Assembly: GCA_903843045.1 (NCBI GenBank)
Contig: CAIMOJ010000004.1
Location: 1-43,901, forward strand
Origin: Candidatus Uhrbacteria bacterium
Lineage (GTDB): Bacteria; Patescibacteriota; Patescibacteriia; UBA9934; GWF2-40-263
DNA length: 43,901 nucleotides
Reading direction: 5' to 3'
This document shows positions 1-43,901 of this stretch, piece by piece (position 1 is the stretch's first letter; every line of letters starts with the position of its first letter). The position numbers were made by a program, and so were the translations under genes. The notes under the pieces are model-generated. The model searched no databases. It had not been told where the DNA came from and saw only the letters and a list, made by a program, of their open reading frames with translations.

Positions 1-527
1 GCGGTCTTCTTCTCCTGGATCGCACCGAGAACGGTGACGAGTCCGCGGATGTTGGCGGCGAGGACGTTGACGAATCCGGAAACCGGAGCGTTGAGCGTCC
101 AGACCAGCTGGCCGTACAGCTCCTGCTTTCCAGGAAGCTTGGCAAGCGTCGTGACGGCGGCGGAATCGATGAGGTTGCCCTCGAGGATTCCTCCGACCAT
201 CTTCATCGGGGAGTTCTTTCGGAGCTTGAGGAAATCAGCCATCATCTTGGCGGCGCCCACCTCGTCGTTATACGCGACGGAGGTGAGGATGCTGCCCTCG
301 ATGTTGCTGATGTCCACGTTGAGTCCGGCCTCCTTGAGCGCGCGCTCGAGAAGCGACTTCTTGGCCACGAACGACTTGACCCCGGCGTCGCGCCCCTTGG
401 CGCGGAGCGAATCGGCGTCTTCCATCGTGTACCCGCCAACGACGGTGAACACGGCGGACTTCATCTTGCGGAACTGGTCGGCGATCCCGGTGATAACCTC
501 CTGTTTCTGCGCACGGGTCTTTGGCAT
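1..527 (-). CDS. rplJ: 50S ribosomal protein L10 (truncated at window edge)
   Basis: Reverse translation MPKTRAQKQEVITGIADQFRKMKSAVFTVVGGYTMEDADSLRAKGRDAGVKSFVAKKSLLERALKEAGL... has L10 features; preceded by an L10-leader-like region. Confidence 0.9.
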   Translation of the reverse strand, partial: MPKTRAQKQEVITGIADQFRKMKSAVFTVVGGYTMEDADSLRAKGRDAGVKSFVAKKSLLERALKEAGLNVDISNIEGSILTSVAYNDEVGAAKMMADFLKLRKNSPMKMVGGILEGNLIDSAAVTTLAKLPGKQELYGQLVWTLNAPVSGFVNVLAANIRGLVTVLGAIQEKKT

Positions 528-583
528 AGCGATAATGTTTACGAGGTAACGATTGCTGTTACGTCGTGACGATGTTCGACCTT

Positions 584-613
584 TAAAAAAATTCTCCGAC
601 CAAGGTCGCAGAG
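584..613 (-). terminator. Attenuator-like intrinsic terminator in rplJ leader
   Basis: Minus strand ctctgCGACCttGGTCGgagaattttttt, hairpin plus T tract upstream of the rplJ start. Confidence 0.6.
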
Positions 614-705
614 GAATTCATCGCGACACGGTGTCGCGAGAGCTGCCTCAGCGGGACTTATGTCCTCTTTATCGAGGGCAACCCGCTTTCTTTGGCTTGG
701 TTGGC
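585..705 (-). ncRNA. Ribosomal protein L10 leader-like autoregulatory RNA
   Basis: Minus strand upstream of rplJ reads ...ccaaagaaagcgggttgcc...taagtcccgctgaggcag...; resembles the L10 leader consensus and lies immediately 5' of rplJ. Confidence 0.6.
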
Positions 706-830
706 TGTAGAATAGCCGATCGGCGAGAAACGGTCAAGAACGAATGGGCCGGTAGGGCCGGGAAGGCTGGGATGGCCCTATTTTACGGCATACCCACGGC
801 CCTACCCGCCCTCCCGGCCTTCCCGGCCCT

Positions 831-1520
831 TTATCCGACGACCGTTCCAACGAACGTCTTTCCGTCGATCAACGCGTTCAAATTCTTGAGATTCGTTCCG
901 TTCAGCAACACCGCCTGGAGCTTCGCCGACTGCGCCAGCCTCGATGCCACCGGGTCGAACGGGACGTTCATGCCCGGGTCCCAGGCGTTGCCGACCATCT
1001 TGCGGAAATCCTTCCAGGAGATGTTCTCGATGGGCGTGGCGTCCGGGTTCGTGCGCGGGTCGGCGGTGTAGAGATAGTCGGTGTTGGAGAGGTTCAGGAC
1101 CATCTTGGCGCCGATGCGCTTGGCGATGCGCGTCGCGACGTAGTCCGTCGACCATCCCGGCTTCCATCCGGCCGCGACCACCACGTGCTCCTTGAACCGC
1201 TTCGGAACGTCATCGGGATGCGTGTACATCTCGGGATGCGCGATGTCGCGGAAGACCGTTCGGATGAGGTGTCCATTCAGGCGCGTGGCGTGAATCCCGA
1301 GCCAGTCGAGGTCCTCGGGCGCCACCTTGGTCACTTCCTTCGCCGCGCGCTGGTACGTCCGGCACGTGCCTCCGCCGCCGACGACCACGACGAAGTTCCA
1401 TCCCTTCTTCGCCTGCGAGACGATCGTCTTCTTAAAGTCCTTCAGGAACGCGACGTTGATTTCCCCATTCGGGACGACAATCGATCCTCCCACCGATAGC
1501 ACGAGCGTGTGGTTTTTCAC
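831..1520 (-). CDS. pyrH: UMP kinase (archaeal-type PyrH-like amino acid kinase)
   Basis: ORF 229 aa, LSVGGSIVVPNGEIN...VVVGGGGTCRTYQ...NLSNTDYLYTADPR; GTG start. Confidence 0.85.
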   Translation of the reverse strand: MKNHTLVLSVGGSIVVPNGEINVAFLKDFKKTIVSQAKKGWNFVVVVGGGGTCRTYQRAAKEVTKVAPEDLDWLGIHATRLNGHLIRTVFRDIAHPEMYTHPDDVPKRFKEHVVVAAGWKPGWSTDYVATRIAKRIGAKMVLNLSNTDYLYTADPRTNPDATPIENISWKDFRKMVGNAWDPGMNVPFDPVASRLAQSAKLQAVLLNGTNLKNLNALIDGKTFVGTVVG

Positions 1521-1523
1521 AGG

Positions 1524-1874
1524 TTAGGATTCTTCGGCATGACGAATAAGCGAGTTGGTCCCCATCGAGATCACCCAAAGGAAAAGTCCCGCGAGAAACG
1601 CCGGAACGAATCCCTCGACCGTGAATCCCTTTACGAGCGTAGAGACGAGTAGAATCATCAGCGCGTTGATGACGAACGTGAACAGTCCAAGCGTAATAAT
1701 TGTGATCGGCAGCGTGAGGATCAGCAGGATCGGCCGAACGACCGCGTTGGCGAGGCCAAGCACGAGCGCCACGATGAGCGCCGTGTAGAACGAGCTCACG
1801 TGGAAGCCAGGGACGACGTTCGCGACGATGAGGAGGGCGATGGCGTTGATGATCCAGCGGAAGAGGAGTTTCAT
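1524..1874 (-). CDS. Phage holin family 4 / YvlD-like membrane protein
   Basis: 116 aa with about four TM segments, LANAVVRPILLILTLPITIITLGLFTFVINALM signature. Confidence 0.8.
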   Translation of the reverse strand: MKLLFRWIINAIALLIVANVVPGFHVSSFYTALIVALVLGLANAVVRPILLILTLPITIITLGLFTFVINALMILLVSTLVKGFTVEGFVPAFLAGLFLWVISMGTNSLIRHAEES

Positions 1875-2077
1875 ACGTTGTCGAATTTCTTTTTAATCTC
1901 GCTCACCTTGTTCTCAATCTCCATCAGTTTCTCCTTGCACGCGGCGGCCAGTTCCAGTCCGCGCTCGAACTTCTTGAGCCCCTCGTCGAGGTCGACTTCT
2001 CCGCGCTCGAACCATGCCGTGATCGATTCGAGTTCCTCGAATGCCTTTTCGACGTTGATCTTTGATTTTGCAGCCAT
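1871..2077 (-). CDS. xseB: Exodeoxyribonuclease VII small subunit
   Basis: 68 aa, FEELESITAWFERGEVDLDEGLKKFERGLELAAACKEKL. Confidence 0.9.
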   Translation of the reverse strand: MAAKSKINVEKAFEELESITAWFERGEVDLDEGLKKFERGLELAAACKEKLMEIENKVSEIKKKFDNV

Positions 2078-2084
2078 AGTTGAT

Positions 2085-3338
2085 CTAGATTAACCGTTGT
2101 TTTCCCTTCCCGTTCGTCCGCAACACCTGAGCGTCGGCCGTTCCTTGGGCCAATTGTACCGCGATTTCGGCGCCCACCTCAAGGGTCGCGGCGTCCGAGA
2201 CAACCTTGCCGTTGACGGTCACGATCGAGTAGCCGCGGGCGAGGACGCGCTTTGGGTCGACCTGCCTTAGAACGCGCTCATAGGTCGAAAGTCGTTCTCG
2301 CAGAGTCGTCTTCCATGTTCCGAACGCGACGGTCAGCCGGTCTGCGCGGGACAGGAACCGCTGGCGCTCGCGGTCGAGAACGAGACCGACCGTTCGCGTC
2401 GCGCGGTCGACGGACAATTGCCGGCGCGCGATCGTCTCGGTGAGGCGTTCCTCCATGCGGCGGGTCATCATGGCGAGCTCGTACTCGACGTCGGTGCGGT
2501 TGGGCACGATGCGCTCGGCGGCGTTGCTCGGCGTCGAGGCGCGCACGTCGGCGACGAAATCGCACAGCGACTCGTCGCGCTCGTGGCCGACGCCGACGAC
2601 GACCGGGATCTTCGACGAATAGACGGCGCGAGCGACGGACTCGTCGTTGAACGCGTGCAGGTCCTCGAGCGATCCGCCGCCGCGGGTGAGGACGAGGAGG
2701 TCGGGACGGGCGGGGATCCCACCGTAGACCTCACCCTGTCCCTCTCCTTTTGAAGGAGAGGGGAGCTTGTTGAAATAGTCGAAGGCGGCGAGGATCTCGG
2801 GGACGGCCTCGTTGCCTTGGACGCGGACGTGATAGAAATCGACCTCGACGCCGCCCCAGCGGTTGTTCAGAATCCGCAGAAAATCGCCGTATGCCGCCGC
2901 GTCGCGGCTCGTGATCAGCCCGATCCGCTGCGGAAACCTCGGCAACGATCGCTTGCGCGCGGCGTCGAACAGTCCCTCCCCCTCCAGCTTCTTCTTCAGC
3001 GCGTCATACGCCTTCTTCAGCGCGCCCTCTCCCACCGGCTCCATCCGCTGAACGTCAATCTGAAACGTGCTCCACCCCTTCACCGTCGGATACCCGAACA
3101 CGCGCACGCGCATCCCGCTCTCGAACGCGCCGACGATCTTGAAGGTCGTCCCGAAGCACGCGACCTTCGTCTTCGCGTCCTTCTCATCCTTCAAATCAAA
3201 GATGATCCACTTCCCGTCCTTCACGGTATACCCGCCAAGCTCGCCCTCGACGACGATTTCCTGCGACGGGACATGCTCGCGGAGAACCGCGTTGACGATT
3301 TGGAGGTACTGGGAAACGGAGAGGACGTTTTCGGGCAT
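2085..3338 (-). CDS. xseA: Exodeoxyribonuclease VII large subunit
   Basis: MPENVLSVSQYLQIVNAVLREHVPSQEIVVEGEL... RIGLITSRDAAAYGDFL ... LTRGGGSLEDLHAFNDE; start chosen at MPENVL inside the longer ORF. Confidence 0.92.
   Translation of the reverse strand: MPENVLSVSQYLQIVNAVLREHVPSQEIVVEGELGGYTVKDGKWIIFDLKDEKDAKTKVACFGTTFKIVGAFESGMRVRVFGYPTVKGWSTFQIDVQRMEPVGEGALKKAYDALKKKLEGEGLFDAARKRSLPRFPQRIGLITSRDAAAYGDFLRILNNRWGGVEVDFYHVRVQGNEAVPEILAAFDYFNKLPSPSKGEGQGEVYGGIPARPDLLVLTRGGGSLEDLHAFNDESVARAVYSSKIPVVVGVGHERDESLCDFVADVRASTPSNAAERIVPNRTDVEYELAMMTRRMEERLTETIARRQLSVDRATRTVGLVLDRERQRFLSRADRLTVAFGTWKTTLRERLSTYERVLRQVDPKRVLARGYSIVTVNGKVVSDAATLEVGAEIAVQLAQGTADAQVLRTNGKGKQRLI
2725..2765. repeat. Small palindromic repeat inside xseA
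   Basis: cctcaccctgtCCCTCTCCTTttgAAGGAGAGGGg, encodes in-frame KLPSPSKGEGQGEVYGG inside XseA. Confidence 0.6.
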
Positions 3339-3340
3339 AT

Positions 3341-3808
3341 CTAGTTTACGAAAAAGAAAGGCTGGTAATACTTCGCCAGCAGCCACAACCCGATGCCGAG
3401 GATCATGTGCGACGCGAGCATCTCCATCCACACGCGCTTCCCCTCGCGCCGGCCGAACAGTCCGAGTCCGAGCGCCGGGAAGACCGTCGTTCCGGCCACG
3501 ATCCAGCTGCCGAACGCGAAGATCAGCAACGAGACGATCGAGTACGGCGAGTGCGTGAACACGAGCCAGCCATTCTTGACGAACGCGACATAGACGAGGC
3601 CGAACAGCGAGCCGATCACGAGATGGATGAGAAGCGCCACGAGGAACACCTCGTGCTTCTCCAGCTTCTTTCCCCACATGGACTTCACGTCGAAGTACAG
3701 CGCGTTCGGCAGCTTGAAGCGGCTGATCGTCTCGAGGACGATCGCGGGAACCGAGAAGGCGAAGGCGACGAGCCCGCCGATGGCCGTGCCGAGGATATAG
3801 TCGTTCAT
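3341..3808 (-). CDS. Hypothetical membrane protein
   Basis: 155 aa ORF with several hydrophobic segments. Confidence 0.65.
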   Translation of the reverse strand: MNDYILGTAIGGLVAFAFSVPAIVLETISRFKLPNALYFDVKSMWGKKLEKHEVFLVALLIHLVIGSLFGLVYVAFVKNGWLVFTHSPYSIVSLLIFAFGSWIVAGTTVFPALGLGLFGRREGKRVWMEMLASHMILGIGLWLLAKYYQPFFFVN

Positions 3809-4686
3809 AATGGGTACATTGCGATCACAACCTTCTTTCCGTTCTCCACGTCTCCCCCGTTCCAGTCATGCATCGCGGCCATCACCGTGTCGATCGAGTA
3901 CACGTACGAGTCTCCGCGGCGCGTGCCGGGGTCATTGGTAATGAACTGGGTCTCGGTATAGCCGCGGATCACGATCATGTGGTACGGCGGGCCGTCGCCG
4001 GTAAAGTTTGGGTTGTGCAGATCGCGGCCCGCGGTCGGGACGATGACCGGGTGGCCGGATGCGACCTCGGCCTTGATGTTCTCGGCGGTGAGGTCGTTCA
4101 TGGTCTGGACGTGCAGGGTCGGATACGCCTTCGACGCGAGGATCATCGTCTCGTCCGCGGTCGTGTCCTTGTAGGAGCCGAAGGTCGCGTTCTCGATCGC
4201 GACGAGGCGCTGCAGTTCCGCCTCCGCGACCGTCGGATCGATCTTCCCGGTGACGCCTTTGAAAAACGACGCGACCATGTAGATTGCCGTCTCTTCGCAC
4301 GTTTCCTCGTGAACCTCGTCCCAGTTGGAAAACGGCGCCTGAGAGGTAAACGGGACGTCGAGGTTGAAGGACGAGGGGATCGAGGGATTCGAGGGTGTCG
4401 AAGGGGTCGGAAGCTCGGGAAGTTTGTCCGATTTCACAGGGACTTTAGTCCCGCCCGTAGGAGACGGCGGCGTCGAAACCGTCACGTCGACGGGAGTGCC
4501 GACCGCGGGCGAAGACTCGATGACCACGCCCTCCACCGTGTCCTTGTACGCGACCGCTGCCGGCAGCGTCGGTGCCGATGCCTCCCCGATCAAGTCGGAA
4601 ATCCGAACCCGCTGCGTGTAAAACGCGGCGGCGATGGCGACAAGGACGACAATCGCGCCTACGGAGGTTCGGATGGCTCGTTTCAT
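3805..4686 (-). CDS. C39-like family peptidase, N-terminally anchored
   Basis: N-terminal TM, Pro/Ser/Thr linker, then SFNLDVPFTSQAPFSNWDEVHEETCEETAIYMV...HPVIVPTAGRDLHNPNFTGDGPPYHMIVIRGYTETQFITNDPGTR. Confidence 0.8.
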   Translation of the reverse strand: MKRAIRTSVGAIVVLVAIAAAFYTQRVRISDLIGEASAPTLPAAVAYKDTVEGVVIESSPAVGTPVDVTVSTPPSPTGGTKVPVKSDKLPELPTPSTPSNPSIPSSFNLDVPFTSQAPFSNWDEVHEETCEETAIYMVASFFKGVTGKIDPTVAEAELQRLVAIENATFGSYKDTTADETMILASKAYPTLHVQTMNDLTAENIKAEVASGHPVIVPTAGRDLHNPNFTGDGPPYHMIVIRGYTETQFITNDPGTRRGDSYVYSIDTVMAAMHDWNGGDVENGKKVVIAMYPL

Positions 4687-4689
4687 AGG

Positions 4690-5130
4690 CTAGCGAGTGA
4701 TTAGGTCCGGCGGCGGCTTGGATCCCACGCTCGCGGACGGCTCGCAGCGATCGCCGCCGTGCGGGCACTCGTATCCCTTCGGGCACTGCGAATCGGCGTC
4801 GCACGCGCAATAGGACGCCTTTGCGTCGTTGCACGACATGCCGCCGTTTCCATCCGTGAAGAAGCACGGGACGCCGAACCCGCACACGTCGCGCACGCTC
4901 GGACTCTGGATGCACTCGCTCACCCGCTCCCACTTCGGCGTCCCGCCGGCCTCCGCGCACGCGGCCCACTCGGGGCCGTACGCGGCGTGGTCGCGCGCGA
5001 GCGGAAGATCCTCGACGTTCACCGGGGGCGCGTGGACCGTCGGCACGCGCAACGCGAACGACGCGATGCCCACGACGAGGGCAAGCGCGACGACGAAGAA
5101 GATCAGGATGTTTCGCTCGGAGGATTCCAT
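4690..5130 (-). CDS. Hypothetical anchored/secreted Cys-rich protein
   Basis: 146 aa, N-terminal TM followed by a Cys-rich region (CGFGVPCFFTDGNGGMSCNDAKASYCACDADSQCPKGYECPHGGDRC). Confidence 0.6.
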   Translation of the reverse strand: MESSERNILIFFVVALALVVGIASFALRVPTVHAPPVNVEDLPLARDHAAYGPEWAACAEAGGTPKWERVSECIQSPSVRDVCGFGVPCFFTDGNGGMSCNDAKASYCACDADSQCPKGYECPHGGDRCEPSASVGSKPPPDLITR

Positions 5131-5133
5131 AGG

Positions 5134-5340
5134 CTAGGGGACGATCGGGGCCGGCGTCGGCGCGGCAATCGGGACGGCCTGAACCGGAACGGGCGCTGCC
5201 TCAAGGCGCCCGGTCTTTCCCGGAAACGACGAATACTGCATGTTCCCCTTCGGCGCGACCTGTGACGCGAACGCGGCCGCGATGGCAAGGACAACGAGCA
5301 GGACGGCCAGGACCGCGACGATGATCTTTTCGTTTTTCAT
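5134..5340 (-). CDS. Hypothetical small anchored protein
   Basis: 68 aa, N-terminal TM, Pro/Ala-rich tail; tightly spaced with neighbours. Confidence 0.5.
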   Translation of the reverse strand: MKNEKIIVAVLAVLLVVLAIAAAFASQVAPKGNMQYSSFPGKTGRLEAAPVPVQAVPIAAPTPAPIVP

Positions 5341-5341
5341 A

Positions 5342-6736
5342 TTACGTATGCTTTACGAGCCAGTCCTTCACTACCCGCGTGGCGCGGACGTCGTCCTCGT
5401 TGTAATCCAGGATCTTGTCGAGCGTCTTCTTGTCGCCGGTCCGCATCCACTCCTCGAACCACAGCACCGAGTTCGCGCCCGACGCGTCGTCGCTGCGCCA
5501 GTGGAACCCGACGTAGGCGGCGATGTCCTTGAGCGAGTAGAAGGTGAGCGGGAACACGACGGTGCGGCGGATGACCTCGATCACGTCGATCATGTTCTCG
5601 CGCAGCGCGTCGCGGACAAGGTCGGAACAGCCGTACTTCGCGGCGAACCGGTTGATCACGTCGGTCTCGAAGTGGCCGTAGTGGTAGACGGGAACGTCGA
5701 GGTGGCTTTCCACGAACCCCACGAACTCCTTCCACATGGACGCCTCGTCCTCCGGTCTCTTCGCCAGGAACGGGGTGTACTTCTCCTTCCCCTTCTGGAC
5801 GACGATCACGCCGAACAGATAGTCGAAGTCGCGCAGCGGGTTCGACTCGATGTCGAAGAAGATCTCGATCGACGACTCCGGAAAGTCGACGGACTTGCGC
5901 ACGATGTGATGGGTGTCGCGGATGGCGATGGCCTGGTCGCGCATCATCTCGAGGCGGCCGGCCTGCAGGTCTGGGCACAGGCGTCGCAGGTCGTGGATCG
6001 ATTTCGAGGCAAGCGCGTCGATCGTCTCGATCTTTGCGTCCTTCAGCCGCAGAACCTCCTCGTTCCACACGCGGTTGAGCGACGAAAGCTCGTTGCACGC
6101 GTTCGATTCCTTCACGCACTCCGAGAACCACGGCGACTGCTTGCACGCGCCCGTGACGAAGTGGACGGGCCGCTTCCCCGCAACGATCTCCTCGATGTCG
6201 TCGAGCGCCAGCTTGTACCGCGCCTCGAACTCCTCGATCTCGTACGGCAGCGTCGTCCCGTCGGGCGTGATGACGTATCCGCGCACCGGCTTCGTTCCCT
6301 GGACCTTCGCGAGCAGCTCGGCGTAAAAGCATCCCTGGAACTTGTACTCGTCGCGCACTTCCCTCCCGCGCTTGATGTCCGCCGCGACGTAATAATAGTC
6401 GCCAAGCGCCGACGAACCCTCCACGCGCTCCAAAACGTCGGGATGCCCGACCCAATGCCGGTCCACGAGAACCCCCTGATAGATCGTCGTCCGTCCCTCG
6501 CGCATAAACGCGAGCGTCTGCCGAAACGCGTCGTCCGGATCCTCGGCCGTCACCTCGGCCACGTCCACGCGGTCCGAAATCGCCGCGCGCTCGTGCGCGT
6601 CGACAAGCCCCTCCTCCATCAGCTTGTACAGCAGCGGGTCGTGCGGCTTCGGTTCCGCCGAATGCGCGTCAAAATACACCCAATTCGGGCATTTGATGAG
6701 CTGATAGAAGGAGGACTCGGTGATTTGGCGAGACAT
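5342..6736 (-). CDS. TM0106-family RecB-like nuclease with RNase H-like (YprB-type) domain
   Basis: 464 aa, ADIKRGRE...KFQGCFYAELLAKVQG ... CKQSPWFSEC... IFFDIESNPLRDFDYLFGV ... VYHYGHFETDVINRF ... YNEDDVRATRVVKDWL; start at MSRQITESSFYQLIKCP. Confidence 0.85.
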   Translation of the reverse strand: MSRQITESSFYQLIKCPNWVYFDAHSAEPKPHDPLLYKLMEEGLVDAHERAAISDRVDVAEVTAEDPDDAFRQTLAFMREGRTTIYQGVLVDRHWVGHPDVLERVEGSSALGDYYYVAADIKRGREVRDEYKFQGCFYAELLAKVQGTKPVRGYVITPDGTTLPYEIEEFEARYKLALDDIEEIVAGKRPVHFVTGACKQSPWFSECVKESNACNELSSLNRVWNEEVLRLKDAKIETIDALASKSIHDLRRLCPDLQAGRLEMMRDQAIAIRDTHHIVRKSVDFPESSIEIFFDIESNPLRDFDYLFGVIVVQKGKEKYTPFLAKRPEDEASMWKEFVGFVESHLDVPVYHYGHFETDVINRFAAKYGCSDLVRDALRENMIDVIEVIRRTVVFPLTFYSLKDIAAYVGFHWRSDDASGANSVLWFEEWMRTGDKKTLDKILDYNEDDVRATRVVKDWLVKHT

Positions 6737-6770
6737 GGGTGGATTATACAGGAAAACGGGAGATTTGCCA

Positions 6771-6799
6771 TTGACGGGATCCAGAAATTGCCGTATGGT
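6771..6799 (+). promoter_or_regulatory. Sigma70-like promoter of the E2/E1/Ubl cassette
   Basis: TTGACG-N17-TATGGT upstream of the 6869 start. Confidence 0.55.
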
Positions 6800-6868
6800 T
6801 CCGCATCCCGCCGCAGGCCCCGAGCCTGTCGAAGGGAGGGACTTTCTTTCACAACAGAGGAGAAAGAC

Positions 6869-8371
6869 ATGGCAAAGAGGCTTCGAAAGATGGAAGGGTT
6901 CATCGGAGACACTCTCCCGGATATCTACCTGGCGATCGTCGCGACGTTCGTCGAGAATCCGCGCGGAACGATGTTCCTCGTTCCGCCGGTCTACGGCGAA
7001 CGAGCGCGCGATGCCCTGATCGCCGCCGGATTTCCGGTGCGGCGGGTCGCATGCATGGCCGACAACGCCTACAAGATGTTCGCCTGGCGCGTCGGCCTCG
7101 GTTCGAAGGCGGCCGAGCGCAAGGAGCGATTCGAGATCGCCACCTGGATCCTGTACGGGACCGGTCCCGACGGATGCGAGGCGATTCCGGCGTTCTCGCC
7201 CGATACGTGGACCCCCATGGTGGTGCCGATGGTCGTTCCGAAGAACGTCACGGTCGAGATCCGCGTGGACACGTCGCAGGCCAGCGAGAACGACGCGACG
7301 ATCGACCGCGTCCGCCAAAAACGCGAGGCCCTCGCGGCGTACGCGCCGATGCTTCGCACGCTCGCCCAACTGACGGGCAAGGCCGTCTGGTTCCACTCGC
7401 CGGACCACGGGGAAAGCGCGACGCTCGCGCCCATCACGGAGCCGGGGGACGCGATCCACCTGGTCACGAACATGGCCCCGCCCGGAACGCAGAACGTCCG
7501 GCAGATCCGCAAGCTGTTCGGCGTCCACGTGGCCGACGGCGACATCGTCACGGCCCACGGGCCGACGATCGGCAGGGGCGCGGTGCTGTACGACGGATAC
7601 AAGGTGCCCGCAGTTCAGATCGTCGGCAGCACCTGGTATCTGCTCGTTCCAACTCTCACTGTCTACAAGCCGCTCGTGAGCGAGGCGATCTTCCGAAAGC
7701 TTCTGGCAGCCGGATGGAGCCATCACGCGGGATACGTCGAGTCGACCTACGACCCGGTTCCCCGCGACCAGCTCGCCAAGACGCTCTCCGCGTGGGGCGA
7801 CGACATGCCTCGCATGCTCCGGGGGTTGGTCGACCAGGGCGAGCGGGACATCGTCCTCTACCAGGAGCACATCGCAAGGAGACAGCGCGAGACGACGATC
7901 TACCGTGGCGTCCTCGCCCAGCTGGAACGCAAGGGAGGAAAGACGGAAATCGTCCGTCGCGCCCTTTCGGACATCGCGGCCATCCGGAAGGAACCGCTGG
8001 TGGAACGGCTTGACGCGTTCAAGGACGGCCTGCACGTCCACACGCGACGCATCGTCGCCGAGGAGGACGGCGTCCGGTACGACCTGGGGTCGTTCGTAAT
8101 CCGGATCGACTACGACCGCTCCGTCTCCGTATGGAACGAGGCGCCCACCCATCCGGAAGGGATCCAGCACCCGCACATCCCGAAGCACGGCGGCCCTTGC
8201 TTCGGCAACGCGAGCAACGCCATCGCGAAGGCGACGGGCACGTTCCAGTACCTGGACGCCATCCGCTACGTCATCCGCTGGCTCGCCGAAGGGTACCAGC
8301 ACGACCTCGCCTCCACGAAGATCAACGAGTGGCCGACCGTTCAACCCGCGGAGGAATCCCATGCCAAGTAG
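6869..8371 (+). CDS. E2-like (UBC-fold) domain protein with large uncharacterised N-terminal region
   Basis: MAKRLRKMEGFIGDTLPDIYLAIVATFV...; C-terminal VRYDLGSFVIRIDYDRSVSVWNEAPTHPEGIQHPHIPKHGGPCFGNASNAIAKATGTFQYLDAIRYVIRWLAEGY resembles the E2 HPN...G-x-x-C active-site context; RBS gaggagaaag. Confidence 0.65.
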   Translation: MAKRLRKMEGFIGDTLPDIYLAIVATFVENPRGTMFLVPPVYGERARDALIAAGFPVRRVACMADNAYKMFAWRVGLGSKAAERKERFEIATWILYGTGPDGCEAIPAFSPDTWTPMVVPMVVPKNVTVEIRVDTSQASENDATIDRVRQKREALAAYAPMLRTLAQLTGKAVWFHSPDHGESATLAPITEPGDAIHLVTNMAPPGTQNVRQIRKLFGVHVADGDIVTAHGPTIGRGAVLYDGYKVPAVQIVGSTWYLLVPTLTVYKPLVSEAIFRKLLAAGWSHHAGYVESTYDPVPRDQLAKTLSAWGDDMPRMLRGLVDQGERDIVLYQEHIARRQRETTIYRGVLAQLERKGGKTEIVRRALSDIAAIRKEPLVERLDAFKDGLHVHTRRIVAEEDGVRYDLGSFVIRIDYDRSVSVWNEAPTHPEGIQHPHIPKHGGPCFGNASNAIAKATGTFQYLDAIRYVIRWLAEGYQHDLASTKINEWPTVQPAEESHAK

Positions 8372-9017
8372 CGAACCGTCGGACCTGAACCGGTCCCAAC
8401 AGGACGCAATCTTCGATCCGGGAAACGCGCGCCCGGTGACGCTCATCGGCGCCGGGTCGGTGGGAAGCATGGCCGCGGGATGGCTCGCCGACATCGGCGT
8501 GTCCGACCTTGCCGTGTGGGACGCCGACGACGTGGCGTCCCACAACGTGCCCATGTCGCGGTACGAGCCGGAACAGATCGCGCGCAAAAAAGTGTCGGCG
8601 CTCGCCGAGCTCATTGCACGCAAGAGCGGGCTTACGATCGCGCAGGTTCCGCGCATGTACGCGGGCGAGCCGCTGCGTGGATCGATCGTGGCGTGCGTCG
8701 ACCGGATGAGCGCCCGGCAGCTCATTTGGAAGCAGGTCCGAAAGAATCCGAACGTCGACATCCTCGTCGACACGCGGATCGCGGCGAAGTACGTCGAGGT
8801 CTGGGCCATCCGCCCGTGCGACCCGGACGACATCGCGGAGTATGAGAAGAACCTCCCGAACGACAGGGATGCGCTCACTCCTCAGTGCGGCATCCACGGG
8901 ATCATCTATTCCACGGCCGTCGCGGCATCCGCCGTGTGCGATGACTTGACGGAATGGTGGACGACCGGTACCGTGCGCAGGCGTTTCGCCATGCTCGGCC
9001 TCAAGCAGATTCACTGA
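8361..9017 (+). CDS. ThiF/E1-like adenylating enzyme
   Basis: VTLIGAGSVGSMAAGWLADIGVSDLAVWDADDVASHNVPMSRYEPEQIARKKVSALAELI...VACVDRMSARQLIWKQV...TPQCGIHGIIYSTAVAASAV; overlaps the upstream CDS by 11 nt. Confidence 0.9.
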   Translation: MPSSEPSDLNRSQQDAIFDPGNARPVTLIGAGSVGSMAAGWLADIGVSDLAVWDADDVASHNVPMSRYEPEQIARKKVSALAELIARKSGLTIAQVPRMYAGEPLRGSIVACVDRMSARQLIWKQVRKNPNVDILVDTRIAAKYVEVWAIRPCDPDDIAEYEKNLPNDRDALTPQCGIHGIIYSTAVAASAVCDDLTEWWTTGTVRRRFAMLGLKQIH

Positions 9018-9035
9018 AAAACCCAGGAGAAGAAA

Positions 9036-9278
9036 ATGGCTCAGAAGAGACAGATCCACGTCGTCATCGTTCCCACCACGGGCGCGCCCGTCACCAAGAC
9101 GGTCGACATCGCCCGAACGGGAAAGGTCTCCGTCGAGGAGGTGCTCGCGTCCGCGGGCGTCTCGTCCGAGAAGAAGTCCCTGTCGGTGCTGCGCCCGACG
9201 TCCGTGACCGTGGGTCCGGACGACACGGTCAACCCCGGCGAGACCATCACGGTCACCGAACGCCCCCAGGGATCGTAG
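9036..9278 (+). CDS. Small beta-grasp ubiquitin-like protein
   Basis: 80 aa MAQKRQIHVVIVPTTGAPVTKTVDIARTGKVSVEEVLASAGVSSEKKSLSVLRPTSVTVGPDDTVNPGETITVTERPQGS; beta-alpha-beta pattern, DDTVNPGETITVT near the C terminus, directly after E1-like gene; RBS aggagaag. Confidence 0.7.
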   Translation: MAQKRQIHVVIVPTTGAPVTKTVDIARTGKVSVEEVLASAGVSSEKKSLSVLRPTSVTVGPDDTVNPGETITVTERPQGS

Positions 9279-9294
9279 CCGATCCCCGCTTCCC

Positions 9295-9326
9295 GCGGCG
9301 AGATTCTCTCGCCGCTTTTTCTTTTT
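9295..9326 (+). terminator. Intrinsic terminator after Ubl gene
   Basis: GCGGCGAGattctCTCGCCGCtttttcttttt. Confidence 0.85.
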
Positions 9327-9391
9327 CCAAACCCGGCCGTATTGACAAACAGGCGATTTTCCGCCAAGATCCTTTCGCAAGGAGCTGCACG

Positions 9392-9895
9392 ATGCCAACC
9401 CGAATCGATCCGGCGCACTGGAATGCCTTTCTCCTCTTTCTGAAGACGGTCGAACGCGGCGCAGTCATTCCCATCGCGTTCGACTCGATTCGCGACGTCA
9501 TCTGGACGCAGCGCGCCGGCAAGTACGACAACCAGCAGTCGTCCGTTGTCTGTACCGCGATGGCGGACCCCGACATGCTCGACCTCGCGACGGAAAGCGG
9601 GTTCATCCTCGTGGCCTGTTCCGCCGATTTCCCGCAGCCGTCCCGGCAAAGCTTCGGCGCCCCGACGCTTTCGCTCAAGATCCTGGAGATGCCGAAGGAC
9701 CCGGGCGCAAGCCGCACCTTCCCATTCGCCTACGACCTCTTCGCCGACGGACGCCACGACCTCGTGGCGATGTCGACCGCCGTCCCCGAGTACCTCCGCC
9801 TCGTCACCTGGCTCGTCGAGTCGTTTCCAGACCGCCACGACCATCGCACGATGGGACCCAAGAAGTGGGCGTTCGAAGACCTGCTCTCCGCCTGA
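9392..9895 (+). CDS. Hypothetical protein
   Basis: 167 aa, RBS aaggag, own TTGACA-N17-CAAGAT promoter and terminator. Confidence 0.7.
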   Translation: MPTRIDPAHWNAFLLFLKTVERGAVIPIAFDSIRDVIWTQRAGKYDNQQSSVVCTAMADPDMLDLATESGFILVACSADFPQPSRQSFGAPTLSLKILEMPKDPGASRTFPFAYDLFADGRHDLVAMSTAVPEYLRLVTWLVESFPDRHDHRTMGPKKWAFEDLLSA

Positions 9896-9896
9896 T

Positions 9897-9917
9897 CCGA
9901 CCTATGGTCGGTTTTTC
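9897..9917 (+). terminator. Intrinsic terminator
   Basis: CCGACCtatGGTCGGtttttc. Confidence 0.8.
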
Positions 9918-9964
9918 TTTTTTCCTGCCGGAAGGATTTTTTATGTGGCTTGCCGCCACACCGC

Positions 9965-10559
9965 GTCACTTTCTTTTTGCGGAAAAAGAAAGTGACCAAA
10001 GAAAGCCGCCGCCCGGTCTCCATGGCGGGATGGGACGTAAAACTTGGCCTCGGCTGCGGAACTCGCTAGCTGCGCCAGACGCGAACCCCTGACGCGCCGC
10101 TTCGCTCAGACAATCCTCGCCCGTGCTGATGCACCCGGCCAAGTTTTACGTCCCATCTCTCTCCGCCATTCCGACAGGGCGGGTTTTCCGGGCGGAGTTG
10201 CGAGGATTGCTTTTGGCTGAGGCCGTTTTTCCTCTCTCAACGTTTCCCCTCCTCCCTATGAGGAGGGGTCAGCCGTTCGAGGCTCTGAGGAGCCCTCAGG
10301 CTCTCGAAGAGGGGTGGTCGCCGAGCCGTAAATAAAACAAACTTCCATCCGGTCAACCGCCCTGCCGGAGCGACCCAGCCAGGGCGTGAAAAATTGGCGG
10401 GTGCATCAGCACGGGCGAGGATTGTCTGAGCGTACGAGCCCGCAGGCGAGAAGCGAGTTCCGCAGCCGAGCCAATTTTTTACGTCCTGGCGTAGGAGCGG
10501 ATGGCCGGGCGGAGAGCCTTTCTTTGGTTACTTTCTTTGTGCTCCGACAAAGAAAGTGA
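9965..10559. repeat. About 600-bp non-coding palindromic repeat region with nested inverted repeats
   Basis: Ends are GTCACTTTCTTTTT/AAAAAGAAAGTGAC-type hairpins; gggacgtaaaacttggc (10032-10048) inverted at 10138-10154; the block with ctcggctgcggaactcgc...agacaatcctcgcccgtgctgatgca recurs inverted at 10384-10490. Confidence 0.8.
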
Positions 10560-10643
10560 CGCGGGTGCAGGGCGCAGCGCCTGCGGAAAAACCTTCAATT
10601 CAAAACGCGGACACCCGCAAAGGCATCCGCGTTCACGATCCGA

Positions 10644-11306
10644 TTATTTCTTCAACTCCTCAACCGTCACAACGTCCATCTTGTCGCCCTGGCGCAGCTG
10701 ATCCACCACGTCCATCCCCTCGGTCACCCGACCGAAGATGGTGTACAGCTTCTGCATGCCGTGATCGGAGATCGGCGTGTCCCTCAGCATGATGAAGAAC
10801 TGGGAGCCGTTGGTGTTCTTGCCGCTGTTGGCCATGGCCACGACGCCGCGGTCGTACTTGTACGAGTCCGTCAGCTCGTCCTCGAACTTGTAGCCCGGGC
10901 CGCCCGAGCCGGTGCCCGTCGGGTCGCCGCCCTGGATGACGAACCCCGGGACGTAGCGGTGGAACGTGAGGCCGTCGTAGTAGCCGCCCTTCGTCAGGTT
11001 GACGAAGTTGGAAACGGTCTTCGGCGCCGTGTCCGGATACAGAGAGAACACGATGTCTCCCTTTTCCGTGTGAACGCGGATCTGCTTGTTCTGAATCTCC
11101 GCGGCCGGGAGAACTCCCGGGAACGAGAACTTCTGTTTTTCAACCATAGTGGAACCGTCGATTACCTTTGCCGGGGGAGCCGTCGTCGCGGGAGTCGTCA
11201 AGACAGGCGCGGCCGTCGAGACGTTCGTCTCCGACGAGGACGTGCATCCGCCGCCGACGAGGACGAGCGAGATCAGGCCTGCGGCAAGGGGAATGGAGAG
11301 ACGCAT
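10644..11306 (-). CDS. Lipoprotein peptidyl-prolyl cis-trans isomerase, cyclophilin type
   Basis: Lipobox VLVGGGCTSS; YYDGLTFHRYVPGFVIQGGDPTGTGSGGPGYKFEDE...NTNGSQFFIM. Confidence 0.95.
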   Translation of the reverse strand: MRLSIPLAAGLISLVLVGGGCTSSSETNVSTAAPVLTTPATTAPPAKVIDGSTMVEKQKFSFPGVLPAAEIQNKQIRVHTEKGDIVFSLYPDTAPKTVSNFVNLTKGGYYDGLTFHRYVPGFVIQGGDPTGTGSGGPGYKFEDELTDSYKYDRGVVAMANSGKNTNGSQFFIMLRDTPISDHGMQKLYTIFGRVTEGMDVVDQLRQGDKMDVVTVEELKK

Positions 11307-11313
11307 AGGAACA

Positions 11314-11721
11314 TTAGTTAATCTTACGGGCCGCGGCCACCACCGGCGAGCTGAGCAGGCGGTGGTACGCGGTAATCTGCGACGCCGTTCCGCGAACCGT
11401 CACCGACGATGCCATGAGCATCGCCGACAGCGTGAAGATGATCGCCACGAGCACGCCAACGACCATGTTGACGCCAAGCGGGATGTGATTGCAATTCTTA
11501 CATCCGGCAAGATATACCACGCGGGCCGTCGCGCGGGCCTCGGGAATCGCCTCGGGCTCCATCATGATGGGCTCCGACGTCTTTGGCAAGTCCATGACGT
11601 ACACCGGCTCCGGCAGCGACGTGCGAGCGGGCGGGCGCCTGGCCGCGATGCTTCGTCGAACGACCTTCTTCGCGACCGTCTTTGCAACCTTCACGGGCAC
11701 GACGACTTTTTTGGTTGGCAT
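11314..11721 (-). CDS. Hypothetical membrane protein
   Basis: 135 aa, Lys-rich N terminus, one TM segment. Confidence 0.55.
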   Translation of the reverse strand: MPTKKVVVPVKVAKTVAKKVVRRSIAARRPPARTSLPEPVYVMDLPKTSEPIMMEPEAIPEARATARVVYLAGCKNCNHIPLGVNMVVGVLVAIIFTLSAMLMASSVTVRGTASQITAYHRLLSSPVVAAARKIN

Positions 11722-11766
11722 AGATCTTCGTCCTTAAAGAGCTTGATTGAATTTGAGAGGATTATA

Positions 11767-12807
11767 CTACACATCCGTCTCCCATGGAAATCCCGCGCGT
11801 CCGAAATGTCCGTAGGCGGCAGTGCGCTGATAGATCGGTTTCAACAGGTCGAGGCGCTCGACGATCGCGTCGGGGCGAAAGTCGAATTGCGACTTGATCA
11901 GATTGGTAAAATCCATCTTGCTTCCGCGCGACTTGTCCGAGACGCCGTTTACCTCGAGGTGCGCGGGCTCGGCGCGGCCCGGAACGTAGACGACGGTGAC
12001 CATCGCGGAGGTGGCGAGACCCTGAACGACGAGGGATCGCGCGGCGAGGCGGGCGAGATAGGCACCGCAGCGCTCGGGACGGGACGGATCTTTTCCCGAG
12101 ATCGCGGAATCGCCGTGCGGGATCAATCCGCCGTACGTGTCGGACCCGAGCTTGTTGCCGCTCATGCCCGATGTCTGAGAAAAGCCGGACGCGGTAAACG
12201 CGCCAAGCGGATTCACGAGAATCTGCGGATGGTCGTTGCCCACGATCGGCGCGATAACGCGGTCGAGGATCGCAACCTGCACGTCGCGCGGCAGGATGTT
12301 CTCGATGTGCGCGGTCTGGACGGTGACGGCGGCCACGCGGTCGCGCTCCATCATCACCTGGACCTTTCCGTTCGGCAGGAGCCAAGAGAAATTCGGATCG
12401 GCGTTTCGCACGTCGTCGAGTCGTCGCGCAAGGTTATTGGCGTAGACGAACGCGCGCGGAAGCATCTCGCGCGTCTCCTTCGTCGCGTAGCCGTTCACGA
12501 CGACCGAGTCGGATTGAACGCGCGGCGCGAACTTATCGGGGACGGTCACATGGATGTTCGCGAAGACTTCGACGTCATCGGCATGCCCGATGGACGCATA
12601 GGTACTTTTGACGAGCGATGCCACGTCAAAGTCCGCGTGCGAAGCAACCTCCCCGCCGATCATCACCATCCCATGCGACCCGAACACGCTCACGTTGACC
12701 CGAGCGTGCGAGTCGCGACGCAAAAACTCGTCCAGAATCGCGTCTGCGATCTGGTCGCACGTCTTGTCGGAATGCCCGGAGGTCACGGCCTCGGCGGCTT
12801 TGCGCAT
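11767..12807 (-). CDS. metK: S-adenosylmethionine synthetase (divergent, short)
   Basis: MRKAAEAVTSGHSDKTCDQIADAILDEFLRRD...NKLGSDTYGGLIPHGDSAISGKDPSRPERCGAYLAR...IKSQFDFRPDAIVERLDLLKPIYQRTAAYGHFGR. Confidence 0.88.
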   Translation of the reverse strand: MRKAAEAVTSGHSDKTCDQIADAILDEFLRRDSHARVNVSVFGSHGMVMIGGEVASHADFDVASLVKSTYASIGHADDVEVFANIHVTVPDKFAPRVQSDSVVVNGYATKETREMLPRAFVYANNLARRLDDVRNADPNFSWLLPNGKVQVMMERDRVAAVTVQTAHIENILPRDVQVAILDRVIAPIVGNDHPQILVNPLGAFTASGFSQTSGMSGNKLGSDTYGGLIPHGDSAISGKDPSRPERCGAYLARLAARSLVVQGLATSAMVTVVYVPGRAEPAHLEVNGVSDKSRGSKMDFTNLIKSQFDFRPDAIVERLDLLKPIYQRTAAYGHFGRAGFPWETDV

Positions 12808-12923
12808 AGAGAAAACTCGTTTGCTCGTGGCCGGATGGTAGCAAAAAAACGGGTTCGTCGCAAAAGAAAATCCGATGACGAACTTATCCACACCCAATCA
12901 AAATTCCGCGAACCTAAAACACT

Positions 12924-12968
12924 TGCGTTCGGTTTTTGTTCGGTCTATAATACGAACATAAGCCGAAC
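12924..12968 (+). promoter_or_regulatory. lexA promoter with inverted candidate LexA operators flanking the -10
   Basis: TTGCGT-16-TATAAT; GTTCGGTTTTTGTTCG (12927-12942) and CGAACATAAGCCGAAC (12953-12968) are imperfect reverse complements. Confidence 0.65.
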
Positions 12969-12976
12969 AGAAACTT

Positions 12977-13591
12977 ATGGGACTTACGAAGAAACAATCT
13001 GAGATGCTTTCCTTCATTCGCTCGCAGATCGCGGCGAACGGGTATGCGCCGAGCTACCGGGAAATTGCCGAGCACTTCGGTCTCTCCTCCCCTGCCACCG
13101 TGCACCAGCACGTGCAGGCGCTAGCCGAGAAAGGGATGATCTCGCTCGGAGAGGACGGGACGGCCCGTTCGATCGAACTCGTCGAGAAGCAGGCGCTCGA
13201 TCCGTTCTCCATCATGCTCCCGCTCGCCGGACTCATCACGGCCGGCGTGCCGATCGAGGCGGTCGAGGAACACGAGACGATCGCGGTCCCGGCGCAGTTC
13301 GTCGTCGACGGATTGAACTCGTACGTCCTCAAGGTAAAGGGCGAGTCCATGATCGAGGAAGGAATCTTCGACGGCGACTACGTGGTCGTGGAGCGCAACC
13401 CGAGCCCGCGCGACGGCGAAGTGGTCGTGGCCCTGCTCGACAACGCGTACGCGACGCTCAAGCGGTTCTACCGCGAGCACAACCGCATCCGCCTCCAGCC
13501 GGCCAACTCCACCATGTCCCCCATTTACGTGAAGGATTGCATCATCCAAGGAGTCGTCCGCGCGGTCATCCGCAAGTTCGGGACGGTGTAG
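12977..13591 (+). CDS. lexA: LexA repressor (S24 autoprotease)
   Basis: MGLTKKQSEMLSFIRSQIAANGYAPSYREIAEHFGLSSPATVHQHVQAL; LITAGVPIEA cleavage region; LKVKGESMIEEGIFDGDYVVVE. Confidence 0.97.
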   Translation: MGLTKKQSEMLSFIRSQIAANGYAPSYREIAEHFGLSSPATVHQHVQALAEKGMISLGEDGTARSIELVEKQALDPFSIMLPLAGLITAGVPIEAVEEHETIAVPAQFVVDGLNSYVLKVKGESMIEEGIFDGDYVVVERNPSPRDGEVVVALLDNAYATLKRFYREHNRIRLQPANSTMSPIYVKDCIIQGVVRAVIRKFGTV

Positions 13592-13593
13592 TT

Positions 13594-13969
13594 GCGAATA
13601 ACGAATTACTTACTTATTACACATATGTAACGTATTGCAACGAATGTAGAAATCGTTGGAACGTTACATCGGATAGTTTGAAGCCCACTGGCGAGGTGCG
13701 AAGGGATCACGGATCTCGTCGGCGGACTTCAGATTATCCAAAATTAATTCGTAACGCATGATCCCCACGCCACTATGTCCACCATCGCCCTCCGCCATCA
13801 TGCGTTCACGTTCGCCTTTCTCCCGGTCCGCCGCGTCCGTCGATTTGAATCTGCGATGAAGTCACTGAGGCTCCGCGCAAGCCGGAGACAGATTAAAAAG
13901 GTCATTCGCGCAATGTTTACGTAGCAATCCGTAGCAATTTGTGTGATGTGTAGCTCATTCGTTATTCGC
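13594..13969. repeat. 13-bp perfect inverted repeats bounding an intergenic segment
   Basis: GCGAATAACGAAT at 13594-13606 and ATTCGTTATTCGC at 13957-13969. Confidence 0.5.
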
Positions 13970-13975
13970 AGCCCT

Positions 13976-14221
13976 ATGCACGCCCTCATCGACGACGCCG
14001 TGGACGTAATCGTCTCTTTCGACCAGAACCGCGTTATCCCAAAGCGCATGCGCTGGGACAATCGCATTTATAACCTCAAGGCGGTCAATCTCATCCATAC
14101 CGCCCGCGAAGGGGCCAAGCGCGTCTTCTACTTCTCCGTCTCGGACCTCACCAATTCCTTCAAGCTAAGGCTCGACACGGAATCGCTCGAATGGCGTCTG
14201 GTCGAGACATACACGGCATGA
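13976..14221 (+). CDS. Small hypothetical protein translationally coupled to dinB
   Basis: 81 aa MHALIDDAVDVIVSFDQNRVIPKRMRWDNRIYNLKAVN...; ATGA overlap with dinB start. Confidence 0.7.
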   Translation: MHALIDDAVDVIVSFDQNRVIPKRMRWDNRIYNLKAVNLIHTAREGAKRVFYFSVSDLTNSFKLRLDTESLEWRLVETYTA

Positions 14222-15432
14222 ACCGCATCATCCTCCATATCGACATGAACTCCTACTTTGCCTCCGTGGAGCAGCAGGCGAACCCGTTTTTGCGCGGGAA
14301 GGCGATCGGAGTGACCGGGAAACGAAAGGAGCGGTCCGTCGTCGCGGCCGCGTCGCGCGAGGCGAAGAAGCTAGGCGTAAAAACGGCCATGTCCACGTGG
14401 GAGGCGAAGCGGATTCTGCCGTCGATCATTCTGGTCGCGGGAGATCCGGAAAAGTATGGCGACATTACGCGGCGGTTCAACGCGATCTTTCGCGACTATA
14501 CGCCGCTCGTGGAGCAGTTCAGCGTAGATGAAAGCTTTCTCGACGTGACCGACGTCGCGCAGGATTATCTTGGCGCAACCGCCATCGCGCTTGCGATTCG
14601 CGAGCGACTTCGCACGGAGTGCGGTGATTTCATTACCGCGTCCATCGGCATCGCGCCGAACAAACTCCTCGCCAAGCTCGCGTCCGAGACGGTCAAGCCG
14701 AGCGGACTCACGGTCGTTCGTCCCCATGAAGCAATCGCCCTCCTCGACCGATGCGCGCTCCAGGATCTCTGCGGCATCGGCCCGCGCATCGCGGATCGTC
14801 TCGGCGACCTCGGCATCCGCTCGTTCGCCCAGCTCCGCCAGTTCCCTCTCGACACGCTCGCCGCCGAATTCAAGTCGTACGGCCTCTGGCTCCACAACGC
14901 CGCACACGGAATCGGCGACGACACGGTCTCGCCGGACGCCGAGGACCCGAAGTCCGTCGGTCACTCTTACACGCTTCCAGCGGACACAAGCGACCCGACC
15001 GTCGTCCAGCGCCACCTCCTCGCCCTCTGCGACAAGGTTGCCTGGCGTTTGCGCCGCGACGGGTTTGCCGCGCGCTGCGTCACGGCCTACGTCCGTTTCG
15101 GCGATTTTTCCGGCGCGGGAAAACAGCATCGATTTCAGGAGCCAACGAACAACGGACTGGAACTTTTTAAGATCGCATGGGGCCTCATCCGTCAAAACGG
15201 ATCCGATGTCTCCCTAAAGCAGATCCGCCTCGTCGGCATCTCCGCGAGCGGGCTCATCACCGGCTCAAGGCCAACTTCCCTCTTTCGAAAGGACCGCAAC
15301 GTCGTCTCAACTCTCCACGCCCTCGACAAGCTCCAAACCCGCTTCGGCGACCGCGCCTGGACCCGCGCCTCGCTGCTTTCGACGAACGTCCTCGAGAGAA
15401 CGAGCGGATTCCACTACGATCACGAGCTGTAG
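14218..15432 (+). CDS. dinB: DNA polymerase IV (Y-family)
   Basis: MNRIILHIDMNSYFASVEQQANPFLRGKAIGVTG...YTPLVEQFSVDESFLDVT...ITASIGIAPNKLLAKLAS. Confidence 0.96.
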   Translation: MNRIILHIDMNSYFASVEQQANPFLRGKAIGVTGKRKERSVVAAASREAKKLGVKTAMSTWEAKRILPSIILVAGDPEKYGDITRRFNAIFRDYTPLVEQFSVDESFLDVTDVAQDYLGATAIALAIRERLRTECGDFITASIGIAPNKLLAKLASETVKPSGLTVVRPHEAIALLDRCALQDLCGIGPRIADRLGDLGIRSFAQLRQFPLDTLAAEFKSYGLWLHNAAHGIGDDTVSPDAEDPKSVGHSYTLPADTSDPTVVQRHLLALCDKVAWRLRRDGFAARCVTAYVRFGDFSGAGKQHRFQEPTNNGLELFKIAWGLIRQNGSDVSLKQIRLVGISASGLITGSRPTSLFRKDRNVVSTLHALDKLQTRFGDRAWTRASLLSTNVLERTSGFHYDHEL

Positions 15433-15486
15433 GGTATTGACCTTTGGACAATTCTCTGGCCTAATGTCCCCACCTTCGGAGACACC

Positions 15487-16125
15487 ATGCACACAACTCT
15501 CAGTCTGCTCGACGCCTTGAATCCAATTATCACGCACCTCCATGCGTTCATCGAACAGTTTCACCCCTACGGGACGAACAGCAACGCGTACAGGGGGATG
15601 AAGGAACAGTCGTACCGGGTCAACTTCTTGGCCTTGCACGAGGAAGCACGGAGGATGTCGCTGCGCGACACCGAGTGCCCGATGTTCGCCGACTACTCTG
15701 TGACGAAGGCGAAGCTCCATTCCCTGTCAGGCGTGGGCGAGATGTGGAACGAGGCAGAGCTATTGCCGACCTATTTCCGAAAGTCCACCATCAAGGGCGC
15801 TCGCAACTTCGTGGGCCCGCAGCCCCCGCGCGCCTTCTTTCGCCTATGCGCCGTCCAGCGCTACGACCCGGAGCGCAACAGGACGGCCCTTCTCAAGGCA
15901 CGCGAGATCGCCTTCTTCGCGGCCCAGTACCAAAAGAGCCTCCCATTCGCGGACGGACGCTCTCTCCGATTCCCCGCATGGACGAAGGACGGCCACATGG
16001 TACGCTACGCCCCGCCAGTCCTCGGTGACGAACCGCGCCCCGCGTCCCTGAGCTTCGTGGATCCCAACACCCCGCTCGCCGAAAACGAATCCTGGCTCCT
16101 TGTGAACCACGTCATCTGCCTCTAG
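15487..16125 (+). CDS. Hypothetical protein
   Basis: 212 aa ORF with upstream TTGACC-N17-cctaat and downstream terminator. Confidence 0.65.
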   Translation: MHTTLSLLDALNPIITHLHAFIEQFHPYGTNSNAYRGMKEQSYRVNFLALHEEARRMSLRDTECPMFADYSVTKAKLHSLSGVGEMWNEAELLPTYFRKSTIKGARNFVGPQPPRAFFRLCAVQRYDPERNRTALLKAREIAFFAAQYQKSLPFADGRSLRFPAWTKDGHMVRYAPPVLGDEPRPASLSFVDPNTPLAENESWLLVNHVICL

Positions 16126-16128
16126 CCA

Positions 16129-16157
16129 CGCCACGATTCATCGTGGCGTTTTTCTTT
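16129..16157 (+). terminator. Intrinsic terminator
   Basis: CGCCACGAttcaTCGTGGCGtttttcttt. Confidence 0.9.
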
Positions 16158-16226
16158 TCACACAAACCCAAACCCCGCCAATTTCTCGGCGGGGTTAGGT
16201 TGGTCCCGGCATTGGGTAATTAACCC

Positions 16227-16302
16227 TGGTGGACCGAACGGGGATCGAACCCGTGACTGCGGGTGGCAGACCAGCCGAGGTTACCATTACCTCCATCGGC
16301 CC
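16227..16302 (-). tRNA. tRNA or tRNA-like gene with anomalous anticodon arm (identity uncertain)
   Basis: Minus strand GGGCCGA TG GAGG TAATGGTAA CCTC G GCTGG TCTGCCA CCCGC AGTC ACGGG TTCGATC CCCGT TCGGTCC ACCA; acceptor, D and T arms fold, encoded CCA. Confidence 0.7.
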
Positions 16303-16476
16303 ACGACATGCCGGGATATTTCTCTCGAGAAAAACAAATCCCCATGCACAAAAAAATGCTTGGGGACTTATTCTGCCACCCGCCCGAGTCCAATGGAGGA
16401 CCTCAGCTGGATATTCTTATCCTACCTGAAATATCACTTTTTGTCAACGATAACGGTTGTGGAAAACCAGCCTTCC

Positions 16477-17370
16477 CTACGCCAAATCATCCCACGCCAG
16501 CACCTCGTCGAGCGTCTTCGCGCGCGCGAGCCGCCGTCTCGCACCGTCGCCGCGCTTCACCGCGTCCGCCGCGACATTATCGATCGCGGCCTCGACCTTG
16601 GCCTTCCATTGCTCGTATGTCAGCCTGGAAATCTCTGGATCATCGGAAAATCTCAACATGTTCGCTTTCTCAATCTCATGTGAATACGTGTCAAAGTATC
16701 CGCGGTTCGTAACCGATTTCTTCAGTCCGGCCCAATCGTCCGTCTTGTCTCCACCGGCATGATCGGCATAGTACGCGAAGATTTCATCGATCGCCACGTC
16801 ATACCCGCTTCGTTTCGTTGGGTCGATCGTATGGGTCATCTCGTGGCGAATCACTCCTGCGCCCTCGCCTGAGACGATCATCTGCACGTCCTTGATTCCC
16901 CTCGCCTTTGCCTCGGGAAACACAACCGCAAACCCGGCCGACACCCCGTGATGCTCCTCGGGTCTCATCGTGAAAAGCGCGCCGATTTGATTCAGCGATG
17001 CGCGGTCCGTTACGACGAACACCGGACGGACGATCTTTTTCCGCGCAACGGACGAGACGTCCTTGCTTTCCGCGATGACCACGGAGATCGACGACCGCTC
17101 GGCGGCCGTGAGAGAAAAATTACGACGGTCGCGCGGCAAGAGGTCAAGCTGCGGCTTTAAGACGGACAGCAAAATGTCCGCGTGCGAAAGCCCGTCCTCG
17201 ACCATCTTTCTAAGCCGTTCCGTGATCGCCCGATACTCCGCCTCGCGGCTCTCGTCCATCGGAAACTCCCGACCCTCCTTGGCGAGCTCACGTCGTCGCA
17301 ACAACTGCGGCGTGACCGGCGTCTCGGCCAGCTTCGTCTTCGACCAGTCGATTCCTGATGTTTCTCCCAT
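16477..17370 (-). CDS. Putative zinc metalloprotease-like protein (HExxH)
   Basis: 297 aa, GVIRHEMTHTIDPTKRSGYDVAIDEIFAYYADHAGG; start at MGETSGIDWSK. Confidence 0.65.
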   Translation of the reverse strand: MGETSGIDWSKTKLAETPVTPQLLRRRELAKEGREFPMDESREAEYRAITERLRKMVEDGLSHADILLSVLKPQLDLLPRDRRNFSLTAAERSSISVVIAESKDVSSVARKKIVRPVFVVTDRASLNQIGALFTMRPEEHHGVSAGFAVVFPEAKARGIKDVQMIVSGEGAGVIRHEMTHTIDPTKRSGYDVAIDEIFAYYADHAGGDKTDDWAGLKKSVTNRGYFDTYSHEIEKANMLRFSDDPEISRLTYEQWKAKVEAAIDNVAADAVKRGDGARRRLARAKTLDEVLAWDDLA

Positions 17371-17429
17371 AGTCCCCGCATGATACCACAACCAAAAGAC
17401 AGGACCCACGCGGGCCCTGTCTCGTTCGA

Positions 17430-19253
<1,824 letters not shown>

Positions 19254-19357
19254 AGATGGGGATAAATACCCGCGGATAGTACAGGAAGAAGGCGGAAGAG
19301 TCAAGGACGAAACCTTGACATTTCGGCATATTTCCGGTACATTTCCCGTCCGCGCTC

Positions 19358-19873
19358 ATGCGGATTGCGAGGAAAACAATGATTCTTCTCATCGCCGCGG
19401 CGTTTGCCGCGGAACCGGAATGTCGGCAGATTCACCTGGCGCAGGACGTCACGCACAGCGTCAAGCCGCCAACCGGCCTGCCCGATGTCGCGGCGACCGA
19501 CAAGGCAATGGACGTCCGGACGAAGGAGTACGCGCCGCTGATCCTCGACACGAAGCGCGGGACCGGATGCCTGGACTTCGGCGACGCGCGCGCCTTTGAG
19601 TGGGCCTACCAGAACGCCGGGAAGCCCGACCCCTTCCTGATGGTCACCGTCAACGGGACGATCCTGGCGGACGAGGAAAGCAACTCTCTGTTTCCAGCCC
19701 GAGCAACGGGCTTCTACGTACACGGGCTCAAGACCGGCGACACCGTCGACGTCCTCGTCCTTGCCGAAGGCTACCGAACGCCCGTTCGATGCCGCGTTGT
19801 CCCGACGGAAGACGTCGAGACCGTCTGCGACCGCGGCTACCTGCTCTGGGAGCGCCGGGAATACGTCTACTAG
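19358..19873 (+). CDS. Hypothetical protein with N-terminal signal-like segment
   Basis: 171 aa; TTGACA-N17-TACATT upstream. Confidence 0.6.
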   Translation: MRIARKTMILLIAAAFAAEPECRQIHLAQDVTHSVKPPTGLPDVAATDKAMDVRTKEYAPLILDTKRGTGCLDFGDARAFEWAYQNAGKPDPFLMVTVNGTILADEESNSLFPARATGFYVHGLKTGDTVDVLVLAEGYRTPVRCRVVPTEDVETVCDRGYLLWERREYVY

Positions 19874-19957
19874 GCGTGGCCCGGCTTTTTTCTTTCCGTC
19901 GACCGAATCTGTTGCCAAATCATGGCGTTCCTGATATATTTTCGTCGCAATCGACGT

Positions 19958-20032
19958 GGGTCGGTAGCTCAGTGGTAGAGCGAGGGCCTTTTAAGCCCGC
20001 GGTCGTGGGTCCGATCCCCACCCGACCCACCA
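19958..20032 (+). tRNA. tRNA-Lys (UUU)
   Basis: GGGTCGG TA GCTC AGTGGTA GAGC G AGGGC CTTTTAA GCCCG CGGTC GTGGG TCCGATC CCCAC CCGACCC ACCA. Confidence 0.92.
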
Positions 20033-20033
20033 A

Positions 20034-20065
20034 GAAAACAGGCTGGATAACTCCAGCCTGTTTTC
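20034..20065 (+). terminator. Intrinsic terminator of tRNA-Lys
   Basis: GAAAACAGGCTGGAtaacTCCAGCCTGTTTTC. Confidence 0.9.
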
Positions 20066-20087
20066 TATGTCGAACAGGACCCACGGG

Positions 20088-20196
20088 GTAGGTCCGATCC
20101 GCGACCGAAACGAGGGAGCGGCCAAACCTCAGTTTGGACGTTCCCGAACGTAGGGAGCGGATATGGTCTTAACCATATCCCCAACCCGACCCACCA
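20088..20196 (+). other. Partial tRNA-Lys 3' duplication interrupted by a triple-hairpin insert
   Basis: gtaggtccgatcc + about 82-bp insert + ccaacccgacccacca, versus gtgggtccgatccccacccgacccacca in the intact tRNA. Confidence 0.6.
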
Positions 20197-20228
20197 GAAA
20201 ACAGGCTGGATATTTCCAGCCTGTTTTC
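20197..20228 (+). terminator. Second copy of the tRNA-Lys terminator
   Basis: GAAAACAGGCTGGAtattTCCAGCCTGTTTTC. Confidence 0.85.
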
Positions 20229-20314
20229 ATTTGCGACGGACGTCTTGACAACCCTCTTGCGATCTATTGGGCGACAGCTATAATGTCCGTACATAATTTT
20301 CTAATATTTGTTGT

Positions 20315-20467
20315 ATGGCAGACACTGGGGTCTGTACTCGCTGCGGCGCTGGCGAGAACGGTGACGAGGTTGAGTTGAACGAGATCGGCCTGTGCGTCGA
20401 CTGCGAGGGCGAGGAAAGCCCGGACGGCATGGAGAAGATGGACATGGGGCTGGACGAGGAAGCCTAG
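20315..20467 (+). CDS. Small zinc-ribbon-like acidic protein
   Basis: 50 aa MADTGVCTRCGAGENGDEVELNEIGLCVDCEGEESPDGMEKMDMGLDEEA, two CxxC knuckles; below the ORF track length cutoff; followed by terminator. Confidence 0.6.
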   Translation: MADTGVCTRCGAGENGDEVELNEIGLCVDCEGEESPDGMEKMDMGLDEEA

Positions 20468-20470
20468 TCG

Positions 20471-20505
20471 AAAAGATCCTCCCGATGGTTCGGGAGGATC
20501 TTTTT
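20471..20505. terminator. Bidirectional terminator between 20315 CDS and murG
   Basis: AAAAGATCCTCCCGatggttCGGGAGGATCTTTTT. Confidence 0.9.
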
Positions 20506-21643
20506 ATTTGACGATGCGTCGAAGGCGATCGACGAGCGTCGCGGCGACATCCGTTCTCAGCAAGTTCCGAACGTTATTGCCAAGCGACCGACGCCGATCG
20601 TCGTCGCGCAGCAGCCCGTGAATCGTCTCAAGACACTCCTGCGGACTCGTCGCGTCCTCGCGAAGCACAACCGCGGCGTCGCCCGTCTCGAGAACCCGCG
20701 CATTGTCCTCCTGCGGCGAATTCGGGAGTGGCACCACGATTGCCGCCTTCCCTCTCGCGGCAAGGTCCGAGATCGTTCCCATCCCTGCGCGACACACCAC
20801 CAGGTCCGCGGCCGTCAGCGCGTCGGACATCGCCTCGGTGAGCAGCTCGACCGCGACGTACCGGTCGCCCATCGTCTCGAGCGCCTGCGTCATCTTTCCG
20901 ATTCCGACGATGTGGATCACGTTCGCCGTCTCGGCGATCTCACGGCCGACTGTTTCCATAAGACGGTTCAGGAACAGCGCGCCTCCGCCTCCGCCGAAGA
21001 CAAGGACCGTCTGTCGCGATGGATCGAGACCAAATCGACGGACGGATGCCTCGCGAGAACACGACGGGACTAACGTCCCTGGGAAATCCGTCGAGGCGGG
21101 ACTAACGTCCCTGGGAAACGAGTTCAGAGGGACTTTCGTCCCGTTCGCGCGAACGGGATTCCCCACCCACGCCGACTTCCCCTTCGGAAACGACGTAAGC
21201 GACGATTCCCATGCGGTCGAAATCCACGTGGCGAACGGGACGACAAGCTTGCTCGACAGGATCGGTCGCACGTCCTGCTGGTGGAGCCACGACGGGATTC
21301 CAAGGACCCGTGCCGCGACGACCAGCGGAACGCCCGTAAACCCGCCGGCGGACGCGACGAGGTTCGGCTGTTCGTCCTTCAGAATCTTCCAAGACTGTCT
21401 CGCCGCGCGGAACAGATTTACCGGCAACAACAGCCACTCGACCGACGGATACCGCGTCAACCGCGCGACGGGAATCGAAACGAACCGCACCCCCGCCGCC
21501 TCGACGACCTTCCGATCCGGCCCGTTCGGCGTCCCGACCCAAACGAACTCAACCGACGGATCGACGGCGCGCCAAGCCTCCGCGACGGCCAGAAGCGGCG
21601 TCACGGGCCCGAGCGTTCCTCCTCCCGCGAATAGGATTTTCAT
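20504..21643 (-). CDS. murG: UDP-N-acetylglucosamine--N-acetylmuramyl-(pentapeptide) pyrophosphoryl-undecaprenol GlcNAc transferase
   Basis: MKILFAGGGTLGPVTPLLAVAEAWR...VASAGGFTGVPLVVAARVLGIPSWLHQQDVRP...DLVVCRAGMGTISDLAARGKAAIVVPLPNSPQEDNAR. Confidence 0.92.
   Translation of the reverse strand: MKILFAGGGTLGPVTPLLAVAEAWRAVDPSVEFVWVGTPNGPDRKVVEAAGVRFVSIPVARLTRYPSVEWLLLPVNLFRAARQSWKILKDEQPNLVASAGGFTGVPLVVAARVLGIPSWLHQQDVRPILSSKLVVPFATWISTAWESSLTSFPKGKSAWVGNPVRANGTKVPLNSFPRDVSPASTDFPGTLVPSCSREASVRRFGLDPSRQTVLVFGGGGGALFLNRLMETVGREIAETANVIHIVGIGKMTQALETMGDRYVAVELLTEAMSDALTAADLVVCRAGMGTISDLAARGKAAIVVPLPNSPQEDNARVLETGDAAVVLREDATSPQECLETIHGLLRDDDRRRSLGNNVRNLLRTDVAATLVDRLRRIVK
21065..21142. repeat. 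Clustered GGGACtNNcGTCCC palindromes inside murG
   Basis: CGGGACTAACGTCCCTGGGAAA at 21065-21086 and 21097-21118, plus gggactttcgtccc at 21129-21142. Confidence 0.8.
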
Positions 21644-21644
21644 A

Positions 21645-22760
21645 CTACTCCTTTCCCTTTCCATACCTTGAGATATTCAAAACCACCCCGATCGCGCACA
21701 TGACGATTGCCATGGACGATCCTCCGTAGGAAATAAGCGGGAGGGTGATGCCCGTCATGGGCATGATGGCCACCATGGACCCGATGTTGACGAACGCCTG
21801 CAGAACGAGCCAGACGCCGATTCCCGTGGCGACGTACTTGCCGAACTTGTCCGGGGACTCGTCGGCAATCTTGAGCGTTCGCCAAAGGAACGCCAGGAAC
21901 ATCACGAGCACGAGAACGGCCACGACCATCCCCATTTCCTCGCCGATGACCGCGTAGATTGAGTCGCCCTCCACCTCCGGAAGGTACTGGAACTTCTGGC
22001 GCGAGTGGCCGTACCCGAGGCCAAAAATCCCTCCCGACCCGATGGCGAGCAACGCCTGGTTGATGTGGTATCCGATCCCCTGCGGGTCGAGCTCGGGATT
22101 CAGAAAGGTCGTGAATCGGGCCGCGCGGTACGGGGCGATGCCGATCAGAATCGCGAGCGTCGAAGCGCCCGCGGCGATCAGGCCCCCGACGTACAGGAGC
22201 GGGGCGCCGGCGACGAAGTAGACGACGAGCGACATCGTCGCGATAATCGTCATCGTGCCGACGTCCGGCTGGAGAAAGAGCAGCAGGAGAATGATGCCGA
22301 GCGTCCCGATGAACGGAAGGAATCCTCCCTGCACGTCGCGAACGCCCATTTCCCCGCGTTTCTCCAGCCAGGCGGAAAGATAGAACAGAAAGGTCAGCTT
22401 CACGATCTCCGACGGCTGGACCGAGAACAGACCGCCGATGGAGATCCAGCTGTGCGCGGTTCCAATTCTGGCGGAAATGCCCGGGATGAACACGATGACC
22501 AGGAGCCCGATCGAGATCAGCAGAAGGTTCCAGGCGTTCTTTTTCCAAAACGTGTACGGAATGCGGCTGAAGATGATCATCCCCGCGAGACCCGGCAGAA
22601 AGCCGAACACCAGCTGGTGGACAACGAAATAATAGCTGTCCGAAAATCGCGCGTACCCGACCGGCGCCGAGGCGGACGCAAGCATCATCATGCCGAACAG
22701 CGCGATCGCGGACACGATCGCAAGGTAGGTGTAATCGAAGGGACGAAGATCTTTGGCCAT
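21645..22760 (-). CDS. ftsW: SEDS family peptidoglycan polymerase FtsW/RodA
   Basis: 371 aa multi-TM, ASAPVGYARFSDSYYFVVHQL, FSVQPSEIVKLTFLFYLSAWL, HINQALLAIGSGGIFGLGYGHSRQKFQYLPEVEGDSIYAVIGEEMG. Confidence 0.93.
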   Translation of the reverse strand: MAKDLRPFDYTYLAIVSAIALFGMMMLASASAPVGYARFSDSYYFVVHQLVFGFLPGLAGMIIFSRIPYTFWKKNAWNLLLISIGLLVIVFIPGISARIGTAHSWISIGGLFSVQPSEIVKLTFLFYLSAWLEKRGEMGVRDVQGGFLPFIGTLGIILLLLFLQPDVGTMTIIATMSLVVYFVAGAPLLYVGGLIAAGASTLAILIGIAPYRAARFTTFLNPELDPQGIGYHINQALLAIGSGGIFGLGYGHSRQKFQYLPEVEGDSIYAVIGEEMGMVVAVLVLVMFLAFLWRTLKIADESPDKFGKYVATGIGVWLVLQAFVNIGSMVAIMPMTGITLPLISYGGSSMAIVMCAIGVVLNISRYGKGKE

Positions 22761-22764
22761 GTCG

Positions 22765-23820
22765 TTATCGCATCAATGCGTCGAGAAGGGCGAGCGCGAT
22801 TCCGATCGCGGCGGAGACCATCGAGATGACCCAGAGGCGCATCACGATCTGCGGCTCAAGCCAGCCGGAGGCTTCCAAGTGGTGGTGGAACGGCGCGGAG
22901 AGGAGCAGCTTCTTCTTGAACAGCTTGCGCCAGGAAACCTGGAAGATCACGGACAGCGACTCGAGCACGAACACGATTCCGATCACCGGCAGGAATAGCG
23001 CCGAGTTCGTGAGCATCGCCACGATGCCGAGCGTGACGCCGAGCGACATGGCGCCGGTGTCGCCCATGAAGAACTTGGCGGGATAGATGTTGTGCCAGAG
23101 AAACGCGAGCAGCGCGCCGATGATCACGCCGCAGAACGCCGCGAGGTCGTAGCGGCCCTGGGCGAACGAGATGATCGCGAACGCGCTGAACGATGTGAAC
23201 AGCGTCCCTCCCGCGAGACCGTCGAGGCCGTCGGTCTCGTTTACCGAGAAGGCGGTGGCAACGATGACGAAGATGAAGAACGGAACGTACCAGATGCCCA
23301 CGTGGAAATCGCCCATGAACGGGACGTGCAGCAGGTCCCAGTCCAGCTTGGCCCGGAACCACCAGGCGCCGATCACCGCGATCAGCGTATAGATCGCCAG
23401 CCGGTGGCGGGCCCGGAGACCTCCGCCGTGCGCGCCGAGGCCGCGGATGTTGAAATAGTCGTCGACGAACCCGACGATGGCCGAGGCGACTAGCGCGCCG
23501 AGCGGGAGGAGCGTCTCGGAACGCGAGAGGAAATTCAAGTGCTCGAGAAACGTTCCCGGCGCGGCCTGGGAAAGGACGGACAGTCCAACCGCAAGCAGGA
23601 GGACGGTTCCCCAGATCAGGATTCCTCCCATGGTCGGCGTCCCGGACTTCTTCGCGTGCAGCTTCGCGAACACGGGAGTCTCGGCTCCCGGACGAATGGA
23701 CTTCCCGGCGCGCCAGTGAACGAGCGCCCAAAGCAAGAGCGGCATCCACGCGAAGGCGACGCCGAACGAAAGCGCGGTAAGCAGGAGGACTCGGACGATT
23801 TCTGATGTTTCTAGGGTCAT
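22765..23820 (-). CDS. mraY: Phospho-N-acetylmuramoyl-pentapeptide-transferase
   Basis: KSGTPTMGGILIWG, NETDGLDGLAGG, NIYPAKFFMGDTGAMSLG, APFHHHLEASGW. Confidence 0.95.
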   Translation of the reverse strand: MTLETSEIVRVLLLTALSFGVAFAWMPLLLWALVHWRAGKSIRPGAETPVFAKLHAKKSGTPTMGGILIWGTVLLLAVGLSVLSQAAPGTFLEHLNFLSRSETLLPLGALVASAIVGFVDDYFNIRGLGAHGGGLRARHRLAIYTLIAVIGAWWFRAKLDWDLLHVPFMGDFHVGIWYVPFFIFVIVATAFSVNETDGLDGLAGGTLFTSFSAFAIISFAQGRYDLAAFCGVIIGALLAFLWHNIYPAKFFMGDTGAMSLGVTLGIVAMLTNSALFLPVIGIVFVLESLSVIFQVSWRKLFKKKLLLSAPFHHHLEASGWLEPQIVMRLWVISMVSAAIGIALALLDALMR

Positions 23821-24185
23821 AGGTTCAGGAGGACGATCAGGACCATCGAGACGAACAGGATCGCCTCGCTGGCGACGGTCGCGACGGCGAAGAAGGTCGA
23901 AAGGACCTTTTCGCGCTTGGATAGGAACGCTTGGAACGCCGTGTTCACGAGCAAGAGCGCCAACCCGATCGCGGGAAGCACGAACACCTGCTGCCACGGG
24001 CCGGACTCGTCGATGCCCATGTACACGTTGTAGTGCAGCGGGATGAACGGAGTCGTGCTGGCGATTGGAAGGATCCTCCACGCCGGAAGCGCGAACGTCA
24101 GCAACAGCAAGACGCCGGAGACAATCGTCGTCCGGCGATATAGCTTGGATGTCTTGAGCAGGTCCTTGAGGTCTTTTCGGAGCAT
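23817..24185 (-). CDS. Hypothetical membrane protein
   Basis: 122 aa, several TM segments, overlaps mraY start by 4 nt. Confidence 0.65.
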   Translation of the reverse strand: MLRKDLKDLLKTSKLYRRTTIVSGVLLLLTFALPAWRILPIASTTPFIPLHYNVYMGIDESGPWQQVFVLPAIGLALLLVNTAFQAFLSKREKVLSTFFAVATVASEAILFVSMVLIVLLNL

Positions 24186-24192
24186 GCGCACA

Positions 24193-24438
24193 TTATACCG
24201 CATCTTCGTCGTCGACGGATACGACCTCTTTCACGACGTCCGGAAACGCGTCCGTCAGTGCCATCTCGATCCCCATCTTCAGCGTGATCTTCGACATCGG
24301 GCAGCCGCGGCAGGCGCCCTCGAGACGGACGCGGACGACGCCGGTCGCCTCGTCAAAGCTTACCAACTGAATATCCCCGCCATCCATGCGGAGGGCGGGG
24401 CGTACTTGGTTCAGGACCTGTTCGATTCGATCGCGCAT
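24193..24438 (-). CDS. NifU C-terminal-like Fe-S scaffold protein
   Basis: 81 aa, VRPALRMDGGDIQLVSFDEATGVVRVRLEGACRGCPMSKITLKMGIE. Confidence 0.93.
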   Translation of the reverse strand: MRDRIEQVLNQVRPALRMDGGDIQLVSFDEATGVVRVRLEGACRGCPMSKITLKMGIEMALTDAFPDVVKEVVSVDDEDAV

Positions 24439-24466
24439 AGAAAAGGCTGATGTGGCTGAGAGGTCT

Positions 24467-24500
24467 TAAAAGGCTGAGAAGCTTTTCAGACATCTCAGCC
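24467..24500 (-). terminator. Intrinsic terminator of rpmA
   Basis: Minus strand GGGCTGAGA...TCTCAGCCttttaa. Confidence 0.7.
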
Positions 24501-24511
24501 CTTTATTCCTT

Positions 24512-24796
24512 TTAGGCCTTTACCTCGAACACGTTCGCGTACGTGGCGCGCTTGAGGGCGCCCGTGAAGTTCGTGCGCATCTTCTTGGAAAACTTCACCA
24601 TGCCGTCGATTCCGGCGTAGATGGTGTCGTCCTTCCCCTTCTTCACGCCGGCTCCCGGGTGAATCTTGGTGCCGCGCTGGCGAACGATGATCTGACCGGC
24701 CAACGCGCGGTCGCCATCCGAAATTTTCACGCCAAGGCGCTGACCCTGAGAATCGCGACCAAGGGATGTAGAACCTGCTGCTTTTTTATGTGCCAT
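24512..24796 (-). CDS. rpmA: 50S ribosomal protein L27
   Basis: [65 protein letters not shown]. Confidence 0.97.
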
Positions 24797-24946
24797 AATT
24801 GGGTGAAAACTCGAAGCAAGAAGCTCGAAGTTCGAAGAGTAATAACGCCGGAAATGTACAGGAAAGGCAGGAATGTGTCAAACCTGATGGGGGAAATGGC
24901 AGGTATTTTAAAGAAAAAGACCTGGAGAGCGTCCAGGTCTGGCCGA

Positions 24947-26272
24947 CTACAGGCCGGTGGTGACATACGGCTCGAAGTCGGGAATGCCCTTCGCGGTCAG
25001 CTCGCGCGTGACCGGGAGCATGATGGCGTCGAGCTGCTCCTGCGTGCTCGGAACGACGTGGCGCGGCGCGTCCGGGCCGGACGATCGGGCGCGGTCCGCC
25101 TCCTCGTTCGTCCACAGCGCGTTCCTCCCGACAAACACCGCGTTGCTGAGCGCGACGCCCGCCCGGTCCTTCGGCCCGGCGACCGATTCGACCTTCTCCT
25201 CGATGCACATGACGATCTCCGCGCGGATTGCCTCGGAAGACCCGACGTTCCCGACGCCGAGCTCCGACTGGAGCTTCTTCTGGTCCGTCGCGGACAGCGT
25301 CCCGATTGCGAACGGGTCGGCGTCGGCGACGATCGGCGCAAGGCCGAGGATCGCGCGATAGCCGTTGACCATCGCCTCGTCGGCGACCGTGGGCGACAGC
25401 GCGTCGTTCCACGCCTTCGTGAGCTCCGCGTCGTTGAGCTTGCGCACGCGGACGAGCAGGGCGCCAAGGTCGTGGAGGTTGCAACCCGTCACGACTTCCC
25501 CGACGCCGCCGAAATTTGCCGGCCACGACCGAACGCCCATGAGGTACGCGGCCTTGAGATCCGCGTCGGACTTGACGAGCCGGTACAGATCGAGGGTTCC
25601 GGCCACGGGACCGGCCCAACACCCTTCCCCTCCCTCCACGATCACGGAAGAGGAGGTTTCCCAGTCGACGACGTTCGTTCGTGCCAGCTCCAACGCGCGT
25701 GCCTTGTCCGTCCGTACGAAGAGGAACACGTCCTCCAGCTTCACCGACCAGTTGGAACTTTCCGGGACGGCGTTGTCCACTTCGTCCCCGATCAGGAATG
25801 CCAGCTTCGCGACCGCGGCCCACTCGAGCTCGTCGGCCAGCTTCCTGGAGCACCGTCGCACGGCATCCTTGTCGCCAAGCGACGCGTAGATGCGCCCGGC
25901 CTCGTATTCCTCGCTCTTCGCCTCGAGTGCGGCGGCGTCGGTCCGCGTCTTCTGCGCGGGAGCGTCCCAGACGCGCGCGTCACCAAGCGGCTGCGCGGCG
26001 ACCTTGGCCTTCACCTTGAAGTATGGAAGGTACTTTGCCCGCACCGCGTCCGGATCCGGCAGCGCGGCGTACGCGTCGACCTTCGCGATCGCGTCGGCCT
26101 GCCACGCGGCCACCTCCTCGGGCGAGTCGAGCGACTCGTCGTACGGCAGAAGAACGACGGCTGGCACGAACGGCTTCGGCGCGGCGACGGGCTCGGCGGA
26201 ACGCGGAGGCGCAACGACGACCGGATCCGACTGACAACCGACGAGAACGAACAGAGCGATGAGACGCGACAT
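24947..26272 (-). CDS. Large hypothetical exported/lipoprotein-like protein
   Basis: 441 aa; N-terminal MSRLIALFVLVGCQSD lipobox-like. Confidence 0.7.
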   Translation of the reverse strand: MSRLIALFVLVGCQSDPVVVAPPRSAEPVAAPKPFVPAVVLLPYDESLDSPEEVAAWQADAIAKVDAYAALPDPDAVRAKYLPYFKVKAKVAAQPLGDARVWDAPAQKTRTDAAALEAKSEEYEAGRIYASLGDKDAVRRCSRKLADELEWAAVAKLAFLIGDEVDNAVPESSNWSVKLEDVFLFVRTDKARALELARTNVVDWETSSSVIVEGGEGCWAGPVAGTLDLYRLVKSDADLKAAYLMGVRSWPANFGGVGEVVTGCNLHDLGALLVRVRKLNDAELTKAWNDALSPTVADEAMVNGYRAILGLAPIVADADPFAIGTLSATDQKKLQSELGVGNVGSSEAIRAEIVMCIEEKVESVAGPKDRAGVALSNAVFVGRNALWTNEEADRARSSGPDAPRHVVPSTQEQLDAIMLPVTRELTAKGIPDFEPYVTTGL

Positions 26273-26430
26273 GCGCTTACTCCTGGAGAATCGTTGATTT
26301 TCCCGGCGCGGATCTTCCACGCCAAGCGGCCAAGATACTCATTTTCTGAGGAAATGTCAATGATCGCGTTGACATTTGTCATTTTTCCTGCTATCCTCCT
26401 CCCTTCTCACCACAACAAGGAGGTGCTGAG

Positions 26431-26917
26431 ATGATCCTGGAACCTTCGGCCGCGGACGCGGTCAAAGCGGCGATCGACGCGGAATACCGGCTCTGGCGAC
26501 AGATCGGGATCTCGTGCATTCCTTCCGAATCCACGGAGACGCCGCCGATCATCCTGATCGTGCTCGATGGCGTCGTCCACGCCGTGGCGGCGGGATCGAA
26601 CAACGCGGTGTTTCGGCGGAGGACACCTGGCCCTGGCCCACATGTGGGTGCCGGACCGAACCGGATGCGCGATCATCGGGCACGAGAGCCTGCTCGAGGC
26701 GACCGGCGTCCGCGAACTCCCCGGCTTCGTGCACTTCCACCGCCTCGGGCGCTTCCAGTGCACGACGGACGAAAGCCCCGAGATGGAGGCGCGGATCTAC
26801 TTCCGCGATCACCAGCCGGAATACTGCGCGTTCTTCGCAGTCACGTTCCGACGTGACCCGAGCGAGACCCGCTTCCCCTGGCGCGCCTTCCGCCGCAACC
26901 TGCCGGCCTCGACCTGA
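26431..26917 (+). pseudogene. Frameshifted orphan gene (or single-base assembly error)
   Basis: RBS aaggaggtg before ATG 26431; natural-looking protein in frame 1 up to ...GSNNAVF and in frame 2 from GGGHLALAHMWVPDRTGC... to 26917; deleting one T of TTT 26611-26613 joins them. Confidence 0.65.
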
Positions 26918-27021
26918 GGCCGGCATTTTTGTCGGGTCGCACGCGATCGATGGTTGACACTTTGGCCAGGATCCAGTAGTTTGCCAGCTGGTTCTCCACC
27001 GAGAACTACGGGAGACATCCG

Positions 27022-27582
27022 ATGTCGAATCTCCATAATACCACCGTCAGCCAGCTCCTCGTCGCTCTTCGGGAACGCGTTCCCGAACTCACCGCGGAAC
27101 AAATCGCCAGGCAGACGGGCTTCGAGCCCAAGCAGATCCTGGAGATGCTCGATGGAAAGCCGCCAGCAAGAGCCCAGGGGAAAAAGACTACGTCGAAAGC
27201 CCGTGGCTACGTCTATGCCAAGAACGACGAGCGATACCTGAAGCTTGGTGCCTTGCTCGTCGAGTACGGTCAGGGACTCGTCGAGAACGCGGAGAGTTTC
27301 CGCGACCTGGTCTACGCCGAGCAGGGTGGAAGCGCCAACACCCGGGCTGCCGCGCCAAGCCTCCCGATCGGTCCCGGCTGGCTGGTGGCGGACGACGACG
27401 AGCTCGACGGTACGATCCGGTTCGCCCTGAGCGACGAACTCCGGCGGTGCGAATCCCGCGCAGAATCGATTCGTCACGCGCAGAAAGTTCTTCGCGGAAA
27501 GTCCGCAGACGACGTCAACGGCTCGACCGACCCCGAGGTCATCCGCGCCGCCGTCCTCGGGAGGGCATTCGCCAAGAACTGA
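27022..27582 (+). CDS. Hypothetical protein with possible N-terminal helix-turn-helix-like segment
   Basis: 186 aa; TTGACA-N17-TAGTTT promoter; VSQLLVALRERVPELTAEQIARQTGFEPKQILEML. Confidence 0.65.
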   Translation: MSNLHNTTVSQLLVALRERVPELTAEQIARQTGFEPKQILEMLDGKPPARAQGKKTTSKARGYVYAKNDERYLKLGALLVEYGQGLVENAESFRDLVYAEQGGSANTRAAAPSLPIGPGWLVADDDELDGTIRFALSDELRRCESRAESIRHAQKVLRGKSADDVNGSTDPEVIRAAVLGRAFAKN

Positions 27583-27680
27583 ACGACGCGCGGACCACAG
27601 CAACCTTCGCCGGGACGTTTCGACACGTCCTGGCTTTTATTTTTCCATGGCCTTGTCCCAATGATCGTCGGAAAAATAAA

Positions 27681-27719
27681 ACGACCCCCGCTCCGACGCA
27701 ACGTCGGAGCGGGGGTCGT
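27681..27719 (-). terminator. Strong terminator downstream of rlmI-like gene
   Basis: ACGACCCCCGCTCCGACG caa CGTCGGAGCGGGGGTCGT, followed by ttttattttt on the minus strand. Confidence 0.9.
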
Positions 27720-27735
27720 CAATGTTTACAATCGT

Positions 27736-28956
27736 TTACGCGACCTCCTCGACGACGACCTTCTCGGGCATCTTCACGCGGGTCACGCGGCAGACGAAGC
27801 TCTTCAGGTAGATCGACTCCGGGAAGTAGACGCTCTGCGGATGGTCGGCGGCCTGGCGGATCACCGCGAGGATCTCGAGGCGAATTCCGGCCTGGACCGA
27901 GGCGCGGCGGAGGATGAACGCGAGGTCCTCTTCCGGCAGGAAGTGCGAGCAGCTGGAGGTGATGAACAGGCCGCCGTCGGCGACGAGGCGCATCGCGGCG
28001 CGGTTGAGGAAGTGGTAGGCCTTCTTGCCTTCCTCGGCGTCGCGGCCGGCCTTGATGAGCGCCGGCGGGTCGATGATGACCGCGTCGTAGCGAGAGTCCT
28101 TGTTGACGTTCAGGAAATCGAACGCGTCGGTGTCCTGGACGGTGAACTTGTCCGCGTCGATGCCGTTCATCTCGGCGTGGCGGGCGCATCCGGCGAGGGC
28201 GGCCTCGGAGCCGTCCACGTTGTGCACGCGGTCGGCGCCCGACTTCATGGCGGCGATTCCGGCGGCGCCGGTGTACGAGAACATGTTCAACACGCTTCCC
28301 TTCACGCCGTGCTCGAGGATCCACTTGCGCAGGTCCTTCTGGTCGAGGAAGAATCCGGTCTTCTGCCCGAACGCCACGTCGGCCGTGAACTTCAGGCCGT
28401 TCTCCGTGAACGGAACCGGCTCCGGGTCCGTGCCGTAGCGAAGCGCGCTCACCGGCCCGAGGTTGTCCTCCTTGCGCACCGGCAGGTCGCTGCGCTCGAC
28501 GATCGCGCTCGGCTCGTACACCTCGACGAGAGCCGCGACCACGTCGTCGCGCAGGTTCTCAAGTCCCGCGGTCGCGATCTGCATCACGAGCACGTTCTCA
28601 TACTTGTCGACGACGAGTCCCGGAACGCCGTCGGCCTCGCCGAACAGCACGCGATACGCGGTCGTGTTCGCCGGAACGGTGATCGCGCGCGACGCCTGCG
28701 CCGCGCGGATTTTCTCGACGAACCAGGCCTTGTCGATCACGGCCTCCTTGAACTCAAAGAGGCGAACGCGGATCGAGCTCGACTTCGAGTACGTCCCGGT
28801 CCCGATGATCTGCCCCTTGCGATCGGAAACGTGCACGAGTCCGCCGTGCTCCACGTCGTCCGGAACCACCGCCACCGCCCCCGAAAACACCCACGGGTGC
28901 CAGAATCCGATTGCCGCCTCCTTGCCTGGAACGAGCTGAACGATTGGGTAGGACAT
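27736..28956 (-). CDS. rlmI: Class I SAM-dependent rRNA methyltransferase, RlmI-like (PUA + MTase)
   Basis: VQLVPGKEAAIGFWHPWVFSGAV... VLNMFSYTGAAGIAAMKSGADRVHNVDGSEAAL ... YDAVIIDPPALIKAGRD. Confidence 0.9.
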   Translation of the reverse strand: MSYPIVQLVPGKEAAIGFWHPWVFSGAVAVVPDDVEHGGLVHVSDRKGQIIGTGTYSKSSSIRVRLFEFKEAVIDKAWFVEKIRAAQASRAITVPANTTAYRVLFGEADGVPGLVVDKYENVLVMQIATAGLENLRDDVVAALVEVYEPSAIVERSDLPVRKEDNLGPVSALRYGTDPEPVPFTENGLKFTADVAFGQKTGFFLDQKDLRKWILEHGVKGSVLNMFSYTGAAGIAAMKSGADRVHNVDGSEAALAGCARHAEMNGIDADKFTVQDTDAFDFLNVNKDSRYDAVIIDPPALIKAGRDAEEGKKAYHFLNRAAMRLVADGGLFITSSCSHFLPEEDLAFILRRASVQAGIRLEILAVIRQAADHPQSVYFPESIYLKSFVCRVTRVKMPEKVVVEEVA

Positions 28957-29034
28957 ATGCGCTATATAACAAATGCGTTAATAATGGTCGGATATTCGCA
29001 AATTCCCGACCGTTTGTCAAGCCTTCGCCCCAGG

Positions 29035-29397
29035 TTACGTTCCCGGCTTGTACCTGGTCAGCGGATCCTCCTGCGTCCGTCGGTGCAGCTCGGATGCAAG
29101 CGGGTAAAACTCCTCCGCTGTCTTCATGCGGGAAAACGCGCTCGCCTCCTCGTCCGTCATCTTTGAGCGAGCCGAATCGACCCAGCGCTGCTGAGCAACC
29201 GTCAGGTTCTTTGCCTCGCCAAACATCAGCGCTCCCAGGGTATTCTCAAGCTTCTTGATCCGCTGCCGCGCGTCGAGGATTGCCTGGTCTCTCATCGCCG
29301 CCGCGTCAGGACTGCTTTTTCCCGGAGGAACGGACTCTTTCTGTCCGCCGAACCTTCCCATGATGGCGCCCATGGTTTCCGAAGAAGGGTGTCGCAT
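29035..29397 (-). CDS. Hypothetical protein
   Basis: 120 aa ORF, helical. Confidence 0.5.
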   Translation of the reverse strand: MRHPSSETMGAIMGRFGGQKESVPPGKSSPDAAAMRDQAILDARQRIKKLENTLGALMFGEAKNLTVAQQRWVDSARSKMTDEEASAFSRMKTAEEFYPLASELHRRTQEDPLTRYKPGT

Positions 29398-29408
29398 ACG
29401 CGTGATGA

Positions 29409-31016
29409 TTACGACTTAACCGCCGCCTTCGCGAAGGCGAGAAACAACGGATGCGGCTTCAACGGGGACGACTGGAATTCGGGGTGGAACTGGACGCCGA
29501 CGAAGAACGGGTGGTCCTTCAGCTCGACGATCTCGACGAGTTTTCCGTCCGGCGTCGTGCCCGCGACGACGAGGCCGGCGGCGACGAGCTGGTCGCGATA
29601 GGCGTTGTTGAACTCGTAACGGTGGCGGTGGCGCTCGGAGACGATCTCGGCGCCGTACGCCTTGCGGCTGTGCGTCCCGGCGGCGACCTTGCAGTCCCAC
29701 GAGCCGAGGCGCATCGACGCGCCATAGTCCTTCTTGAGCATCTTCTTTTCCTGGTCGGGCATCACGTGGATGACCGGATGCTTCGCCTTCGCGTCGATCT
29801 CGGTCGTGTTCGCGCCCTTCAGCCCGACGACGTTCCTTGCGAACTCGACGCACGCCAGCTGCATCCCGTAGCACAGGCCGTAGTACGGAACCTTGTTCTC
29901 GCGCGCGAACCCGATCGCCGCGATGATCCCCTCGATGCCACGGCTGCCGAATCCGCCCGGGACGACGATCCCGTCGAACCCCTTGAGACAGTCCGTCCCG
30001 TTCTTCTCAATCTCCATCGCGTCGATCCAGGTCAGCGCCGGCTTGCGGCCCACGGCCCAGCACGCGTGCTTGATCGACTCGATCACCGAGATGTACACGT
30101 CGGACAGCACGAACCCGCCGGTCGTGAAATACTTCCCGACGACCGCGATCTTCAAATCGTCCGTCGGCTTCTTGATCTTCGCCACGAGATCCTTCCACGG
30201 CTTCATGTTCGACGGCTTGGCCTTCAATCCCAATTTCTTGACAACCATGTCGCCGAGCTTCTGATCCTCGAGGATCAACGGGATCTCGTAGATGGACCCG
30301 ACGTTCGGATTCGAGATGACCGCCTCCTTCTCGACGTTGCAGAACAGCGCGATGCGCTCCTTGCGGCGGTCGTCCATCGGCTCCTCGCTTCGGCCGACCA
30401 CGAAGTCGGGCTGGATTCCCATGGAGTTCAGCATCCGGACGCTCTGCTGCACCGGCTTGGTCTTCATCTCGCCCAGGTTGCCCGGGACCGGAAGATAGGC
30501 GACGTGAATCTGCACGACGTTCTTCGGCTCGCGCATCTTGAGGATACGAGTGGCCTCGAAGAAGATCCCGTTCTGGTACTCGCCGACCGTCCCGCCAAGC
30601 TCGACGATGACGACGTCCGATCCCTTCACGGCCGCCTTGAAGCGCCGAATGATCTCGTCCGTCAGGTGCGGAATTGCCTCCACGTCCTCGCCCTCGTACT
30701 CGAACGCGCGCTCCTTTCGGATGACCTCGGCGTAGACCTGGCCAGTGGTCATGTAGTTGACGCGGTGGAGCGGGCGGCCGAGGAAGCGCTCGTAGTTGCC
30801 AAGGTCCTGGTCGCTCTCGAGCCCGTCCTCGGTCACGAACACCTCGCCGTGCTCCGACGGGCGGATGGTTCCCGCGTCGATGTTCAGGTACATGTCCACC
30901 TTCATGGCGGCCACGGAAAAGCCCTTCGACTGCAGAATGGCACCGAGCGACGCCGTGGTAATTCCCTTCCCGAGACCCGAGATGACGCCGCCCGAAACGA
31001 AGATGTACTTTGGCAT
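29409..31016 (-). CDS. pyrG: CTP synthase
   Basis: MPKYIFVSGGVISGLGKGITTASLGAILQSKG...YYGLCYGMQLACVEFARNV. Confidence 0.98.
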   Translation of the reverse strand: MPKYIFVSGGVISGLGKGITTASLGAILQSKGFSVAAMKVDMYLNIDAGTIRPSEHGEVFVTEDGLESDQDLGNYERFLGRPLHRVNYMTTGQVYAEVIRKERAFEYEGEDVEAIPHLTDEIIRRFKAAVKGSDVVIVELGGTVGEYQNGIFFEATRILKMREPKNVVQIHVAYLPVPGNLGEMKTKPVQQSVRMLNSMGIQPDFVVGRSEEPMDDRRKERIALFCNVEKEAVISNPNVGSIYEIPLILEDQKLGDMVVKKLGLKAKPSNMKPWKDLVAKIKKPTDDLKIAVVGKYFTTGGFVLSDVYISVIESIKHACWAVGRKPALTWIDAMEIEKNGTDCLKGFDGIVVPGGFGSRGIEGIIAAIGFARENKVPYYGLCYGMQLACVEFARNVVGLKGANTTEIDAKAKHPVIHVMPDQEKKMLKKDYGASMRLGSWDCKVAAGTHSRKAYGAEIVSERHRHRYEFNNAYRDQLVAAGLVVAGTTPDGKLVEIVELKDHPFFVGVQFHPEFQSSPLKPHPLFLAFAKAAVKS

Positions 31017-31045
31017 AAAACGAAAACTGGAGACGAAGCTCCAGG

Positions 31046-31486
31046 TTATTTACCTTCGACGATTATTTTTATGGTGGCCTCAAAACCGTGCGGAAGATTG
31101 ACCACCGCGTCCCGCTCCCCCGGTTCCTTCATGGGCGGCATTTCCACCGCGTCCTCGGGAACCGCGAATCCATTCTTCTTCAGCAGCGCCGCGACCGTCT
31201 TGGCCGTGACCGCCGCGTAGAGCACCCCGCTCTCGTTCGCCTTTTCCTTTACGACGAGCTCGAACCCGTCGAGCGCCGAGGCAAGCTTCTTTGCCTCGTT
31301 CTCGCCCTTCTTGGCGACCTTCACGAGCTTCGCCTCCGCCTCGCGCATCCGCTGGATGGACTGCTCGGTGGCCTGAACTCCCAGATTCTGGGGGAACAGA
31401 AAATTGATCGCATAGCCGTCGGAAACGTTCGCCACGTCCCCGCGCCGGCCGAGGGCCTTCACGTCCTTGAGGAGAATCACTTTCAT
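31046..31486 (-). CDS. rplI: 50S ribosomal protein L9
   Basis: MKVILLKDVKALGRRGDVANVSDGYAINFLFPQNLGVQAT. Confidence 0.96.
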   Translation of the reverse strand: MKVILLKDVKALGRRGDVANVSDGYAINFLFPQNLGVQATEQSIQRMREAEAKLVKVAKKGENEAKKLASALDGFELVVKEKANESGVLYAAVTAKTVAALLKKNGFAVPEDAVEMPPMKEPGERDAVVNLPHGFEATIKIIVEGK

Positions 31487-31510
31487 ATCCGCCAGGATTA
31501 TAGCACGCGG

Positions 31511-31699
31511 CTACCGGTTGACCAAGATGACCGTCGCGACCGTGATGGCAGCCGTCAAGAACCCGACGCCGAACACGATGCGCCAAAACTTCTTCTGCGG
31601 CATTCCGTAGCAATCATTCGGCCCGTGCTTCGGGATTTTCTTCGGCTTTGCGGGAGCATGATGGTCGTCATGCCCGTGGGCGGCGGGAGGGTGGGACAT
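31511..31699 (-). CDS. Small His-rich single-TM protein
   Basis: 62 aa MSHPPAAHGHDDHHAPAKPKKIPKHGPNDCYGMPQKKFWRIVFGVGFLTAAITVATVILVNR. Confidence 0.55.
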   Translation of the reverse strand: MSHPPAAHGHDDHHAPAKPKKIPKHGPNDCYGMPQKKFWRIVFGVGFLTAAITVATVILVNR

Positions 31700-31718
31700 A
31701 TGATTCGAGAATACCCGG

Positions 31719-32339
31719 TTAGGCGGGCTTCGTCCACTCGACGATCTCCCCCGCGCGCCGCTCGAGCGCATCCGCCGGGCGGAGCGTCGCGATCTGGCCT
31801 CGCGACAGGATTGCCGTATGCGCAACGTTGCAGAGATGCTCGGGAACGAACCAGACCGGGTCCTCGCTGGTCATCCAGCCGCGCGCGTCGAACCGCGACA
31901 AGTCGACGGGACGCGAGAACGATCGCAGGGTCTTCTTGCCGTTCGACTGGAGGAAATACTCGTGGAAGTACGACATCGCGAGCTCACGGATCGTGCGATA
32001 GACCGGCTCGCGGTAGCGGAGGACGGCGTGGTTGGTCTTCGAGATCGCGCCCCAGTGGCCGTGTCGACGAAAGAGGGCAACGACGTGGTCCTGGTCGTCG
32101 TCGGTCGAGGTGAGGTCGAGGATCAGCGGCTTTTCGCCGGCGAGGCGCAACGCGACGGCGGCGAGCATCGCGCCCTCGATGCAGTGCGCGCGGCCATGGC
32201 GAAGGACGAGGCGCGGCGAGAAGCATGAGTCTCCGTCGGGCTCGTGGTTCTGCGGAAGCGCGTCAAGAAAATCCTGGATTTTTGCCGGGGTGTTGAGTCG
32301 TTTGAGGACGCGGAGTTCCGTTGGATCGAGCCCGTACAT
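31719..32339 (-). CDS. Transglutaminase-like domain hypothetical protein
   Basis: HGRAHCIEGAMLAAVALRLAGEKPLILDLTSTDDDQDHVVALFRRHGHWGAISKTNH; start at MYGLDPTELRVL with ggaaggag RBS. Confidence 0.7.
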   Translation of the reverse strand: MYGLDPTELRVLKRLNTPAKIQDFLDALPQNHEPDGDSCFSPRLVLRHGRAHCIEGAMLAAVALRLAGEKPLILDLTSTDDDQDHVVALFRRHGHWGAISKTNHAVLRYREPVYRTIRELAMSYFHEYFLQSNGKKTLRSFSRPVDLSRFDARGWMTSEDPVWFVPEHLCNVAHTAILSRGQIATLRPADALERRAGEIVEWTKPA

Positions 32340-32344
32340 AAAAA

Positions 32345-32360
32345 TTAACTCCTTCCCTTT
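32345..32360. other. Probable chimeric junction between two genomes
   Basis: GC-rich core-gene side ends with the RBS of the 31719 CDS; the dispersed Bacteroidetes-side repeat starts at about 32360; composition and gene content change abruptly. Confidence 0.8.
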
Positions 32361-32488
32361 GACCTTTGACTTTTGACCTTTGACAATAAGAAAAGAGCCT
32401 TTCCTGTGCAAGTGGGGAAGGTTTTTTTAATGAAAAGCTATGCACAGAGCGGAGCCGAAGTGTGAATAGCGAATAGTGAAAAATCCTC
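32360..32488. repeat. Dispersed repeat copy A
   Basis: tgacctttgacttttgacctttgacaataagaaaagagcctttcctgtgcaagtggggaaggttttttt...aaaagctatgcacagagcggagccgaagtgtgaata. Confidence 0.85.
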
Positions 32489-32617
32489 ACCCATTTAATA
32501 AAACTCCACGATGGAGGCCCCCCTCTCTTTCCTTCAAAGAGAGGGGATGGGGGTGAGTTTTTAAAGCGAAATATAAATAGATATAAGGATATTATGTAAC
32601 TTTACAGAAAAAATACC

Positions 32618-32860
32618 ATGGACTTAGAAGCCAGAAAGATCATATTTGTCCAGGAATTCCTGAGATTGCAAAACGAGGAAATCATCAGCGGGCTTGAAAA
32701 GTTGTTGCGAAAACAAAAAAACGATTTGTTTGAAAAGAAGTTGACACCTATGAGCCTTGAACAATTTAACAGAGAAATTGATCAGGCATTGTCTGATTCA
32801 GAGATGGGGAGAATTACTCCGGCTGAAGAATTGAAAAATAAGGTTCAAACATGGAGCTAG
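32618..32860 (+). CDS. Putative antitoxin of a ParDE-like module
   Basis: 80 aa, helical; start-stop overlap with ParE-like ORF. Confidence 0.6.
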   Translation: MDLEARKIIFVQEFLRLQNEEIISGLEKLLRKQKNDLFEKKLTPMSLEQFNREIDQALSDSEMGRITPAEELKNKVQTWS

Positions 32861-33177
32861 CCGTTTACTGGACTCAATTCGCCGAGGACAAACTGGAGGA
32901 TGTGTTCCTATATTATACTCAGAAAGTAAGTCTGAAACTTGCTCAGTCTCTGGCAAATGAATTAATTGACCGATCAATGGAATTAGCAAAAAATCCTTTT
33001 ATGGGTCAAAAAGAACTACTTCTTGCAGATAGAACTTAGGATTTCAGGTATTTGGTCTTCAAAAACTTCAAGATTATATATTGGGTCAATTTAAAGAGGC
33101 AAAGAATTGAAATTGTAAATCTGTTCGATTGCAGGCAGAACCCGCAGAAAATGAGCGAAATGATTGACAATGGATAA
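32851..33177 (+). pseudogene. RelE/ParE-like toxin interrupted by an in-frame TAG
   Basis: MELAVYWTQFAEDKLEDVFLYYTQKVSLKLAQSLANELIDRSMELAKNPFMGQKELLLADRT*DFRYLVFKNFKIIYWVNLKRQRIEIVNLFDCRQNPQKMSEMIDNG*. Confidence 0.75.
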
Positions 33178-33198
33178 TGGACAATGGATAATTGACAA

Positions 33199-33324
33199 TG
33201 ACCTTTGACTTTTGACCTTCGACAATAAAAAAAGAGCCTTTCCTGTGCAAGTGGGGGAGGTTTTTTTTAGTGAAAAGCTATGCACAGAGCGGAGCCGAAG
33301 TGTGAATAACGAAAAGTGAAAAGT
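33199..33324. repeat. Dispersed repeat copy B
   Basis: tgacctttgacttttgaccttcgacaataaaaaaagagcctttcctgtgcaagtgggggagg...ctatgcacagagcggagccgaagtgtgaata. Confidence 0.85.
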
Positions 33325-33350
33325 AAAGCCCGGTTGCAGATTTCGCCCTT

Positions 33351-33493
33351 TCGCCCCGTCGCCCCGTCGCCCTGTCGCCCTGTCACCCCATCGCCCCGTC
33401 GCCCCGTCGCCCCGTCGCCCCGTCGCCCCGTCGCCCCGTCGCCCCGTCGCCCCGTCGCCCCGTCGCCCCGTCACCCCATCGCCCCGTCGCCCC
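33351..33493. repeat. 8-bp tandem repeat (cgccccgt)n
   Basis: Tandem cgccccgt units with sparse c-to-t and g-to-a variants. Confidence 0.95.
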
Positions 33494-33529
33494 TCGCCTC
33501 TATGTGACCTATGTGCCTATGTGGAGTAA

Positions 33530-33632
33530 AATATAAAAAGGCTTTCCTGTGGAAACGGGGAATGTTTTTTTAGTGAAAAGCTATGCACAGAGCGGAGCCG
33601 AAGTGTGAATAACGAATAGTGAAAAGTGAAGT
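33530..33632. repeat. Dispersed repeat copy C
   Basis: aaaaggctttcctgtggaaacggggaatgtttttttagtgaaaagctatgcacagagcggagccgaagtgtgaataacgaatagtgaaaagtgaag. Confidence 0.85.
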
Positions 33633-33903
33633 TGTATTGCCTTGTCGCCTTGTCACAGCCGCGCCTGTTGCCTATGCGCCTTCAACATGCATTTATCCAC
33701 TATTTATTAACAAAATATTATTTCCGTAACAGGCTCTTTTCTATTGCATTTTTTTTTATACTTTAGCAGCCTTAAATCTTTTGGAATCTGTTGGAATCAA
33801 AAATTAAAGCTTTGGATTTCTTTTCTGACTATAACTTACCCGGAATGTTTGAAAACCATTGATGCCATTGAGTTTACAAAGACTGCCTCAGAAAGCGTAA
33901 AAC

Positions 33904-33983
33904 TACACGGTATCTTTTACACAAGTACACAGTATCTTTTGCCTGATTACACAGTATCTTTTTACTAATACACAGTATCTTAT
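33904..33983 (+). promoter_or_regulatory. Four phased direct repeats TACACAGTATCTTTT upstream of T9SS gene
   Basis: Copies start at 33904, 33926, 33948 and 33969 (22, 22, 21 bp spacing). Confidence 0.6.
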
Positions 33984-34059
33984 TTTACTAATGCTTTTTT
34001 GCCTTTTTAAGAATGATATAATAAACCCATAACACAATAACCAATAAAATCTGATTTAT

Positions 34060-37000
34060 ATGAAAAACAAATTACTCTTTACACGCAACCTGGCTTTGGT
34101 TGCTATTGTTCTTTTAATGATGATGCCTGGATTGGGATGGGGGCAAACCCAGATAGCGGCTTGGACTTTTGATGCTACGGCTGCTGCTCCCAGCACTCCA
34201 AGCAGTGTTGCTGCTAATTTAGGAGCACAATTAGGTACTGCAACTCTTTATGCTGATGGGACTAATGGATCATCCACATGGATTACTGCGACGCTTGGTA
34301 ACGAACTCACAGCATTTGCAGGTTCAACAATAAATGATCCTCGTGGGACACCATCGGCTGGACAGTCATACTGCCCAGTTGGAGGAACTGGATTTTCTGC
34401 AAATGGGAAGAGCATGGTGATTAAACTTACAATGACAGGGTTTCAGGATCCGATACTAACCTATGCCACCAGAAATACTTCTACAGGTTTTCAAACACAA
34501 ACATGGGCATGGAGCACAGATAATAGTACCTATACCACTTTTGGAACGATCACAACTATAACTACTTCTTTCGTAACTAAGACGCTTGATATGAGTAGCA
34601 TCAATTCCCTTGATCAAGCTGCTGCTGTTTATTTACGTGTCACTTTCACAGGAGCAACAAGCACATCGGGAAACAATAGATTAGATAATATTGTAATAAA
34701 TGCTACTGCTGCCAGTGCCGGCGGTCCGACTAAACTTGTAATAACCTCTATTAACGGAGGAATTTCGCCTTCAACTGGAACCCCTTTTAATGTTATGGTT
34801 CAGTCGCAGGATGCTGGTAATGCACCTGCAAATGTAGTTGCCACTACTAATTTTAGTTTGAGTTTGGTTTCCGGAACTGGTGCTTTAGGCGGAACGCTAA
34901 CCGGAAGTATTGCTGCCGGTTCAAATAGTGCAACAGTAACCGGAATCACTTATAATACAGCCGAAGCAGGGGTAAGCCTGACAGCAACCCGCACTTCAGG
35001 CGATATATTAACAGCAGGTACAAGCAGTACTTTTGCTGTTTTGGGGGCAGCTGATCATCTGGCTTTTGCAAATTTCCCTGCTGTAGGGTTTCCTGGCCAG
35101 ATAATTGCTTCCTTCACTGTTGAAGCACAACGCGCTGATAACACAGTGGATCTTAACTTTCCGGCAACTTCTGTAACCATTTCCAAGGCCAGCGGCCCTG
35201 GTACGGTTACCGGCACTCTAAGCAAATCAACAATTGCAGGTGGTGCCGCATTCAATGATATTGTAATGAGCATCAATGGAAGCTATACGGTATCGGCAAG
35301 TTGTTCTGGTCTTACAGGTGCAACTTCTGGCACAATTAACATAGTTGATCCAATGTACCAGTCGAAAGCCAGTGGCAACTGGAGTGCAAGTTCATCATGG
35401 GAAGTATATAATGGAACTGGTTGGGTAGCTGCATCTGATTATCCCAATGCTTCAAGCAAATCTGCAACCATTCTTAACTCACATGTCATTAGTGTGACTG
35501 ATAATAACGGTAAATGTTCTAACTTAACAATAAATGCTGGCGGAAAGTTGTGGAAGAATAGTCCAACTGCCGCCAGCTACCTTTACGTTTATGGCAATAT
35601 CCTGAATAACGGAACCATTGGAAGCAGCGATGGAGGTGTGACACCTTCGGCTCTCGGTTTCGATATCGAAGGAACAAACTGCCTTATTTCAGGAAGTGGA
35701 ACATTTGATGCATGGCGGATGGCAAAATTCACAACGACCAATGCAATCACTAACCTGACGATCGGACAGGATGTAACGCTTCGTAATACAGTTCCTTCTA
35801 CAGTTTACAATTCTGCTGCCTCAACAACTTTAAACATTCTAATTAATTCAGGAAAAAAACTTGCTGTTACAGGTGCAGGTATCGATTTACTAAATGTCAA
35901 CCTCACTATATCATCGGGGGCCTCACTACTGGATAATGGTACTATTACTAACCAAACTGGTGCTAATGTTACGGTAGAACGTGCTATTGCCGGTGGCGAA
36001 TGGCATTTAATTTCCGCACCGGTTTCTGATGCAGTTTCCGGATTGTTCACAGGTAAATTCCTGCAGAAAAATACTGAATCTACTAATGCATTTACTGATA
36101 TTGAGTCAGTTACCGAGGCTCTTACACCGGCAAAAGGTTTCGCGTTGTATAATGCAACAGATTTTACAGCTCAATATACAGGGACTCTGAATACGGGTGC
36201 TATTGGATCAGCTGATAATGTTACACGATCGGCAACCGGTGAGTTCTCAGGATGGAACCTTGTTGGCAACCCTTACCCATCCTCAATCGACTGGAATGCT
36301 TCATCCGGCTGGACCAAAACCAATTTAAATAATGCTACTTATATTCATTTAAATGCTTCTAATTGGGCATCCTACGTGGGTGGTGTTGGCTCTAACGGAG
36401 GCTCTCAGTTTATTGCTTCAGGCCAGGGTTTCTTTGTAAATGTAGCGAGTGTTGGAAACGGTACACTCGCAATGAATAACAATATCAGGGTACATAATGC
36501 AACTCCTTTCTATAAAAGCGCTGTAAGCAACCTTGTAAGGTTACAGGTGTCCGGCCAGGGCTTTACTGACGAAGCAATTGTGAGGTTCGCTGCCAATGCT
36601 ACAGCGGGATTTGACGGTGACTATGATGCATATAAACTTTTTGGCGATGTAGCAAAAGCAGCCCAACTCTATACGTTAGGCAGCACTCCGTTGGCTATCA
36701 ATACAATGCCCGAAACAAGCACCGTTCCTGTTGGAATTCACGTCGGCTCAAGCGGTACTTATACCATTGCTGCTACCGAAATCAACGACTTTACCAAAGT
36801 AACCCTCGAGGATACCAAAACCGCTGTGTTTACTGATTTGCTTACAACATCCTATACTTTTAGCTTTATACCGGGCGAAAACGAACAGAGATTTGTTCTG
36901 CATTTCGGACCTTTGGCAGTTAACGAAACTGAAAGTTCATCTGCCAATATTTACAGCTACCGTCAAACCGTTTATGTAAATATGAAAGATAAACAAGCAG

Positions 37001-37155
37001 GCGATATCTATATTTATAACATTGCCGGTCAGGTGATTGCTACTAAAATGTCAGCAAAGGGAATGAATGAGATAGGCCTTAATCAAACGGGTAACTATAT
37101 CGTGAAAGTGATTAGCAGGGATAATACAGTGGTTAGGAAAGTGTTTATTAACTAA
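34060..37155 (+). CDS. Large secreted surface protein with T9SS type A sorting domain
   Basis: Signal peptide MKNKLLFTRNLALVAIVLLMMMPGLGWGQ; Ig-like/adhesin-like repeats; C-terminal ADHL...VNMKDKQAGDIYIYNIAGQVIATKMSAKGMNEIGLNQTGNYIVKVISRDNTVVRKVFIN. Confidence 0.93.
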   Translation: MKNKLLFTRNLALVAIVLLMMMPGLGWGQTQIAAWTFDATAAAPSTPSSVAANLGAQLGTATLYADGTNGSSTWITATLGNELTAFAGSTINDPRGTPSAGQSYCPVGGTGFSANGKSMVIKLTMTGFQDPILTYATRNTSTGFQTQTWAWSTDNSTYTTFGTITTITTSFVTKTLDMSSINSLDQAAAVYLRVTFTGATSTSGNNRLDNIVINATAASAGGPTKLVITSINGGISPSTGTPFNVMVQSQDAGNAPANVVATTNFSLSLVSGTGALGGTLTGSIAAGSNSATVTGITYNTAEAGVSLTATRTSGDILTAGTSSTFAVLGAADHLAFANFPAVGFPGQIIASFTVEAQRADNTVDLNFPATSVTISKASGPGTVTGTLSKSTIAGGAAFNDIVMSINGSYTVSASCSGLTGATSGTINIVDPMYQSKASGNWSASSSWEVYNGTGWVAASDYPNASSKSATILNSHVISVTDNNGKCSNLTINAGGKLWKNSPTAASYLYVYGNILNNGTIGSSDGGVTPSALGFDIEGTNCLISGSGTFDAWRMAKFTTTNAITNLTIGQDVTLRNTVPSTVYNSAASTTLNILINSGKKLAVTGAGIDLLNVNLTISSGASLLDNGTITNQTGANVTVERAIAGGEWHLISAPVSDAVSGLFTGKFLQKNTESTNAFTDIESVTEALTPAKGFALYNATDFTAQYTGTLNTGAIGSADNVTRSATGEFSGWNLVGNPYPSSIDWNASSGWTKTNLNNATYIHLNASNWASYVGGVGSNGGSQFIASGQGFFVNVASVGNGTLAMNNNIRVHNATPFYKSAVSNLVRLQVSGQGFTDEAIVRFAANATAGFDGDYDAYKLFGDVAKAAQLYTLGSTPLAINTMPETSTVPVGIHVGSSGTYTIAATEINDFTKVTLEDTKTAVFTDLLTTSYTFSFIPGENEQRFVLHFGPLAVNETESSSANIYSYRQTVYVNMKDKQAGDIYIYNIAGQVIATKMSAKGMNEIGLNQTGNYIVKVISRDNTVVRKVFIN

Positions 37156-37256
37156 GAGACCAGGCGTAGGGGCGAGGGGCGATTAAACGACCCCTAATCC
37201 CTAAATCCTAATCCCCAAAACCTTTATACTTAAAACAAGATTAAACTCAAAGACAT

Positions 37257-37493
37257 ATGAAAAGAAACATAAAAATATTAGTTATTGCAGTCTTACTGTT
37301 AACAGTTCCTCTGCTGATGTTCGCTCAGCCTCATCCTAATAATGGAAATGGTGCCCCGGGCGCAGGCAACACTCCTGTTGGCGGCTCCAGCAGCGCACCC
37401 ATTGGCAATGGCACTTTTCTGTTACTCACTTTGGCGATGGCTTATGCCGGACGAAAAGTGTACGTAGTGCGCGCTAATCCTGCAGGCGAATAA
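37257..37493 (+). CDS. Small exported protein with PID-CTERM-like C-terminal sorting tail
   Basis: 78 aa: signal peptide, Gly/Pro/Asn linker, APIGNGTFLLLTLAMAYAGRKVYVVR. Confidence 0.6.
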   Translation: MKRNIKILVIAVLLLTVPLLMFAQPHPNNGNGAPGAGNTPVGGSSSAPIGNGTFLLLTLAMAYAGRKVYVVRANPAGE

Positions 37494-37524
37494 ATCGCGA
37501 ACGCCTTCACGGCTCATACAGTCT

Positions 37525-37562
37525 ACACAGTTATCCGATTAAACGGGTAACTGTGTTTTTTA
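37525..37562 (+). terminator. Intrinsic terminator
   Basis: ACACAGTTAtCCgattaaacGGgTAACTGTGTtttttat. Confidence 0.85.
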
Positions 37563-37970
37563 TTTTCGGTCATCACCAGGGCCAACTTTTTACAAATCAA
37601 ACTTATTGTGTCTGAAAAATGAACAGGAAATTTTTGCAATTCAATATAATAGCGTCAGTAGTGCTTCTGTCTCATCATAAAAACTGTTGCTGAGTTCGCT
37701 CAAAATATTTTTGCCGACAGTATAAAGACATTCAAAAAACTATATATTTGTGGCTAACATTATTTATAAGCCATTGTCACCTAATAAAGGGTTTTGGAAG
37801 CGAAAAGTGTTTATCGCAAAGCTCGCTGAGAAGGCGCAGAGAGCCGCAGAGTTCTTGTCAGGTAGCCTTCTCTGCAGAACTCTGCGTAATACTTTGCGGT
37901 TCTCTGTGGTTATTTTTTAACATTTTCTGTCAAGTAAACGACATTGATTTATCAGCTATAAATCCCACCT

Positions 37971-40900
37971 ATGCAAACCGATATCTATAAGCCTAAAAAT
38001 CATATACGCATTGTAACTGCCGCCGCATTATTCGACGGTCACGATGCAGCCATTAACATCATGCGCCGCATATTGCAGAGCACAGGAGTGGAGGTGATAC
38101 ATCTCGGGCACGACAGGCAGGTACAGGAAATTGTGGATTGCGCCATACAGGAAGATGTTCAGGCTGTGGCTATTACATCCTACCAGGGTGGGCACATGGA
38201 GTTTTTCAAATACATGCATGATTTGTTGAAGGAAAAGGGCTGTGGTCATATTAAAATTTTTGGCGGTGGGGGAGGAGTGATCCTTCCGGAGGAAATCAAT
38301 GAACTGCAACAGTATGGAATCTCGAGGATATATTCACCTGACGATGGCCGTCACCTGGGCTTGCAGGGAATGATCAACGAAGTGGTCGAATTATCCGATT
38401 TCCCGACAGGCAAAGATCTGACAATTACCAAATCCGATATACAGAAAGGCGATTATCACGCCATAGCCCAACTTATCTCTGCTGCCGAAAACCATCATTC
38501 GGAGGTTAAAAACCTACTGGCTGAACTTAAAGCAGGATGTTCGTCGGGTACAACTCCGGTTTTGGGAATAACCGGTACCGGTGGTGCAGGAAAATCCTCG
38601 CTTGTGGATGAATTGGTCAGGCGTTTCCTTTCCGATTTTCCGGATAAAACCTTAGCCATTATTTCGGTGGATCCATCGAAGCGTAAAACCGGTGGCGCGC
38701 TCCTGGGGGACCGGATCAGGATGAATGCCATCAATACCCCAAGGGTTTATATGCGTTCACTGGCTACCCGGCAGGCTAACCTGGCCCTGTCGAAACACAT
38801 ATCCGAAGCACTCTGCATTGTGAAAAATGCCGGATTCGACCTGGTGATCCTCGAAACTTCGGGGATCGGGCAATCGGATACCGAGATTGTTGATTTCTGT
38901 GATGTAAGCATGTATGTGATGACACCGGAATACGGTGCCGCCACTCAGCTTGAAAAGATCGACATGCTTGACTATGCTGATATAGTTGCCCTTAATAAGT
39001 CGGATAAACGCGGTGCGCAGGATGCATTACGCGATGTTCGCAAACAGTTTGCACGCAATCGTATGCTGTTTGCTACCGATCCTGAGAAACTGCCCGTGTT
39101 CGCTACTATGGCATCTCAGTTTAACGACCATGGTGTTAACCAGTTATACCGCGAACTCATCCATATTTTGAATGCCAAAACCAGGGCAGATTACGATTCG
39201 CAGTTTCAAATAGCAGAAGATATTGTCAGCATTGCCGGCATCATTCCGCCAAGGCGCGTCCGCTACCTGGGCGAAATTACAGAGAGCGTCCGTAACTATA
39301 ACAAATGGTCGAAGCAGCAGGCATCAGTTGCCCGCCGGCTTTACGGGCTTCACATCGCAATCGAAGAACTCAATTACCCGGAGAATACGCTGCTCACCAG
39401 CTCAACTCCTGCTCTATCAGCTGAATTAAAGAAACTTTATAAAGAAACGCAGAAACAGCTGGAACCGGCCAACCAGAAACTTATCGACACCTGGCAACAT
39501 CGTATCAAGGAACTTAAGAAAGACACTTGCACCTATATTGTCCGCAACAAAGAGGTGAAAGTGCAAACGTTTACAGAATCGATGTCGCACTTGCGCATTC
39601 CCAAAATAGCAATGCCGCGTTACAACGACTGGGGCGATATACTCGAATGGTGCCTGCGCGAAAATGTGCCGGGTGAATTTCCTTACGCTGCCGGGCTTTA
39701 TCCTTTTAAACGCGAAAACGAAGACCCCACACGTATGTTTGCCGGCGAAGGCGGACCCGAGCGCACCAATAAGCGCTTTCATTATGTTTCCTTCGGCATG
39801 CCTGCCAAACGGCTTTCCACCGCTTTCGACTCAGTTACACTTTACGGTGCCGATCCCGGCTTACGGCCTGATATTTACGGCAAAATTGGCAATGCCGGTG
39901 TTTCTGTAGCCTGCCTCGATGATGCCAAAAAACTCTATTCAGGTTTTAATCTGTGCGACCCGGCAACTTCCGTTTCAATGACCATCAACGGACCGGCTCC
40001 CGCCATGCTTGGTTTTTTTATGAATACCGCCATCGACCAGCAGTGTGAATTGTATATACATAAAAACGGGCTCGAAGAGGAAACCGAAAAGAAGATAAAA
40101 GCTATTTTCCGGAAACATGGCTCAAAACGGCCTGATTACCAGGGGGATTTACCGGAAGGGAATAACGGATTGGGTTTGATGTTGCTCGGCATTACCGGCG
40201 ACCAGGTGCTTCCGGCAGAGGTTTACACTAAGATTAAAACCGAAACCATTGCCAATGTCCGAGGTACGGTACAGGCTGATATACTGAAAGAAGACCAGGC
40301 CCAGAATACCTGTATTTTCAGCACCGATTTTGCACTCAGGCTGATGGGCGATGTGCAGCAGTATTTTATCGAGAATAACGTGAGGAACTTTTACTCGGTT
40401 TCTATTTCGGGTTACCATATTGCCGAAGCCGGTGCCAACCCGATTACCCAGCTTGCTTTTACCCTGGCAAACGGTTTCACTTACGTTGAATATTACGCCT
40501 CGCGCGGAATGGACATCGATAAATTTGCGCCTAACCTCTCCTTTTTCTTTTCCAACGGCATTGATCCCGAATATTCGGTATTGGGCAGGGTGGCACGACT
40601 GATTTGGGCCAAGGCTATGAAAGGTCTATACAAAGCGGGGCCTCGCTCGCAGATGCTCAAATACCACATACAAACCTCAGGGCGTTCGCTTCATGCGCAG
40701 GAAATTGATTTCAACGATATACGCACTACGCTCCAGGCACTTTATGCAGTTTACGACAACTGCAATTCGCTGCATACCAATGCTTACGATGAGGCCATCA
40801 CAACTCCGACCGAGGAGTCCGTTCGCCGGGCTATTGCCATACAAATGATTATCAACAACGAACTGGGGCTTACCAAAAACCAGAATCCACTTCAGGGCTC

Positions 40901-41360
40901 ATTTATTATAGAAGAACTGACCGACCTGGTTGAAGAAGCCGTATTAGCCGAATTTGATCGGATAAATGAGCGCGGAGGTGTATTGGGAGCCATGGAAACC
41001 ATGTACCAGCGTGGAAAGATCCAGGAAGAGTCGCTCTATTACGAACATCTTAAGCATACCGGCGAACTGCCGATCATGGGCGTAAATACTTTCCTTTCGA
41101 GCAAGGGATCGCCGACTGTAATTCCGAAACAGGTAATACGTGCCACCAAAGCCGAGCAGGAATACCAGATTGCCATGTTGCAGCAGTTGCACAACACCTG
41201 GCAGGACGAATCACGCGAGTGTCTGTTGCATTTACGCGAACAGGCACTGCATGGCGGTAACCTTTTCGAAAGCCTGATCGAAGCAACCAAATATTGCTCG
41301 TTAGGACAGATAACTCAGTCGTTGTTTGAAGTTGGAGGACAGTACAGGAGGAATATGTAG
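37971..41360 (+). CDS. icmF: Fused isobutyryl-CoA mutase / methylmalonyl-CoA mutase family protein with internal MeaI-like G3E GTPase
   Basis: N-terminal B12-binding ([34 protein letters not shown]), GTPase [22 protein letters not shown]-terminal mutase barrel. Confidence 0.93.
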
Positions 41361-41384
41361 CCTTTTCGCGGATATTACGATTAT

Positions 41385-41415
41385 AAAAAAAGCAGGCCTT
41401 GTAGCCTGCTTTTTT
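41385..41415. terminator. Bidirectional terminator
   Basis: aaaaaaAGCAGGCcttgtaGCCTGCTtttttc. Confidence 0.85.
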
Positions 41416-41452
41416 CAATTGATATTGGTTGGTTGAACTGGGTAATCAGGTT

Positions 41453-43141
41453 TTAGTTTACAAATTGCTCTGCATAATATTTAGCGGTAAGCTTTTCGCC
41501 TGTGGCTTTCTCAATCATTTCGTTCCAGCTGTAACGGGCACCGGGTTTAAATACATTTTCCTTCAGGTAGTCGCCAACCTCTTTTTTACCAAAGTAGCTC
41601 TGTCCGAAATCGGACGATTTCAGAACAGTAGATGCTATGTAATGATTAAATTGTGATGCCAGCAACTCACCGAGCAGGTAGTTATGGTAGTAACAGGGCG
41701 AAGTGGCAATATGAATTTTGCTTGCCCAATCAGGCAGGTTGCGGTTTGCAGGTCTTTTTATCATCTGGTATTTTTCTACGAGATCCCACCATAATTTATT
41801 CAGGTCCTGGTCAGGGTTGGCGTACAAAGCTTGCTCGAAACGGTACATTACCTGTGCCCAGCGACTAAATGTAAGTTGTTCCAGGCAAAGAACTTTAAAG
41901 CTTTCGGTAGCAACTTTGCGGGCATCGGTAGTGTCGGTGAGTTTCATATCAACCAGAAACCCTGCATTAGCAGCCATACGTCCGAAAAACATGGCAATCG
42001 CTTCGGTTGTAAAAGTATGCGCAGGGTTGCGAAGAGCAAACGGGAGCTGACCATCAATGTATTTATCGTAATTCGCGTGGCCAAATTCGTGCAACATGGT
42101 ACCCATCCAGCTGTAATTGGGTTTGATATTGCACAGAACCCTTACATCTCCATGGTTATCAATATCGATACAATAGGCATGCTGATTTTTGCCTGGTTTT
42201 TCGTAAAGGTCACTCTTTGCAATCATATCGCTGATATCCAGGTCGATACTGGAATAATAATCAGTGGTAAGTGTTTCAATATTCTTGCCTTTATAGTATT
42301 TGTCGAGGTCAACGCTGTAAATGGCAGGTGCTTCCTGAAAAAAGCGGTTTTGATAATGCCAGGGCATCAGGTTTTCGGCTTTAACATTATCACGTTTCGA
42401 GAGATAGGTGTCAATTTCGCCTTTCAGACCTGTAAATGCATCGCGGGTCAGGTTATCGAGTTCGTCGAATAGCTTGCTGATTTCTTCCGGATCCTGCTCG
42501 CTCAGTTTCAGGCTCATGGAATGATAATTGTCGAAGCCCAGTTGTTTGGCTATCTCATTGCGTTTTTTTACCAGGTTGATAATATCCTGTGCCACAACGG
42601 GTCCAATGGCTTTGTGCCCTTCCCATGCCTGTTGCAGTTCTGCAGAATTTGTGGAGGTTTTCAATACGTCCTCTACATCGTTATCACTGAGTTTTTTACC
42701 ATTTACATCAGCACGGAAATTCGAATATTTCTTCTCCACTTCCGTTTGCATTTTGATGGCACTGTTCAGCAGGGAGGTATCGACCTGGTTTCCCAGGTAA
42801 CTATTGTACATCACTTCAAGTTGGCGTTTCAATAGCTCATCGGTGATGGCATCCGATTCTTTAATTTTTTTGAGAATAGCAAAATCCTCTTTATTCGAAA
42901 ACACTTTCGTGAGTTCAATGTTAAGATCTTCCGATTTTTTCCAATCCTCGTCCTTCCCGCTCAGGGAAGCATTCCAGTAAGCCAGCGAAGCTTCTTTGGT
43001 TAGCGGCTGAACAATTGAATCGAATCGTTCAATAAATGAAAGCAGTTGTTTTTTCATGTGCGGTTTGTTATTTTTACATCCATCAAAAGCAATTACCGAA
43101 AGCAATGCCATTAACAGGATAATACGTTTAAATGTTTTCAT
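41453..43141 (-). CDS. M2-like (ACE-type) dipeptidyl carboxypeptidase lipoprotein
   Basis: Lipobox IAFDGCKNN; MGTMLHEFGHANYDKYIDGQLPFALRNPAHTFTTEAIAMFFGR. Confidence 0.85.
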   Translation of the reverse strand: MKTFKRIILLMALLSVIAFDGCKNNKPHMKKQLLSFIERFDSIVQPLTKEASLAYWNASLSGKDEDWKKSEDLNIELTKVFSNKEDFAILKKIKESDAITDELLKRQLEVMYNSYLGNQVDTSLLNSAIKMQTEVEKKYSNFRADVNGKKLSDNDVEDVLKTSTNSAELQQAWEGHKAIGPVVAQDIINLVKKRNEIAKQLGFDNYHSMSLKLSEQDPEEISKLFDELDNLTRDAFTGLKGEIDTYLSKRDNVKAENLMPWHYQNRFFQEAPAIYSVDLDKYYKGKNIETLTTDYYSSIDLDISDMIAKSDLYEKPGKNQHAYCIDIDNHGDVRVLCNIKPNYSWMGTMLHEFGHANYDKYIDGQLPFALRNPAHTFTTEAIAMFFGRMAANAGFLVDMKLTDTTDARKVATESFKVLCLEQLTFSRWAQVMYRFEQALYANPDQDLNKLWWDLVEKYQMIKRPANRNLPDWASKIHIATSPCYYHNYLLGELLASQFNHYIASTVLKSSDFGQSYFGKKEVGDYLKENVFKPGARYSWNEMIEKATGEKLTAKYYAEQFVN

Positions 43142-43275
43142 AATTCAAAGTTTAAGGTTCAAAGATCAAGGTTCAAAATTCAAAATTTAAAGTTCAAGGT
43201 TCAAGGTTCAAAGTTCAAAAACCGGACACTGAGTAAAGCCAAAATTCAAGGTTCAAAGTTCAAAAACCGGATACT
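43142..43275. repeat. Degenerate tandem aaggttcaa/aagttcaa repeats with ccggA(c/t)actg...aagcc motifs
   Basis: attcaaagtttaaggttcaaagatcaaggttcaaaattc... Confidence 0.8.
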
Positions 43276-43367
43276 GTGCGAAGCCGAAGTGCACGGTTGT
43301 ACACCAAACTGGCACATTTCCTAATTAACGCATTAGCACATTAGCACATTAACACATTATCGCATTA

Positions 43368-43901
43368 TCACATTTCCAGTTCCCATGAAGCGCCTTCCTT
43401 AGTATCCTTAATGGTGACTCCGGCCTGTGCCAGGGTGTCCCTCAGGCGATCGCTGGTAGCCCAGTCTTTATTGGTGCGGGCTTCACGGCGCAGATCCAGG
43501 ATAATATTCATCAGGTTGCTTATTACCTGGTTACCGGCTTGCGGGTCATTTTCAGGAAGCAGTCCCAGGATGTCGAAAGTAAATGTATGCATCGTTGTAC
43601 GAAGCAATCCTATATCGACAGCGGTCAGGCTTTCCTTTTTATCATGAGCCGAGTTAATGATTCGTGCGGCATCAAAAAGATGAGCAATCAGTATAGGGCT
43701 GTTGAGGTCATCGTTCATGGCCTCGTAGCATTTTGACTGCAAAACTGCGATATCCACAGTTGAGAGGTTTGCCGGAACCAGTTTTTCGATGGTAGCAATG
43801 CTTTTCATCAATCGCTGGAATCCTTTTTCGGAAGCCTGCAAGGCTTCGTTGCTGAAATCGAGCGGGCTGCGGTAGTGAGCCTGGAGGATGAAAAAACGCA
43901 C
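43368..43901 (-). CDS. cysS: Cysteinyl-tRNA synthetase, C-terminal part (truncated at window edge)
   Basis: FFILQAHYRSPLDFSNEALQASEKGFQRL...MNDDLNSPILIAHLFDAARIIN...DWATSDRLRDTLAQAGVTIKDTKEGASWE. Confidence 0.92.
   Translation of the reverse strand: MRFFILQAHYRSPLDFSNEALQASEKGFQRLMKSIATIEKLVPANLSTVDIAVLQSKCYEAMNDDLNSPILIAHLFDAARIINSAHDKKESLTAVDIGLLRTTMHTFTFDILGLLPENDPQAGNQVISNLMNIILDLRREARTNKDWATSDRLRDTLAQAGVTIKDTKEGASWELEM

Follow-up and report, generated by a model that had tools for sequence, protein, structure and literature searches.

Introduction

In the bacterial operons described by Iyer as types 6a to 6e, a JAB peptidase is always encoded, either fused to another component or by an adjacent gene, and is replaced only in a subset of type 6e (PMC1779556). 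Bil systems consist of BilA with two domains of the ubiquitin-like protein (Ubl) type, BilB, which carries a CEHH motif, the JAB protein BilC and the two-domain E1 BilD (PMC11354881). In CBASS, exchange of the C-terminal Gly for Ser abolishes conjugation (PMC10097602). Here, we analyzed a three-gene E2-E1-Ubl cassette from a Candidatus Uhrbacteria bacterium. The window, i.e. the whole stretch of DNA under analysis (43,901 nucleotides), corresponds to contig C4; the assembly comprises 1.28 Mb and is 96% complete. We consider it likely that the cassette is a minimal ubiquitin-like protein-conjugation system with working E1, E2 and Ubl components. A survey of paper titles on Patescibacteria or Uhrbacteria and ubiquitin found no such system among those listed; most subscription papers were outside its coverage and an earlier description is possible.

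If the inferred function is true, the cassette would be among the smallest self-contained ubiquitin-like systems, residing in a genome of ~1.3 Mb. The host bacteria belong to the candidate phyla radiation, whose members are thought to live on other microbes. As a very small natural system for probing ubiquitin-like tagging, the cassette makes it testable whether such tagging needs a JAB protein, whether E1 and E2 enzymes are able to use a C-terminal serine and what purpose tagging serves in the candidate phyla radiation.

Organization of the cassette

The three genes lie on the plus strand and encode an E2-like protein (P0001, 500 aa, 6869..8371), an E1-like adenylyltransferase of the ThiF family (P0002, 218 aa, 8361..9017) and a Ubl (P0003, 80 aa, 9036..9278) with the C-terminus TERPQGS. 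The E2 and E1 genes overlap by 11 nt and a gap of 18 nt separates the E1 gene from the Ubl gene. A first-pass annotation, made from the DNA letters alone, had given these open reading frames, the overlap, the gap, the HPHI..GGPCFGN segment of the first protein and its Cys444, and all of them were correct when the coordinates were rechecked. It had also described a single promoter and a single terminator. Both flank the genes on the plus strand: a sigma-70-like promoter site (TTGACG-17-TATGGT, 6771..6799), recognized by its match to the consensus only, lies 5' of the cassette, and an intrinsic-terminator-like stem-loop (9295-9315) with a T-run (9295..9325 in all) marks the end of the operon.

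The frame of the E2 gene extends further upstream, opposite a real RNase_H_2 gene on the minus strand (5345-6736). Third-position GC amounts to 0.85-0.90 in the three cassette genes versus 0.63 in this extension. Recurrence of the same gene order in seven further genomes (see below) takes the cassette beyond chance and marks its plus-strand frame as conserved. The sampled contigs of the window's assembly have a GC content of ~60-64%; the cassette segment thus has the composition of its host.

Conservation of the three-gene order

The same E2-E1-Ubl cassette, termed class A in the following, occurs in at least eight genomes, namely that of the window, G062, G029, G143, G587, G640, G649 and G533, the last seven being other Patescibacteria. 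Conservation of the three genes together was one of the checks that the first-pass annotation had set, and this result, combined with the support for the beta-grasp and UBC assignments given below, bears out its conjugation reading. When 60 related genomes were searched first, the C-terminus of the E2 turned up in four besides that of the window, and the set was widened by a family-level search with the E1 and by order- and phylum-level searches with an E2 profile. A class-level search with an E1 profile matched 21 genomes out of 381 at E <= 1e-10. An alignment-based scan of contigs recovered G062 and G029 only; it underestimates the spread of the cassette, because the later profile searches recovered more distant members. 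In the seven class A loci where spacing was measured, the E2 and E1 genes overlap by 10-26 nt and gaps of 8-38 nt precede the Ubl gene. The contig of G029 ends inside the E2 gene and only the last 58 residues of this E2 are visible.

In a tree of E1 sequences, those of the eight class A cassettes fall into a single group (support 98/99) beside members from Patescibacterial clusters of the order E2-JAB-E1-Ubl (JAB-type clusters), with an unsure root; the "JAB" label on this tree includes G547, which has no JAB. Scans of viral contigs with P0001, A12 and A13 revealed no relative, nor did a tblastn search of plasmids and phages with P0001. Hence, nothing points to an origin from phages or plasmids.

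Homology of the three proteins

P0002 matches the ThiF family above the curated Pfam cut-off (PF00899, 1.3e-10), and the E1 profile matches ThiF, UBA5, MoeB and MccB. The GxGxxG and DxD motifs as well as N62, K77 and R119 are conserved in the E1 alignment. Cys176 (codon 8886..8888, plus strand), the predicted catalytic cysteine, is invariant in all 25 E1 sequences and aligns with the cysteine of the RNC motif of E. coli ThiF, which we take to be the catalytic Cys184. This agrees with the first-pass assignment of the second protein as ThiF/E1-like. Near the E1 N-terminus, class A proteins have Gln or His versus Arg in most JAB-type relatives, as read off the alignment, and this exchange may alter adenylation.

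P0003 gave only a sub-threshold match in Pfam. The Ubl profile resembles ThiS/SAMP2 and matches SAMP2 at 2.5e-10 and PF1061 at 7.9e-11. The model of P0003 (pLDDT 74) has the order beta-beta-alpha-beta-beta, and its best fold match in the PDB is Caldiarchaeum ubiquitin at E 1.5e-3, no match falling below 1e-3. The profile match to SAMP2 and this best fold match agree with the earlier description of the 80-aa protein as beta-grasp-like.

The likeness of the E1 to ThiF and of the Ubl to ThiS and SAMP2, families that have sulfur-carrier members, suggests another reading, in which the E1 would generate a Ubl thiocarboxylate for the thiolation of cofactors or tRNA, with the E2-like protein as an unrelated partner. 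Proteins of the SAMP2 and Urm1 type can serve in both sulfur carriage and conjugation. A UBC-like partner with an invariant cysteine is, however, encoded in every operon, and the related clusters encode a JAB peptidase. Moreover, searches run with positive controls detected ThiG in none of the eight class A genomes apart from one marginal match in G649, and MoaE in none at all; a ThiS/ThiF or MoaD/MoeB sulfur-carrier assignment was rejected on this basis. Above the cut-off, seven of these genomes have no ThiF-family protein besides the cassette E1, and G640 has two, one in each of its clusters. We regard a sulfur-carrier module as unlikely: where the first-pass annotation had left a choice between Ubl conjugation and a related sulfur/ligation system, conjugation is the supported reading, and sulfur carriage is disfavored in view of the ThiG and MoaE searches and the single ThiF-family protein per genome in seven of eight cases.

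MccB and PaaA are likewise matched by the E1 profile (1e-12 to 1e-13), which would fit a RiPP- or lipid-directed pathway in which the E1 and E2 couple either the Ubl or a peptide to lipids or small molecules in the manner of MccB or Atg8/Atg3. Atg8 has a single terminal Gly (PMC10097602), and no E3 or degradation partner was seen beside the cassette. Against such a pathway, no biosynthetic or transport genes were recognized beside the cassette in the window, G062 and G143, and the prediction for the Ubl is a folded beta-grasp protein, not a leader peptide. All in all, we judge this pathway distinctly improbable.

P0001 consists of a conserved N-terminal domain, a predicted long helix and a C-terminal UBC-like domain. 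On its own it has no match in Pfam, and no single member of the E2-domain family matches a Pfam E2 model; the E2 likeness is visible with profiles only. Alignment A7 comprises the C-terminal 123 residues of P0001 (residues 377-499, 7997..8365, plus strand) and 24 relatives. In all 25 sequences a cysteine corresponding to Cys444 of P0001 (codon 8198..8200, plus strand), the predicted E2 active-site residue, is invariant. An HPH or xPH motif sits ten residues before it (His434 in P0001), the same spacing as in HPN..C of the canonical eukaryotic E2s. Comparison of A7 with a set of five eukaryotic E2 sequences, entered by hand, by hhalign resulted in a score of 41.1 (P 3e-6) over 119 columns with HPN and Cys aligned. 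One hundred column shuffles of A7 reached a maximum score of 19.1, and other alignments scored 8.9 to 22.2, the top one being A18, the N-terminal part of JAB-type E2s. When the A7 profile was run against the PDB, ten of ten matches were E2 enzymes, but weak ones (E >= 0.097). AlphaFold prediction of full-length P0001 from a three-sequence alignment (pLDDT 42) was too poor to show a fold and gave no UBC match; matches of this model to KH and PII folds were treated as meaningless. The C-terminal domain as a UBC-type E2 with an active-site cysteine is thus supported by profile comparison, as the first-pass annotation had suggested for the first protein.

In principle, the E2-like domain could be an inactive binder of the RWD type and the cassette a Ubl-binding or scaffold module. 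E2-like proteins devoid of the cysteine do occur in related clusters, for example as product of the first gene of the G008 cluster, as well as in Iyer type 6e (PMC1779556), and the AlphaFold model is uninformative in this respect. Nevertheless, the cysteine is present without exception among class A E2s and among the main E2s of the JAB-type clusters aligned, and the HPx..C spacing is canonical, which renders an inactive binder very improbable.

The N-terminal domain of P0001 (residues ~150-290, 7316..7738, plus strand) belongs to no known family: it has no Pfam match and no significant PDB match. It is common to the JAB-type E2s, as evident from hhalign comparison of A17 and A18 (P 1.9e-10).

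Absence of JAB from class A

The JAB-type clusters (e.g. G008, G628 and G211) encode E1, UBC and E2 N-terminal domains homologous to those of class A, and their gene content is that of conjugation operons already known. They differ from class A in that a JAB is encoded. JAB genes were detected with a tailored HMM and PF14464. The tailored profile identified JAB at none of the eight class A loci. Of 19 loci examined outside class A, 16 gave a match; the exceptions are G547 as well as G011 and G526, whose loci are close to contig ends. Genome-wide, no JAB was found in the seven genomes whose only cluster is of class A, and in G640 JAB is present only in a second, JAB-type cluster. The absence of JAB close to the cassette, previously noted by eye, thus extends to the whole assembly. 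The class-A-only assemblies are 89-100% complete and a single gene might have been missed; an absence in seven of seven genomes is hard to explain by missed genes. The simplest reading is that JAB was lost in the ancestor of class A. Together, the JAB-containing Patescibacterial clusters and class A would form a series along which the evolutionary loss of deconjugation can be followed.

The wider E2-JAB-E1-Ubl family includes G008 (L008), G034 (L028), G060 (L027), G628 (L073), G601 (L074), G504 (L076), G584 (L078), G554 (L079), G503 (L081), G518 (L082), G211 (L043), G144 (L045) and G437 (L046). Ubls of JAB-type clusters end in GG, GN, NG or GS and some have extra C-terminal domains. Tandem-domain Ubls and second E2-like genes lacking the Cys are present in some of the clusters. 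G547 (L077) has an E2-E1-Ubl cluster without JAB that lies outside the class A clade and encodes a Ubl ending in SGG.

Comparison with described systems

Like Iyer types 6a to 6e, the cassette has E1-like and E2-like genes in one operon, joined by the Ubl gene as in types 6d and 6e, an E2 with a His/Cys active-site motif and a conserved Gly at the Ubl C-terminus. It differs by the lack of JAB and by the additional conserved N-terminal domain of the E2. Membership in types 6a to 6e was rejected because JAB is missing from the eight class A loci and was found in the JAB-type controls. Ubl, E2 and E1 are encoded by separate genes in Bil as well, and E1-like and small Ubl genes are shared with PRTRC. 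Both had been named as comparators in the first-pass annotation and neither fits. The cassette has an 80-aa Ubl and a 218-aa E1 in place of the two-domain Bil proteins, no JAB and no CEHH E2. P0002 reached 27.2 bits versus a cut-off of 144.75 bits for TIGR03736, no PRTRC partner genes were seen, and the only matches of the cassette E1 in a tblastn search of plasmids were PRTRC ThiF proteins with 23% identity. With CBASS Cap2/Cap3, the cassette has in common a ThiF-type E1, its cysteine predicted by homology to ThiF, and an E2 domain. In contrast, CBASS has a fused E1-E2 and a CD-NTase modifier, and Gly-Ser is invariant in class A. CBASS type II was rejected on the grounds that the genes are separate here and that Cap2 was not matched at full length, the E1 domain alone being matched. 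The best explanation is that the cassette represents a JAB-less variant of the known bacterial kind of conjugation system that falls outside Bil, CBASS Cap2, PRTRC, Iyer types 6a to 6e and ThiS/MoaD. No model named for the Bub system (Ye et al., 2026) was among the model-library matches of the cassette proteins.

Proposed mechanism and the Gly-Ser terminus

For a conjugating cassette, we infer that P0002 would adenylate the C-terminus of P0003 and then form a thioester via Cys176. The Ubl would be passed on to Cys444 in the UBC domain of P0001, which may move it onto an amine or other nucleophile of a target. The N-terminal domain of P0001 probably picks the target or docks the E1, an E3-like job. 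As there is no JAB deconjugase, tagging would be irreversible or be undone by an unrelated protease.

The Ubl probably works via its Gly-Ser end. All eight class A Ubls have a penultimate Gly and a terminal Ser, seven of the eight end in R-P-Q/R-G-S, and the last eight alignment columns are 73% identical versus a mean of 34% over the remainder. We favor a direct use of Ser80, since a Ser that is merely trimmed off would not be expected to be invariant. Given that the Gly to Ser exchange blocks CBASS conjugation, the enzymes of class A would need to behave differently in this respect. The far-reaching version of this proposal, namely that a clade of the candidate phyla radiation runs a full E1-E2-Ubl system without deconjugase, with the C-terminal Ser of the Ubl serving in both activation and attachment as a new type of acyl-donor residue and with tagging being one-way, is put forward tentatively and appears to us somewhat doubtful as a whole. 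A terminal GS does not strictly mark systems without JAB, as G007 combines this Ubl ending with a JAB.

Genomic site

In the sister species G003, ~108 bp connect the positions corresponding to window 6727 and 10688, and the ~4-kb block that contains the cassette (6728..10687) is missing. The cassette of G062 adjoins the same nuclease gene as in the window and is near the same cyclophilin gene, and that of G029 adjoins this cyclophilin gene. Other genes occupy the site between RNase_H_2 (5345-6736) and cyclophilin (10644-11306) in G004, G063 and G019. Given these genes and the gap in G003, the cassette is accessory and sits at a site with variable genes across the family. Its accessory status would fit a conditional role, and we can only guess at, for example, a stress response or defence; no effector or defence family was seen around the cassette. 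Contig C147 of G001, a member of the same genus, ends exactly at the cassette start (L110:1 corresponds to window 6872), and G001 may carry the cassette too.

Apart from the cassette, the window contains a segment of ~44% GC (32000-43901) in a contig of ~62% GC, which is either a horizontal island or the result of a chimeric contig. Within it, a 1031-aa open reading frame (34060-37155) has no Pfam or PADLOC match. The segment further encodes a fused B12-binding/MeaB/methylmalonyl-CoA mutase (37971-41360) and an M2-type peptidase (41453-43141), which are unexpected in a small genome.

Follow-up and report, generated by a model that had tools for sequence, protein, structure and literature searches.

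The window, by which we mean the whole stretch of 43,901 nucleotides analyzed here, is almost certainly an inter-genome chimeric contig, judging from the sequence comparisons presented below, and its junction an assembly artefact with no biology behind it. It forms the entire contig C4 of the genome bin G000 (1,275,865 bp in 76 contigs, completeness 96.3%, contamination 0.99%), and its parts can be assigned to two different genomes, the left one on the basis of the composition of the bin and the right one on that of its 98.7–100% identity to the contigs of a Bacteroidales MAG, G111. The GC content changes in a single step in the window, from 0.616 over positions 1–32332 to 0.443 over positions 32385–43901, and the tetranucleotide correlation with the remainder of the bin is 0.994 in the left half and -0.16 in the right half. 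The idea that low GC alone proves a foreign origin was rejected, with low-GC islands containing recombinase-like ORFs found on three other contigs of the bin (C46:67818–79122, C15:7350–15414, and C64:6177–9532). These islands are situated within native contigs, and their ORFs, the translations of which were read by eye, are tyrosine or serine recombinase-like, DnaK-like, DNA methyltransferase-like, or of the phage-type primase kind; they probably represent genuine mobile elements belonging to the host. The bin also contains a dispersed GC-rich repeat of 55–125 bp (CGTGAAAAATTGGCGGGTGCATCAGCACGGGCGAGG...), located at positions 10385–10480 of the window and on contigs C1, C13, C17, C30, C46, and C51, several copies of which are exact, as well as a second dispersed family of about 60 bp (GCGGGGTTGCGAATAACGAATTAGTTACTTATTACACATATG) on contigs C24, C26, C40, and C45.

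The left half fits a reduced candidate-phylum lineage, as suggested by the genome sizes of the sampled class-mates of the bin, which are all in the 0.5–1.6 Mb range. Homologues of its last native gene, encoding a 206-aa protein, were identified in 4/4 congeners, with 73–92% identity. The junction end of the left half, read on the minus strand (AAGGAGTTAATTTTTATG), carries an RBS (AAGGAG) and the start codon ATG at position 32339. The 52-mer including this start (X in Table 1) recurs exactly at a single other site in the bin, located on contig C47, and the agreement between the two contigs extends to base 32384 of the window. To the right of the 52-mer, C47 carries a minus-strand membrane-protein gene (C47:2631–3230), the stop codon of which is inside the 52-mer, 5 bp ahead of the ATG of the 206-aa gene. 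The counterparts of both genes adjoin in three congeners (G001, G003, and G004), where their order and orientation are kept. In the fourth one (G002), the membrane-protein gene gave no homologue, and the homologue of the 206-aa gene occurs directly after a gene resembling the next gene on C47 (VKOR-like by eye). The gene order in the congeners argues for the native order window-left, 52-bp spacer, C47-right, and the left half thus truly continues on C47. The converse reading, in which the contaminant would be the left half and the native sequence the right one, has a practically negligible probability: no evidence supporting it was found, the left half fits the composition of the bin and ends with a gene present in all the congeners, and the right half misfits the bin.

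The right half (32.385–43.9 kb, about 11.5 kb) can be identified from its matches as a piece of the genome of a lake Bacteroidales organism. Nearly all of it (33564–42895 and 43781–43901) has its counterpart in G111, a MAG of 4.6 Mb which comes from the family of one of the lake Bacteroidales MAGs matched by IcmF: the identity amounts to 98.7% over positions 33564–37368, 99.8% over positions 36612–42895 (6284 bp), and 100% over positions 43781–43901. The IcmF sequence shows 88–89% amino acid identity to lake Bacteroidales MAGs, and the order cysS then metallopeptidase is common to the window and its Bacteroidales relatives. Positions 32385–33563 have no collinear match in G111, where only the repeats of this segment were found; contig G111:C76 begins at the point corresponding to 33564, and the continuation of the donor leftward of this point was not found in G111. 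In the same segment, the ParE-like toxin ORF (32851–33039) shows an early in-frame TAG, behind which the remainder of the frame continues, and its Pfam match is weak (20.2 bits, under the gathering score). Since the bin holds a complete cysS gene of its own (C60:1766–3166, 437 bits), the fragment of cysS in the window is an alien second copy. The existence of a further chimera between icmF and the peptidase gene, suspected from the fact that the best IcmF relatives have no peptidase adjoining IcmF, was rejected, as contig G111:C452 spans the gap at 99.8%. In the 36711–37368 region, G111:C76 diverges from the window and G111:C452 does not, and the Bacteroidales population therefore seems to have variants in this region. 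The first-pass annotation had proposed an assembly chimera between a GC-rich candidate-phylum genome and a Bacteroidetes genome, with GC content, codon usage, and gene content (T9SS, icmF, and cysS, all of which gave family matches here) changing at once, and had suggested comparing tetranucleotides. The results obtained on both halves agree with this proposal; its assignment of the right half can be narrowed to Bacteroidales, while that of the left half holds in outline.

Table 1. Coordinates of the features of the window; assignments to a native or foreign (alien) origin are those deduced from the sequence.
Feature	Position	Strand	Evidence or remarks
Native part of the GC-rich bin G000	1–32357		GC 0.616, tetranucleotide correlation 0.994
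CTP synthase	29412–31016		Example gene of the native left part
206-aa conserved gene with which the native left half ends	31722–32339	-	Without Pfam or NCBIfam match
Native intergenic spacer X, 52 bp	32333–32384		Gene start, RBS, (TTTGACC)n heptad array; exact copy G000:C47:2616–2667
Crossover interval (27 bp matching both genomes)	32358–32384		C47 identity ends at 32384; G111:C212 identity starts at 32358
Dispersed Bacteroidales element, copy 1 (heptad array + agagcctttcctgtgcaag... block)	32358–32482	+	Further copies in the window and G111:C212
Small antitoxin-like ORF and ParE-like toxin ORF with in-frame stop, alien	32618–33039	+	Pfam ParE_toxin
T9SS type A sorting-domain protein, alien	34060–37155	+	TIGR04183, 27.3 bits (cut-off 23); G111:C76 98.7%
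IcmF, fused isobutyryl-CoA mutase/GTPase, alien	37971–41360	+	NF045497, 1753 bits; G111:C452 99.8%
M2/M3-like metallopeptidase, alien	41453–43141	-	PF01401, 101 bits
cysS, C-terminal 177 aa, cut by the contig end, alien	43368–43901	-	TIGR00435, 81 bits

Sequence common to both genomes is present at the breakpoint. The repeat tgacctttgacttttgacc occurs just past the RBS at the end of the left half, with a longer element behind it, a copy of which on contig G111:C212 matches the window at 95.2% over 125 bp. Since the native identity reaches position 32384 and the homology with this Bacteroidales element starts at 32358, the crossover lies between these two positions, where the native and Bacteroidales matches overlap over 27 bp consisting of the (TTTGACC)n array. 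The other copies of the element in the window are located at positions 33199–33322 (94%) and 33535–33625 (91%, heptad array absent), in line with the recurrences previously noted at 33199 and partly at 33530. The left side does end with the RBS of a GC-rich minus-strand gene, as had been stated, but the junction, which had been placed at 32345–32360, has to be moved about 20 bp to the right because the RBS and the array still belong to the native sequence of the GC-rich genome, the spacer of which extends up to 32384 according to C47.

The (TTTGACC)n array is native to both genomes. Heptad arrays occur elsewhere in the host lineage (in G000, at C46:163478, and in G003:C3). In Bacteroidales, heptad sites were counted with at most one mismatch, using the reversed pattern as a control: 27 sites versus 0 were obtained in G097, and 3 versus 8 in G111, a count which carries no weight. 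Since the latter count is not above the control, the presence of the heptads in G111 rests on the aligned copy of the element on C212. Tandem tcgccccg units are also present in the Bacteroidales part of the window (33350–33495), as well as beside the dispersed element in G111:C212.

These data are best explained by the following process. The GC-rich genome carries, between two neighboring minus-strand genes, a 52-bp spacer containing (TTTGACC)n, and the Bacteroidales genome, presumably in the same sample, has this array too, where it forms an end of a dispersed element; a short-read assembler with a MEGAHIT signature would have met words common to both arrays and switched genomes within the 27-bp interval. 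Many contigs of the bin show exact 141-bp end overlaps, which are known to be the trace of MEGAHIT with a maxK of 141 (PMC10914622). The possibility that the 52-bp overlap might be the final k-mer overlap of the assembler was rejected, as the overlaps seen in this bin are 141 bp long. Since the common stretch of 27 bases is longer than the smallest word of the MEGAHIT k-lists, which is 21 (PMC10914622), the switch is likely to have been made in an early small-k round or during local assembly. Some of the MAGs among the close IcmF relatives have names fitting a stratified-lake dataset, which was assembled with MEGAHIT (PMC8121793); it might be guessed that G000 comes from this dataset too, and we infer that both organisms were present in one sample. 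In one benchmark, the number of chimeric contigs per genome was found to be 22.15 with MEGAHIT versus 2.63 with SPAdes (PMC11261854).

C47 is also chimeric, a third genome being joined at the other side of the spacer. Positions 1–2615 of this contig are foreign, their composition being unlike both that of the bin and that of the Bacteroidales piece, and they encode an LRR protein of the BspA type together with a tail-specific protease which is broken off at the 52-mer; the style of these proteins gives the impression of a Verrucomicrobiota-like donor. The heptad array does not account for this second join. The layout window-left, X, Bacteroidales DNA, third-genome piece, X, C47-right might also be that expected if DNA of Bacteroidales origin had really been inserted into the spacer, X being duplicated at both ends as an att site or a target-site duplication, and this geometry does fit, since the two copies of X are in direct orientation and alien DNA abuts X on either side. 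We nevertheless consider such an insertion very improbable, and attach equally little credence to its fuller form, in which a reduced GC-rich genome would recently have received 14 kb or more of chromosomal DNA from Bacteroidales and other bacteria, flanked by 52-bp direct repeats made from the heptad spacer. The family matches to the main ORFs of 32385–43901 include no integrase, recombinase, or transposase, and the right half is made up of chromosomal genes of Bacteroidales that are collinear with the contigs of the 4.6-Mb MAG at the high identities given above. The two alien pieces differ in their composition and gene type, so that two unrelated donors would be needed, and the protease on C47 ends at X. 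Host DNA on both sides of an insert was not found, the alien DNA reaching the contig end, whereas the low-GC islands on the other contigs of the bin have recombinase-like ORFs and sit inside native contigs.

That a segment of a Bacteroidales chromosome reached the GC-rich genome by natural horizontal transfer, without any involvement of repeats, is extremely improbable. The sharp change in composition, taken alone, could mean that a recent transfer has occurred, and the islands on C15, C46, and C64 are in keeping with this idea, but neither the 52-mer common to C47, nor the fact that C47 supplies the neighbor gene present in the congeners, nor the near-identity of the right half to the contigs of G111 would be explained in this way.

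The assembly artefact calls for a correction to the genome bin: about 11.5 kb of its 1.28 Mb, along with 2.6 kb of C47, are foreign. Because of this, the T9SS protein, IcmF (involved in B12-dependent acyl-CoA metabolism), the metallopeptidase, and the second cysS should not be attributed to the host. Joins of this kind are present even in a bin of 96% completeness and 0.99% contamination.

Short tandem heptanucleotide arrays with 7-bp units occur in bacterial spacers, including those of cyanobacteria. The TTTGACC array may be compared with these by its 7-bp unit, its intergenic location, and its tandem arrangement, whereas its unit and its hosts are unlike those of the cyanobacterial examples. 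As regards the junction itself, the window resembles MEGAHIT-type inter-genome misassemblies in that it has parts from two genomes, a short repeat at the join, and 141-bp overlaps between the contigs of its bin. It does not differ from them in kind: it is an ordinary assembly artefact, in which the breakpoint has been placed within 27 bp and both true partners have been identified.
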